This document shows, piece by piece, positions 1-64,000 of a stretch of DNA of 64,000 nucleotides. The notes under the pieces are model-generated. The model was not told the origin of the DNA and did no database searches. It worked only from the letters and a program-made list of their open reading frames with translations. The first letter of the stretch is position 1; each line of letters starts with the position of its first letter. The translations under genes were made by a program, and so were the position numbers. This stretch comes from Wolfiporia cocos (lineage: Eukaryota; Basidiomycota; Agaricomycetes; Polyporales; Phaeolaceae): positions 1,984,001 to 2,048,000 of the forward strand of contig JACCLO010000010.1 of NCBI GenBank assembly GCA_029448655.1. Reading direction: 5' to 3'.

Positions 1-1387
1 TAGTACTACCATTCCGGGTTATGTGGCTTTGCCAATGGGCGAAGCGCTATCTTATCTGATGTTTAGTGACTCTATCTACAATGGCCGTGGAAGGCCCTAA
101 TGGCCAAACCAATCGTAGAAGAGGGATTAGTGCTTATCTTGTTGTTAACGTGGGCGCAGCCCGGGTATAGGGAAGGCCGATTGCCGGATACCGTGAGGTA
201 TAATGGCTATTGGTCGGTCTTCGTGTGATGACCAAGGCGAGACGCCGAGGTCGTTATGCTATTGGACCAGCAGGTACTGTAGCATGTGTTATGTCCGGAC
301 CGGAGGGTTACCGGGACATGTGTTGGACTTAGCCATGAGGCGAGGTCCGGTGTTTGGGCAATGCCATGATGGCAGAAGCCCGGGACTTGGCATGTACCAA
401 GTCCGTGGGAGGCCGAGGAGGCCATGACCTATAGCGATATTGCCTTGTTGCTAAAATTGTGCTGTATGGTCGTGTTGACATTATTATGCGAGCGTGCCGC
501 GCTCGGGATGTCATTGTGATCTAGGATCTTATGACGTGGTTGGTCTAGCTCTGACGGGCGAGACCTATGACATAGCGATGATGATGCTATTGTCTAGACT
601 TGTATGACGCATTCTGTCACAGAATATCCGGGGGATATATTGACAGCCCTCGCTATAGGTTATACGGGCGGCGCTAGGCGTACGCCGCTCCTCTGGGCCT
701 CAGCCACCTCCACGTACGTCTCAGAGTCTGTTAGGTCACCTGACTGTTAGGTTAGCGCTGTAGGGTAGCATGCGTCTCAGGTACACACTTATGGTCACAT
801 TACTTACATGTCACGTTACTTAGCACATGACCCCTTAGTTACATGCGCACAGGCCATGACTTTAGGGCGTGCTCGGTAGTTACTGCATGCATGTATATAA
901 TACGTCGAGATGTGGGTTGATACCCCATCTCTAAGACTGGGCTTGGCCCCTTTCTTACTCAGGCTCTGTGTGACTTCGCCCTTGGGGCGTCCTCTCCTTC
1001 TTGACGCTAGCCAGCATGTCGACATAAGTATCCGACGACGACCAAGTCATATCCGTCGGTATGCCTCTGGTTCACCGCTGCTAGCTGGCTCTTGAGGTGC
1101 AAGACCTTGGGGGTCATCCCCTGCCTATGGGCAGGTCCCACATCCGAGTACGTCTGTGACACATTTGCGGATGAGGCACAGCGATGCACGTTGCCTTAGC
1201 GATGATGTCATTAGTCTTGTGATGTAGCGTTGTATTAGCTGGTCATGTGGTTGATAAGCCCAGTTAAGAGCTTGTCGTATGGCAATGGGAGTTAACCTGT
1301 AGATAACTTGTAGTTAGACATATAAATCCCGGATAAATTGCTATAATCATAGGAAAAATGCTGTAAGCCCCAGATAAATCTGTGACA
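1..1387 (-). mobile_element. A-family LTR, left end outside window
   Basis: The inner A-family U3 is present and ends with the typical TCTGTGACA terminus at 1387. The U5 end lies left of the window. The LTR is split by the B solo LTR at 615-1161. It sits inside the E LTR that continues at 1388. Confidence 0.85.
615..1161 (+). mobile_element. Solo B-family LTR
   Basis: 547 bp from TGTCACAGAATATCC to CGTCTGTGACA, with a TATA box near 892. The flanks are cattc (left) and cattt (right), a 5-bp TSD with one substitution. The uninterrupted site is seen in another A copy near 57.17 kb. Confidence 0.88.
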
Positions 1388-1466
1388 ACATGCCGGTATA
1401 ACCTAACGGTTATTACCTAAGAACGTGGTGCTTACACGCTACTAAGCAACTATGACACAGCGCTTA

Positions 1467-1928
1467 TGTCACGGTTTTCTACCTGACGTTGGGACAGTGT
1501 ATTCCCCCGGGGTCGAACCCCGGTCCTCTTAGTATCTAGTCACATGTTAAGGCTGTTAAGTAGTGTAGCGGTTATCTTCAGTACCTTAGTTGTCACGTTA
1601 CAGGGACACATGACAGTAGCTTAGTCAGCGGCGTCGCGGCGCCTGCGCACGGACCTTTAGTTTAGGGTCGGTACTTACAAGTAGTACGGTGCACGAGACA
1701 TGTATATAAGCTAGCGACTGAGGTCTTACAACCTCAGTCTTGTTATTGTCGACATTGGGGCGTGTCCCACAGTATCTCCCTCTGCGTGCTCTGCTGGCCT
1801 CGCCATGCTTCTTAGCCTCTGGCCTTACTGAGTAGCCCTCATAGCCAGCGCCACTAGGACGACTCCAGTCCAAGACATTACGTCTTGTATCCTAGGGCAT
1901 AAGCCGTACGTTGTGAATAACTGCGTCA
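1467..1928 (+). mobile_element. Solo C-family LTR
   Basis: 462 bp starting TGTCACGGTTTT, ending ...AACTGCGTCA. The TSD gctta is at 1462-1466 and 1929-1933. A palindrome (GACTGAGGT/ACCTCAGTC) lies between the TATA box and the inferred RNA start. Confidence 0.9.
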
Positions 1929-1948
1929 GCTTACACGCTAGTCATCAT

Positions 1949-2647
1949 TGACACAAACTAGTTGTGGGACTCACACTATAACCTATAAGGCGACTTGAAG
2001 TAGTTGCTGGTAGGTTGGTGAGGAAGCTAGTAGGCGCAAGCAGGTATGATGTGTAACTGAGCGAATGCAAAGAACAAATCTAAGGCTTATCCGCAGTGAT
2101 AGCCCTACTTATATACATGCTTTGTTTGGTTACCAGTAAGGGAGCCAAACATGGAGACGGTCTGTGCGCAGACATAACTAATACAGCTAAGTCGTAAACT
2201 ACAGTAGACCATGTGCGCCGGTAAAGGCCGCACCAGTAAGAACGTTTGTTTGGACCGTAGGTCCATGTTGTGGAAGTGGCTGTAGCTACGTTAGTAAGCC
2301 ATGCATGTGATTCTTATATACCGGTATCGGGATATGAGTAATCGTAAGGGCATTGGCATGTGATAACGAGCGGGCCGCTTATCCAATTGTACTGACATAG
2401 CCCGGTATCGGGATATGAGTAAGGCGCGTGACACCGGAGGTTAGTCCGCTGAGTCATTGACGCGTACGAGCGTGTTATGTACGTGTTGTTATGCCGGGTG
2501 GACGTATACCGCGTTGTGTACGTGTTGTTTGGTTTAGTGTACGTGTAGACGGGCGCTTAGCAGCATAAATGTCTACAAGGTCGTAGAAATACCAGATAAA
2601 TAGGTAAAAATACGGGAAAAATAGTGGTATGTCCCAAATCTGTGACA
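1949..2647 (-). mobile_element. Solo D-family LTR
   Basis: 699 bp from TGACACAAACTAG to CCAAATCTGTGACA. The TSD atcat is at 1944-1948 and 2648-2652. It is nearly the same as the copy at 48585-49283. Confidence 0.92.
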
Positions 2648-3514
2648 ATCATGCATGACAGGTTCTATGATGCAAGCACAGCAACCTACGTCATAAGACT
2701 AGACCCACGGTCTTGTCTAGCCCATGATGTCACTATGACATCATTACAACATCATACGGTCTGGCCCCTCGGCCTCACCTAGACTATGATCTCACCATGA
2801 TGCAATACCTGCATCATCATGACACATCGGACCAGGCTTACAGCCCAGTCCAACCCATTGCACGTCATCATGAAGTCACTATGACGTTGCACCTCTAGAC
2901 CTCCGGTCTAGCACAACCTATGATATCATCCTGATGTCATATATGATGTCACCATTACATCATATGCTCTGGCCCTCCGGCCTAGCTCGACTACGGACAT
3001 CCAAGAATATCTATTGTGCCATACAGGCCAATAGCACAATGCCATGATGCAACAAAGATTTCATACGGTCTGGCCTCCGGCCTTACCTAGACTATGGCAT
3101 CATTATGACGACATACGACACCATCTCTTAGTCATGTCCCTCCGGGCCGCTGACTACTAGATTATGACTTACGCTTACGAACCTCTCCGATTACTGGCTT
3201 GGCCATTACCGGCCAGCACGGTCTATTAGGTAGAGTATGACTTATGCCCAGTCACCATGATAGCATGTGACCTATGATGTACGCACTTGACCTAACGGTC
3301 CATGCACATTATGCTTACGACTACATAGTCACCTGACTACTACGATGTATATATGAATAGGGCTTAACGCCTTAAGACGTTAGTTCTATTCTTCTAGGCG
3401 CTGCGCGCCCTAGAAGACTTATCCCTTCTTCTGCGCGCCCTGGCTTGCTGCTCTCTGTCTTAGTCCCCTCACCTTGTGGATTAGGCGGTGAGTCCCACAG
3501 CATAGTCTGTGTCA

Positions 3515-3689
3515 GGGGCCCCCGGCAGATGGCAAGACCTACCGGGCTCGCACCATTTGGGAGGAAGTTTCGATGGCTGACGCAACCTCCGCAGCCCCTG
3601 AAGCCCCTGCCACCCCAAGCACCCAGGCCCAAGTCAGCTTAATCTCCATACCCCTGGCCCCAACGACGCATCTAGAAGACGTTCTGTGA
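3515..3689 (+). pseudogene. gag C-terminal fragment (element R0)
   Basis: This encodes the C-terminal tail of a Ty3/Gypsy Gag. It aligns by eye with the end of the R1 gag (47505-47662), sharing DGKTYRARTIWEEV and SxPLAPTTHLEDVL, and then stops at TGA 3687-3689. The upstream part is missing because an E LTR abuts it at 3514. The stop overlaps the ATG of the next frame (TGATG at 3687-3691), so pol may be made by reinitiation. No zinc knuckle remains. It is a relic with no function of its own. Confidence 0.85.
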
Positions 3690-3812
3690 TGATTCCACCT
3701 TGCTACAGCAGTAAGGGAGGAACCCTGCGCCCTGAGAAGCACACCTCGACTGAAGAGGCATCACATGGCCTGCAACCCTTGTGGGAAGGCTTGCGTGGAC
3801 TATGTCCAACCT
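3689..3812 (+). pseudogene. pol N-terminal fragment (element R0)
   Basis: This frame opens at ATG 3689, one base inside the gag stop. It gives a short peptide resembling the start of the R1 pol (for example EEASHG...PLWEG against DGASQGPLILWED at about 47725). It runs into a truncated B LTR near 3813, before the protease motif. It is the left half of the broken pol whose integrase scrap is at 3985. Confidence 0.65.
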
Positions 3813-3984
3813 CGGTATTTTCTGCGCTGCTAGTTAGCATGTCGACGTACGTATCCTGTCAATGACTACGTTATCCCAAGGGACATGCCTCTGCGTTCAC
3901 TGCTGCTAGCCAGCTCATGCCTGAAGACCTTGGGGGTTATCCCCTGCCCATTGGCAGGTTGCACAGCCGGGTACATCTGTGACA
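3813..3984 (+). mobile_element. B-family LTR, 3' fragment
   Basis: This matches the last ~170 bp of B LTRs, including the CCTTGGGGGT...CCCCTGCC palindrome and the CTGTGACA end. The 5' part is absent, so it joins pol N-terminal and integrase sequence after a deletion. The left boundary is approximate. Confidence 0.7.
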
Positions 3985-4130
3985 AAGACGTACAAGCTCA
4001 TCACACAGAACTATTATTGGCCATCAATGACAACCGATGTCAAGAAGTATGTACAAGCATGCGACACATGTCAACAAATGAAGAACCGACTGGAGAAGCC
4101 TTACGGCATGCTCCAGCCCAACCCCGTCCC
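3985..4130 (+). pseudogene. Integrase zinc-binding domain fragment
   Basis: About 48 codons read as the HHCC-type N-terminal zinc domain of a Ty3/Gypsy integrase. The hallmark is NYYWPSM followed by DVKKYVQACDTCQQMK, with the paired cysteines, and then a PYGMLQP linker. The two upstream histidines are lost to the left LTR. On the right it is cut at 4131 by a B LTR, so the DDE core is missing. It belongs to the same dead element as the fragments at 3515-3812. Confidence 0.85.
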
Positions 4131-4388
4131 TGTCACAAATTATTCCTTCATTAATTAGACATCCCTCGCTATAGGTTCCATGAGCGCCGCTATACGCACG
4201 CGTGCCCCTCTGGACCTCAGCCACCTCCACGTCACTCCCAGACTAAGTTAGATCACCTGACTGTTAGGTTAGCGCTGTAGGATAGCACGCGTATCAGGTA
4301 CCACACGTATGGTCACATTACTTACATATCACGTTACGTATCCCATGATCCCTTGGTCACGGCGCACAGGCCATCACATTAGGGTAGG

Positions 4389-5163
4389 TATCACAAGACG
4401 CGCTGCGGACCCAATGCAACGTGCTTATGAGTGGCATAATAGCCACTCCCCCAAAAGGGCTACGATAACAGCTCATGCTGCTATTGAGGGTCCAGCTATA
4501 TCTGCAGTTCATATTCCCACGCTCGGCGCCTATTAGACACTGTCACGGTTTTACCCTCTGACATAATGCAGGGGCCCCTAGGCTCGATCCCGCGTCACTA
4601 CACCTTCCCTTAGGCTCGCTAACCCCTTCGTCACTACGCCCTCCCCTGCCTGACGGCACGTGACCGGTAGATAGATTAGATTACTTACTGATAGATAGTA
4701 GTGGCGCCCTGGCACCGCCCCCTTACTTAGTCAGCCCCTCACATGACACTGTACCTACCTTGCGCACAGACCACCCCACTTTAGGGTATGCCCGTCAGTC
4801 ATAGCGTAGCGGTCCCGTCATGTATAAGTAGTAGCGTCTGAGGTCTTACAACCTCAGACCTATTAATGTCAGTTGGGCGCGTGTGCCCTCTTTCATAGTC
4901 TCTCCTTGTCTGCCCGCGCGACGTCTCCCTCGTCTTATACCTTGCTAGTCTGGTTGCTGCCCCCCTTAGTGTTGCGGCGCCCCTATAGACAACGTTAGGT
5001 CCCTTAGAGACAAGACCCAGCGGTTGGGACGTGACATCAGAGCTAAGTCTGTGTCAGACACTCTATGGTGTAGGCCATGTATGCCGGCGCCACGTACGGG
5101 TAATGTACCCTAGTTATTGCTCCGTAACGTCTATGATATTATGCTTTCGCATTATCTGTGACA
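4389..5163. mobile_element. Unclassified ~254-bp element with TSD gtagg
   Basis: This interrupts the B LTR between two gtagg copies (4384-4388, 5164-5168). Without the nested C2 LTR it is about 254 bp, with ends TATCACAAG and CTGTGACA. I see no TATA box, palindrome or ORF typical of the LTRs here. It could be a deleted LTR or a miniature element. Confidence 0.6.
4541..5056 (+). mobile_element. Solo C2-family LTR
   Basis: 516 bp, TGTCACGGTTTTACC to AAGTCTGTGTCA. The TSD gacac is at 4536-4540 and 5057-5061. The CTGAGGT/ACCTCAG palindrome sits between the TATA box and the inferred RNA start. It has the same length as the opposite-strand copy at 58872-59387. Confidence 0.92.
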
Positions 5164-5471
5164 GTAGGACTCGTTGTCTCAACGTGTATGTATATATCCT
5201 ACGACAAGATGGGGCTTATTCCCCATCTCTAAGATTCTCGTCAATGGACTAGGGTCCCTTACTTGCATCGTCCCTGTGTGACTCACCCTTGGGGCGCCCT
5301 CTCTGACTCGGTTGCTAGCCATCATGTCGACGTAAGTCTCCTGCCGACGACTACATTATTCCGAGGGAAGTGCCTCTGCATTCACCGCTGCTAGCTGGCC
5401 CTTGTCATGAAGGCCTTGGGTATTCCCTGCCCATTGGCAGGTCACACATACAAAGTACGTCTGTGACAGTC

Positions 5472-6473
5472 TGACACAGACTAGCTGTGGGACTCACCAC
5501 CTATGTGTTGAGGGTATAGGCGGACGGAGTAGCCAGTCAAGCGCAGCAGAAGTGAGGATATTCTACGGCGCAAGCCGAGAATAATAGAACTAAAGACATA
5601 AAGGCGTCTAGCCCTATTGTTATATACATGTTTTGTGGGAGGGCACGTGCTACTAGCTAGTACTGCCTTACCGGGTTATGTGGCTTTGCCAAGTGGCGAA
5701 GCGCTATCTTATCTGATGTTTAGGACTCTATCTACAATGGCCGTGATGGGCCCTAATGGCCACACCAATAGTAGGAGAGGGATTTGTTGGTTATCTTGTT
5801 AGTAACGCGGGCGCAGCCTGGGTATAGGGGAAGCCGGTTGCCGGATACCGTGCGGTATAATGGCGATTGGCCGTGCTTCGTTGGATGACCAAGGCAAGGC
5901 GCCGAGATCGTTATGCTATTGGACATGGTTGTACCGTAGCATGTGTTATGTCCGGACCAGAAGGTAACCGGGACATGTGTTGGACTTAGCCGTGAGGCGA
6001 GGTCCGGTGTTTGGGCAACGCCGTGATGGCAGAAGCCCGGGACTTGGATTGTACCGAGTCCGTGGGAGGCCGAGAAGGCCGTGACCTATAGCGATATTGC
6101 CTTGATGCTAATATAGTGCTGTATGGTTGTGTTGCCATTATTATGCGAAGGCGTGGCGCGCCTGAGGTGTCATTGTGATCAAGGATCTTATGACGTGTGG
6201 GAAGCCGGAGAGGCCGACCCAATAGGACATTGCTGGATGGCGATGTTTGTGTATGTGGACATTATTATGCGAGCGTGCCGCGCTCGGCCTATCATTATGA
6301 TCATGATCTAAGATCTTATGACGTGGCTGGTCTAGCTCTGTCGGGCGAGACCTATGACGTAGCTGTAGTGTTGCTATTGGACCGGAAGGTACGGTAGCAT
6401 TATGTAAGCTGGTCATGTGGTTGATAAGCCCAGTTAAGAGCTTGTCGTATGGCAATGGGAGTTAACCCGTAGA
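5472..6473 (-). mobile_element. A-family LTR, U3 end missing
   Basis: It begins TGACACAGACTAGCTGTGGG (U5 end). It runs through the R region and modular U3 to GTTAACCCGTAGA, where the G LTR starts. The last ~110 bp of U3 are not found on the other side of the G element, so this locus has lost sequence. Confidence 0.82.
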
Positions 6474-7182
6474 TGTTACGGTTATTTTGATTTTTCGAAT
6501 ACCGACAGAACTCACCACTGGGTGAATACAATACAGGGACTTGTTGCGCAACCAATTCCCCTGGCTACTCGTGACTCTACTGGGTGCATCCCCAGTTGTA
6601 CTAGTCTATAGGGCGCGTTTCATCTTTGGCAGATCCAACTCTGCCACCGTTTCATGTTCATCGTTTGTTAGCTGATAGATGGCGTTCAACCGCCATCATT
6701 CCTATCTATCGTCTCAGGTATATCACTACATACCTATCAAACGTTTGGTACTATAGCGTAGATAGTATCGGTGACATCTGGGACGGACTTGACCCCTGAA
6801 ACCCAACGTAGTATATAAACTAATGTACTTACTGTTGAGGCTCTTCAGCTTGACCTTGTTGTACAAACAAGAAGTCTTATACTCGTTCTCAAACGTAGGA
6901 AACTACGCTCAGTATTTTTCGCTCGAGCAAATGAATGACTAAGTCCTCGAAGTGCACACTGACTTCTCGGACTTAGGCGAGTCTTATATTCTATTTCGAC
7001 TCGCACCTGAACAGATTATATCCTCTAACGCGTATTGGATATTATACGATCTCCTAGGAACTTCACCTAGGACTTGAAGGCATCTAACGAGTATTTGCCT
7101 TGCATACGGCAACAAGCCTACGTGCAGAAGAACGATCTATATTCGCGACTCGAATATACGAACGGGTATTCGACCCGTAACA
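6474..7182 (+). mobile_element. 5' LTR of a G-family retrotransposon
   Basis: 709 bp, TGTTACGG to CCCGTAACA, a different terminus from every other family here. TATATAA is at 6812-6818 and the inferred RNA start is AGCTTGACCTT at 6847-6857. The reverse-strand solo copy at 26669-27376 fixes both ends. The leader and gag follow directly. Confidence 0.9.
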
Positions 7183-7183
7183 G

Positions 7184-7194
7184 AAGGTCGAGCT
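7184..7194 (+). promoter_or_regulatory. Predicted self-primer binding site (G)
   Basis: AAGGTCGAGCT lies 1 nt after the LTR. It is the exact complement of AGCTCGACCTT in the solo G LTR, and of AGCTTGACCTT at 6847-6857 allowing one G:U pair. No tRNA-type primer site is visible. Confidence 0.7.
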
Positions 7195-7228
7195 TATCAC
7201 ACCCTCACCTATCACGGTGTAAGGGCCC

Positions 7229-8972
7229 ATGATATTTGGACCAGAATTCCCAGCACGACTGATTGAACTCTTGCCCGAGGACATTCAGGGAGTATACAGA
7301 CTCCACCGATACGAGTGGACTGACACCATTGGAGCCTTCCGTAACCGCGGAGGAATTGTTGTCATTCCAAGAGAAGATAGGGCATCGAAGTGGGTAGAAG
7401 TATACCCCTCCGCAAGAACGACCGCTTGGGAAATAACGCGTGAAGCGTTCGAACGATTTGGAGAAATCCCTCCGATGTCAACCGCGACGTTGACCGAAAA
7501 CGAAACCGAAACCATCAACAGAACCTTCGATGCCGATGGAAATACGAATCAGCCTTCGGGCGCCACAGGAATGGCAGGAATTGAGCGCATCGGAAATGAT
7601 GGGAGAAATCCTGGAAACTTTACAGGAACAGATAGCAGCCAGACCGGAGGACAGGACCCTCCAGGATTTGTATCTGCTTTTGCGCAGAGTGGGATTGGGC
7701 CTATGGCTGAAGGAACAGACCTCTTTGGAAACCCCCCACAGAACGCACCCGGAATGGGTAGCGGAGGAAATCCGCCTTGGACTAGCCCAAGCGGAGGAAT
7801 GGGAACGACAAACCCAGGAACATGGCCTTCAGGCCTACTTGGACGAACCTCCGCAGGTACAAGCGGAGGAGGACTGGGAGGAAACTTCGGACTCGGAGGA
7901 GGGAATGCCCCCCCTCCTGGAGGACTCGGAGGAGGAACCCCCGCGAACCCCGGAGGAGGAAACCCTGGAGGGAACCCAGGGAACCCCGGAGGAAACCCAG
8001 GAAACCCGGGTGGAGGATACCCGGGAGGGGGAGGACCCCCAGCAGGGCCTCCACCACCGAATGCGCCGCAGCCTCAACCTCCGGCGCCGAACCCGTACTA
8101 CCGACCCCCAATGATAAAGATCAATCCCCCAGACGTATTTGACGGGGAACGATCCGACATGCAAAACTTCATAAACCAGTGCAATTCCTGGTTTACGATG
8201 TACGAAACGTCATTCCAGAACGACGTTCAGAGAGTGATCTTTATCCTCTCTTATATTTCGAACAAGGGGAAAACGGGCCAATGGAAACAGAATTATCACC
8301 GGGTTTATACGAACCCCCAGACAAAACAATTCTTCCTGCCTAGTCTTGCACAGTTTGATGCAGACTTCCAGAAAGCCTTCGGAGCCATCGAAGAGGTACA
8401 GAAAGCGCGGAAGAAAATCCTGGACGTAACCCAGGACAGGAAGGACATCGATGATTATATCACCGAGTTCAACAACTTGGCCAGGAAGGCCCAGTACGAT
8501 CGATACAGCGCGGACGGAAACGCGTTGCTCATAACCCTCTTCAAAAAAGGGTTACCCGAACATACGACCCGATACATCATCGGCGTTCGACCGCTACCAG
8601 CGACCATTGATGAATGGCAGTCCGCTGCCTCGTACTATGAAAATACGTACAAGATATTCTTGAAACGGGACAAACCGTTTGTCAAGAAAAAGGCTTGGCA
8701 AGCCTCGAACCAGAATAACGGACGCACTAGTGCTCCACAGACAACCGCACCGAAAGATCCGAATGCGATGGATGTAGATCGAATGACCACCCAGGAAAGG
8801 AACGATCACATCAAGAAGGGAAAATGTTTCACCTGCCATCAGCCAGGACATATGTCGCGAGACTGTCCGAAGAGGCCGAGGAAGCCAGCCCGTCCTAGGC
8901 GGACTACTCGAAAGATCGAAGAAGAAGAAGCCGAGCAAGAAGCTCGCATTGAAGAAGTCTCTGAAGAAGAGA
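7229..8972 (+). CDS. Gag of a G-family Ty3/Gypsy element, 3' truncated
   Basis: This capsid/nucleocapsid polyprotein would package element RNA in cytoplasmic particles. The ATG at 7229 lies 46 nt after the LTR and nothing upstream is open. Residues 1-90 are an unassigned N-terminal region. Residues ~190-290 are very rich in Gly, Pro and Asn (PGGNPGNPGG-type repeats). Residues ~290-470 resemble a retrotransposon Gag core. At residues ~533-546 is a CCHC zinc knuckle, CFTCHQPGHMSRDC, followed by basic and then acidic stretches. After codon ~581 the frame enters a B LTR (8973), so the true C-terminus and pol are missing. Codon use is clean with no stops, so the copy decayed recently. The long alternative frames over the Gly-rich part are artefacts of repeated codons. 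Confidence 0.9.
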
Positions 8973-9533
8973 TGTCACAGACTTACACGTCTGTGCGGAC
9001 CCAGGCAACTGGGGAGATCCTATACGCATAACAAGGCGGTGCGCGACCCAGCAGAGGTGACGACGTCGGCTGTACCCCGCACTGGGGACTCCTAAGAGGC
9101 GACATACTGAGGTGGCACACAGACAAGCTAGTCATAGAGGGGCCCCGGGCCAGAGCGCACACAGGAAAGTTGTAAGAGAGGCACAATAGTGCATTGACGA
9201 GAATCTCAAGGATGAGGATGTAAGTCCTCATCCATCGTACTTATACATGGTGAGTTGGCCAGTAATGGCCGCCCTAAAGTAATGGCCTGTGCACCGTAAC
9301 TAAGAGAGCACATGATACATGTAACTACTTGTGACCATTGTAACTGTGTGACCATAATGTGAAGTACCTGAGGCGCGCGCTACCCTACAGCGCTAACCTA
9401 ACAGTCAGGTGACCAACAAACTAAAGAGACGCACAGGAGGTGGCTGAGGACCAGAGACGCGGCGTACGCCTAGCGCCGCATGTGGAACCTATAGCGAGGG
9501 AAGTACAGTGGCCCCCTGGGCACATCCGTGACA
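8973..9533 (-). mobile_element. B-family LTR with mismatched flanks
   Basis: It begins TGTCACAGACTTACACGTCTG and ends ACATCCGTGACA. The left flank is gag (agaga) and the right flank is A-LTR sequence (gtgat), so there is no TSD. This looks like a recombinant between two B copies, with loss of the rest of the G element. Confidence 0.82.
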
Positions 9534-9722
9534 GTGATGATGTCATTAGTCTTGTGACGTAGCGTTGTATAAGCTGGTCATGTGGTTGATAAGCCCAGTA
9601 AAGAGCTTGTCGTATGGCAATGGGAGTTAACCCGTAGATAACTTGTAGTTAGACGTATAAATCCCGGATAAATTGCTATAATCATAGGAAAAATGCTGTA
9701 AGCCCCAGATAAATCTGTGACA
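9534..9722 (-). mobile_element. A-family LTR fragment (U3 start)
   Basis: The last 189 bp of an A LTR, ending CAGATAAATCTGTGACA. Its remaining part is not adjacent. Confidence 0.85.
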
Positions 9723-10698
9723 GTAAGTACACCTTTACCGGGGCTCGATCCCCCGTACCTACATTTATTAGTCACATGACCCGTCCACCATTATACATAG
9801 TGGACCAGTAGTTACAATGCCTGCGCCCCCCTTGGTCACATGTGCACAGCCCCCTTAGATACTAGCGCCGCCTCTTAGTTATGCACGGACCTACTTTAGG
9901 GTAGCTATGTCACAGATCGAGAGGTCTGGGACTCACTCCTAATTTTTACAGATTTATTGTAGGTTTTCTAGGCTCTGTGCGAGCACCCTAGCCCTCCATG
10001 CGACTATACCAGCGCTACGCGCCAGCCAGCGCCTTTGTAGGTAGATAAGATAAGATGTACATAGTGGCTGGCGCCTGGTCAGCGCGGGGCCACTACATCA
10101 CCTGACTTAGATACATGACAACGCCCCTTAGCTACGCCATTACAGGCAGCACGGACCATGTCGTTTAGGGTAGGCTATAGTACAGTGCTACACCCCATGT
10201 ATATAGTCTTAGCGTTCTGAGGCTTACACCTCAGAACTAATAATCTCATTGTTGGGCACCAAGGCCCCTTTGCGACGTACCCTCTGTGCGCCAGTCTCCC
10301 TCCTCTCTCCCCTCGTCTGCTAGTCTGCTGGTTAGCGCCTAATGACGGCACTCGACGTTACGATGGTACGCCTCGGTCCTCCCTCACAGGATGACCTTAG
10401 TGTATGGTGGACGGGCTGAGGCCCTAGCATATCACGGCAAGTCGCCTTGTGATAAGCTACATACACCTGTGCTGCGACGCTCCTCATGTATATAAGGCTG
10501 CACCATCTGGGGCTTACTCCCCAGACTTGGCAATCTCGACGTTGGACTAGTCCCTCACTACTCCCTACTTGACTGCTTGTCTGGGGCCCTCCTAAGTGAC
10601 TTCGTCTCTAAGGTATGAGAGAGCCTTAGAGCGACACCACAGGATGTCGCCTGCCCTATGACCCAATACAGTACGTCTCGCATAGTATTGTATCACCT
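9723..10698 (+). mobile_element. C/H-type LTR remnant, interrupted
   Basis: The host pieces are 9723-9907 and 10455-10698. It has a TATA box at about 10489 and a TCTGGGG/CCCCAGA palindrome before the inferred start. The 5' terminus is lost at the A fragment. The 3' terminus is unclear where a B fragment abuts it. Confidence 0.65.
9908..10454 (+). mobile_element. Solo H-family LTR
   Basis: 547 bp beginning TGTCACAGATCGAGAGG; the terminus has mutated to TGTGATA. The TSD agcta is at 9903-9907 and 10455-10459. Palindrome CTGAGG/CCTCAG. Confidence 0.88.
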
Positions 10699-10847
10699 AC
10701 AGCGCTAACCTAAACAGTCAGGTGACCTAACGGAGTCTGGAAGTGACGTGGAGGTGGCTGAGGCATAGAGGAGCGCACGCGCGCATAGTGGCGCCCATAA
10801 TACCTGAGCGAGGAATGTAGAATATCAGAAGCGAATATTCTGTGACA
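10699..10847 (-). mobile_element. B-family LTR fragment
   Basis: About 150 bp from the U3 half of a B LTR, starting at TACAGCGCTAACCT and ending ATTCTGTGACA at 10847. The U5 half is missing on the left. Confidence 0.75.
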
Positions 10848-10958
10848 GTTAGACGAGCTAAAGAAGACTAAGTAGTTGTTGCTTGTTAGGCAAGTGCTTA
10901 TCGTGTGGATACGAAGTTGATAGTTCTGGGGCAATAGCCACCAGAGAATACAAGCTTA

Positions 10959-12307
10959 TGTCACAGACGTACTCGGATGTGGGACCTGCCCATAGGCAGG
11001 GGATAACCCCCAAGGTCTTGCACTACAAGACCCAGATAGCAGCGGTGAACCAGAGGCATACCGACGGATATGACTTAATCATCGACGGATACTTAGTTGA
11101 CATACTGGCTAGCGTCAAGCAGGAGAGGACGCCCCAAGGGCGGAGTCACACAGGGCACGAGTAGGAAAGGGGCCAAGCCCAGTTGACGAGAATCTTGAAG
11201 ATGGGGTATCCACCCACATCTCGACGTATTATATACATGCATGCAGTAACTACCAAGCGCGCCCTAAAGTCATGGCCTGTGCGCATGTAACTAAGGGGTC
11301 ATGTGCTAAGTAACGTGACATGTAAGTAATGTGACCATAATGTGTGTACCTGAGGCGCGCGCTATCCTACAGCGCTAACCTAACGATCAGGTGACCTAAC
11401 AGACTCTGAGACGTACGTGGAGGTGGCTGAGGCATAGAGGAGCGGCTGACACAGATCTACCTGTGGGACTCACCTAGTCGCTATCCTTAGGTATTAGGGC
11501 GACTAGAGGAGGAAGATAGAGCCAGTGCAGCCAGAGCTAGTGGACATAGCAGGGGCGGCGTAGCCGAGAATGCTTGGGACTACTGATGGTAGTCCGCAGG
11601 GAGTACCTATGGTACTCCGCAACATGGGCATTCAGGGTGAAGACGATAGAATAGAACTGAAGTATGGAGCGCTTGGCTCCTACTTAAATACATGTGTGCG
11701 GAGAGGTCATGTGCTACTGTATAGTACTACCTTTCCGGGTTATGCGGCTTTGCCAATGGGCAAAGCTTATCTTATCTACTTGTTTATGATCCTATCTACA
11801 ATGGCCGTGTGGGCCGGTAATGGCCGCACCAATAGTAAGAGAGGAGGTTTATTATTATCTTTGATTAATGCGGGCACAGCCCGGGTATAGGAGGCCGACC
11901 CAATAGAACATTGCTTGGTGGCAATGTTTGGTGTTGTTGACATTATTATGCGAGCGTGCCACGCTCGGCTTATCATTATGATCTAGGATCTTATGACGTG
12001 GCTGGTCTTGCTATGACGGGCGAGACTTATGACGTAGCTGTAACGTTGCTATTGGACGGGAAGGTACCGTAGCATTATGTAAGCTGGTCATGTGGTTGAT
12101 AAGCCCAGTAAAGAGCTTGTCGTATGGCAAATGGGAGTTAACCCGTAGATAACGTGTAGTTGGACGTATAAATCCCGGATAAATTGCTATAATCGTAGAA
12201 AAAATGCTGTAAGCCCCAGATAAATCTGTGACAGCGGCGTACGCCTGGCACCGCCCGTATAACCTATAGCGAGGGTTGTCAATATATCCCCCGGATATTC
12301 TGTGACA
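10959..12307 (-). mobile_element. Solo B-family LTR interrupted by an A LTR
   Basis: It runs from TGTCACAGACGTACTCGG to ATATTCTGTGACA. The TSD gctta is at 10954-10958 and 12308-12312. It is about 557 bp once the nested A LTR (11447-12233) and its TSD are removed. Confidence 0.92.
11447..12233 (-). mobile_element. Solo A-family LTR, short form
   Basis: 787 bp, with TSD gcggc at 11442-11446 and 12234-12238. It carries the double-hairpin insert in R (about 11572-11640) and fewer U3 modules than the 1,096-bp A LTRs. Confidence 0.93.
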
Positions 12308-12373
12308 GCTTATATACATGCAATGTAGGACCCCTGGTACTCTAGGTAGGACTAACGATACAGTAGGGCATAG

Positions 12374-12949
12374 TGTCACAGACGTACTCGGATGTGGGGA
12401 CCTGCCCTAGGCAGGGGTGAACCCCAAGGTCTTGCACCTCAAGAGCCAGCTAGCAGCGGTGTCGCAGAGGCATTCCCTCGGAATGATGGAAGTCGTCGTA
12501 CAGGATACTTACGACGACGTGCTGGCAGAACTCAAGAAGGAGAGGACGCCCTAAGGCGGAGTCGCACACAGAGCAGAGTAGGAAAGGGGCCAAGCCCAGT
12601 TGACGAGAATCTTAGAGATGGGGAATAAGCCCACATCTCGTCGTATCTTATATACATGCGCGAACGGTACGCTAAGTGTCTACCCTTAAGTGCTGGCCTG
12701 TGCACAGCACCGCCCTAACAGCTGAGGTAAGTAAGTACGTAAGCGAGGCATGTGATACATAATGTGACCGTGGCATGAGTACATGAGGCGCGCGCTACCC
12801 TACAGCGCTAACCTAGCAGTCAGGTGACCAACAAGCTAAAGAGACGCACGTAGAGGTGGCTGAGGCATAGAGGAGCGGCGTACGCCTGGCGCCGCCCGTA
12901 TAACCTATAGCGAGGGTTGTTACTATATCCCCCTGGATATTCTGTGACA
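12374..12949 (-). mobile_element. Solo B-family LTR
   Basis: 576 bp, with TSD catag at 12369-12373 and 12950-12954. Confidence 0.93.
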
Positions 12950-13452
12950 CATAGGACACAGGCCGGTAATGGCGGTGTCAATGTAGTGTCCAAAGCTTGT
13001 GATATGGGGATCCTGGGCTGAGTCATAGGCCGATCGGGATATGTCATTGATATGACTAGTGCGTGAGTAAGGTGTCTACGTTAGTAATGTGATGAAGGTC
13101 CGGACTCTGCCCAGAGTCTGGAACGATGATGTCAGTAATGATGTGGCAGCGCTAAGGGTGCTGGAGATAGGTATCATGTGATGAATAGGTAACGTGAGTT
13201 AGAGATAAGATAAGACGTCAGTGTGGGAATGGTCATGTGAGTGATCTATGAGGTTAGTGTTATGCTTTGTTGTGGTTGCTTAGTAGCATATTGGTGGTGT
13301 ACGTAAGTGGTAAGGCTTTGCATAATCGTTAGGTTAGCTTGGCAATTCGGCATGATGAGATAACTCCTAGGTAACTTGTAGTTAGATGTAGTAATTCCGG
13401 ATAAATTGCTATAATTGCACGAAAAACTGCTGTATGTCCCAGATCTGTGACA

Positions 13453-13755
13453 TGACACTAAGCTGGTTTACATCAGTGGTCCAGGCAAAGGCACCTGACC
13501 TGAGGACTAATGTTTGTTGCCACAAAGCACAAACATGGACCTATGGTCTAAAGCACACTTATAATTGGATCACTCATTACCTGGTGCCCAAACAAATGCG
13601 TGCTTGCCATTACTGACTTGTGCACAGACCAACTAGCTGTAGGGCAGACCATTACTGGTTACTGCAGCACATGTATATAAGCTTGACCTCTAAGGCATAG
13701 TTGCCTTAGAACTATTCCCCTCGTTTGTAACCTGCTTAACATCTAAGCTTGTTAC
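13453..13755 (+). mobile_element. J-type LTR fragment
   Basis: This diverged LTR has a GTGCACAGACC box, TATATAAG at about 13674 and a CTAAGGC/GCCTTAG palindrome. It is cut on the right by a B LTR. No 3' part was found. Confidence 0.6.
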
Positions 13756-14216
13756 TGTCACAGAATATCCAGGGGGATATCTGACAACCCTCACTATGTA
13801 TGTATGAGCACCGCTGTACGCGCGCGCACTCCTCTACTGCACTGTTACCTCCTTTATTACCTCTTAGATATTGCATCGGTCACCTGACCAGGTAGATGAG
13901 CGCCCGTTAGGTGGTGCGCGTACCAGGTACTCACATGACAAGGTCACAATTAGTTACATAGTAGCTTAGCATCACGGTCACTCCTAGTTACGGTGCACAG
14001 GCCATCACTTTAGGGTATACCTGCTCCACTCTTCCATATATAAGCTACGCCGGGATGGGGGCTTACTCCCCATCCTTAAGATTTTTGACGTTTGGGCTTT
14101 AGGCCCCTTTCTTACTCGTTCACTGTGTGACTCCGCCCTCTGGGGTGTCCTCTCTGTCTGACGACTTGGTGACTACGTCGGCGTATGCTTCCGTGATGAC
14201 TCCTAGGTGTGTGTCA
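13756..14216 (+). mobile_element. B-family LTR, 3' truncated
   Basis: It starts TGTCACAGAATATCCAGG and has a TATA box and the GGATGGGG/CCCCATCC palindrome. It breaks off at about 14216 against old CpG-poor DNA, with no TSD. Confidence 0.75.
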
Positions 14217-14224
14217 AATGGTCC

Positions 14225-15075
14225 ACTTACCTTGATAAGTTGTGAGAAATGCAACAGCTCCTCTTGGCCCTCTGCCAGTTATCTTGAGGTGTGAACTTCA
14301 AATGACAACTACATATCAAGTACAAGGTAGCTATGTAAGCAGCACAGAAGTAGATACTCAGCAGATCTGGGCCTCATGCTGAGGATTATTATGGGTGGCA
14401 AATATAGCATGCTATATCAAGTAATTAGCAAGTGTTAAATGCTGAGATTAGGGAGTGCACACCTTTAACATATCTTCGAGCTTTCTACCATCTATGAAGT
14501 TGATGCCCATGATATCATCAAAATGGTTAAAGCCTCACCATCATGGGATTTTTGACACCCTAATCACACATGAATAAGGAATAATTGAGACACAACACAC
14601 AGATTTACTGATTGTCAACCATGGATGGTCACCAAATAGCCCTAGATGATATGCATGTAGCCTGTCAAATGACAGAGCTTTGTGTACATCTGTATTGGTG
14701 ATCTTCTAAAATGAATTCTGACCAGGGAATCAGAGTGTTGTTATCTAACAGAAGAGTGGGGTTGTGACCTAAATAGAGGAAAATCCATATTTCTTCAGAA
14801 GTGCCTCTTGCTCAGCCTTGGTTGGTAGTGCCTTAGCAGTTTTTAAAAGCTTTTCAGAGTCAACTGATGTCCTAAGTGGGTGTTCCACACTAACATCAGC
14901 AAGCTGTGAGGAAGGTACTAAACATATTGGATAAGTGCATAGTCCATTTTCTCCACAGATCAGAGCCATAAAGCATCTAGAGTTGAGATGAGTTTCTGGC
15001 AAAGTAGAGTCAATCAAAACCTACTGCTCCTCATAATCCACAGACAGGATCAAAATAAATACCCATTTACACCAC
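14225..15075 (-). pseudogene. Plavaka-type DNA transposase relic
   Basis: On the minus strand this is recognisable as the central part of a Plavaka transposase (a cut-and-paste family of Agaricomycetes). In order: ALICGENGLCTYPICLVP at ~14960-14905; KAEQEALLKKYG near 14800; after a probable short intron, KALSFDRLHAYHLGLFGDHP at ~14665-14605; then LNHFDDIMGINFIDGRKLED at ~14530-14475; and EVHTSR...LAEGQEELLHFSQLIK at ~14305-14235. These segments match the family by recall; no search was run. In-frame stops (for example just before LIDSTLPETH) and frame breaks show it is dead. CpG is almost absent, as expected for long-methylated DNA. The N- and C-terminal parts and terminal repeats are not found. 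Confidence 0.75.
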
Positions 15076-15106
15076 AAAATTTCATTGGCACATTCAACTG
15101 AGCACA

Positions 15107-16345
15107 TTGCAGAAGAGTGACGAGTTGACAGTGGATAACAAAGGAGACAACAACATGGATAGCAGAGTACAGAAATGCACAGGAAACAAAGATGAAAGTG
15201 ATGGAATGGCCTTCATGTTGCCATCATGGTCACCTATCAGGCATCCATCGCCTCCTGAGTCACCATCTGGGTTGCCTTCCATCTGCCATTGCAATGGCAT
15301 GTGCATCACTGAGGCTGTATAAGACTGATAGCCATCACCCCCTTGGTCCAAATCACTCACTCTTACCCCACTCAGCCCCACTGGCCCCTCCCAACCCAGC
15401 TAGCTATCAGCAACTAGTTAAAAATGCCAAATTCATCAACAAGTATCAAGAGTGGCTGTTCAACAAGCAGCCAAGAAACCTGACAGATGTCTGTAAGACA
15501 AATGACAACATGGGGGATGTGAGAGAAATGGGTGAACAACATGTTGAAGGAGTGGGGCCTGAAGGAGACGATCACAACATGGTGATGGTGAACCCAGGGC
15601 TCAAGCCTGAAGATGCTGGTGAATTGGGCAGGCAAGGTAGATGTAAGTGGGTGTTTTGTGGTCTGCATCTGTGAGCACTGACAGTTGAGGACACATCAGA
15701 TTCCATCAATGTTGGAGGTCCCACTCGACAATGTGGAGAAACAGCTCACAAGGCAAGAATAAATGAAGCAGGAGATCTGCATGTTCCTGCATGCAGAGCT
15801 GGCCCTTGTGTGGGATCAATACAAGTATAAAGTGAAGAGTGACTACAAGAACATGCAGGCCATGATTAAGAAATGTAAGGAGGCTCTAGCAAGTGACTTG
15901 TTGCAACATGCACTCAGATTGTGATTCTGACATCAGCTGTGTTTGCTGAGATATTGAGGGACCTAAACATGATGCAGCCCCAAAAACAGCTTACATGGCT
16001 GTTGAAGGCAGTGCACCTGCTGGGGCTGCTGATGTATAAGGAGCCAGGATTGGAGGCGACATGCACGGAGTGGGAGAAGCTGCTGCAGGACATGCTCAGC
16101 AGGTCTGAGCCGGACAGGAGCGGTAAGTGGCATTTGTATTCATCTTCAAGGCAGATGCTGAACGAAGATTGCCCACAGAACTCCCCCAGCAGCTGCACCT
16201 CATGATTGAGCAGCTGTTGGATCAGCAGATGGTGTTCCAAATGGAGGTGGAGCTGAAGGATATTCTTCAGCAGATGCACATGGAGGACAATAATGAGGAG
16301 GTCATGGAGAAGGACTTCAAGGTCCTGCCCATGGTTGACCACTGA
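15107..16345 (+). pseudogene. Unrecognised, possibly multi-exon coding relic
   Basis: Open stretches follow each other on the plus strand: 15107-15322, about 15395-15650, about 15765-15920, 15921-16121 and about 16153-16345. The last two join in frame across a GTAAGT...GGCAG segment of about 31 nt. That gives SEPDRS-DAERRLPTELPQQLHL and a stop after VLPMVDH. The product would be hydrophilic and Glu/Gln-rich at its C-terminus. I recognise no domain. No convincing start is seen. Composition matches the surrounding CpG-poor block, so this is probably an old transposon passenger or a degenerate gene, not an active one. Confidence 0.35.
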
Positions 16346-17150
16346 AAATCCGGGGCAGAGGAGTACGGGACAATGAGCCTCAAGGATGTGAAGGGAGCAG
16401 CCAGCCAGGCTTTCAGAGGGGCCATTCCCCTGTTTCAATGGAAGAAGGACCTGAATGGGCGCAGTTATGGATGGCAGAGGGCCTGAAAGGTGCTGAAGGC
16501 ATAGACAGCACTGCCACTGAACCCATGGTGGTTGTACTCACCACCAGCAATGTGAGTCAAGCTGTGTTCTGTTCTGTTTGAGGTCATGCTGAAGCCACAG
16601 ATCTTTAATGTGTAGAACAATGTACCGGCTGTCGATCAAAGCGATCAAGTGCAACACTGTGCCCAACACCATCTACAGGCAGACAATTGGTGTGCAAGGC
16701 AGACTTCATCATCAGGATGACAGTGACACTGTTGCTGTCCTTGCCAATGGGCATTGTTGTGAACTGTTGCTCAGTTGGCTAATTGAAGATGCTAACATCT
16801 TTCCCCCCTCAGGACATCTGGTCACTAGGGTACATTGTTAGAATACCTGAGTGCAGCCCTGACAACATTGACCAGTGGCACAGGGTAATATGCAAGCTTG
16901 AGTTCCACCTGTCGGGGGAGTCCAGAAAGACAAGAGGAGGTGCTCACATGGATCACCCCTGGCCAAAGCCTCTTGGTCATTGGAATATCTATCTAATGGT
17001 GGTAGGTGAATTCATGGAGGAGATGTAGGTCACATTCTGTGGGCACATCATCCGGCACTCTCTCAAGTTCAAAGACTGACAGGGCAACCCCATCCGTGGG
17101 TTGGAGCCCTACAAAGAGCACCTGATCATCCAAATTATCTTCTTGTTCCT
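16346..17150 (+). other. CpG-poor, coding-like scraps, unassigned
   Basis: Short open stretches (16608-16841, 16783-17028) overlap in different frames, as if one frame had shifted. One part contains IPECSPDNIDQWHRVICKLE. I know no family for it. No TIR, LTR or poly-A tract is visible. Confidence 0.3.
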
Positions 17151-18900
17151 GTAGTTGCTCTTATTGTTGCTCTTGTTGCTCTACTGTGATTTTGAAGGTA
17201 TTTCTGCGTCAAGAACTTGGGATAGTTATCATCCACAAAATGTGTAAAGAACAATGATGAATTCATGACATGCTATCCTATGGAAAGATGACAGCAGGAC
17301 TAGAATGTTGCATGCCAATTAGCCCTAAGCGCCTCAGTGAATGCAGCCATGTTTTCAGCTAAAGTGAACATTTGTTAATGAATATAAGTTCATTAAGGAG
17401 ATAGGGCTTACCTTGAAGGATTGCAGAAGGAGACCATTAGAGAACGAAATAGGAGCATGGTTGTTAGGCATATTTGCTTTTGTCTGACTGATTCTGTTCT
17501 TTGGCATATATACTGCTTGAGCATATGCACATTAAGTAAGATCAAAGACTTGGGAGCACTAGCCCCCTTCGTCAAGATTATTGGTTCTGGAGGTCTCTGT
17601 GCCGTTCACAGTGTGCAAGCCGCTGAGACTGCGCAATCTGGCCTCCATGTCGAGTGCCCATTGAGCATTGAATAGAATGATGCCATAACAGTAGACATTG
17701 GATTAGAGTCCAGGGAGGGTGTTGAATCAGAGGGAGCAGGAAGACGAGTTTGAGAAGCAAGCAGAGCAGAAAAGTGAACTAGGCAAGCATTGGAAGGTAG
17801 AGAGGGGCATAGAAAGGCCTTCAAACGAGGATTGGGGGAGTAGAGAGCGCAGAAACGAGATAGATTGATTGCAGACCTGGATGATGCTATGATGTGGCAG
17901 AGATAGCAGACTTGTCAGGCTCCGAGTAGCTGGAACGCATTAAAGCTCTGTGTTGAGCTTAATCAAGTGGTACATTGCGTGGGGAACTACAGAACGTACA
18001 TGCGTTCAGTTTGGTCAAGTGGTAAGTCGACACTGACGGCACACTCCCCACAAGGCTGGAGAGATTTGAGATACATTGAGTGCGGTGGCACAGTAGGATG
18101 TGCAAAGTGTTCGGTGTGTGGGTGAAGCTGGAGTCAGTGCACATGCAGAAGCGTCCTGATACGAACTCAGAATGCATATGTACGGGGGCACACAGGGTGT
18201 CTATCGTGAAATATGAGAGTAAATGCATGAAATTATGTAGGTTGCTAGCTACACGCGACTAGGGGGCAGCACTAACTGCTCGTATCTAATCTACTAAGGT
18301 GCTTGGACTATCTGTAGATGCTGGATGCAAGCAGTAATCTGGATGCTGCAGGACCTGGTTATAGATGTGGGTAGAGGTATGTCATGGCCCAGAGGCTGTT
18401 ATAGATTCTGTGAAGATCTGGAAAGTATAGAGTATAATGCCACAGTATGAAACTGTAACACACCCAAAAGGACAATATTTGTGTGGTTGACTCCCTGGGG
18501 AATAACAAGGCCAAGTATTTGATTGGATGTGGAATTCTGCACGGTGGATTATGAGGATTTAAGGCCAAATAGTGCTCAGGAATAGGTAATAGAACACAGC
18601 AGACCTAGCAAGTTTTTTTTTCTTCATATGAAGTCAATATTCTGTTCAGGGAGTGTGTTCAAGTCACTGAGAGTGTGATGACAGCCACAGGTTGGCTGAC
18701 TTTATTTGACAACGTTTTACACCAGCTCACTTTCTGCTCCGTGTCAAAGTTTCTGGTCCTTACCACTTTGACCAGACTCAAGACAGGTATGTTCTGTACT
18801 CAACATGGATCTTGGGCACTGTTCTGAAGTGTTCTAGCCGCTTGGAAACCAACATATTCAGACCTTTGAAGAGAATGGTTCTAGTTGCCAGAAGGATTAG
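17151..18900. other. No gene or repeat recognised
   Basis: The base composition is mixed, with a slightly CpG-richer part at about 17570-18270. There is a T-run at ~18613. Frames are short and discordant on both strands. Confidence 0.4.
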
Positions 18901-19363
18901 ACTGTGAGAATACCCCATGGACTTATTGATTAAGCTCCCAAGCTCGACCTATTGCGATAATAGCTGTCATACATCTTGCCCCCAAAGTTGGGAAATGAGC
19001 TCACATTCGCTACTTGATCTTAGCACAGATGCTTAAAGCTCTTCCCAATAGCAGTGAAACAAATGCCAGCAACCTCCTCCTCCTTCTCCAGGACCTCTTT
19101 CAATATCCTCAGACATTTGATTGTTGCAAGTTTGGCATAGGTTCTTTTTGAGCAATTGCCTTGACCCACTTCTTCATAGAAAGCATCAATGCATAGCTCC
19201 TTTGACCTCTGTCTTGTTTGCTGTCTCCACTGTAAATGAGTATATCATCTGTGGAATTATATATATTGGAACAAACATGTTTACTCCTTTGCTCACACTG
19301 CAGCTTGCCTTGATCAGTGGAAGTCTTTGCAAATCTGAGCTGATGGGTGTAGCAACCCTTCAT
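18900..19363 (-). pseudogene. Unrecognised minus-strand coding relic
   Basis: An 84-codon frame (19363 down to 19109) joins, after a one-base shift, a stretch reading LRILKEVLEKEEEVAGICF and then VANVSSFPNFGGKMYDSYY, down to about 18940. Several stops interrupt it. The helical acidic segment looks like real protein, but I cannot name the family. Confidence 0.35.
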
Positions 19364-19899
19364 GCATTGATCTTACAGAGGCCTCAACAACTTGATGGGC
19401 AAGGCAGAATGTTGTAAGCCTGCACCAATGCCACCATCTGCATGCAAAGCAAATGCGCAATCTACACAAGTGAGATGGAGTGAGATTTTTGAAACATTCA
19501 TGAAGTAATCACAAGAGGGTAGGGCCAAGTGAGGCTACAGCTGATGGACACTTTCAAAGTGTGTCTGTCATTTCTTCCTGAGACCGAACATGCATACTGA
19601 TGTAGTTATGGTTATCCTACAGGCTCTGTGTACCTGAAACACTGAGTGGGCCAAGGAGAGTTGTAGTGCACATGTTGCTGCAGGTCCTGATTGGTTAACT
19701 AGCAAGAGTTTCACCTACCTGAAAAATGGTATAGGGGATTGCACTATCTAATATACCATCCCTCCTCAACCAATAGTGCCAAGCCTGTCCTGATGTTCTG
19801 CCCTTAGAAAGCACTGCCACAGATTGACATAAAGGCATTTATTTAGTTAAGATCCTCATCCTTGCACTACAATCAGGGGCCCATTATCAGGCCCAATAC
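19364..19899. other. No feature recognised
   Basis: CpG-poor sequence without long frames or recognisable repeats. Confidence 0.4.
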
Positions 19900-20300
19900 T
19901 TATGATATGGTATGTGGCCCTTACAGATCATGTGACCTATGAGCTCGGCAGGTGCCATTATTGGTGCCTGCTACCTCTATATATACACTAGTGTACCATA
20001 CGTTAGTTATGGCTGGTACTGTAGCAACGGCCTTACAGCCTGTGCACAGACCTGTGCAGACCAAGTACATTAGGGTAGGGTATCTAGCAGTAGTACCATC
20101 CGTGTACTTAACGACTCAGGTCTTGAGGCTTACACCTCAGACCTAATAATCTCATCGTTAGGTATAGGGCCTATGAGCTAGCTCCGTCCGTGCATCCCTT
20201 GCCCTGTCTCCTCATCTAATGACTACCTAGACTGTGGCCTGAGATCCACCCCTATGTCAACAACTCTCACAGGTACCCTTGACAATGGCAACTACCTTTG
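19900..20300 (+). mobile_element. Decayed C/H-type LTR
   Basis: This keeps the GTGCACAGACC...TTAGGGTAG box and TATATATA. It also keeps the GAGGCTTACACCTC palindrome followed by AGACCTAATAATCTC, close to the H LTR at about 10214. The ends are not definable. It shows that LTR invasion began while this block was still accumulating C-to-T decay. Confidence 0.6.
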
Positions 20301-21569
20301 AACTCACCACACCTATGGCAGTAAGCCGGTTTGTGATAGATCGACAATATGTTCACCACATCCGCTACCTACCAATTACCAGACCAGTGCAGCGGTATCA
20401 ATATAAGGGGTTCTAAATCGAATATTGCCTGTGCTGCAAATACAAAGCAACAATCAATCACAAGTGGATAGCCACCAACAACAGATGCTGAAGCAGACAT
20501 GCATCACACTAACACCACCATCACAGATCCAGGGCAAAAAGGAATAACTCTCAAAAGTCAAAGGCAAGATGACGGTTAATCACCTGCCAGGATAATTAAA
20601 GAGTGGCAAGTGCATTCGTTACAGTGACATACAAACCCCCATGAGGAAACTGAACAATCCGACTGCATGGGGGTACTCTTAGGGAGGCTGTATGCGGATA
20701 CCTAGGCAGGTTTGCATCCCATCCTGAAGAGGAACATCGTGAAAACCATGTGTCAAAAGAGTGCTATCAAGAGGTGTGAGAGTGACTTCAACAATGGATC
20801 CTCTGCGACAACTCACCAACACCTTAATGACATCAACCTCAATCAAGAATATGAAACAGCACACGACCACATCAGCAGCAGAGCCAGCAGCACCAGCAGC
20901 ACCATACAACCTCCACCACCAGCACATGAGAATCATCAAGTTCAAAGGCATGGAGCTGGCAGAGAAATCTGACCAGTGACCTCAACACAATCAGAAGGGG
21001 ATCCGAATGCCTCACAACGACCCCCTGCTCTCAATTTGTTTAGCAGATCACATGCTCCTCCATTAAATATAGGAGAGGAACCAGAATGGTGGTGGGAGTG
21101 GACAGTAACGGTTTGGTACACCAATATATAAACTTCCAAAATGCATCACCACCGGTAAACACACCCAGACCATTTCCCACACCACCACAACAAATCCCAC
21201 AGTTTGGTGGAATCTCACCATGTGTGTACACTCCACTCGCATTTCAACATGATATACCTCCACACCCTGAACAAGAAGATTACATGTAGAGTGCATGAAT
21301 GGTCGGAAGCATACAGAATAATCCTAGGACGGATGCATGCAGACAGTATACAACAAGGAGACACATCTCCACCTGAGGCATGAGATATGGAGGAGTTACA
21401 CCAATTGCCACTCAAACAACCCATGAATCATATGAACATGCCTCCTTCCACACATCCTCTTGGGCAATCCTGACACAATCAACATTACCTCATCAGCTTT
21501 TCAACAAGACCTTTCAGCTGAGTTTACTCAGATGTTCCTTTCCATAAGGAATGGTATAAAACTGCCTGC
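20301..21569. other. CpG-poor block, no gene recognised
   Basis: It has several overlapping short frames rich in His, Pro and Gln (about 20710-20980, 21086-21290) but no recognisable domain, and a TATAAGGGG-like site at ~20403. It is joined at ~21570 to a truncated A LTR. Confidence 0.4.
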
Positions 21570-22338
21570 CTAAGACAAAAGCAACGTCATAGCTACGTCA
21601 CCGGTCCAGCCATACAACCACACATCATAAGGTCCTAGACCACAATCACATCACAAGCACGCCATTCTGGCATAACCATGGCATCATAGCACAATAATAG
21701 CCGGACGGCTATATTGCTATTGGTCCAGCACACGTGGACCGCTCTGGGCTTCGGCACTTCCAAAGCCCCGGTCTTCTGCCATCACGGCGAATACCAAACC
21801 CCGGCCCTAGGCCAACGCGTTGTCACCGGTAACCATTCGGTCCGGTGCATAACACATCCCAACGACGACACACCTTAGTCATCTTACAGGTTCGTCCAAC
21901 GGCATCTCGCCTTGGTCAGCACACAAGGCCCGCCAATAGCCATAGTACCTCACGGTCTTGGCATTCAGCCTTTCCATATACCCGGGCTGTGCCCGCGTTC
22001 TAACAATAACACTAACAAATCCCTCTCCTACTATTGGTGCCGCCATTACCGGCCCACACGGCCATTGTAGATAGAGTCCATAAACAGTAGATAAGATAGC
22101 GCTTCGCCCGTTAGCAAAGCCACATAACCCGAAATGGTATGTACTAGCTAGTAGCACATGACCATCTCACACACATGTATATAAGTAGGGGCTAGACGCT
22201 CTTTAACTTTAGTTCTATTCTTCTCGGCGTCCGCTGTAGAAGCACCTTCCACCACTTCTGCTGCTTGATACCTCCTCACTAAGTTGCCTTAGTACTTCAA
22301 CAACTAGGCTTGGTGAGTCCCACAGGCTATCTGTGTCA
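21570..22338 (+). mobile_element. A-family LTR, 5' truncated
   Basis: U3 modules are followed by a TATA box at ~22181, AGTTCTATTCTT, GGTGAGTCCCACAG and the TCTGTGTCA end. The first ~300 bp are missing. It is inserted in an F LTR at gatga (22339). Confidence 0.85.
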
Positions 22339-22855
22339 GATGACTCAGGCCGAGAAGGCCGAGTGTGGTGTCATAAGTCGGTAATATGATCGGACCGATG
22401 GTGGTGTGGGAGCGAGGCCTCACGGCTAGCTCAGAGATGTGGCAACGCTGGCACTAGAAGCACGGAGGTTGCATAGAGCCAGGACTACAAGCCCAGTGGT
22501 AGGACTATGCCAGTGACGGGAAGTCCGGTGTTGCATAGGACCGGTGATAGAAGCACGGAGCTTCGGAAGTGGTGGTGATGTGTGATGGTCGTTAGGCTTC
22601 TCAGCTTTGATGGACCAATGAGGCACGGAGCTTAGTTAGCTGTTGTGCCATGTTGCCATTATTATGCAAGTGGCGCTCACTGACGTAGAGAGCCTGGTCA
22701 ACATGTGGACTCTAGACTCTGTGAGATATGGTGACGTAGCATAGCTGGGCCTTGTGGCTAGGCTGAAGCTATGGGTCACGTGAGAGATAAGGCCTATTTG
22801 GCCGTAAGGTTCCGTTGTATAACCTTGGCAGGTGTGGCATGGTGGGATAAGTCCC
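22339..22855 (-). mobile_element. F-family LTR fragment
   Basis: The middle part of an F LTR (F is an A-like family), continuing to GGTGGGATAAGTCCC, where a second F LTR starts. Both ends are missing. Confidence 0.78.
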
Positions 22856-23814
22856 TGACACAGTCTATCTGTGGGACTCACCACCTTATGGGTCTTGACC
22901 AGACAAGGGGGCGAGGGGTAGGTAGACAAGCGCAGCAGAGGTGAGAGGTGCTTCTACGGCGGACACCGAGAAGAATAGAACTAAGATATCAGAGCGTCTA
23001 GCTCTGGTCTTAAATATGTACAGGGTGAGGTGTCTAACTATTTAGCCTGCCCTAAAGGAGTGTATGTGCGCCCTAACAGCATATACAGCTAAGTTACTAC
23101 TCTATAATGACCGTGGTCTGCCGGTAATGGCCGGACCAATAGGGATAATGAGAGTGGTGGAGTCACCTTTCGGTGGAACATGTGAATACAGGCACAGCCC
23201 GGGTATATGGAAGGCTGGAGGTCCGGTACCTTGAGGGACTATGGCTATTCACCAGGCCCTTGATGACTCAGGCCGAGAAGGCGGAGTGTGGCATCCTAAA
23301 CCGGTGATATGAGTGAACCGATGGTGACGTGGGAGCGAGGCCTTGCGGCTAGCTCGGAGATTGGGCAATGCCGGCAATAGGAGCATGGAGGTTGCATAGG
23401 GCTGGGACTAGAAGCCCGGAGGTTGCATGGGACCGGTGATGGTAGCACGGAGCTTCGGAAGTGCCGGTGATGCGTGATGGTCACTAGGCTTCTCAGCTTT
23501 GATGGACCAATGAGGCACGGAGCTTAGTCAGCTGTTGTGCCATGTTGCCATTATTATGCAGGTGGTGCTCGCTGACGTAGAGAGCCTGGTTGACTTGTGG
23601 ACTCTAGACTCTAGGACGTATGGTTGCTTGTAGGTGTGAGCCAAGGGTTAGCCTAGCGTGAGATAATGTCTATTCGGCGAAGGGTTTCCGTCGTTTAACC
23701 TCGGCAGGTGCGGCATGGTGGGATAAGTCCCAAATAACTTTGTAGAGGCTGTAGAAAGGCCAGATAAAGTGCTATAAATGCGCAAAAATATGCTATATGT
23801 CACAGATCTGTGAC
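22856..23814 (-). mobile_element. F-family LTR with mismatched flanks
   Basis: It runs from TGACACAGTCTATCTGTGGG to CACAGATCTGTGACA. The left flank is gtccc and the right flank is ttgga. The remainder of the host F is not found on the right, which suggests recombination between F copies. Confidence 0.82.
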
Positions 23815-23979
23815 ATTGGAAGCAGTACCATGCAGGGTACACATGCCCATTCCCCCTGGTATCAGTGAGTTGCCATGGAGCATGCTACATGTTTCTGGAT
23901 TTACAGCAAACAATATCCGTCACACGCTAAAAAGAGAAAGAAAACAATACATCTCTACAGCAGGAAGCAATGATGAGAT
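23815..23979 (+). other. Low-copy spacer with coding-like stretch
   Basis: Once the K and N insertions are removed, the same stretch continues at 25363-25388 and 25845-25887. One frame reads CRVHMPIPPGISELPWSMLH, then NNIRHTLKRERKQYI, without a stop for ~55 codons. The family is unknown. It may be the remains of an older transposon or gene. Confidence 0.35.
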
Positions 23980-25362
23980 TGTCACAAGAAAGTGACCTAG
24001 GGGGTCAGGGTATTTTTACCTAATTTTACCTTGTTTTTAGACCTCGTGTTACTCTGGATAATTGGCCCGGGGGTTGGGCGCCCCCACGTTCCACTAAGCA
24101 CGTGGCTATGAAGACTGCCCAGCACTCTCCCATCTCAGCACTTCCTGTAGAGATAAGTCACACCTCTGCTATCTGACTGATTAGATTACCACTCATGCAA
24201 CTGCATGTGCATGTGTCACAAGAAATCCGGTGACGATCCCACCATTATATTCACGCCTCTGCAATGCTAAGCCGCTCGTATGGGAGCATGTGCATGGGTA
24301 GATATACATTCTCATCGGTCATGTGAGTAGACACGTAGTAGTAACAGCGTTACTAGTCATGTGCGGCGTAGTCACAGAGTGCACAGACCATGCCATTAGG
24401 GCAGGTCTTGTAGCTACAGTAGGTGCCTCTCATGTATATATACTAGCGACGTTCTGAGGTATCCCCTCAGAACTACTATTGTAGACCTAGGGGGTGAGTC
24501 CCCTGGGAACTTCCTCAGTACCTCTGCCTGTGGGCACACGTGATACCTAGCAGCAACCACTCTTCCCTTTTCCCTCTCTGGCAGACCCTCTGTGGAGTAG
24601 TGACCCAGCTCTCGACCTTAGTGATCACTTCAACAAGGACACCCACCGTACTGCGTAAGACGCACAGCTATAGGTGCAGTCTTGGAGGGTACCCCAGCAT
24701 ACTAGCTTGCAGGCGACATGCGACGTTCGTCGTTCTCAAGGCGGAACCCTTTGAGCATAGACGTATAGGGAGGGATATGGGAGATAGGAGGTCCCCCGCT
24801 ACGCGGGTAGCATGGCACGTACGTTTCCATGTCAGCATGGGTATGCCCTCACATTACCATCCTGCTTGCATCTTAGTCATCTTAGGTGACCTTACACTAC
24901 CTATGTTAAATTATGGTAGTTACACTGCACATGGACCACTTTACTTTAGGGTATACAACAAGTGCCTGCTGCACCATCATGTATATATACTAGTGTAGCC
25001 TCTGAGGTATTCCTCAGACTTAAGATTTTGGCCTAGGGGGCATGTCCCCTGGTCAACCTCAAATCCCCCTGTCTGCCTTGTCTGTGCATAACGGCAAACT
25101 GCTATGGCAACAAGCCTGCTGCACCCTACTTGGGCATGGTGGCCTCTATTCATTGCATCCTCTATCTTGTCTTCCTTTTACTTGCTAGTCTGGGGGCATC
25201 ACGGTGCACTAATGGGTCGTGACCTCAGGCAAGACAGCAGGACATCTCAATAGACGTGCCTTCTTGTTCTCTGCCATATGGAGAGTGGGGGGTTATTAGG
25301 AGATATATAGCAGATATAGGGGTTCCCCGCATAGGCAGGTGGGCATGGTGGCTACCGTGTCA
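23980..25362 (+). mobile_element. Solo K-family LTR interrupted by another K LTR
   Basis: TGTCACAAG...ACCGTGTCA, with TSD gagat at 23975-23979 and 25363-25367. About 757 bp without the nested copy. Its own TATA box is near 24980 and R reads AGACTTAAGAT at about 25016. Confidence 0.92.
24214..24834 (+). mobile_element. Nested solo K-family LTR
   Basis: 621 bp, with TSD gcatg at 24209-24213 and 24835-24839. TATA near 24434. Confidence 0.93.
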
Positions 25363-25388
25363 GAGATAAGAAGAAGGAGATGACTCCT

Positions 25389-25844
25389 TGACACAGAACT
25401 GTGTCTATGTACTAAGTATATCACTGAGGTGATATTGTCCTAAACGTTGAAGTCGAGTTCAAGCATAGAGGCCCCCAGACTAGCACGCATAAGACAGGGA
25501 GTTGAGAGGGACTAAGCCCAGTGTTGAGATTGATCAGTCTGAGGTGTAAGCCTCAGACATAGCTAGCTTATATACATGTGAGGCGGTACGCTACTGATAT
25601 TGAGACCAGCCTTAAAGGCGTGGTCTGTGTGTACATATGAGATAAGCCTATCACGTGTAGGTACTGACATAAGCAAAGCGGGCGCTGACCATAGAGGGGG
25701 GGCTACACATAACCGTTATACTACTTGGCACAGATCATGTGACTATCTATGATGAATGTTGTGAGATTGAATCCCGAGAGGTGAGAGGGGATGCATTGTG
25801 TGTATATCTGATATATGCTTTTAGCGCATATACAAATCTGTGAC
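25389..25844 (-). mobile_element. Solo N-type (C/H-like) LTR
   Basis: 456 bp, TGACACAGAACTG to ACAAATCTGTGACA. The TSD ctcct is at 25384-25388 and 25845-25849. The TCTGAGG/CCTCAGA palindrome is present before the inferred start. Confidence 0.92.
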
Positions 25845-25887
25845 ACTCCTGTACCTGCTCAAGCTGGCAGATCATGACTGACAGCTC

Positions 25888-26474
25888 TGTCACAGATTTG
25901 GGACATACCTATATTTTTCCTGTATTTTTACCTATTTATTTGGTATTTCTACAAGCACTTCTACGTTTACGCTGTTAAGCGCCCATCTACATGTACACCA
26001 AACCAAACAACACGTACATAACGCGTTACATGTCCACAGTTCATAACAACACGTAAACAACACGCTTGTATGTATCAATGACTCAGTGGACTAATCTCCG
26101 AAGTCACGCGTCTTACTCATATCCAGATACCGGTATATGTCATTACAGACGTATAAGCGGCCCGCTCGTTATCACATGCCAATAGCCTTGATTATTACTC
26201 ATATCCCAATCCCGGTATATAGTTATCATGTGCATGGCTTACTAACGTAGCAACAGCCACTTCTACAACACGGACCCATGTCCACAACAACTCCTACTAT
26301 TGGTGCAGCCATTACCGGCGCACACGGTCATTGTAGATAGTTGACTTCACTGTTTCTTTGTGCCCTACGCACAGACCTGGTACTTCAGGGCAGCCCTTTA
26401 GGGACTGCTCCACGCAGATGTATATAAGTAGGCTTAGCAGCTCGCTAAGACCTTAGATTTGTTTTCTGCATTCG
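25888..26474 (+). mobile_element. D-family LTR, 3' truncated
   Basis: From TGTCACAGATTTGGGAC through TATATAAG and AGATTTGTTTTCTGC to TTCG, where an F LTR starts. The U5 end is not found after the F LTR. Confidence 0.82.
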
Positions 26475-26668
26475 TGACACAAGCTAACTTGTGGGACTCA
26501 CCACCTTGTAGGTCTTACTCAGATAGGCGGTGAGGGGTCAGATAGCAAGCAGCAGAAGGTGAGAGGTGCTTCTACGGCGTTAGCCGAGAAGAATAGAACT
26601 AAGATATCAAGGCGTCAAGCCTTGGTCTTAAATATGTACAGGGAAAGCGCAAGTACTACTAACTAGTG

Positions 26669-27376
26669 TGTTACGGGTCGAATACCCGTTCGTATATTCG
26701 TGTCGCGAATATAGATCGTTCTTCTGCACGTAGGCACGTCGCCGTATGCAAGGCAAATACTCGTTAGATGCCTTCGGGTCCTAAGTGAAATCCTTAGGAG
26801 ATCGGTTAATATCCAATACGCGTTAGAGGATATAATCTGTTCAGGTGCGAGTCGAATAGAATATAAGACTCGCCTAAGTCCGAGAAGTCAGTGTGCACTT
26901 CGAGGACTTAGTCGTTCGGTTGCTCGAGAGAGAAATACTGAGCGTAGTTTCCTACGTTTGAGAACGAGTATAAGACTTCTTGTTTATACAACAAGGTCGA
27001 GCTGAAGAGCCTCGACAGTAAGTACACGAGTTTATATACTACGTTAGCTTTCAGGGGTCAAGCCTGTCCCAGATGTCACCGCTACTATCTACGCTATAGT
27101 ACCAAACGTTTGATAAGTATGTAGTGATATATCCGAGACGATAGATAGGAATGATGGCGGTTGAACGCCATCTATCAGCTAATAAACGATGAACATGAAA
27201 CGGTGGCAGAGTTGGATCTGCCAGCGATGAAACGCGCCCTATAGACTAGTACAACTGGGGATGCGCCCAGTAGAGTCACGAGTAGCCAGGGGAGTTGGTT
27301 GCGCAACAAGTCCCTGTATCGTATTCGACCGGTGGTGAGTTCTGCAGATATTCGAAAAACCAAAATAATCGTAACA
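26669..27376 (-). mobile_element. Solo G-family LTR
   Basis: 708 bp, TGTTACGGGTCGAA to AATCGTAACA. TSD tagtg at 26664-26668 and 27377-27381. R reads AGCTCGACCTT, matching the primer site at 7184-7194 exactly. Confidence 0.94.
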
Positions 27377-28142
27377 TAGTGTGGCTACCCTAAAGAAGGT
27401 CAGTGCGCCCTAACGGCGTGTGCTGACGTGTACTCTACTCTAGAAAGACCATGGGGCGGCCGGTAATGGCCGGGCCAATAGTAAATGAGAGAGTGGTGTC
27501 ACCTTGCAGTGGACATGTGGAACGCGGGCGCAGCCCGGGTATATGGAAGGCCGGTTGTACCGGTACCTTGAGGGACTATGGCTATTCGCCAGGCCCTGTG
27601 TGACTCAGGCCGAGAAGGCCGAGTAGGATGCCAGAAGCCGGTGTTATGAGCGGACCGGTGGTGGCGTGGGAGCGAGGCCTTGCGGCTGGCTCGGAGGTAT
27701 GGCAACGCCGGCGTGAGAAGCGTGGTGGTTGCACATTGCCGGGGCTAGAAGCCCGGAGGTAGGACTGTGCCGGTGACGGGAAGTCCAGGGGTTGCATAAG
27801 TCCGGTGATAGAAGCGTGTGCTGTTGAGAGAAGCACGGAGCTTGGGAAGTGCCGGTGATGCAGGTGGTGGTCATTAGGCTTCTCAGCGTAGTAGACCGAT
27901 GGTGGCGGAAGCTTAGTCAGCTTGTTGTGCCATGTTGCCATTATTATGCGAGTGGCGCTCGCTGACGTAGAGAGCCTGGTCGACTTGTGGACTCTAAACT
28001 CTGGTCATGTGTTGGTTAAGGCCTATTCGGCTGTAAGGTTCCATTATATAACCTCGGCAGGTTTGGCATGGTGGGATATGTCCCGAAAAACTTCGTAGAG
28101 GCTTGTATAAGGCCAGATTATGTGCTATAATGCGCGGAAAAA

Positions 28143-28724
28143 TGTCACAAATTATTCCAACTAATGATTTAGACTCCCTCGCTATAGGATACACGGGCGG
28201 CGCTAGGCGTACGCCGCTCCTCTGTACTGTAGCCACCTCCGCGTCTCCTAGATACTGTATATCACCTGACCGATTGGTTAGCGCTGTAGGGTAGCGCGCG
28301 CCTCAGGTACGGACACATCACGGTCACATTAGTTACATGTTACGTTACGTATCCCGTGATCCCTTAGTCACGGCGCACAGGCCATTACATTAGGGTAGGA
28401 CTCGTGCTTTCAACGTCCATGTATATAACTACGACAAGATGCGGGCTTATCCCCCATCTTTAGGATTCTCGACAATGAGCTGACAAGCTCCTCTCTTGCT
28501 ACACCTGCGTGACTCGCTGGCCCGGGGCTTCTATCTCGTCTGCCTTGTCTGTGTGTCAGCGTCTCGACGTCTGAGGGACCTCTGGTGGCTGGGCACCTTC
28601 GGGATGGACCTATGAGTTCATCGGGGGTTGTCCTTATGAGTACGCCAGGGCGTTGGCGCATGGCCTGTCAGGCCTGTAGGGATCCCCCTGAGCCCAGGGG
28701 TCGCACAGAGGCAAGTCTGTGTCA
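28143..28724 (+). mobile_element. Solo B-family LTR
   Basis: 582 bp, TGTCACAAATTATTCC to CAAGTCTGTGTCA. The TSD is aaaaa (28138-28142, 28725-28729). Its U5 is the same type as the minus-strand copy at 44728. Confidence 0.9.
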
Positions 28725-28754
28725 AAAAATGTGCTATGTCCCAAATCTGTGACA

Positions 28755-29123
28755 GGAGAGTTGGACGTGGGAACCTGCTGAAAGAGAGCCACGTGGCCTG
28801 CTAAATAAGCGGAGCGCTGGTGTCTCGCGATCTATGATCGGCAGTTGGACTCTTTCCTGCATAGACCCTCCAGGTCCGTAGACGGCAACCTCATCGTTGA
28901 AGCATGGTTAGACCAAGGTTGTAATACCCCGGTCACTTTCCGGCATTGACCCTCTGGGTCGGTGCCATGTATCCTCATCCCAATCATCTGACCCAGGCAG
29001 GCCTGGCAGTCAGCAACACTACCCCAGGAGTAGGCGTCTCTGACCGCTAGGGTCATGCGAATATCCTCGGCTTTTGCCACTGGGTTTGCGCGCAACATAA
29101 GAGTAATTAATCCCTGTAGTACA
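28755..29123 (+). mobile_element. R2 retrotransposon leader fragment
   Basis: It aligns with the R1 leader at ~43210-43465 (shared block TTTGCGCGCAACATAAGAGT). Left of it is the recombinant F LTR. Right of it the leader is interrupted by the TIR element and resumes at 37566. No ORF. Confidence 0.75.
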
Positions 29124-29284
29124 TAGTCTCGTCCCCAGACCTTGCACGTGGCTGCTGCCACTCGGGAGGACCCGAGCGGAGTGTGAAAAACATATTGCAG
29201 CAGCCACTGTACAAGGTCTGTGACACAGATATATGCTCATACCGTATAACCTGTGTACCGCTGTCCTAGTGTCCCTCAACCTAA

Positions 29285-30380
29285 TGACACAGATGGCTCT
29301 GTGGGACTCACCACGCCAGTATCCTTGCGATGAACTAAGGCGACGAGGTGAGGTAGAGGTTATCAGACGCTATAGTAGGTGGAAGGTTCTTCTACGGCGT
29401 ACGCCGAGAAGAATAGAACTAGGGTTTATAGGCCGTCAAGGCCCTACTTATATACACATATATAACGGGTCATGTGCTACTGTATAGTACATGCCCGATA
29501 AGGAATGTGGGCTTGGTTGCCATAAGGGCGACCAAGTGGTATGACTACTCTACAAAGGCCGTGGCCCGCCGGTAATGGCCGGGCCAATGGTAAAATAGAG
29601 AGTGTGTGGTCTCATCGTTAGATGGACATGTGAAGACGGGCGCAGCCCGGGTATAAGGGATGCCGGTTGCCGGATACCGTGAGGTATAATGGCGATTGGC
29701 CGGTCATCGGATGCTGACCAAGGCGGAGCGCCGAGGTCGTAATGCTATTGGGCCAGTAGGCACCGTAGCATATGATATGTCCGGTCCGGAAGGTTACCGG
29801 AACATATGGTGGTCCTAGCCGTGAGGCGAGGACCGGTGTTTGGGCAACGCCGTGATGGCAGAAGCCCGGGACTTGGAGAACGCCGAGTCCGTGGGATGGC
29901 CGAGAAGGCCGAGCCTATAGCGATATTGCCTTGATGCTAATATAGTGCTATTTGGCCGTGTTGCCATTATTATGCGAAGGCGTGGCGCGCCTGAGGTGCC
30001 ATTGTGATCAAGGATCTTATGGCAATGGGAAGCCGGGAAGGCCGACCCAATAGTACAAGGCCGCGAGGCACTGTTTGTACATGTGGACATTATTATGCGA
30101 GCGTGCCGCGCTCGGCCTATCATTATGATCTAAGATCTATGACGTGGCTGGTCTTGCTCTGACGGGCGAGACCTGTATGACGTAGCTGTAACTATGCTAT
30201 TGGACCGGAAGGTGCCGTAGCGTTATGTAAGCTGGTCATGTGGTGATAAGCCCAGTTAAGAGCTTGTCGTGGTGGCAATGGGAGTTAACCCGTAGATAAC
30301 TTGTAGGTAGACGTATAAATCCCAGGTAAATTGCTATAATCGTAGGAAAAATGCTGTAAGCCCCAGATAAATCTGTGACA
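29285..30380 (-). mobile_element. 3' LTR of the A element
   Basis: 1,096 bp, TGACACAGATGGCTCTGTGG to CAGATAAATCTGTGACA. The minus-strand TATA box is at ~29446-29453 and the RNA start AGTTCTATTCT is at 29420-29410. The U3 carries two imperfect ~130-bp modules around CATTATTATGCGA. Confidence 0.93.
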
Positions 30381-30393
30381 TTACCCCCGCTTT
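30381..30393 (-). promoter_or_regulatory. Polypurine tract of the A element
   Basis: On the minus strand it reads AAAGCGGGGGTAA directly before TGTCACAG, matching GAAGAGGGGGTAA at the R1 3' LTR (51401-51413). The preceding ~25 bases (ATGAAACCT context) are also shared with R1. Confidence 0.85.
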
Positions 30394-30450
30394 AGGTTTC
30401 ATCGTCCCTGATGAAACTATTCCTCATTATGTACGTCCCAAGAGCGGTAT

Positions 30451-30663
30451 AACGCGTGATGACGAAGTGTCAAATGCCGTTATGGTGCTGCTTCAATTTG
30501 TCAATTGAACAGGGATAAATGGGAGTTTCAGGACTTGTGAATGGAACCTGAGCGTGGAAGGCGATTTTATTCCTTAAAGTGATTTGTAACGCGTGATAGC
30601 GAAGTGCTAAATGCCGTTACTAGCGATTATCAACGCGTGATGACCGAAAGGTCAAATGCCGTT
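30451..30663 (-). ncRNA. Three copies of a covarying hairpin
   Basis: The copies are at 30451-30481, 30588-30618 and 30632-30663. Constant arms (AACGCGTGAT on the left, AAATGCCGTT on the right) enclose a stem that changes on both sides: GAC/GTC, AGC/GCT and GACC/GGTC, with GAAGT or GAAA loops as read on the plus strand. The outer AACG/CGTT also pair. The element is transcribed on the minus strand, where the same stems form. Confidence 0.75.
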
Positions 30664-30722
30664 GTTTGAGAATTGTAGTCGTGTTACTAGAGTGTGTTGT
30701 CATTGTGCACGCGGATCCTAAG

Positions 30723-30790
30723 AGGAAGGGCTTTCCTGTTATCGCTGAAGGTGTTCTAGTGCCTTTTCGCGACCTTTGTCGGATTGTTGC
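30723..30790 (-). ncRNA. Three-helix RNA module, copy 1
   Basis: Helix 1 AGGAA/TTCCT (30723-30727 with 30733-30737); GTTA spacer; helix 2 TCGC/GCGA (30742-30745 with 30769-30772); helix 3 AAGG/CCTT (30748-30751 with 30762-30765). The internal loop is TG opposite TTC and the apical loop is TGTTCTAGTG. A CCTTTGTCGGA tail follows. Confidence 0.72.
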
Positions 30791-30954
30791 TTTTGCTTAT
30801 GACGTTACTCGTAGTAGAAGGCGATATGGAATGTACATCATATAGTGCCTTTGAAGTCTACTAGTAATCTGTGCTCCAATAGCTTGCCAAGCGTATTAGA
30901 GGGTGCATTGTGTCGTTGTACGTGTTTCGGATAGCATTGTGCGATATTCCTTAG

Positions 30955-31020
30955 AGTGAGGGCTTCACTGTTAGCTCTGGAGATTTTCTAGTGTCTCTTC
31001 GAGCCCTTTGGCGGATATGT
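30955..31020 (-). ncRNA. Three-helix RNA module, copy 2
   Basis: Same layout with different bases: helix 1 AGTGA/TCACT (30955-30959, 30965-30969); helix 2 GCTC/GAGC (30974-30977, 31001-31004); helix 3 GAGA/TCTC (30980-30983, 30994-30997). Apical loop TTTTCTAGTG, tail CCTTTGGCGGA. Confidence 0.72.
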
Positions 31021-32268
31021 TGCTTATGCGTAGTACCCATTGAATGTAGCATAGCGATGCTTTTTCGACGTCTATTGCCTAGCGGTGAATGGGATTGCAA
31101 GTTCCTTCATTCGCGTGGCGGGTGTCTTAGGCTTTGTGCTTGTACAGGGGTAATCCTACTTTGTACGACTTATGCGGTTGAACGGTTATTAAAGGACGTC
31201 GCCTTATGAACGTTTATGAGGCGTCGCCTCCCTAGTATCGCAAGTACTAAGCGTGAGACATTTGTCAATGCCCATTTGTTACAGGGGTTGTGTCCCCTAG
31301 TTAGATTGCTTCTATGTAGCGATCTCTTCGGAGTCGTAAGTTCCGGAATGAAGCTGTGCCTTCGTGGTTGTATGCACTATTTATTAACGAGTAGGCTTCT
31401 CGTGTAAAACCCCATAGTATAGGTACTAATCATTGTGCATTATGTTTATATGCTTATGATTGTATTCCCTAGACTGTAGTGTCGTTGCCGTAGTGAGGCC
31501 TTATTGGGTAACCGTGAGAACATACATCCTTGTCAGGAGTTGTCTCGTAAAGGTATGTCCCGTAAGGGCTGAGGTCACGTGGTGGCGATGACAGTAGTTT
31601 CCAATGTGCTTGTATGTCGTTAAAGTCGTTCTTCGATTGAGTATTGACATTGTAAGCGTGGGAACTGGGATGATCGTTGGGGAAGGATATATTTTGCTAT
31701 TGGATAGATAGCTACTATATTCCTATTACAGGGTTGTCGTCCATATACGAATAGGACAGTACGAGCATGAATGAGGGTAATCAGGCCTCTTAGTGCATGT
31801 CGTTTGTTGCTTTTAATGACCGTGAGGTACATTTGTAAGCGTGGGATAGTGGACTTGTTAAGGTCCTAGGTGTGAAATTAGGGTTTCCACCCCCTCTTTC
31901 ACGTTTGATCTCCCGATCAAACCTATCCAGATGGTTTTGGTTTTTAAAGAGGTTAAACCGCCTCTATACCCAGATAAGGGTGGGTGGATGTGGGCCGAAG
32001 GTATTCTTGACGTATATCCATATACGGCTGTATCCAGTGTAGTCGCTCGCATATGCGACCAGATTTTTATACTAAGGTTTCCAGGCCCTAGTTTGTCGGA
32101 ATCGAGGGGTTTTCCAGGCCCATATTCGATGTAGTGACGAGATGTAATCCTTTCTTGGCGTAAGGATACAGATCCGGATTTATTTATTACGTGTCTCGAC
32201 GACGCAGGTTTCCGTAAACCAAGCAAATGAATGATAACCGATTGCCAAATCGGCTTGATTGTCCTAAT

Positions 32269-32330
32269 AAGGGGGACTCCCTTGTTATCTCTGGAAGTTT
32301 TCGAGTGCTTCTTCGAGACCTTTTGCGGAC
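32269..32330 (-). ncRNA. Three-helix RNA module, copy 3
   Basis: Helix 1 AAGGG/CCCTT (32269-32273, 32279-32283); helix 2 TCTC/GAGA (32288-32291, 32315-32318); helix 3 GAAG/CTTC (32294-32297, 32308-32311). Apical loop TTTTCGAGTG, tail CCTTTTGCGGA. The TG and TTC bulges and the GTTA spacer are unchanged. Confidence 0.72.
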
Positions 32331-33199
32331 GATCGCATTGAATTGCTAAGGTGTATTTTTCGAATTCGGTTATTCTCCCCACAGAGAAAAGTTGAATTGA
32401 AGTGAAATCAAAAGTGAGGTAGCGAGCCTCGTGACGAATTTTGCGAGTGGCGTGCGAAATTGTCGATTTCAATACAGGGGGGAACCGATTGGAGATCGGT
32501 TGTGAATTCGGCGATTGTGCGAGAATGCCGAATGAAGTGTGATTCTAGAAGCCTTGCGGCCTCCGCTACACTTCAAGGGAACGCGTATCAATAGCGTGTG
32601 TCCCTTGTTTTCCTTTCCTCTAACCCAGATTGCAAGATTCAATGAAGTAATCTTGTTGCGATCTGTTTGTACGTGGGTGGCTGGTGGAAACAGCGCTGTA
32701 CCCAATTATTTATAGACGCTTGTCAGACGTCTCTTCCCAAACGGATGGTAATTTCCTTGTCAGGAATTCCATTACCGAAAGGGGTGCCCCCGTTCAAAGG
32801 TTCTTATGACATGTGACCAAATGACAGATGCTCCAATAACCCGAATCCCCTTTTCAGGAGCGAAGACCGAAGTCAAACGGGCGCCGACGGATTATGTGAA
32901 TCCTAATCGACTTGGTACTTAGGCATTCCCATAGTAATAATAGTTATAAGCATATATTTGCCAAGCGTACGCGATCCTTCGTCTAAGGGAACAGGTACTA
33001 GTATCGTTCTTCGATTGACTAAGTGTACCCGTAAGACGTAAAGGTTGCCTTTTATGTACATAGGCGACCTTAACCAGGCTAGATAACCTGGGAACCAGCA
33101 GGTGACGCAGGATTTCCAAAGGCGAATACAAATGCTATTGGACGGTTTCTAAGCTAATACAAGTATTGCTATTTACTAGGAGCCGCCACTAAAACTACA

Positions 33200-34238
33200 T
33201 ATTTATCTACTTATGGACTGGGATACCAGGGTACCTGAAAGAGAGCTCGTCATCAGCGATCAACGCTGAGTGGTCATGTCAAACACAAGAAGAACGGGGG
33301 CATGGTTAGGGGCGCCCTTATCAGGACGCCGCGCGGAAGTTAGCCGACAGGTGTCTTCATCGAAGCGCGCGACTTCCTTCTAGAAAGAGAGTCGGTGACT
33401 GCCAGCATTTGACAGGCTGGGTCACATGGTTGGGAATAGGATACACAGCCCATTTCCTCGCGGAGATGAGCTGGAAAGTGGTTGCAGTATTACACCGCGA
33501 CCGGTCCACGCTTTAGTGGTAAGGCTTGCCATCTATAGCCACCTGGGTGTCACATCAGGGCTAAAAAACCATCCGTCGATCTAGGATCGCGCATTCACGA
33601 GCGCTCCACACATCAAAGATGGTGGGCAACGCCGCATGCTTCCGGTGGGGCCCCAACTCGGTTTAACCCAGGCTCGCACACCGAGCTGCCCGTAGGACTT
33701 ACGCTATTGGCTACCGCGAGTGACCTCGGCTGGTTTGGCCTTGCGAGCCGCACCACCTCACCACTTGGATTCCCCGAAGGAGATCCCAAGCGGGCCCCTT
33801 ACGCCTGGGGGGCGGCTTTGGAAGATTCCCACACCCAACTAAGGGAATACGCCGAAGCGCATATCCCTATGGGGATCCTACTGGTAGTGTTGGGTCCCTG
33901 AACAGGGATTGCCAAGACAGGGGGCTGCGCGCACACAGGCAGACGGTCCCCTTTTCCCAATAGGCGGGTCTCAACCGCTGGCACCAGCAACCTTGTCAGG
34001 AAGCCGGCGCCTCTCCTTAACCCTGGAGTCCGGGTTCGCAGGACGCATGCTGCTGATTAGGCAAGCAGCGCCCCACTGGGTGGCAGCAGGCCGCTAAGCC
34101 CGCCGCCGATGTATCCCAATCCGCAACCACGGAGCATACATCCCCTTTGCAGGAGAGTAGCGGCCCCTGCGCTATCTCAGACACCTGTTGGAGGAAAAAC
34201 CCAGGCGCCACCAGTTAAGGAGGCGCAGGGGGGTAGGT
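33200..34238 (-). mobile_element. Leader of the A element, shared with D elements
   Basis: The reverse complement aligns with the R1 leader at ~42580-43250, including a 26-nt exact match (33544-33569 against the R1 leader near 43193-43219). There is no sense ORF of note. Likely roles are packaging or translation control, by analogy with long retroelement leaders. Confidence 0.75.
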
Positions 34239-34249
34239 AGTTCTATTCT
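34239..34249 (-). promoter_or_regulatory. Self-primer binding site of the A element
   Basis: The minus-strand junction is LTR-TA-AGAATAGAACT. The 11-mer is the exact complement of the A-LTR RNA start AGTTCTATTCT (34387-34377 in this LTR). Confidence 0.85.
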
Positions 34250-34251
34250 TA

Positions 34252-35347
34252 TGACACAGATGGCTCTGTGGGACTCACCACGCCAGTATCCTTGCGATGA
34301 ACTAAGGCGACGAGGTGAGGTAGAGGTTATCAGACGCTATAGTAGGTGGAAGGTTCTTCTACGGCGTACGCCGAGAAGAATAGAACTAGGGTTTATAGGC
34401 CGTCAAGGCCCTACTTATATACACATATATAACGGGTCATGTGCTACTGTATAGTACATGCCCGATAAGGAATGTGGGCTTGGTTGCCATAAGGGCGACC
34501 AAGTGGTATGACTACTCTACAAAGGCCGTGGCCCGCCGGTAATGGCCGGGCCAATGGTAAAATAGAGAGTGTGTGGTCTCATCGTTAGATGGACATGTGA
34601 AGACGGGCGCAGCCCGGGTATAAGGGATGCCGGTTGCCGGATACCGTGAGGTATAATGGCGATTGGCCGGTCATCGGATGCTGACCAAGGCGGAGCGCCG
34701 AGGTCGTAATGCTATTGGGCCAGTAGGCACCGTAGCATATGATATGTCCGGTCCGGAAGGTTACCGGAACATATGGTGGTCCTAGCCGTGAGGCGAGGAC
34801 CGGTGTTTGGGCAACGCCGTGATGGCAGAAGCCCGGGACTTGGAGAACGCCGAGTCCGTGGGATGGCCGAGAAGGCCGAGCCTATAGCGATATTGCCTTG
34901 ATGCTAATATAGTGCTATTTGGCCGTGTTGCCATTATTATGCGAAGGCGTGGCGCGCCTGAGGTGCCATTGTGATCAAGGATCTTATGGCAATGGGAAGC
35001 CGGGAAGGCCGACCCAATAGTACAAGGCCGCGAGGCACTGTTTGTACATGTGGACATTATTATGCGAGCGTGCCGCGCTCGGCCTATCATTATGATCTAA
35101 GATCTATGACGTGGCTGGTCTTGCTCTGACGGGCGAGACCTGTATGACGTAGCTGTAACTATGCTATTGGACCGGAAGGTGCCGTAGCGTTATGTAAGCT
35201 GGTCATGTGGTGATAAGCCCAGTTAAGAGCTTGTCGTGGTGGCAATGGGAGTTAACCCGTAGATAACTTGTAGGTAGACGTATAAATCCCAGGTAAATTG
35301 CTATAATCGTAGGAAAAATGCTGTAAGCCCCAGATAAATCTGTGACA
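34252..35347 (-). mobile_element. 5' LTR of the A element
   Basis: Identical by eye to 29285-30380. The promoter fires leftwards into the leader. The inferred RNA start is at 34387, about 33-35 nt from the TATA box. Confidence 0.93.
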
Positions 35348-35352
35348 CCTAA

Positions 35353-35756
35353 CTCGCAAGTCCTTATGGGATAAACCCACACCGCAGTGTCGAGGCGCAG
35401 ACGAGCAGGTCTAAGGGGTGGCTAAGCCAGCAGTCGCACACAGTGGTAGAGGTGGCATACAGGGGGACAAGCCCCAACGTCGAGAATAACAAGCATGGGG
35501 CTGTAAGGCCCCAGCGCAGTAGACTATATACATGCCCAGACGTAGAGACGCGCACTACTACCTACCCTACAGTAAGGGCCCGTGCGCTATCTGAGTCATG
35601 TGCTATAGTACGTAAGCAAGAGGCGACCTATACACATGAGTAGTTACGCTGCTAAGGGGGCGCATTGACCACTACACTAAACGGCGAATACGTCATGTGA
35701 CTACATGTCTAGGAGGGTACGGGATCGAACCCATGCCACGGTATAAAACCGTGACA
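35353..35756 (-). mobile_element. C TRIM 3' LTR, larger part
   Basis: It continues the LTR begun at 29221-29284 after removing the A element. It ends TAAAACCGTGACA. Confidence 0.9.
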
Positions 35757-35767
35757 TTACCCCCCTG
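35757..35767 (-). promoter_or_regulatory. Polypurine tract of the C TRIM
   Basis: The minus strand reads AGGGGGGTAA immediately before TGTCACGG. Confidence 0.75.
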
Positions 35768-35878
35768 TCAGACTCCAAGGCCCTCATTGGAGAAAACAAA
35801 CCCTTCCTTTCCTCGACGGGGTTCTCGCGCTAGTCCTTGCCTAAGGGAACCCACACATACGGTTATTGACCTAGACGA

Positions 35879-36322
35879 TCATGTTGATTTAGGCTGTGGG
35901 TGATCAGCCCCACGGGACGGTCTTGAACCAGGGTTAGGCGTCCAGAGTCTTGAGCGAGGTAGGTTGTTTCTGAGTCCTTTACTGAGCGGCTGTCGTCGAC
36001 CGGACATGGTCTTGATGACCATCGCTTGCAGTGGGGTTACGCCGAAGCGCTTCACATACCCACGGAGGTCATGCTGCTGTTCATCGAGGCTGTCCCGCCC
36101 CCCAGGAGGTACGTTCGATACGGACATACGTACTAGTCTCCTTCTATCGCCTTCATGCGAGGGGGGACCCTTGTCTTCCACTCCTCTGTAGGTATAACGT
36201 ACCACTACGCACGTGGTCGCCATAGCAACGCTTGTATGGGGGGCAGGCGAGTTGATGCCGACCTCGCTTGATCGCAGAGGTGCCCCCGCCGCGTCGCTGT
36301 ACCTAGAGAGTGGGAAACCCAT
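35879..36322 (-). CDS. 147-codon sense ORF of the C TRIM, unknown
   Basis: This ORF fills 444 of the 619 internal bases on the element's sense strand. It starts at ATG 36322, some 50 nt downstream of the 5' LTR, and ends at TAG/TGA-bounded 35879. The product is basic and rich in Arg, Ser and Pro, with a segment DLRGYVKRFGVTPLQAMVIK that could be a helix of a Gag-like protein. There is no zinc knuckle, DTG or other catalytic motif. I do not recognise it. It may encode a small RNA-binding protein, or may be open by chance in GC-rich DNA. Confidence 0.35.
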   Translation of the reverse strand: MGFPLSRYSDAAGAPLRSSEVGINSPAPHTSVAMATTCVVVRYTYRGVEDKGPPSHEGDRRRLVRMSVSNVPPGGRDSLDEQQHDLRGYVKRFGVTPLQAMVIKTMSGRRQPLSKGLRNNLPRSRLWTPNPGSRPSRGADHPQPKST

Positions 36323-36362
36323 AGCCCAAGACGCGCAGCGCCGTCAAGGGGGATGGTAAAGT

Positions 36363-36373
36363 ATGCTTGTTAT
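36363..36373 (-). promoter_or_regulatory. Self-primer binding site of the C TRIM
   Basis: The minus-strand junction is LTR-TA-ATAACAAGCAT. It is the exact complement of the C-LTR RNA start ATGCTTGTTAT (36583-36573). Confidence 0.85.
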
Positions 36374-36375
36374 TA

Positions 36376-36843
36376 TGACACAGATATACGCTCATACCGT
36401 ATAACCTGTGTACCGCTGTCCTAGTGTCCCTCAACCTAACTTGCAAGTCCTTATGGGATAAACCAACACCGCAGTGTCGAGGCGCAGACGAGCAGGTCTA
36501 AGGGGTGGCTAAGCCAGCAGTCGCACACAGTGGTAGAGGTGGCATACAGGGGGACAAGCCCCAACGTCGAGAATAACAAGCATGGGGCTGTAAGGCCCCA
36601 GCGCAGTAGACTATATACATGCCCAGACGTAGAGACGCGCACTACTACCTACCCTACAGTAAGGGCCCGTGCGCTATCTGAGTCATGTGCTATAGTACGT
36701 AAGCAAGAGGCGACCTATACACGTGAGTAGTTACGCTGCTAAGGGGGCGCATTGACCACTACACTAAACGGCGAATACGTCATGTGACTACATGTCTAGG
36801 AGGGTACGGGATCGAACCCATGCCACGGTATAAAACCGTGACA
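36376..36843 (-). mobile_element. C TRIM 5' LTR
   Basis: 468 bp, TGACACAGATATACG to AAACCGTGACA. The GAGGTC-type palindrome appears here as a diverged GGGGCTG/AGGCCCC form next to the inferred start. Confidence 0.9.
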
Positions 36844-36970
36844 GTCTGGTGGGTTTCGTCAGGGCGGGTGTAGGTGACCCCATCTCGTGATCGCGACACT
36901 GGCCTACAGCGCGACGCGCATCCTCACAATTGTACTTGTATGCTACCTGATTTCGCAGAATCACTGTCAT

Positions 36971-37267
36971 AATGCCCTCTAAGCAAACTCACGGCAGTCT
37001 GTTTGATCGCGACGTTAACGATATGCTCAATGCGGCGCGTACTGTGGCCGAGAAATGTTGCCAATATTATACTCATCCGCAGATACACGCCGCTTAGTCA
37101 CCGAGAAATTCCAAAACGTATTTGGGGCTGACAGAGTGCAGTACGACTGGCAGCTTGATGTCAGGGAGGCACTGCTGCTGCACCTAGACTCCGTTGTCAC
37201 TGCCGGCACAGGATCGGGCAAAACTGGACTGGTTTTGATGTCTGATGAGATGGTGGCAAAGTCGTGA
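36971..37267 (+). pseudogene. RecQ-like helicase N-terminal fragment
   Basis: An ATG at 36971 opens a frame ending at a stop near 37091; the protein then continues in another frame from ~37089. The second part has a Q-motif-like VQYDWQLDVREALLLHLDSV, then Walker A AGTGSGKT (37202-37225), then a stop at 37265. This is the start of a superfamily 2 helicase, RecQ-like by the order of Q motif and Walker A. The DEAH box and everything downstream are missing, and a frameshift breaks it. It lies inside the TIR element, so it is captured cargo, not a working gene. Confidence 0.65.
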
Positions 37268-37565
37268 TTGTCGTTGTTAAGCTCAGACATTATGATTTAA
37301 AGTGATAAGATGGTGCAGTACGGCATAGATGCGGCCAGCTACGCTTCACGTGCGTTTGTGAGCTCATCGAGTGCGATGCGTCGCGCGCTGTACGCCACGC
37401 CAGCATCGCGGTCACGAGACGGGGTCACCTACACCTGCCCTGACGAAACCCACCAGACCTTATACCAGTGGCACCTGCAATATGTTTTTCGCACTCCGCC
37501 CGGACATGTCCGGGCTGCAGGTCCCACGTGAGGTATAAGGTCTGGAACCGAGACTATGTAGTACA

Positions 37566-37682
37566 CCTTTTTAATCCTAACAAGGATTCCACTACCCCTA
37601 CCTTACATAATTCCCTACTTTCTGTTCTTGGACATATCACTGGGAAACTCCGGTTTCTCATGAAAGCTGCACTTTCTAGATC
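37566..37682 (+). other. R2 leader, end
   Basis: Aligns with 43939-44069 of R1, up to the ORF1 start. Relative to R1, one base is deleted just before the ATG, so translation must start at the second Met. Confidence 0.7.
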
Positions 37683-38124
37683 ATGCCCCGCGTTACCCGT
37701 CGCACCCAAGGCTCTTCCATGGCACCCTATGTCAAACTGGCAAAGCGGTCTCTTCTCAGCCGCATAGCCACTGACACCGCCACTGAAGCCAGCCCCACCT
37801 ACACTCTTCCTGTAAAGGAAGACTACACCGGGAAACTCCATCTTTGGGAGATTCCCGTCCACATGCCTAAGCATATCGCTCAGGCTGGGAAACCCACACC
37901 TCGACCTCCTAAGCCCGTCCCGCTGGAAAAGCGGATCTGGACTGAGGAAGAGTTGCTAGCACAACACGTCTCCGCTATGGAGAATATCCTGGAACTCCGG
38001 GAACTCAACAAGCTCAAACTTGCCCACGATAAGCTGAATAAGCACATCGCCACCAAACAAGCCGCCAAGGCCGCCAAAACAGCGGCTTCTTCTCTGGCCC
38101 TCCACCTCGCCAGCCTGGTGGCCA
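37683..38124 (+). pseudogene. R2 ORF1, first part
   Basis: This extra protein lies upstream of gag, as in R1. It is basic at the start (MPRVTRRT), with a conserved KEDYTGKLHLWEIPVHMPKH segment and an Ala/Lys-rich helix that probably forms a coiled coil. It is cut by a B LTR after LASLVA. It continues at 38708-38714 and then at 52215-52662; removing insertions and duplicated target bases restores one frame of 299 codons. Function unknown. Confidence 0.75.
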
Positions 38125-38702
38125 TGTCACAGAATATCCAGGGGGATGTAGTAACAACCCTCGCTATAGGTTATACGGGCGGCGCTAGGCGTACGCCGCT
38201 CCTCTATACCTCAGCCACCTCCACGTACGTCTCAGAGTCTGTTAGGTCACCTGACTGTTAGGTTAAGCGCTGTAGGGTAGCACGCGCCTCAGGTACTCAT
38301 GCTACGGTCACACTATGTATCACATGCCTCGCTTATGTACTTACTTACCTCAGCTGTTAGGGCGGTGCTGTGCACAGGCCAGCACTTAAGGGTAGACATG
38401 TAGCGTACCGTTCGCGCATGTATATAAGATACGTCGAGATGTGGGTTGATACCCCATCTCTAAGATTCTCGTCAACTGGGCTTGGCCCCTTTCCTACTCT
38501 GCTCTGTGTGCGACTCCGCCTTAGGGCGTCCTCTCCTTCTTGAGCTCTGCCAGCACGTCGTTGTAAGTATCCTGTACGACGACTTCCATCATTCCGAGGG
38601 AATGCCTCTGCGACACCGCTGCTAGCTGGCTCTTGAGGTGCAAGACCTTGGGGGTTCACCCCTGCCTAGGGCAGGTCCCCACATCCGAGTACGTCTGTGA
38701 CA
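38125..38702 (+). mobile_element. Solo B-family LTR
   Basis: 578 bp, with TSD ggcca at 38120-38124 and 38703-38707. GAGATG/CATCTC palindrome between TATA and the inferred start. Confidence 0.94.
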
Positions 38703-39307
38703 GGCCAGCCCCTCTGTCACAGATTTATCTGAGGCTTACAGCATTTTTCCTACGATTATAGCAACTTATCCGGGATTTATACGTCTAACTACAAGTTATC
38801 TACGGGTTAACTCCCATTGCCATACGACAAGCTCTTAACTGAGCTTATCAACCACATGATCAGCCTAGACAACGCTACGTCACAAGACTAATGACATCAT
38901 CGCATCATCATCGGTAACCATACGGTCCGATATCCACAATACGTCATATACGTCTAGACAATAGCAACGTCACTGCTACGTCATAGGTCTCACCCGTCAG
39001 AGCTAGACCAACCACGTCATAAGATCCTAGATCACAATGACATCACAGGTGCGGCACGCCTTCGCATAATAATGTCAACACAACCAAACAGCGTAATATT
39101 AGCAACAAGGCAATAACGCTATAAGTTCGGCCTTCCCGGCCTCCCACAGACTCGGTACATACCAAGTCCCAGGCTTCTGCCATCACGGCGTTGCCCAAAC
39201 ACCGGACCTCGCCTCACGGCTAAGTCCAACTCATGCCCCGGTAACCATCCGGTCCGGGCATAACACATGCTACGGTACTACAAAGTCCAATAGCATAACG
39301 ACCTCGG

Positions 39308-40002
39308 TGTCACAGATTTGGGACATGCCACTATTTTTCCCGTATTTTTACCTATTTATCTGGTATTTCTACGACCTTGTAGACATTTACGCTGCTAAGC
39401 GCCCGTCTACACGTACACTAAACCAAACAACATGTACACAACGTGGTATACATCCACCTGTCATAACAACACGTACATAACACGCTCGTACGCGTCAATG
39501 ACTCAGCAGACTAACCTCCGGTGTCACGCGCCTTACTCATATCCCGATATCGGGCTATGTCAGTACAATTGGATAAGCGGCCTGCTCGTTATCACATGCC
39601 AATGCCCTTACAATTACTCATATCCCGATACCGGTATATAAGAATCACATGCATGGCTTACTAACGTAGCAACGCCACTTCCACAACATGGACCTACGGT
39701 CCAAACAACGTTTCTTATTGGTGCGGCCATTACCGGCGCACATAGTCTATTGTAGTTTACGACTTAGCTGTATTAGTTACGTCTGCGCACAGACCGTCTA
39801 ACTGTTTGGCTCCTCTTCGAGTAACCAAACACTGCATGTATATAAGTAGGGCTATCACTACGATAAGCCTTAGATTTGTTCTCTGCTATCGCATAGTCAC
39901 ATATCATTTCTACTGCGCCTACAAGCTTCCTCACCAACCTCCGACAACTCCTTCAAGTCGTCTATAAGGTTATAGCGTGAGTCCCACAACTTGTTTGTGT
40001 CA
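39308..40002 (+). mobile_element. Solo D-family LTR
   Basis: 695 bp, with TSD ctcgg at 39303-39307 and 40003-40007. The RNA start reads AGATTTGTTCT, the exact partner of the R1 primer site. Confidence 0.94.
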
Positions 40003-40143
40003 CTCGGCATCTCGCCTTGGTCATCATCCGAAGACCGACCAATCGCCATTATACCACAAGGTATCCGGCAATCGGCCTTTCCTATACCCGGGCTGCACCC
40101 AAGTTATCAAAGACAATAAGACATAATCCCTCTTCTACGATTG

Positions 40144-40602
40144 TGACACAAACCAAATACAATACTTACTAAGGTCCTTTGGGGGGTGTCTTAGAGGGTA
40201 GAAAGTAGAGTTATGAGGCGATGAATGTGCTTGTTAGGCAGTAGTTCAATATCGAGGAGAACAGAACTGAGGTTTAACGCTCAGTCTGCCCTAGTATATA
40301 TACATGCGTTGCGAGACCCCTAATACTACTAGGACCTACGGTACCTAAGGATGAGTAACGCTACATGTGATCCAATACTTCGACATGTGATTCTAGGTAA
40401 GAGCATCAGTCAGCGATCATGTGAGCGTAGACGATGCATGTGATTCTGGTTGGTATGGAACCTGCTAGAAGGTTCTGGTAAGTTCCATGGGCGTAAGCGC
40501 TTGGTCACGTGATGTGCTAGTTATATGTATTCTATGCTACAACGTAGATGTTGAAGTATAAAAGCAGGAAAAATAGCTAAAAATAAGGAAAAATCTGTGA
40601 CA
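40144..40602 (-). mobile_element. Solo L-family LTR
   Basis: 459 bp, TGACACAAACCAAATAC to AAAAATCTGTGACA, with TSD gattg at 40139-40143 and 40603-40607. Confidence 0.93.
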
Positions 40603-40612
40603 GATTGGTTCG

Positions 40613-41649
40613 TGACACAGAATACTCTGTGGGACTCACCAAGCCTGTATCCTACGATATTAGGTGACTTGGGGAGGTAGAATACTCAATGCAGCAGCAG
40701 CAGGTGGATAGTGCTTCTACGGCGGACGCCGAGAATGCTTGGGACTACTGATAGTAGTCCACTGGGAGTACCGATGGTACTCCGCCTGGGCACTCAAGGT
40801 TTGACAATAGAATAGAACTAAAGTATGGAGCGCTTGGCTCCTACTTAAATACATGTATGCGGAGAGGTCTCGTGCTACTGTATAGTACTACCTTTCCGGG
40901 TTATGCGGCTTTGCCAATGGGCGAAGCTTATCTTATCTACTTTGTTTGGGATCCTATCTACAATGGCCGTGTGGGCCGGTAATGGCCGCACCAATAGTAG
41001 GAGAGGAGGTTTATTATTATCTTTGTTAAATGCGGGCGCAGCCCGGGTATAGAGGAAGACCGAATGCCGATACCTTGCGGTATAATGGCGATTGGTTGGT
41101 CTTGGTGTGTCAACCAAGGCGAGGCGCCGAGGTCATTATGCTATTGGACCAGCAGGTACCGTAGCATGTGCCATGTCCAGATCGGATGGTTACCGGGGCA
41201 TGTGGAGGGCAACGCCGTGATGGCAGAAGCCCGGGGATTGGCAAGTGCCGATCCATGAGGACGGACCGAGGGGGCCGATCCAATAGAACATTGCCTTGTG
41301 GCGATGTTTGGTTGTGTGGACATTATTATGCGAAGGCGTGCCGCGCCTGAGGCGTTATTGTGATCTAAGATCTTATAACGTGACGTAGCCATGATGTTGC
41401 TATTGTCTAGACGTATATGATGTAATGTGGATATCGGACCGTATGGTTACCGATGATGATGCAATGATATCATTAGTCTTGTGACGTAGCGGTGTCTAGG
41501 CTGGTCATGTGGTTGATAAGCTCAGTTAAGGACTTGTCATATGGCAATGGGAGTTAACCTGTAGATAACTTGTAGTTAGACGTATAAATCCCGGATAAAT
41601 TGCTATAATCATAGGAAAAATGCTGTAAGCCCCAGATAAATCTGTGACA
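40613..41649 (-). mobile_element. Solo A-family LTR
   Basis: 1,037 bp, with TSD gttcg at 40608-40612 and 41650-41654. It carries the double-hairpin insert at about 40737-40805. Confidence 0.94.
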
Positions 41650-41861
41650 GTTCGGCCATTAGGGCCTTCCACGGCCATTGTAGATAGAGTCCCAAACAAA
41701 GTAGATAACATAAGCTTTGCCACTTGGCAAAGCCACATAACCCGGTAAGGTAACAGCTAGCTAGTAGCACGTGACCCTCCTGAAACACATGTATATAAGT
41801 AGGGGCTTGACGCCCTTTAACTTTAGTTCTATTTTTCTCGGCGTCCACTGTAGAAGCACAC

Positions 41862-42558
41862 TGTCACAGATTTGGGACATGCCACTATTTTTCCCGTATT
41901 TTTACCTATTTATCTGGTATTTCTACGACCTTGTAGACATTTACGCTGCTAAGCGCCCGTCTACACATACACGCAACCAAACAACACGTACACAACGCGG
42001 TATACGTCCACCTGTCATAACAACACGTACATAACACGTTTGTACGCGTCAATGACTCAGCGGACTAACCTCCGGTGTCACGCACCTTACTCATATCCCG
42101 ATATCGGGCTATGTCAGTACAATTGGATAAGCGGCCCGCTCGTTATCACATGCCGATGCCCTTACGATTACTCATATCCCGATACCGGTATATAGTTATC
42201 ACGTGCATGGCTTACTAACGTAGCAACGCCACTACCACAACATGGACCTACGGTCCTAACAACGTTTCTTACTGGTGCGGCCATTACCGGCGCACATGGT
42301 CTACTGTAGTTTACGACTTAGCTGTATTAGTTATGTCTGCGCACAGACCATCTAACTGTTTGGCTCCTCTTCGAGTAACCAAACAATGCATGTATATAAG
42401 TAGGGCTATCACTACAATAAGCCTTAAATTTGTTCTCTGCATTCGCATAGTTGCATATCACTCCTACTGCGCTTACTAGCACCTCCTCACCAACCTCAAC
42501 AACTCCTTCAAAGTCGTTATAAGGTTATAGTGTGAGTCCCACAGTCTAGTCTGTGTCA
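41862..42558 (+). mobile_element. R1 5' LTR
   Basis: TATATAAG is at 42393-42400 and the inferred RNA start at 42426 (AAATTTGTTCT, one change from the family AGATTTGTTCT). Contains tandem CTCATATCCCGATA boxes in U3. Confidence 0.93.
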
Positions 42559-42560
42559 TA

Positions 42561-42571
42561 AGAACAAATCT
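42561..42571 (+). promoter_or_regulatory. R1 self-primer binding site
   Basis: The junction is LTR-TA-AGAACAAATCT. It is the exact complement of the D-family RNA start AGATTTGTTCT, with one mismatch to the start in its own LTR. Confidence 0.82.
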
Positions 42572-44045
42572 CCCCGCCCTTGCGCTTGCGCTTGGGTCTG
42601 GGTTTCTATCCTACAGGGGTATATTGCTCGTTGCCGCGCACATCCCTTTCTGCCTGATAAGGCGATTGGGGTGATAGTTGAGATCTGGGGGATACATCAC
42701 CTTCCTCGGCAGAGGATTGGCAACCAGGGAAGCCACACCGCCTTTTTAGGCAGGAGGCCTACCTAACCCGGACCTCAGGGTTAAGAGGAGGCGGCTATTC
42801 CTGAAAAGGTCTAGCTGCCAGCAGTTAAGACCCGCCTGTGGAGAAGAGGGGACGGTCTGCCTGTGTGCGCCCAACCCCCTGCCATGGCAAGCGTTGCTCA
42901 GCGCCCCATCGCTATCCACAGGGTCATCATTATGATGGCATGGGAATTTTCCAAAGCCGCCGCCCAGGCGTAAGGGCCCTGCTTTGAACCCGTCATGAGA
43001 AAAGCAGTGAGGGGGGTGACGTAAAAAATCACCCTGCCATAGGTCACTCGCGGTAGCCAATAGCATAAGTCCTCCGGGCAGCTCGGCGTGCGAGCATGGG
43101 TCAAACCGAGTTGGGGCCCCATCAGAAGAGAAGCACGTAGCCCACTCCTTCGGGATGTGGAGTGTTGCTTTCTCGCGGTCTTCGGACCAATGGTGGTTTT
43201 TTAGCCCTGATGTGACACCCATGTGGCTACAGACGGCAACCTCATTGTTGAAGCATGGACAGGCTAAGGGATGTAAAATCCCAGCCACTTTCCGGCATCG
43301 TCCCTCCGGGGCGGTGTCGTGTATCCGAATCCCAATCATCTGACCCAGGAACCGGCCTGGCAGTCAGCAACTCTACCCCTGGAGTCGGCGCCTCTGACCG
43401 TTAGGGTCATGCGAATATCTGCGCCATCTCGGCACAGGGTTTGCGCGCAACATAAGAGTAATTATGTGTCACGGTTTTTATACCGTGGCATGGGTTCGAT
43501 CCCGTACCCTCCTAGACATGTAGTCACATGACGTATTCGCCGTTTAGTGTAGTGGTCAATCGCCCCCGTAGCAGCGTAACTAACCACGAGCTTAGGTCGT
43601 TCAGTTGTTATGTACTGTATCATGTGATGTACTGCGCGCACGGTCCCTTACTGTAGGGTAGGACTACTCGCGCGCCTCTTAGCACACTCATGTATATAGT
43701 CTCTGCGCTGAGGTCCTTAAGACCTCATGCTTGTTATTCTCGACGTTGGGGCTTGTCCCCCTGTATACCATCTCTACCACTGTGTGCGACTGCTGGCTTA
43801 GCCACCTCTTGACTTGCTCGTCTGCGCCTCGTCACTACGGTGTGGGTGTATACCCAAAGGACTTGCGTGTTAGGTTGAGGGATACTAGGATAGCGGTACA
43901 CAGGTTATACGGTATGAGCGTATATCTGTGTCATTATGCCCTGTAGTACACCTTCTTTGCTCCTGAAAAGGAGTCCACTACCCTACCTTACATAAATCCC
44001 TTCTTATTCCGTTCTTGGATGTATCACTGGGAAACCTAGTTTCTC
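42572..44045 (+). other. R1 long 5' leader
   Basis: About 1 kb once the C LTR is removed. It is rich in short inverted repeats and shared with the A element and R2. The only sizeable frame is antisense (197 codons, 43339-42746), which I do not regard as a gene. Probably untranslated, with packaging and translation signals. Confidence 0.65.
43467..43933 (+). mobile_element. Solo C-family LTR
   Basis: 467 bp, with TSD ttatg at 43462-43466 and 43934-43938. Palindrome GAGGTC/GACCTC and start ATGCTTGTTAT. Confidence 0.94.
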
Positions 44046-45558
44046 ATGAAAACTGCACTTTCTAGAATCATGCCCCGCGTTACCCGTCGCACCCGTGGCT
44101 CCTCCACTGCCCCTTACGTCAAACCGGCAAAGCGGTCTCTTCTCAGCCGCATCGCCACCGACGACATTCCTCGGGCAGAGGACGTCACGTACACGCTTCC
44201 TGTCAAGGAAGATTACACTGGGAAACTCCATCTTTGGGAGATTCCCGTCCACATGCCAAAGCACATCGCTGAGGCTGGGAAACCAGCTCCTCGATCTCCC
44301 AAGCCAGTTCCACTTGCCAAGCGCATCTGGACAGAGGAAGAGAAGCTAGCGCACTCCATTACCGCCATGGAAGGTCTCCTGGAACTCCGGGAGCTCAACA
44401 AGCTCAAGCTCGCCCGCAATAAGCTGAATAAGCAAATTGCCGCCAAACAAGCCGCCAAGGAAGCCAAGCAAGCAGCTTCTTCACTGGCCCTCTGCCTCTC
44501 CAGTCCGGTGGCCGGACCTCCTGTTCCGGCCAACCATCAGATTCTCGACCCTTCCCTTGTCTTTGGGAAGAAGAAGCCTCTCCAAGCATGCGCACAAGTT
44601 ATTCCCATGCTAGAAGGCACTCTCACTCGTCTCACTCCTCTCGCCAACCACCCCCCTAATTACCCAGGCTTCCATATGGAAAACGACATTCGTTTCCATA
44701 ATATGGTAGTAGAATTAGAGGACTTGGTGTCACAGACTTACCAGTCTGTGCGACCCTGGCTACAGGGGGATCCTCACACGCCTGCATAGCGGCAAGACAA
44801 CGGCACCGCCGTACTCATAGGACAGCCAGAGGCGGACTCATAGGTCCATCCCGAAGGTGCCCAGCCGCCAGAGGCCCCCAGACGACGAAGTCGCTGACTC
44901 ACAGACTAGCAAGCGAGATGTGGGCCCCGGGCCAGCAGCAACACAGACTAGGTGGTAAGAGAGGAGCTTGCGCTCAATGACGAGAATCCTAAAGATGGGG
45001 AGTAAGCCCCATCTTGTCGTATCTTATATACATGTGTGGAGAAGCGGAGCGGTCTACCCTAAAGTCATGGCCTGTGCGCATGTAACTATGAGTGACCGTG
45101 ATGCTACGCTACATGTGATACTTGATGTGACCATCACGTGTCCGTACCTGAGGCGCGCGCTACCCTACAGCGCTAACCAATCGGTCAGGTGATCTACAGT
45201 ATCTGGGCGCGATGCAGAGGTGGCTATGGTATAGAGGGCATCGTACGCCTAGCGGCGCCGTATAACCTATAGCGAGGGAAGTACGTACCCCCCACGGGGA
45301 TATCCGTGACACTTGGTGGATAACGTAAAGGATAGAGCGAGACGGGGGAGGATCACCAATAGAGAGGGGAGAATTATGAAAAAGTACTGTAAACAACTCG
45401 GCAGCATTTCCTTCTCGGATTGGCGTACGGACTTGGCTCGTATCATAGCAGAATGCGTAGCGCTACAAGTTTCTTTTGCCTTCGGTGTAACACCACCTGA
45501 CAAGGTGGCAGGGCCCTCAACTACTTCGGTAGAAGAGGATATACTCGCGGTTGTATAG
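44046..45558 (+). CDS. R1 ORF1, unknown protein upstream of gag
   Basis: When the B LTR 44728-45311 and one cttgg copy are removed, this is an open frame of 307 codons (44046-44727 plus 45317-45558). The start MKTALSRIM is followed by a basic MPRVTRRTR stretch. Next come a conserved VKEDYTGKLHLWEIPVHMPK segment, a Lys/Ala-rich helical region at ~120-160 (likely coiled coil), and a C-terminal half with NVKDRARRGRITN. The related R2 copy keeps the same frame. I know no domain for it. Position before gag is unusual for Ty3/Gypsy. It could be a nucleic-acid-binding accessory protein or an N-terminal Gag piece made separately. There are 143 bases to the gag ATG. Confidence 0.75.
44728..45311 (-). 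mobile_element. Solo B-family LTR
   Basis: 584 bp, with TSD cttgg at 44723-44727 and 45312-45316. It interrupts ORF1. Confidence 0.95.
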
Positions 45559-45701
45559 TAGAAATATTATCATCTTTTAACTCTGAAATAGAGTGCGAGT
45601 GTGATCTATAACGAAAGTTGCAGCTTTCAAACCAAATCCCTTCTTAAGAATCTAAGACAATAAGTAACCGGAAACTAATATTCGTCATAAACAGATTCAC
45701 A

Positions 45702-47662
45702 ATGTCGTCCATCTCCTCCACCAGCCCACCCCTCGCTCCCTGTCGCATGCGCCTTCGCTCGGAAGGCCCAGTGACCCCGGTAGCCGGGCCCTCAGGGACT
45801 CAACCTCTAGTATCCCTGGAGCACCTAAGCGAGGAAGAGGAAGAGGATGAAGAGGATGCTCCCCCACAAAGGGACTCCCCAGCCAACCCCATGGGAACGC
45901 GTCCGGGTACACCCATCCCCGGATATAAGCCGGCCCGGTACACCCGACCACTCGAGCCTGTCACCCAACTCGGAATAGAGTATTCGGGTCCGGTTTGCCG
46001 TACCAACGACGAGGTCAAAAAAGGGCTCAAGGCTTACCTCCTGGGGAGGACCAGCACAAGGTGGATGCTCCCCTACATGGGGCAATCCTCGACGCCGCCG
46101 TACAACGAAGTGCGGCAATAACTCACGACAAGGTCGACACCCTCGGCCAAATGGTGTACGCCCGCCTGGAGCGAATCCATGGCAGAATCGACTCCCTGGT
46201 TGGGCAATCCAGGGCGATCGAACAGATGGCCCAAGACAAACTACACGAAGCGGCTAGTTCACTCTGCAACGAAGTTGTGTCCATCGCGGTGGACCTCGGC
46301 AAGGAACTCCGACAGGAGTATACCGCCAAGTTCTCCGAAATGGAGAAGCAACTCCGGGACGAGTACCGGACTCGGATCGATGATCTCGAGGATGCGTTCG
46401 CCGAGCGCATGGAGAAGGTTGAGGAAGAACTTCGGAGGAGTCGCAAGAACCCCTCCGTTCCCAACCCTCCCGGCGTCCGCACACCCCCGGAAGAACCCGC
46501 ACCGGCCCGTACAACTGGGGCCGCTGCCGCCGCTCCACCTGCAACAACTACTGCAGCAGCCGTCGCACCGCAGATTCCAGGTCTGCCCCAAAACCTGAAA
46601 ATTCCCCCTCCCCCCGAATTCTCTGGGTCATCTGGAAAGGTGACTGCGCAGGAATGGGTGGAGAAGATGGGCCTGTACTTCGGTACGCTCAGGGTCTACG
46701 ATGACCATGACCATATCACCACGGCCCTCTTCCGCATCACAGGGGACGCATACAAATTTTTCTCGCCTCTCATCAAGAAGGCAGGAAACGGTGAACCTCT
46801 CGGCACCTGGGAGGATTTCACCAAATCCGTAATGGTGCAATACGGTAAGATGACGGACAAGGAGATCGCCAAAAAGGAAATTCGCGGCTACTACGGCACC
46901 AAGGGTAAGGAACTCGCAGAATCAAATTACTTCAATTACTGCGAATGGTTCCGAACCCTCGGCCGACTCTCCGAAACCGCCAACGAGACCCTGGTGTGGG
47001 AGTTCACCGAAACACTCCCCGAAAAGGTCAAGGACACCTTAAACGTCCTCAGCAAGACCCCATTCTTCAAGGCCCCGACCGACATCGAGCCCCTCATCGA
47101 CTTCGCTCTGGAGATGTACCAAACGTCATATCCAGACAAGATCAAGGGCTCCATTTTCGAGAAGGCCGGCAAGAAGGACTCGGCCCCCGCCGAAAAGAAG
47201 GAGACGTCCTCCGCTTCTGCAAAGAAGTCGGAGAAAAAGAAGGACAAGGGAAAGGCACCCAAATCCGCTCCCGCCGCTCCAAACCCAGACGCAACTTGCA
47301 CCTACTGCAAGCAAAAGGGTCATTGGCATTTGACTTGCCCCAAACTGGCGGCAGATAAAGCGGCTGGAACTTTCGTGCCCGCCGAAAAGCGCCGCGAAAT
47401 GGAAAGGGCGAAGGAAGCGGCCGGCTTTGGAAAGAGCCCGGCTGCTCCTTCGGGTAGTGGAAAGGGACAGGCTTCTGGCAAGAAGCCGTACTCGGCGCCC
47501 CCCGCGGATGGCAAGACGTATCGTGCCCGAACAATCTGGGAAGAAGTCATGGCTGACTCAAGTTCAGCAGGACCCTCGGCCCCCGCCTCCAACACCGTTG
47601 CCACAGTTGGGACCCTTTCGGTTCCCCTCGCCCCCACTACGCATCTCGAAGATGTCTTGTGA
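45702..47662 (+). pseudogene. R1 Gag polyprotein with one frameshift
   Basis: The ATG at 45702 starts an N-terminal region with an acidic run (EEEEEDEEDAP). The frame ends at 46121, while the rest of Gag is open in another frame to 47662; the shift falls at about 46060-46120. The second part has a coiled-coil-like region (~46130-46440), a Pro/Ala-rich linker, a Gag core beginning FSGSSGKVTAQEWVEKMGLY (~46617), a Lys/Ser/Ala tail and a CCHC zinc knuckle CTYCKQKGHWHLTC (47297-47338). Gag forms particles and binds RNA. The single shift means this copy needs recoding or is dead. The stop at 47660-47662 overlaps the pol ATG at 47652. Confidence 0.88.
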
Positions 47663-48518
47663 AGAATGCACCAGCCCCGCAGCGGCTGGGAGCATACAGC
47701 TCCCCGAAGAAGAGCACCCCTACGACGGGGCTTCACAAGGACCCCTTATCTTGTGGGAAGATAAGGCGGTCTCACGTCACCCGGTATCCCACCTCGGCAT
47801 ATTCGGAAACTCGGCAATGGACTTTGCCCGGAGGACTCAGACACTAGCTACATGTGCCCCTCCTGTATCATACTTTTTGCCTGACCCTGTCGCCCGCAAA
47901 TTCTTTACTTTGTATAATGTACACGGAAACGATTCCCGAGACGATAATAAATCGTTTTCCATCGAAGTAGAATTGTGGGTATACGGCAAAAAAGTAAACG
48001 CCATGGCATTAATCGACACCGGTGCATCAATAAGCGTCATTGATAAGAAACTCGTCCATGAGGAAAAATTAGTAACACAAAAACTACCTTCGCCTCTCGA
48101 GATTCGTAACGCCGACGGTACCTCTAATACCGCCGGTAATATCAATATGGCAGTAAAAGCTTATATGGTGCACGAGGAACACAAGTCCACCGAATTCTTG
48201 TACGTAATGGACGTACAGAATGCGGATGTGATCCTCGGTTACGACTGGTTCCTGAAACATAACCCGGACTTCAATTGGCCGGAAGGAACCTTTGTATACC
48301 GGTGTACGGAAAGATGCAAACATGGCAAACGGGTTTCGATTTCTGAGGAAGAAGACGAAATCGAACCCCGTAACATCTATCAGATCATCAACGACTTTCC
48401 AATAGATTTTCTCGGCTTAGAGGAGCTTGAGAATCCCTTTGTCGCTTGGGTGAGCACCCTTGACGAAGGAATGGAACTCCTTATCGACGCCATTCAGTCG
48501 ATAACGGAGAAGTCAGAC
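47652..48518 (+). CDS. R1 pol: aspartic protease region, truncated
   Basis: The ATG at 47652 lies 11 nt inside the end of gag, in the +1 frame. The retropepsin active site ALIDTGASISVID is at residues ~119-131 (DTG codons at 48015). A VILGYDWFLKHNPDF motif follows, typical of Ty3/Gypsy protease. An acidic linker (SEEEDEIE) leads towards RT. At 48519 a B LTR cuts the frame and the RT/RNase H part is not in the window. The protease would mature Gag and Pol in the particle. Confidence 0.88.
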
Positions 48519-49452
48519 TGTCACGGATATCCCCGTGGGGGGTACGTACTTCCCTCGCTATAGGTTATACGGCGCCGCTAGGCGTGACACAAACTAGTTG
48601 TGGGACTCACACTATAACCTATAAGGCGACTTGAAGTAGTTGCTGGTAGGTTGGTGAGGGAGCTAGTAGGTGCAAGCAGGTATGATGTGTAACTGAGCGA
48701 ATGCAGAGAACAAATCTAAGGCTTATCGTGGTGATAGCCCTACTTATATACATGCATTGTTTTGGGTACCGGTAAGGGAACCAAACATGAAGATGGTCTG
48801 TGCGCAGACATAACTAATACAGCTTAGTCGTAAACTACAATAGACCATGTGCGCCGGTAATGGCCGCACCAGTAAGAACGTTTGTTTGGACCGTAGGTCC
48901 ATGTTGTGGAAGTGGCTGTAGCTACGTTAGTAAGCCATGCATGTGATTCTTATATACCGGTATCGGGATATGAGTAATCGTAAGGGCATTGGCATGTGAT
49001 AACGAGCGGGCCGCTTATCCAATTGTACTGACATAGCCCGGTATCGGGATATGAGTAAGGCGCGTGACACCGGAGGTTAGTCCGCTGAGTCATTGACGCG
49101 TACGAGCGTGTTATGTACGTGTTGTTATGACAGGTGGACGTATACCGCGTTGTGTACGTGTTGTTTGGTTTGGTGTACGTGTAGACGGGCGCTTAGCAGC
49201 GTAAATGTCTACAAGGTTGTAGAAATACCAGATAAATAGGTAAAAATACGGGAAAAATAGTGGCATGTCCCAAATCTGTGACAAGGCGTACGACGCCCTC
49301 TATACCATAGCCACCTCTGCATCGCGCCCAGATACTGTAGATCACCTGACCGATTGGTTAGCGCTGTAGGGTAGCGCGCGCCTCAGGTACGGACACGTGA
49401 TGGTCACATCAAGTATCACATGTAGCGTAGCATCACGGTCACTCATAGTTAC
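48519..49452 (+). mobile_element. B-family LTR, 3' end deleted, with nested D LTR
   Basis: TGTCACGGATATCC at 48519. It resumes at 49284 and breaks at CATAGTTAC (49452), directly against integrase coding sequence. The missing right half and the missing RT/integrase core point to one deletion. Confidence 0.85.
48585..49283 (-). mobile_element. Solo D-family LTR
   Basis: 699 bp, with TSD aggcg at 48580-48584 and 49284-49288. It is the innermost of five nested insertions. Confidence 0.95.
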
Positions 49453-50955
49453 CAAATCCTAGAACAATATCTTAGATGTTACATTGATGTTATTCAGAAG
49501 GATAATTGGTCATGGTATCTCCCGACGGCTGAATTCGTGTACAACAACGCGGCTAGTGAGACAACAAAGAATAGCCCATTCTTTGTCGAACTAGGAAGGC
49601 ACCCTAATGCAGGACCTGCGGATTTACGTCCAACGCAATATACGGACTTAAATGCCATTGTTTACGCCAGATGGTCAGCACAAGAACAGGCTAAGGCAGC
49701 AATGAAATTAGCTGCTGAACGCTGGTCTTGGTACTATGATCAACACAAGCGCTCGGTACCATTTAAAGTCGGCGACAAAGTCTTCGTTGACACCCGTAGC
49801 TGGCAAGACTCCGAAAGAAGTCTTAGTCCACGCTATTTGGGACCATTTAAGATAATCAAACAATTATCTCCGGTCACCTTTAGGGTACACATGGACGAGC
49901 AATACAGGGCCTATCACCCCGTATTCCACGCTTCCAAGTTGGTTATGTACAAGGACCCTGTGCATCAGAAGAAACCAGAGCCTCAACCAGAAATGGTCGA
50001 CGGCGAGGAACTATGGGAAGTCGAGAAGATCTTAGATCATCGCCTCCGCGCAGGAAGAATTGAATACAGAATCCGATGGAAAGGATTCGGTATCAATGAC
50101 GACTCCTGGGTACGCGAAGCCGATCTCGACACGGCATATGACATTCTGCAGGAATACAAGGCTTCACACGCCTGACACAGACTCACAGCTCTGTGGGACC
50201 CTGACTACAGGGTAGTCCCTATAGGGCCTACAAGGCGGTGTGCCAGCCACAAGGCAACCAGTCGGCTGTATCCCCATGGGGGAACTCCTAAGGCGACCAA
50301 GCGAGACGACACACAGACGAGCAAGTCTTAGAGGGCCCCCGGGGCAGAGACGCACACAAAGACAGATGAGAGAGGAGCCATAGGCTCAGTTGTCGAGAAT
50401 CCTAAAGATGGGGAAGTAAGTCCCCATCTTGTCGTACTTATACATGGGGAGCTGACCAGTAATGGTCGCCCTAAAGTCGCGGCCTGTGCGCAGTAACTAA
50501 GAGGGCACATGATAATGTAACTACCTGTAACGACATGTGACGGTGTGACCCTAACGTGAGTACCTAAGGTGCGCGCTACCCTACAGCGCTAACCTATGGT
50601 CAGATGATCTAAACGGAGTCCTGGATAGACGCGGAGGTGGCTGAGGATCATGGAAGCGCGCGCGCACCTAGCGGCGCCTATAATACCTGCAGCGAGGGAT
50701 GTTACGTATCCTCTAAGGAAAGTTTGTGACAACGCCATTCCAATGCAGGATGTTCCCCTCAGGCGATCAGCTAGAAGGAAAGAAGCAGTTCACGTCTTCG
50801 ACCCTGACAGCGACGACTGGGAAGCCAACGAATGCACGTGGCCAGATGACTGGCCGCAGTATCGCGAAGAATTTGCAAAGGACCCTAAGCAGCGCATGGT
50901 TAGGCACCCCGACGGGGGATGGATGTCAGCTGACATCAACCAAAAGCGGATTTGA
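49453..50955 (+). pseudogene. R1 pol: integrase C-terminal part with chromodomain
   Basis: An open frame from 49453 begins QILEQYLRCYI, just after where the catalytic Glu of integrase should be. It continues through WYLPTAEFVYNNA and the GPFK domain (LSPRYLGPFKIIK). It then runs into a chromodomain (LWEVEKILDHR...YRIRWKGF...SWVREADL, ~50008-50150), which in chromoviruses steers integration to modified chromatin. A B LTR (50173-50731, TSD acgcc) interrupts the tail. The frame resumes at 50737 (IPMQDVPLRRSARRKEAVHV) and stops at TGA 50953-50955. The DDE core and RT are lost upstream. Confidence 0.9.
50173..50731 (-). mobile_element. Solo B-family LTR
   Basis: 559 bp, with TSD acgcc at 50168-50172 and 50732-50736. 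Confidence 0.94.
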
Positions 50956-51374
50956 AAATTGTAGTCGGTGAAGGTGGCCGAATGCCGGAAAAAGGAACTA
51001 AGGACTCAGTCGGTTTTGACCTGTACACTGCAACAGGCAATGTTCTGCCAGCCCACGGGCAGACAGAATACAACACCAAACTGAAAATCCAAGTACCTTT
51101 TGGCACTTACGGACGCATCGCCCCCCGCTCTAGTCTCGCCCAAAAAGGCATAGACGTAATGGGTGGCGTCATTGACCATGATTACCAAGGCGAAGTAATC
51201 ATTATTCTCCGGAATCACTCCGATATCTCTATCGATATTCGGGCCAGTGATAAGATTGCGCAGCTAATCTGCGAAGTTGCGAAGGACCCGCACATTACGT
51301 TACACGGAAAATCTTACTTTGAAAAGATTAAATCCGAACGCGGTACTGGTGGATTCGGCTCCACAGGAAAGTAA
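50952..51374 (+). CDS. dUTPase at the 3' end of R1
   Basis: This is a trimeric-type dUTPase (dUTP to dUMP and pyrophosphate), expected to keep uracil out of the cDNA. All five motifs are visible: DSVGFDLYTA, GRIAPRSSLAQKGI, GGVIDHDYQGEVI, ASDKIAQLI and ERGTGGFGSTGK. The catalytic Asp lies in motif 3. The frame is open from 50952 (TTG), in the -1 frame relative to the end of pol, whose TGA it overlaps. The first ATG is at 50982 (MPEKGTKDSVG) and would still give a complete enzyme. So it is made either by a -1 shift as a Pol-dUTPase fusion or from its own start. Basidiomycete Ty3/Gypsy elements with dUTPase have been reported (Phanerochaete, from memory). Confidence 0.93.
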   Translation: MKIVVGEGGRMPEKGTKDSVGFDLYTATGNVLPAHGQTEYNTKLKIQVPFGTYGRIAPRSSLAQKGIDVMGGVIDHDYQGEVIIILRNHSDISIDIRASDKIAQLICEVAKDPHITLHGKSYFEKIKSERGTGGFGSTGK

Positions 51375-51400
51375 TCGTTCCATTAGGGACAATGAAACCT

Positions 51401-51413
51401 GAAGAGGGGGTAA
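51401..51413 (+). promoter_or_regulatory. R1 polypurine tract
   Basis: GAAGAGGGGGTAA directly precedes the 3' LTR, 26 nt after the dUTPase stop. Confidence 0.85.
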
Positions 51414-52110
51414 TGTCACAGATTTGGGACATGCCACTATTTTTCCCGTATTTTTACCTATTTATCTGGTATTTCTACGACCTTGTAGACATTTACGCTG
51501 CTAAGCGCCCGTCTACACGTACACGCAACCAAACAACATGTACACAACGCGGTATACGTCCACCTGTCATAACAACACGTACATAACACGTTTGTACGCG
51601 TCAATGACTCAGCGGACTAACCTCCGGTGTCACGCACCTTACTCATATCCCGATATCGGGCTATGTCAGTACAATTGGATAAGCGGCCCGCTCGTTATCA
51701 CATGCCGATGCCCTTACGATTACTCATATCCCGATACCGGTATATAGTTATCACGTGCATGGCTTACTAACGTAGCAACGCCACTACCACAACATGGACC
51801 TACGGTCCTAACAACGTTTCTTACTGGTGCGGCCATTACCGGCGCACATGGTCTACTGTAGTTTACGACTTAGCTGTATTAGTTATGTCTGCGCACAGAC
51901 CATCTAACTGTTTGGCTCCTCTTCGAGTAACCAAACAATGCATGTATATAAGTAGGGCTATCACTACAATAAGCCTTAAATTTGTTCTCTGCATTCGCAT
52001 AGTTGCATATCACTCCTACTGCGCTTACTAGCACCTCCTCACCAACCTCAACAACTCCTTCAAAGTCGTTATAAGGTTATAGTGTGAGTCCCACAGTCTA
52101 GTCTGTATCA
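51414..52110 (+). mobile_element. R1 3' LTR
   Basis: 697 bp, the same length as the 5' LTR. Differences seen by eye include the terminal TGTATCA instead of TGTGTCA. Confidence 0.93.
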
Positions 52111-52214
52111 CACACTCCACCCGCTCTGCTGCACTCTGATTTCCTCCTCACCAAGTCACCTACAACCTAAGGATACAGGCTTGGTGAGTCCCACAGGAGA
52201 TCTGTGTCACCCTC

Positions 52215-52662
52215 AGTGCCGGCCAACCACTTGATCCTCGACCCTTTCCTCGTCTTTGGGGAAAAGAAGCCCCTCTAAGCATGCGACCAAGTCATTCCCA
52301 TGCTAGAAGGAACCCTCACTCACCTGACACCACTCACCAATCACCCTCCTACGTACCCCGGTTTTGACATGGAAACGGATATCTGGTTTCACCGGATGGT
52401 AGTAGAATTAGAGGAATTGGTAGATAACGTTAAGGATAGAGCAAGATGGGGAAGGATCACAAACAAGATGTGGAGAATTATGAAGAAGTCCTGTAAGGAC
52501 TTAGGAAAAATATCCTTCCTAGACTGGTGTAGCGACTTAGCTACAATAATAGCAAAATGTGTAGCGCTTAACCTCACCTTTGCATTCGGTGTAACAGAAC
52601 TTGACAAGGTTTCTGGGCCCTCAACGACTTTGGTCGAAGAGGGTATACTAGCGATTGTATAG
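52215..52662 (+). pseudogene. R2 ORF1, second part
   Basis: Continues 37683-38124 after the A LTR. It matches the R1 ORF1 C-terminal half (RMVVELEELVDNVKDRAR). One in-frame TAA at 52276-52278 stands where R1 has CAA, a single C-to-T change. The frame otherwise runs to the stop at 52660-52662. Confidence 0.78.
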
Positions 52663-52803
52663 TAGCAATACTATCATCTTTAAACTCTGAAATAGAGTGC
52701 TAGTAAGATCATAAGAAAGTCGCAGCTTTCACACTTATCCCTTCTGAAAGAATCTAAGACAATATGAAACATAAGAAACTAATATCGTCATTTTAGACTA
52801 ACA

Positions 52804-52966
52804 ATGCCTTCCGTCTCAACTAGCCCGCTCCCAGCTCCACGCCGCATGAGACTCCGGTCTCAAGGCATTGAGACTCCGGGAACCGCTCCCCCAGTGCCCC
52901 TTGAAGCACTGGAGGAGGAAGAAGAGGAAGAACTGGAGTACGAGGTGGGTCCATCAGACTCGCCCG
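52804..52966 (+). pseudogene. R2 gag, N-terminal piece
   Basis: An ATG in the same place as in R1 (142 nt after ORF1). It encodes an MPSVSTSPLPAPRRMRLRSQ start and an acidic EEEEEELEYE run, and is cut by an A LTR after SDSP. The next ~190 Gag codons are missing from the window. Confidence 0.8.
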
Positions 52967-53190
52967 TGTCACAGATTTATCTGGGGCTTACAGCATTTTT
53001 CCTACGATTATAGCAATTTATCCGGGATTTATACGTCTAACTACAAGTTATCTACGGGTTAACTCCCATTGCCATACGACAAGCTCTTAACTGGGCTTAT
53101 CAACCACATGACCAGCTTATACAAGGCTACGTCACAAGACTAATGCCATCATCGCTGACACAAGCTATCTTGTGGGACTCACCACCTTAT

Positions 53191-54279
53191 TGTCACAGAT
53201 TTATCTGGGGCTTACAGCATTTTTCCTATGATTATAGCAATTTACCTGGGATTTATACGTCTAACTACAAGTTATCTACGGGTTAACTCCCATTGCCACC
53301 ACGACAAGCTCTTAACTGGGCTTATCACCACATGACCAGCTTACATAACGCTACGGCACCTTCCGGTCCAATAGCATAGTTACAGCTACGTCATACAGGT
53401 CTCGCCTGTCAGAGCAAGACCAGCCACGTCATAGATCTTAGATCATAATGATAGGCCGAGCGCGGCACGCTCGCATAATAATGTCCACATATACAAACAT
53501 TGCCTCATGGCAATGTTCTATTGGGTCGGCCTTCCCGGCTTCCCACACGTCATAAGATCCTTGATCACAATGACACCTCAGGCGCGCCACGCCTTTGCAT
53601 AATAATGGCAACACGGCCAAATAGCACTATATTAGCATCAAGGCAATATCGCTATAGGCTACGGCCTCCTCGGCCTCCCACGGACTCGGCGTTCTCCAAG
53701 TCCCGGGCTTCTGCCATCACGGCGTCGCCCAAACACCGGTCCTCGCCTCACAGCTAAGACCAACACATGTCCCGGTTACCTTCCGGTCCGGACATATCAC
53801 ATGCTACGGTACCTATCGGTCCAATAGCATAACAACCTCGGCGTCTCGCCTTGGTCATCCAACGAAGACCGGCCAATCGCCATAATACCTCACGGTATCC
53901 GGCAACCGGCTTCATCTATATCCGGGCTGCGCCCGCATTACTAACAGATAACCAGCAAATCCCTCTCTTACGATTGGTTTGGCCATTAGGGCCTACCACG
54001 GCCATTGTAAATAGAGAGTCATAAACAGTAGATAAGATAAGCTTCGCCACTTGGCAAAGCCACATAACCCGGAATGGTAGTACTAGCTAGTAGCACGTGC
54101 CACCCACTAAACAATGTATATAAGTAGGGGCTTGACGCCCTTTAACCTTAGTTCTATTATTCTCGGCTTGCGCCGTAGAATAACTCTCACCACCCTGCTG
54201 CGCTGGTACTGTCTCCTCTCTAAGTCGCCTTATCTCAAGAATATAGGCACTTGGTGAGTCCCACAGGCATACTGTGTCA
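53191..54279 (+). mobile_element. Solo A-family LTR, long form
   Basis: 1,089 bp, with TSD cttat at 53186-53190 and 54280-54284. It landed 35 bp inside the F LTR. Confidence 0.95.
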
Positions 54280-54307
54280 CTTATGGGTCTTACTCAGACA
54301 AGACGGT

Positions 54308-56209
54308 TGTCACAAGAAATAATTTGTGATTTTTCCCTTATTTTTGCGCCTTTTATTCCGATTTCTAGGCTTGTTAGACCGACGCTGGAGGTATCACGTG
54401 CATAGGTAGATAAGTCTTCATCTTATCTCGTTATCTCTACAGGTCACGTTGTTATATCTAGAGTCACGGGTAGTTACCTCGTCATATGACTGTCACTTAG
54501 TTGTTACTGTAGGCACATGATCCTGATGCGCACAGACCGTCACTTTAGGGTAGACAAAAGGTCTTTAGCTAGAGGTCTCCTACATGTATATATACTGGCG
54601 ACGTCTGAGGCTACTCCTCAGACTTAAGATTTTGGCCTAGGGGGCGTGTCCCCTGGTCACCTCTTTTATATCCCTCTGCTGCTTGTCTTCGCGTGCAGGG
54701 TCCTTGCGACAAAGCCTGCTGCGTCCTACTTGGGCGTGGGGGCTTCTATTCATTGCATCCATACCTGTCTCTTCTCTATTACCTTGCTAGTCTGGGGGCG
54801 TGCCGGTACACTCATGGGTAGGTACCTCAGGCAATACGGCAGGACCTCTCAATAGAGGTGCCTTCTTGTTCTCCGCCATATGGAGGGTGGGGGGCTATTG
54901 GAGATAGGATAGGGCGGATATAGGAGTTCCCCGTTAGGACGGGTGGCACGGATGGTTTCCGTGTCATAATCTTAAGTCTATTTTTTCTTCCCTCCTCGCG
55001 CTGATCGTCGGGGAGCCAAGGAATTTTCCACTCTAGGTACTCCAGCGTGCGCGGCGGGACACCCACTGAGCCACAAGCGGCCTTGGGCGGTACATTTACC
55101 AGTCCCCACTAAGCGCGCGCATCACCATGGAGACCATGAGGAGTGAAAACGGCCACAAAGGGGCGCTGCAAGACACAGCAGTAGCCCACGTCCTGGGCAG
55201 GACAGCGGACCTAGCGGGTATGTGAAGCACCTCGGTGTAACCCCGCGTCGGCAGGTCTTTCGGTATGCAAGAATTTCGACGACCACCAAGGCGACTCGAC
55301 TCCATGGTCGGCCTTAGGCGTAACGTCAACCGGTAAGGTCACTCACACTCAGAACTGCGCCCCAAAACGCGCAAGGGAGTAACTTGGCAGGGCCCGCGCG
55401 ATAGGGCACCACCGAGTGACACAGGTTACTGAATATGCGCAAAAAGTTCACAGAGCGCGAGCGAACCGGACTGGACGACCGATAACCCGACAGGAAGGAG
55501 CTGGATGGGCCGTCCTTCGTCGAGGTCGACGAACCTTAAGGGGGGGGTGATGTCACAAGAAATAATTTGTGATTTTTCCCTTATTTTTGCGCCTTTTATT
55601 CCGATTTCTAGGCTTGTTAGACCGACGCTGGAGGTATCACGTGCATAGGTAGATAAGTCTTCATCTTATCTCGTTATCTCTACAGGTCACGTTGTTATAT
55701 CTAGAGTCACGGGTAGTTACCTCGTCATATGACTGTCACTTAGTTGTTACTGTAGGCACATGATCCTGATGCGCACAGACCGTCACTTTAGGGTAGACAA
55801 AAGGTCTTTAGCTAGAGGTCTCCTACATGTATATATACTGGCGACGTCTGAGGCTACTCCTCAGACTTAAGATTTTGGCCTAGGGGGCGTGTCCCCTGGT
55901 CACCTCTTTTATATCCCTCTGCTGCTTGTCTTCGCGTGCAGGGTCCTTGCGACAAAGCCTGCTGCGTCCTACTTGGGCGTGGGGGCTTCTATTCATTGCA
56001 TCCATACCTGTCTCTTCTCTATTACCTTGCTAGTCTGGGGGCGTGCCGGTACACTCATGGGTAGGTACCTCAGGCAATACGGCAGGACCTCTCAATAGAG
56101 GTGCCTTCTTGTTCTCCGCCATATGGAGGGTGGGGGGCTATTGGAGATAGGATAGGGCGGATATAGGAGTTCCCCGTTAGGACGGGTGGCACGGATGGTT
56201 TCCGTGTCA
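54308..56209 (+). mobile_element. K-family miniature LTR retrotransposon (TRIM)
   Basis: TSD acggt at 54303-54307 and 56210-56214. The LTRs are 659 bp (54308-54966 and 55551-56209), identical by eye. The internal region is 584 bp with no sense ORF beyond ~32 codons. The polypurine tract AAGGGGGGGGTGA is at 55538-55550. TATATATA is at 54587-54594, the RNA start at 54620, and a TCTGAGG/CCTCAGA palindrome lies between. It must be mobilised in trans. Confidence 0.94.
54969..54979 (+). promoter_or_regulatory. K TRIM self-primer binding site
   Basis: The junction is LTR-TA-ATCTTAAGTCT. It is the exact complement of the K RNA start AGACTTAAGAT (54620-54630). Confidence 0.87.
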
Positions 56210-57448
56210 ACGGTGAGGGGTTAGATAACAAGCAGCAGAGGTGAGAGGTGCTTCTGCGGCGGTAGCCGAGAAGAATAGAACTAAGATATCAAGGCGTCAA
56301 GCCTTGGTCTTAAATATGTACAGGGATCAGTCATGTGCTACTAACTAGTATGACTTGCCCTAAAGGAATGGTCAGTGCGCCCTAACGGCGTATGCTGACG
56401 TGTACTCTACTCTAAGAATGACCGTGGGAGGCCGGTAATGGCCAGACCAATGGTAAATGAGAGAGCGGTGGTGTCACCTTGCGGTGGACATGTGAAACGC
56501 GGGCGCGGCCCGGGTATATGGAAGGCCAGTTGTACCGGTACCTTGAGGGACTATGGCTATTCGCCAGGCCCTTGATGACTCAGGCCGAGAAGGCCGAGTG
56601 GGATGCCAGAAGCCGGTGATATGATCGGACCGGTGGTGGCGTGGGAGCGAGGCCTTGCGGCTGGCTCGGAGGTATGGCAACGCCGGCGTGAGAAGCACGG
56701 CGGTTGCACATTGCCGGGGCTAGAAGCCCAGAGGTAGGACTGTGCCGGTGACGGGAAGTCCGGAGGGTGCAGGCCGGTGATAGAAGCGTGTGCTGTTGAG
56801 AGAAGCACGGAGCTTTAGGAAGTGCCGGTGATGCATGTGTTGGTCGTTAGGCTTCTCAGTGTAGTAGACCGATGAGCACGGAGCTTAGTCAGCTGTTGTG
56901 CCATGTTGCCATTATTATGCGAGTGGCGCTCGCTGACATAGAGAGCCTGGTCGACTTGTGGACTCTAGACTCTGGTCATGTGTTAAGGCCTATTCGGCCG
57001 TAAGGTTCCGTTATAATACCTCGGCAGGTGCGGCATGATGGGATAAGTCCCGGATAACTTCGTAGAGGCTTGTATAAGGCCAGATTATGTGCTATAAATG
57101 CGCGAAAAATGTGCTATGTCCCAAATCTGTGACAATCGCTAAGGCAACGTGCATCGCTGTGCCTCATCCTGCGAATGCGTCATACAAGTCTAGACAATAG
57201 CATCGTCACCGCTACGTCATAGGTCTCGCCCGTCAGAGCTAGACCAACCACGTCATAAGATCCTAGATCACAATGACAGGCCGAGCGCGGCACACTCGCA
57301 TAATAGTGTCAATACGACCATACAGCATAATATTAGCATCAAGGCAATATCGCTATAGGTCACGGCCTTCTTGGCCTCCCACGGGATCGGTACATACCAA
57401 TCTCTGGGCTTCTGCCATCACGGCATTGCCCAAACACTGGACCTCGCC

Positions 57449-58504
57449 TGACACAGAATGCTCTGTGGGACTCACCAAGCCTGTATCCTAATACTAAGGC
57501 GACTTGGGGAGGTAGAGTACTCAGGTGCAGCAGGGATATTGGAGGTATCTTCTACGGCGGACGCCGAGAAGAATAGAACTAAAGTTATAGGCCGTCAAGG
57601 CCCTACTTATATACATGTTTATTCGGATGGCACGTGCTACTAGCTAGTACTACCATTCCAGGTTATGTGGCTTTGCCAAGAGGCGAAGCGCTATCTTATC
57701 TAATGTTTATGGACTCTACATAGAATGGCCGTGGCAAGGCCCTAATGGCCGAACCAATCGTATGAGAGGGATTATGTCTTATTGTTGTGATAACGCGGGC
57801 GCAGCCCGGGTATAGAGGAAGCCGGTTGCCGGATACCGTGAGGTATAATGGCGGTTGGCCGGTCTTCGTGTGGTGACCAAGGCGAGACGCCGAGGTCGTT
57901 ATGCCATTGGACGGGGAGTACTGTGGCATGTGTTACAGCCCGGTCCGGAGGGTTACCGGGGCATGTGTTGGACTTAGCCGTGAGGCGAGGTCCGGTGTTT
58001 GGGCAACGCCGTGATGGCAGAAGCCCGGGACTTGGAGAACGCCGAGTCCGTGGGAGGCCGAGAAGGCCGTGACCTATAGCGATATTGCCTTGTTGCTAAT
58101 GTAGTGCTGTATGGTCGTGTTGACATAATTATGCGAAGGCGTGTCGCGCCTGAGGTGCCATTGTGATCAAGGATCTTATGGCGGTGGGAAGCCGGGAAGG
58201 CCGACCCAATAGTACAAGGCCGCGAGGCACTGTTTGTACATGTGGACATTATTATGCGAGCGTGCCGCGCTCGGCCTATCATTATGATCTACGATCTATG
58301 ACGTGGCTGGTCTTAGCTCGTAAGGGCGAGACCGGATGACGTAGCGTTGTATAAGCTGGTCATGTGGTTGATAAGCCCAGTTAAGAGCTTGTCGTGTGGC
58401 AATGGGAGTTAACCCATAGATAACTTGTAGTTAGACGTATAAATCCCGGATAAATTGCTATAATCATAGGAAAAATGCTGTAAGCCCCAGATAAGTCTGT
58501 GACA
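57449..58504 (-). mobile_element. Solo A-family LTR
   Basis: 1,056 bp. The flanks are tcgcc and ccgcc, a TSD with one substitution. Confidence 0.9.
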
Positions 58505-58871
58505 CCGCCTCACGGCTAAGTCCAACACATGTCCCGGTAACCTCCCGGTCCGGACGTATCACATGCTACGGTACTACATAGTCCAATAGCATAACGACCT
58601 CGGCGTCTCGCCTTGGTCATCCTACAAGGTCCGACCAATAGCCATTATACCGCAAGGTATCCGGCAATCGGCCTTCACCTGTCACAGATTTATCTGGGGC
58701 TTACAGCATTTTTCCTATGATTATAGCAATTTATCCGGGATTTATACGTCTAACTACAAGTTATCTACGGGTTAACTCCCATTGCCATACGACAAGCTCT
58801 TAACTGGGCTTATCAACCACATGACCAGCTTACATAACGCTATGGTACCTTCCGGTCCAATAGCAACACTA

Positions 58872-59387
58872 TGACACAGACTTGCCTCTGATGTCACGTC
58901 CCAACCGCTGGGTCTTGTCTCTAAGGGACCTAGCGTCGTCTATAGGGGAGGCTACAATGCTAAGGAGGGTAGCCACCAGACTAGCAGGTGTAAGACGGAG
59001 GAGACGTCGCGCGGGCAGACAAGGAGAGAGCATGAAAGAGGGCACACGGGCCCAACTGACATTAATAGGTCTGAGGTTGTAAGACCTCAGACGCTACTAC
59101 TTATACATGACGGGACCGCTACGCTATGACTGACGGGCATACCCTAAAGTGGGGTGGTCTGTGCGCAATGTAGGTACAGTGTCATGTGAGGGGCTGACTA
59201 AGTAAGGGGGCGGTGCCAGGGCGCCACTACTATCTATCAGTATGTAATCTAATCTATCTACCGGTCACGTGCCGTCAGGCAGGGGAGGGCGTAGTGACGA
59301 AGGGGTTAGCGAGCCTAAGGGAAGGTGTAGTGACGCGGGATCGAGCCTAGGGGCCCCCACATTATGTCAGAGGGTAAAACCGTGACA
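58872..59387 (-). mobile_element. Solo C2-family LTR
   Basis: 516 bp, with TSD cacta at 58867-58871 and 59388-59392. Confidence 0.94.
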
Positions 59388-59676
59388 CACTACAGCTACG
59401 TCATAGGTCTCACCCGTCAGAGCTAAACCAGCCACGTCATAAGATCTTAGATCATAATGATAGGCCGAGCGCGGCACGCTCGCATAATAATGTCCACATA
59501 TACAAACATCACCGCAAGGCAATGTTCTATTGGGTCGGCCTCCTCGGCTTCTCACACGTCATAAGATCCTTGATCATAATGACACCTCAGGCACGCCACA
59601 CCCTCGCATAATAATGGCAACATACACAAACATCGCCACAATGCAATGTTTCATTGGCTCGGCCTCCTCGGCCCGC

Positions 59677-60533
59677 TGTCACAGATTATATCTGTTTCCT
59701 ACAATTTCCTTGCTATTTCTAGCAATTTATCCCATTTGTTAGCTCAATATCAATGCTTTACGCTAGTTGACGCCTTACAGCCTCATCTAGCACGTGACCT
59801 TATCTTATCTAGGATAGTATCTTATCTCTGTAGTTACATCTCATCTCGTAGTACACATATCTTATCTTAAGTACGTGCATTCATAAGTCACGTGCTCCCA
59901 AACAGTATTTCGGGTATATCTCTTGATAGAGTAGCCCAGACCGCTTAGTAAGCTGGTCATGTACTCATGACTAAAGGACGGACCCTTTTGTCTACTTAGA
60001 TCACATGATCTAGTCCAGTACCTTATCAAGCACATAGTCATCACACAAGACATACCCCGGTCGGTGTATGAGTCACTCATCACATGTCTAAGACCAACCA
60101 ATCATGCAGCGACCATTACTGGTCGTTAATCACATGCATATCCCCGGCTCTATGCCAAGCGACTCTATTGGTCGCTATTATCTATCACATGTATCTATGC
60201 CAGTATCATTAGTCCTGCCGTAGTACCAAGGGTCCTAGCCCTTACATGTATATATACCGTACTCTGAGTCGCTTAGGACTCAGACTAGTTAATTTCGACG
60301 TTTACTCTTATTACCACCCTTTGTAGTACCTGTAAAGGTCTACTTAGGTTTCCACTGCTATACTTAAGCCCTAGCAAGGCCCAATCAGTACCTCAACTAT
60401 ACTTGCTTAGACTCTCTAGTCTTTGGTCCTTATAACAGACCATTGACCCTATCACTGAGTCGCCTTCTTGCCCAACAACCAGCTTATCAGCTTCTAGCAA
60501 GACCTTTAGGCTTATCAAGTTAGTTCTGTGTCA
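59677..60533 (+). mobile_element. Solo L2-family LTR
   Basis: 857 bp, TGTCACAGATTATATCTG to AGTTCTGTGTCA. TSD cccgc at 59672-59676 and 60534-60538. CTGAGTC/GACTCAG palindrome after TATATATA. Confidence 0.93.
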
Positions 60534-61127
60534 CCCGCCCTCATGGATCGGTACATACCAATCCCCTGGCTTCGGCCATCACGGCGTTGCCAAACTCCAG
60601 GACTTCTGCCGTTACGGCTAAAGTCCTCCACATGCTACGGTACCTATTGGTCCAATAGCACATCGTCCTCGGCGCCTAGTCTTGGACAACAACATGATAC
60701 CCGGGCTGTGCCTGCGTTTATCAAAGATAATAATAAACCTCCTCTCTTACTATTGGTGCGGCCATTACCGGCCCACAACGGCCATTGTAGATAGGATCAT
60801 AAACACATAGATAAGATAAGCTTCGCCCCTTGGCAAAGCCACATAACCCGGTAAGGCCATAGCTATATAGTAGCACGTGCCCTCCCGACACACATGTATA
60901 TAAGGACCTGGCTAGACGCCATTAATCCTTAGTTCTATTATTCTCGGCAATCCTTGAGTGCCCAGCACGGAGTACCTTTGGTACTCCCAGTGGACTACTA
61001 TCAGTAGTCCCAAGCATTCTCGGCTTGCGCCGTAGAATAACCTCTCATATCCTGCTGCGCTCGTCTGCTACTCAGTCGCCTATTCCCTCAACCAATAGGT
61101 GGTGAGTCCCACAGTAGATCTGTGTCA

Positions 61128-62025
61128 AGCTCTGGCTCTGGCACCAGCACCACCCGTACTCCCCACCAACCTTAAAATCCCACCTCTGCCTGAATTCTCA
61201 GGATCATCTGGAAAGGTGACCGCCCAGGAATGGGTGGAGAAAATGGGCCTGTATTTCGGTACACTCCGGATTTATGACGACCATGACCGCATCACCACCA
61301 CCCTATTCAGGGTCACCGGTGACACCTATAAATTCTTCTCCCCCCTGATCAAAAAGGCGGGAGCAGGTGAGGCACTCGGTACCTGGGACAAGTTTACCAA
61401 ATTGGTACTCGTCCAATACGGCAAAATGATGGACAAGGAAATTGTGAAGAAGGAGATCCATGGCTACTATGGCACCAAGGGTAAGGAACTCGCAGAAGGC
61501 AATTACTTCAACTATTGTGAGCAATTCCGCACCCTCGGTCGCCTGTTGGAAACTGCCAATGAGACATTGGTATGGGAGTTCACAGAGACGCTGCTGGAAA
61601 AGGTCAAGGACACCTTGAATGTCCTCGGCAAGACCCCATTCTTCAAGGCCCCAACCGACATCGAGCCCCTCATTGACTTCGCTCTGGAAAAGTACCAAAC
61701 GTCATATCCAGACAAGATCAAGGGTTCCATTTTTGAGAAGGCTGGCAAGAAGGACTCGGTGTCTGCCGAAAAGAAGGACACGTCGTCTTCGACTTCTGCG
61801 AAGAAGTCAGAGAAAAAGAAGGACAAAGGAAAGGCCCCTGCTAAGCCTGCTACCGCCGCCGCCCCCAATCCTAATGCCACTTGCACCTATTGCAAGCAGA
61901 CGGGTCACTGGCATCTCACGTGCCCGAAACTCACGGCAGACAAAGCGGCTGGAACATTCGTGCCCGCAGAACAGCGGCACAAGCAGCAAAGGGCGAAGGA
62001 AGCAGCGGCTTCTGCCAAGAAACCC
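61128..62025 (+). pseudogene. R2 gag, core and zinc knuckle
   Basis: Open frame from the A LTR edge: PTNLKIPPLPEF, then FSGSSGKVTAQEWVEKMGLY, the same Gag core as R1 with scattered substitutions (about 90% by eye). A Lys/Ser-rich tail and CCHC knuckle CTYCKQTGHWHLTC (from 61882) follow. It is cut at 62026 by an M LTR after the SAKKP codons and continues at 62495. The frame is unbroken here, so decay is by insertion and not by point mutation. Confidence 0.87.
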
Positions 62026-62494
62026 TGACACAAACTTGCTAAGACGTACTTCAGGCCCCTATCCCCTAAGACTAACCACCAAGGCCGAAGACGAGACGAG
62101 GTTGTGTCTCTATTGTCTAACGTCGATGGTGACCAGTGAGGACTCAGGGCGCACGCCTAGTGGTAGCGAGAGAGGAGGGCTATCGCCCATACGTCAGAAT
62201 AACAAGTCTGGGGAGTAAGCCCCAGATGACGCAGTATATATACATGTAGAGGCAGTGTAACTAAGACGGAGCGGCCCACCCTAAAGGGGGCCGTGCACTC
62301 CTATTGTCATAAGGTCACGCTATGGCGCCATCTATATACCACATGAACGGACCGGCGGGGCGGGTGTACCGTATCGTACCGCTATCTACGACGAGCTTTA
62401 TCTAATCTACTGATCACATGACCTCGCTCTCACCCGTTTGTGCGTTCGACCCTCGGCGAGGGCATTCGCCCCATGCCACAGAAAATCTGTGACA
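62026..62494 (-). mobile_element. Solo M-family (C-like) LTR
   Basis: 469 bp, TGACACAAACTTGC to GAAAATCTGTGACA. Flanks aaccc and agccc, a TSD with one substitution. TCTGGGG/CCCCAGA palindrome. Confidence 0.88.
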
Positions 62495-62697
62495 AGCCCG
62501 CTGCTCCTTCGGGTAGTGGAAAGGGACAGTCCTCTGGCAAGAGGACGTACTCGGCGCCCCCCGAGGATGGCAAGACGTACCAAGCCCGTACAATCTGGGA
62601 AGAAGTCACAGCTAACGAGCCCTCAACAGGACCCTCGGCCCCCGCAACCACCGCCACCATCGGAACCATCTCGGTTCCCCTCGCCCCAACGACACGT
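62495..62697 (+). pseudogene. R2 gag, C-terminal piece
   Basis: Matches R1 47440-47645: KPAAPSGSGKGQSSGK, DGKTYQARTIWEEVTA and the SVPLAPTT end. It is cut a few codons before the stop by an H LTR start (62698). Confidence 0.85.
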
Positions 62698-62742
62698 TGT
62701 CACAGACTGAGAGGTCTGGGCATCGCTCCTAATTTTTACAGG
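62698..62742 (+). mobile_element. H-family LTR, first 45 bp
   Basis: TGTCACAGACTGAGAGGTC, like 9908-9952. An A LTR follows at once. Confidence 0.75.
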
Positions 62743-63702
62743 TGACATGGATCTACCATGGGACTCACCAAGCCTATAGTCTTGAGGTACTAAGGCGACT
62801 TGAAGAGGATAGATACCAGTGCAGCAGAGGTGAGGGTTTATTCTACGGCACAAGCCGAGAATAATAGAAGTAAAGTTTAAAGGACATCAAGTCCCTACTT
62901 ATATACATGTGTGTGAGATGGTCATGTGCTACTAGCTAGTACATACCATTTCGGGTTATGTGGCTTTGCCAACTGGTGAAGCTTATCTTATCTAATGTTT
63001 TAGGACTCTATCTACAATGGCCGTGTGGGCCGGTAATGGCCATACCAATAGTAGTGAGAGGGTTTGCTGGTTTATTGTTAGTAATGCGGGCGCAGCCTGG
63101 GTATATGGAAAGGCTGAATGCTGGTACCTTGTGGTATAATGGCTATTGGCGGGCCTTGCGTGCTGACCAAGGCGAGACACTGAGGTAGCAATGCCATTGG
63201 ACGAACCTGTAAGGGTGTCGTCATGGGCTTGTGATATGTACTGGACTGAGGGGTTACCGGGACATGTGTTGGACTAGGCTGTGAGGCTAGGTCCGGAGGT
63301 TGGGCTTCGCCGTGATGGCAGAAGACCGGGGATTGGCAAGGGCCGATCCATGAGGCAGTCCACAAGTGCTGGACCAATAGCGATATAACCTTGCGGTTTA
63401 TTAATATGCTATGATGCCATGGTTATGCGAGCATGGCGTGCTCGTGATGTCATTGTGGTCTAGCTCTTACGGGTGAGACCGATGACGTAGCTATGATGTT
63501 GCTTGGTCTAGGCAGGCATTGCAGATATCGGACTGGATGGTTAACGATGATGATGTGATGATGTAAAGCCTTATGACTAGCGTGTTATGCTTTGTCGTGG
63601 TTGCTTAGTAGTGTGTTTAGCGCTGATGTAAGCAATAAGCCCAGTTAAGGACTTGTGGTGTGGCAATGGGAGTTAACTCGTAGATAACTTGTAGTTAGAC
63701 GT
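62743..63702 (-). mobile_element. A-family LTR, U3 end missing
   Basis: Starts with a mutated end, TGACATGGATCTACCATGGG. U3 continues to GTAGTTAGACGT, where a second A LTR begins. Confidence 0.82.
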
Positions 63703-64000
63703 TGACACAGACTAGCTGTGGGACTCACCACCTATGTGTTGAGGGTATAGGCGACGAAGTAGCCAGTCAAGCACAGCGGATATGTGAGGTTATTCTGCGG
63801 CGCTAGCCGAGAATAATAGAACTAAGGTTAAAGGGCGTCAAGCCCCTACTTATATACATGTTTATGCGGATGGCACGTGCTACTAGCTAGTACTACCATT
63901 CCGGGTTATGTGGCTTTGCCAATGGGCGAAGCGCTATCTTATCTACTGTTTATGGACTCTATCTACAATGGCCGTGGTCAGCCCTAATGGCCAAACCAAT
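63703..64000 (-). mobile_element. A-family LTR, continues past window
   Basis: TGACACAGACTAGCTGTGGG start (U5 end), R region, TATA near 63851, early U3. Left flank gacgt. Confidence 0.87.

Follow-up and report, generated by a model that had tools for sequence, protein, structure and literature searches.

A repeated RNA module with covarying stems and constant loops in a noncoding LTR retroelement of Wolfiporia cocos

A sequence of about 75 nucleotides recurs three times inside a retroelement in a 64,000-nucleotide stretch of the Wolfiporia cocos genome (here called the window, with positions counted from its first letter), and it raises the question of why the two arms of its stems change together while the letters between them stay the same. 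The original prediction described copies at positions 30723, 30955, and 32269 as a three-helix module with full covariation in a noncoding retroelement. Direct reading of the sequence bore out these copies and every stem quoted for them, namely, P2 (AGGAA/TTCCT, AGTGA/TCACT, and AAGGG/CCCTT), P3a (TCGC/GCGA, GCTC/GAGC, and TCTC/GAGA), and P3b (AAGG/CCTT, GAGA/TCTC, and GAAG/CTTC), together with the constant parts GTTA, TG/TTC, and TNTTCNAGTG in all three. The last of these occurs three times in the 64-kb window, each time within one of the modules, here called A, B, and C. The three claimed helices are therefore present, but the count has to be extended, as a fourth helix, P1, closes each copy.

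With P1 included, the module is predicted to fold as the same three-way junction in each copy. In plus-strand letters, the order is P1, the P2 hairpin with the loop GGGCT, the GTTA junction, the P3 arm with its internal loop TG/TTC and terminal loop TNTTCNAGTK, the CCTTNNGC strand, and the returning arm of P1. All three modules are assigned to the minus strand. Module A spans 30714 to 30785, with P1 at 30714-30718/30781-30785, P2 at 30723-30727/30733-30737, P3a at 30742-30745/30769-30772, and P3b at 30748-30751/30762-30765. Module B spans 30944 to 31018, with P1 (including one bulged base) at 30944-30950/31013-31018, P2 at 30955-30959/30965-30969, P3a at 30974-30977/31001-31004, and P3b at 30980-30983/30994-30997. 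Module C spans 32257 to 32334, with P1 at 32257-32264/32327-32334, P2 at 32269-32273/32279-32283, P3a at 32288-32291/32315-32318, and P3b at 32294-32297/32308-32311. The P1 arms are GATCC/GGATT in A, ATAT(T)CC/GGATAT in B, and GATTGTCC/GGACGATC in C; among genomic cores, 81 of 87 fell into five main arm versions, the other 6 being left unclassed. When the internal region was searched for repeats without reference to the motif, the highest-ranking family consisted of modules A to C (69 nt long, the other two copies being 78% and 72% identical to A, with spacing of 232 and 1314), and the surroundings of the three modules were unrelated except for 15 nt after A and B.

The description of the carrier as a noncoding retroelement was borne out by its LTRs, its target site duplication, and the lack of a conserved open reading frame. 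The element is 6,063 bp long (29285 to 35347, with the minus strand inferred to be sense) and is bounded by the target duplication CCTAA at 29280 to 29284 and again at 35348 to 35352. In sense orientation, LTR comparison places the 5' LTR at 34252 to 35347 and the 3' LTR, which is hairpin rich by fold z-scores, at 29285 to 30380, both on the minus strand; the two are identical over 1,096 of 1,096 bases, which indicates a young insertion. The 3,871-bp internal region holds a single open reading frame of at least 100 amino acids, and this frame had no Pfam match. A coding explanation was rejected: this frame, of 204 amino acids at 31858 to 32472 on the minus strand, overlaps module C and is open in only 6 of 30 aligned copies, the 30 loci being the best of 40 scored among 197 candidates, with close copies overrepresented. 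Part of the internal region (33417 to 34036) is 71% identical to 42765 to 43348 on the minus strand, which belongs to a stretch (41862 to 43933) with the LTR ends of a chromodomain element.

Several further properties of the element were observed. Tandem arrays with a period of ~4.96 kb, corresponding to one LTR plus the internal region, occur on contigs C1, C22, and C49 and on other small contigs, and many small contigs carry element copies with identical scores. The LTR is a member of a family whose sequences, 66 to 95% alike, are scattered through the window. Both LTRs (29285 to 30380 and 34252 to 35347) are dense in stable folds, with 120-nt z-scores reaching about -7. The RNAalifold energy of the LTR was -243 kcal/mol on the plus strand and -184 kcal/mol on the minus strand, compared with -131 to -138 kcal/mol for plus-strand shuffles, but pairs with double changes (30 plus and 21 minus) were hardly above those in shuffles (13, 24, and 22). 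The mean fold z-score of the internal region was -0.8 (plus) and -0.9 (minus) versus -0.5 and -0.6 outside the element. Outside the stems, in plus-strand letters, A-to-G differences from the window copy were ~3 to 4 times as frequent as T-to-C differences in copies L040 to L068; per site, the values were 0.17 versus 0.05 and 0.22 versus 0.07, in an analysis that covered 30381 to 32880 and 29285 to 30380.

The module is abundant in the genome (64.4 Mb in 76 contigs). The pattern TTANNNNTGNNNNTNTTCNAGTGNNNNTTC had 423 exact matches (236 + 187) and the variant pattern with AGTT had 79 (44 + 35), while reversed-pattern controls gave 0 matches for either pattern in the same genome. The exact module pattern had 0 matches in a prokaryote genome collection and 0 in IMG/VR. 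Candidate relatives with a base other than A at the second position of P3b were dismissed as chance, since the search gave 3 matches and its reversed control 10. Modules A and B lie 230 to 239 nt apart and B and C mostly 1,308 to 1,334 nt apart, as judged from 122 of 502 module places, on contigs C1 to C11.

Pairing was kept in the further modules sought across the genome. Standard pairs made up 648 of the 676 stem cells (638 Watson-Crick and 10 G-U) of 52 distinct modules, whereas 1,000 shuffles that re-dealt the 3' letters averaged 499 and never exceeded 519. When the partner strand was slid by 1 to 3 bases, 44 to 70% of cells paired, the slides of +1 to +3 losing some end cells. Double changes were present at 11 of the 13 stem pairs. 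This set was picked by its loops and junctions, so that loop conservation within it is partly by construction whereas the stems were free to vary, and it leaves out modules off the loop anchor or too near the end of a locus. The TG or GG side of the internal loop, accordingly, is present in 52/52 by construction of the search anchor; the TTC or TTT side, which lies outside that anchor but inside the genome patterns, is present in 50/52, and the P2 loop is GGGCT in 39/52. The same loops and pairing, with few single mismatches, were found in 29 element copies that were fetched by similarity to positions 30381 to 31380 rather than by the motif (copy L063 ends inside the third module and was left out of the hairpin and wobble counts). 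Of 29 stem haplotypes, ten have nothing but Watson-Crick pairs at the 13 positions, and this, with pairing far above that in shuffles, supports the claim of the original prediction that the pattern is that of a selected RNA structure. The copies come from one genome and are related to each other, and the covariation counts are thus not counts of independent events. A covariation scan run blind over the internal region found 188 helices, against 179 in a parallel-strand control and 64 under an altered pairing rule; since the scan is barely above the parallel-strand control, single-change signals in this region are not evidence. Most of the helices with several double changes in the scan belonged to modules B and C.

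Close comparisons between element copies show how the stems are replaced. Module C exists in two forms at one orthologous position, with stems AAGGG, TCTC, and GAAG in one and AGATG, CTTC, and AGGA in the other, and both forms pair; in the second, GG/TTT replaces TG/TTC. The four copies with the variant share one form and do not represent four events. The two forms differ at 18 of 26 stem bases but at 49 of 299 flanking bases (Fisher P = 2.5e-8) and at 6 of 36 unpaired bases, a stem turnover ~4 times that of the neighboring sequence in this one deep comparison. In copy L044, module B has a new P2 and one changed pair in P3a (8 of 26 stem bases versus 7 of 300 flanking bases), and copies of module A have an A-T pair swapped for G-C in P2. 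The change in module B stands in near-identical flanks, from which its source was probably recombination or template switching between element RNAs.

Such block-wise change, in which stems exceed flanks in both C and B, is also what would be expected if mutation rather than selection maintained the pairing, with template switching within hairpins during reverse transcription using one arm as the template for the other. The module has few wobble pairs, and its G-U and A-C counts are balanced (10 and 11 of 676 cells), which suits this mechanism, and passages of PMC8794818 propose it for RNA hairpins, where it can fix a stem yet keep a loop. The mechanism in those passages concerns DNA replication, and the step to reverse transcription is ours. 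Against it, the 2 x 3 internal loop is kept between two changing helices, although copying of the whole arm would make that loop complementary; the P1 arms are ~62 nt apart and still show compensatory differences between modules; the same unpaired letters stand in three modules with otherwise unrelated surroundings; and loops as diverged as the flanks, or inverted, were not seen across paralogous modules. As a full explanation, template switching is therefore unlikely, but it could contribute to the covariation alongside selection and may supply the mutations that selection filters.

The strand on which the module would act was the second point on which the original prediction needed revision: the module itself is real, but the RNA is most likely the complement of the letters that were read. 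Several features point to the minus strand as very probably the genomic RNA. A predicted self-priming primer-binding site, AAGAATAGAACTA in sense letters (34238 to 34250, minus strand), is complementary to an LTR-internal site at 34376 to 34388 (minus strand), the predicted 5' end of the RNA and start of R. This exact 13-nt self-primer complement on the minus strand has a chance of arising at random that we estimate to be on the order of 1e-4, and the predicted RNA would begin with the last ~137 nt of the 5' LTR. A TATA-like box in the 5' LTR (34415 to 34432, minus strand) precedes the self-primer copy by 26 nt. An alignment of four diverged LTRs kept a 10-nt core of the self-primer site; the self-primer match is 12 nt in another LTR family of the window and only 8 nt in the window's own coding element. 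The polypurine tract, CCTAAAGCGGGGGTAA in sense letters (30381 to 30396, minus strand), has a homolog within 51375 to 51413, between the dUTPase frame and the LTR of the coding element, which is on the plus strand. The two elements share 44 nt at 84% identity around this tract, and a hairpin beside it (30396 to 30417, minus strand) is common to both.

Folding predictions lean the same way. The mean pair probability of the covarying fold was 0.856 on the minus strand and 0.447 on the plus strand, calculated for the 67 of 87 cores in which all 13 pairs are Watson-Crick, with the other 20 left out; it was higher on the minus strand in 58 of the 67 cores and in 8 of 10 stem haplotypes. The minimum-energy fold of the minus strand gave the junction for B and C and part of it for A, while the plus strand gave it for C only. 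Neither strand gave A or B more than a weak fold z-score (-0.06 to -0.73). Unpaired regions of RNA are usually A rich, and by hand count A makes up 13 of the 30 constant unpaired letters on the minus strand and 2 on the plus strand. In the minus-strand RNA, the loops would most likely be the complements of those listed above, that is, AGCCC, UAAC, GAA/CA, and MACUNGAANA.

That the structured strand is instead the plus strand, with the module acting as part of an LTR-initiated antisense RNA or of first-strand cDNA, is improbable, but some observations fit it. The fold z-score of module C is stronger on the plus strand (-4.04 versus -2.16 on the minus strand), P1 of module C includes a T-G pair, and one copy of the second module described below has a GNRA tetraloop that varies between GAAA and GAGA. 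Other hairpins of the internal region lean to the plus strand in their excess of G-U over A-C (20 versus 5; one-sided P = 0.025), and at other settings the counts were 32 versus 10 (P = 0.0165) and 13 versus 6 (P = 0.31); the two-sided version of the test gave P values of 0.076, 0.59, and 0.088. Wobble in the LTRs carried no strand signal (P = 0.56, 0.90, and 0.56, with L041 left out of the LTR part at 77% identity). What weighs against the plus strand is that the covarying fold is poorly formed there, falling to a pair probability of 0.06 for one common haplotype, whereas it is dominant on the minus strand, where the constant unpaired letters are also rich in A.

The repeat search also identified a second repeated module, M2, with variable stems and a constant internal loop, in copies at 30450 to 30482, 30587 to 30619, and 30631 to 30664 (minus strand, assumed as for A to C). 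Its outer stem is TAACG/CGTTA or CAACG/CGTTG, its constant internal loop is CGTGA/AATGC, and its inner stems (TGAC/GTCA, TAGC/GCTA, and TGACC/GGTCA) have variable loops. A second module of this kind would suit a scaffold for folding or dimerization, in which the modules compact the genomic RNA or pair two genomes without a specific protein reader, as would the number of short perfect hairpins in the initial 2 kb of the internal region, where 22 were counted against 8.4 in composition shuffles. Hairpins are also in excess elsewhere, however, in the rest of the internal region (14 versus 10.1) and in the flanks outside the element (11 versus 5.4 and 38 versus 25.3), and the sense-strand P2 loop, AGCCC, has no self-complementarity, leaving the scaffold as a very improbable account of the module.

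The original prediction recognized no known ribozyme or riboswitch in the module, and an Rfam search of the 64-kb window agreed, with 0 matches at the gathering score. Extended to an E value of 5 over the internal region, the search gave three weak matches, none of them over modules A to C. Known ribozymes and riboswitches were excluded by this lack of an Rfam match, and no tRNA was found in the window. A reading of TTCNAGT as a tRNA-like T-loop was also discarded, because its closing pair is not kept on the plus strand and the plus strand is probably not the RNA. Among the matches listed in a search of the open-license PMC literature, no report of such a module was found.

We call the carrier LARD-like and the RNA module a new motif in a known class of element. 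LARDs, such as Sukkula of the Triticeae, are presented in passages of PMC7215508 as having a noncoding internal domain with a claimed conserved RNA structure and as being assumed to move in trans. The element resembles them as an LTR element with a noncoding core of several kilobases, here with two LTRs, a target site duplication, and an internal region without gag or pol; it differs in carrying a ~75-nt module three times with stem-by-stem covariation, in being apparently self-primed, and in residing in a 64-Mb genome that is not that of a cereal. LARD LTRs are much longer than the 1.1 kb of those found here. In contrast to TRIMs, whose LTRs are short and whose internal region is nearly absent, the element has 1,096-bp LTRs and a 3,871-bp internal region. 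Cassandra, Helenus, and Ajax, according to parts of PMC7215508 and PMC10886601, are nonautonomous LTR elements, part of which is structured or comes from a small RNA; that part derives from 5S or other small RNAs, whereas the element here has no tRNA or Rfam match. Retrozymes are described in parts of PMC4918200 as noncoding LTR elements with a functional RNA, but no hammerhead was found here (no Rfam match on either strand of the window), and the module is internal and not in the LTR.

The element also resembles self-priming chromoviruses of the Tf1/sushi type, in that its primer-binding site is complementary to an LTR-internal site over 13 exact nucleotides with a predicted RNA start, and in that its likely helper encodes a chromodomain and a dUTPase. 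Passages of PMC2864245 report dUTPase in Postia placenta elements, in some of them at the carboxyl end. Unlike these chromoviruses, including the dUTPase-bearing Ty3 elements of basidiomycetes, the element has no recognizable gag or pol, and the helper that was examined lacks the module. This helper candidate is the coding chromodomain element of the window (45995 to 52110, plus strand), which encodes a protease, an SH3 domain of the Tf2-1 type, and a terminal dUTPase and has LTR termini like those of the noncoding element. As a candidate trans-mobilizing partner, it shares LTR termini and the polypurine tract with the noncoding element. Among the best 150 of 1,408 candidates scored for dUTPase, many matches are at the end of a 1,528-amino-acid open frame and nearly all have the same score, suggesting that the chromodomain element multiplied very recently in a burst.

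A conserved unpaired surface on variable stems, present in three copies, looks like a protein-binding site, and the element has no recognizable capsid or reverse transcriptase of its own, so that the reader is most likely a protein of the abundant dUTPase-carrying chromovirus. We therefore propose, tentatively and with confidence somewhat short of even, that the three-way junction in the genomic RNA is a protein-docking site for packaging by the Gag of a helper. The RNA would be transcribed from the minus strand and self-primed, and, being noncoding, it would depend on others for export, packaging, and reverse transcription. The conserved unpaired bases, held on a scaffold of stems free in sequence, would be what the protein reads; the three dispersed copies may add binding strength, and the Gag of a helper retroelement would package the RNA that bears them. 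Several stem-loops with fixed loops and free stems, read by protein, are familiar from the packaging signals of satellite tobacco necrosis virus and MS2 and from retroviral transport elements, to which the module is likened by function alone.

We place export second, behind packaging. In that role, promoting nuclear export or RNA stability, the module would recruit a host export protein in the manner of retroviral constitutive transport elements. This is fairly unlikely but fits repeated conserved loops on variable stems, as expected of an export-receptor site, and fits the location of modules B and A, which in sense lie ~0.56 to 0.64 kb and 0.33 to 0.40 kb upstream of the 3' LTR. Module C, however, lies far upstream, and no Rfam match was found. 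The helper itself bears on both roles. It seems to lack the module, which occurred within 9 kb of 8 of 76 dUTPase places and at inconsistent distances, in a comparison of 76 of the best 150 dUTPase places with 122 of the 502 module places on contigs C1 to C11. The module would then not be the packaging signal of that helper. Either the parasite would use it to capture Gag with a signal of its own, or it would bind a host protein, an export factor for instance, and on this evidence a partner from the host is no less natural than Gag. A bolder form of the packaging proposal, speculative and fairly unlikely, is that the three junctions and three M2 copies make up a docking code of a protein-free parasite that catches helper Gag better than the RNA of the helper does, with stems that turn over ~4 times faster while the reading surface is frozen, perhaps escaping small-RNA silencing.

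The module bears on how the RNA of a noncoding LTR element enters the particles of another element: it is a compact candidate for such a signal, sharply defined at ~75 nt, that occurs naturally in hundreds of copies, and its loops can be tested apart from its stems. The replacement of stems between close element copies also provides unusual natural covariation data in which selection and template switching are separable. As a candidate docking site in the RNA, the module likely helps the element to spread.
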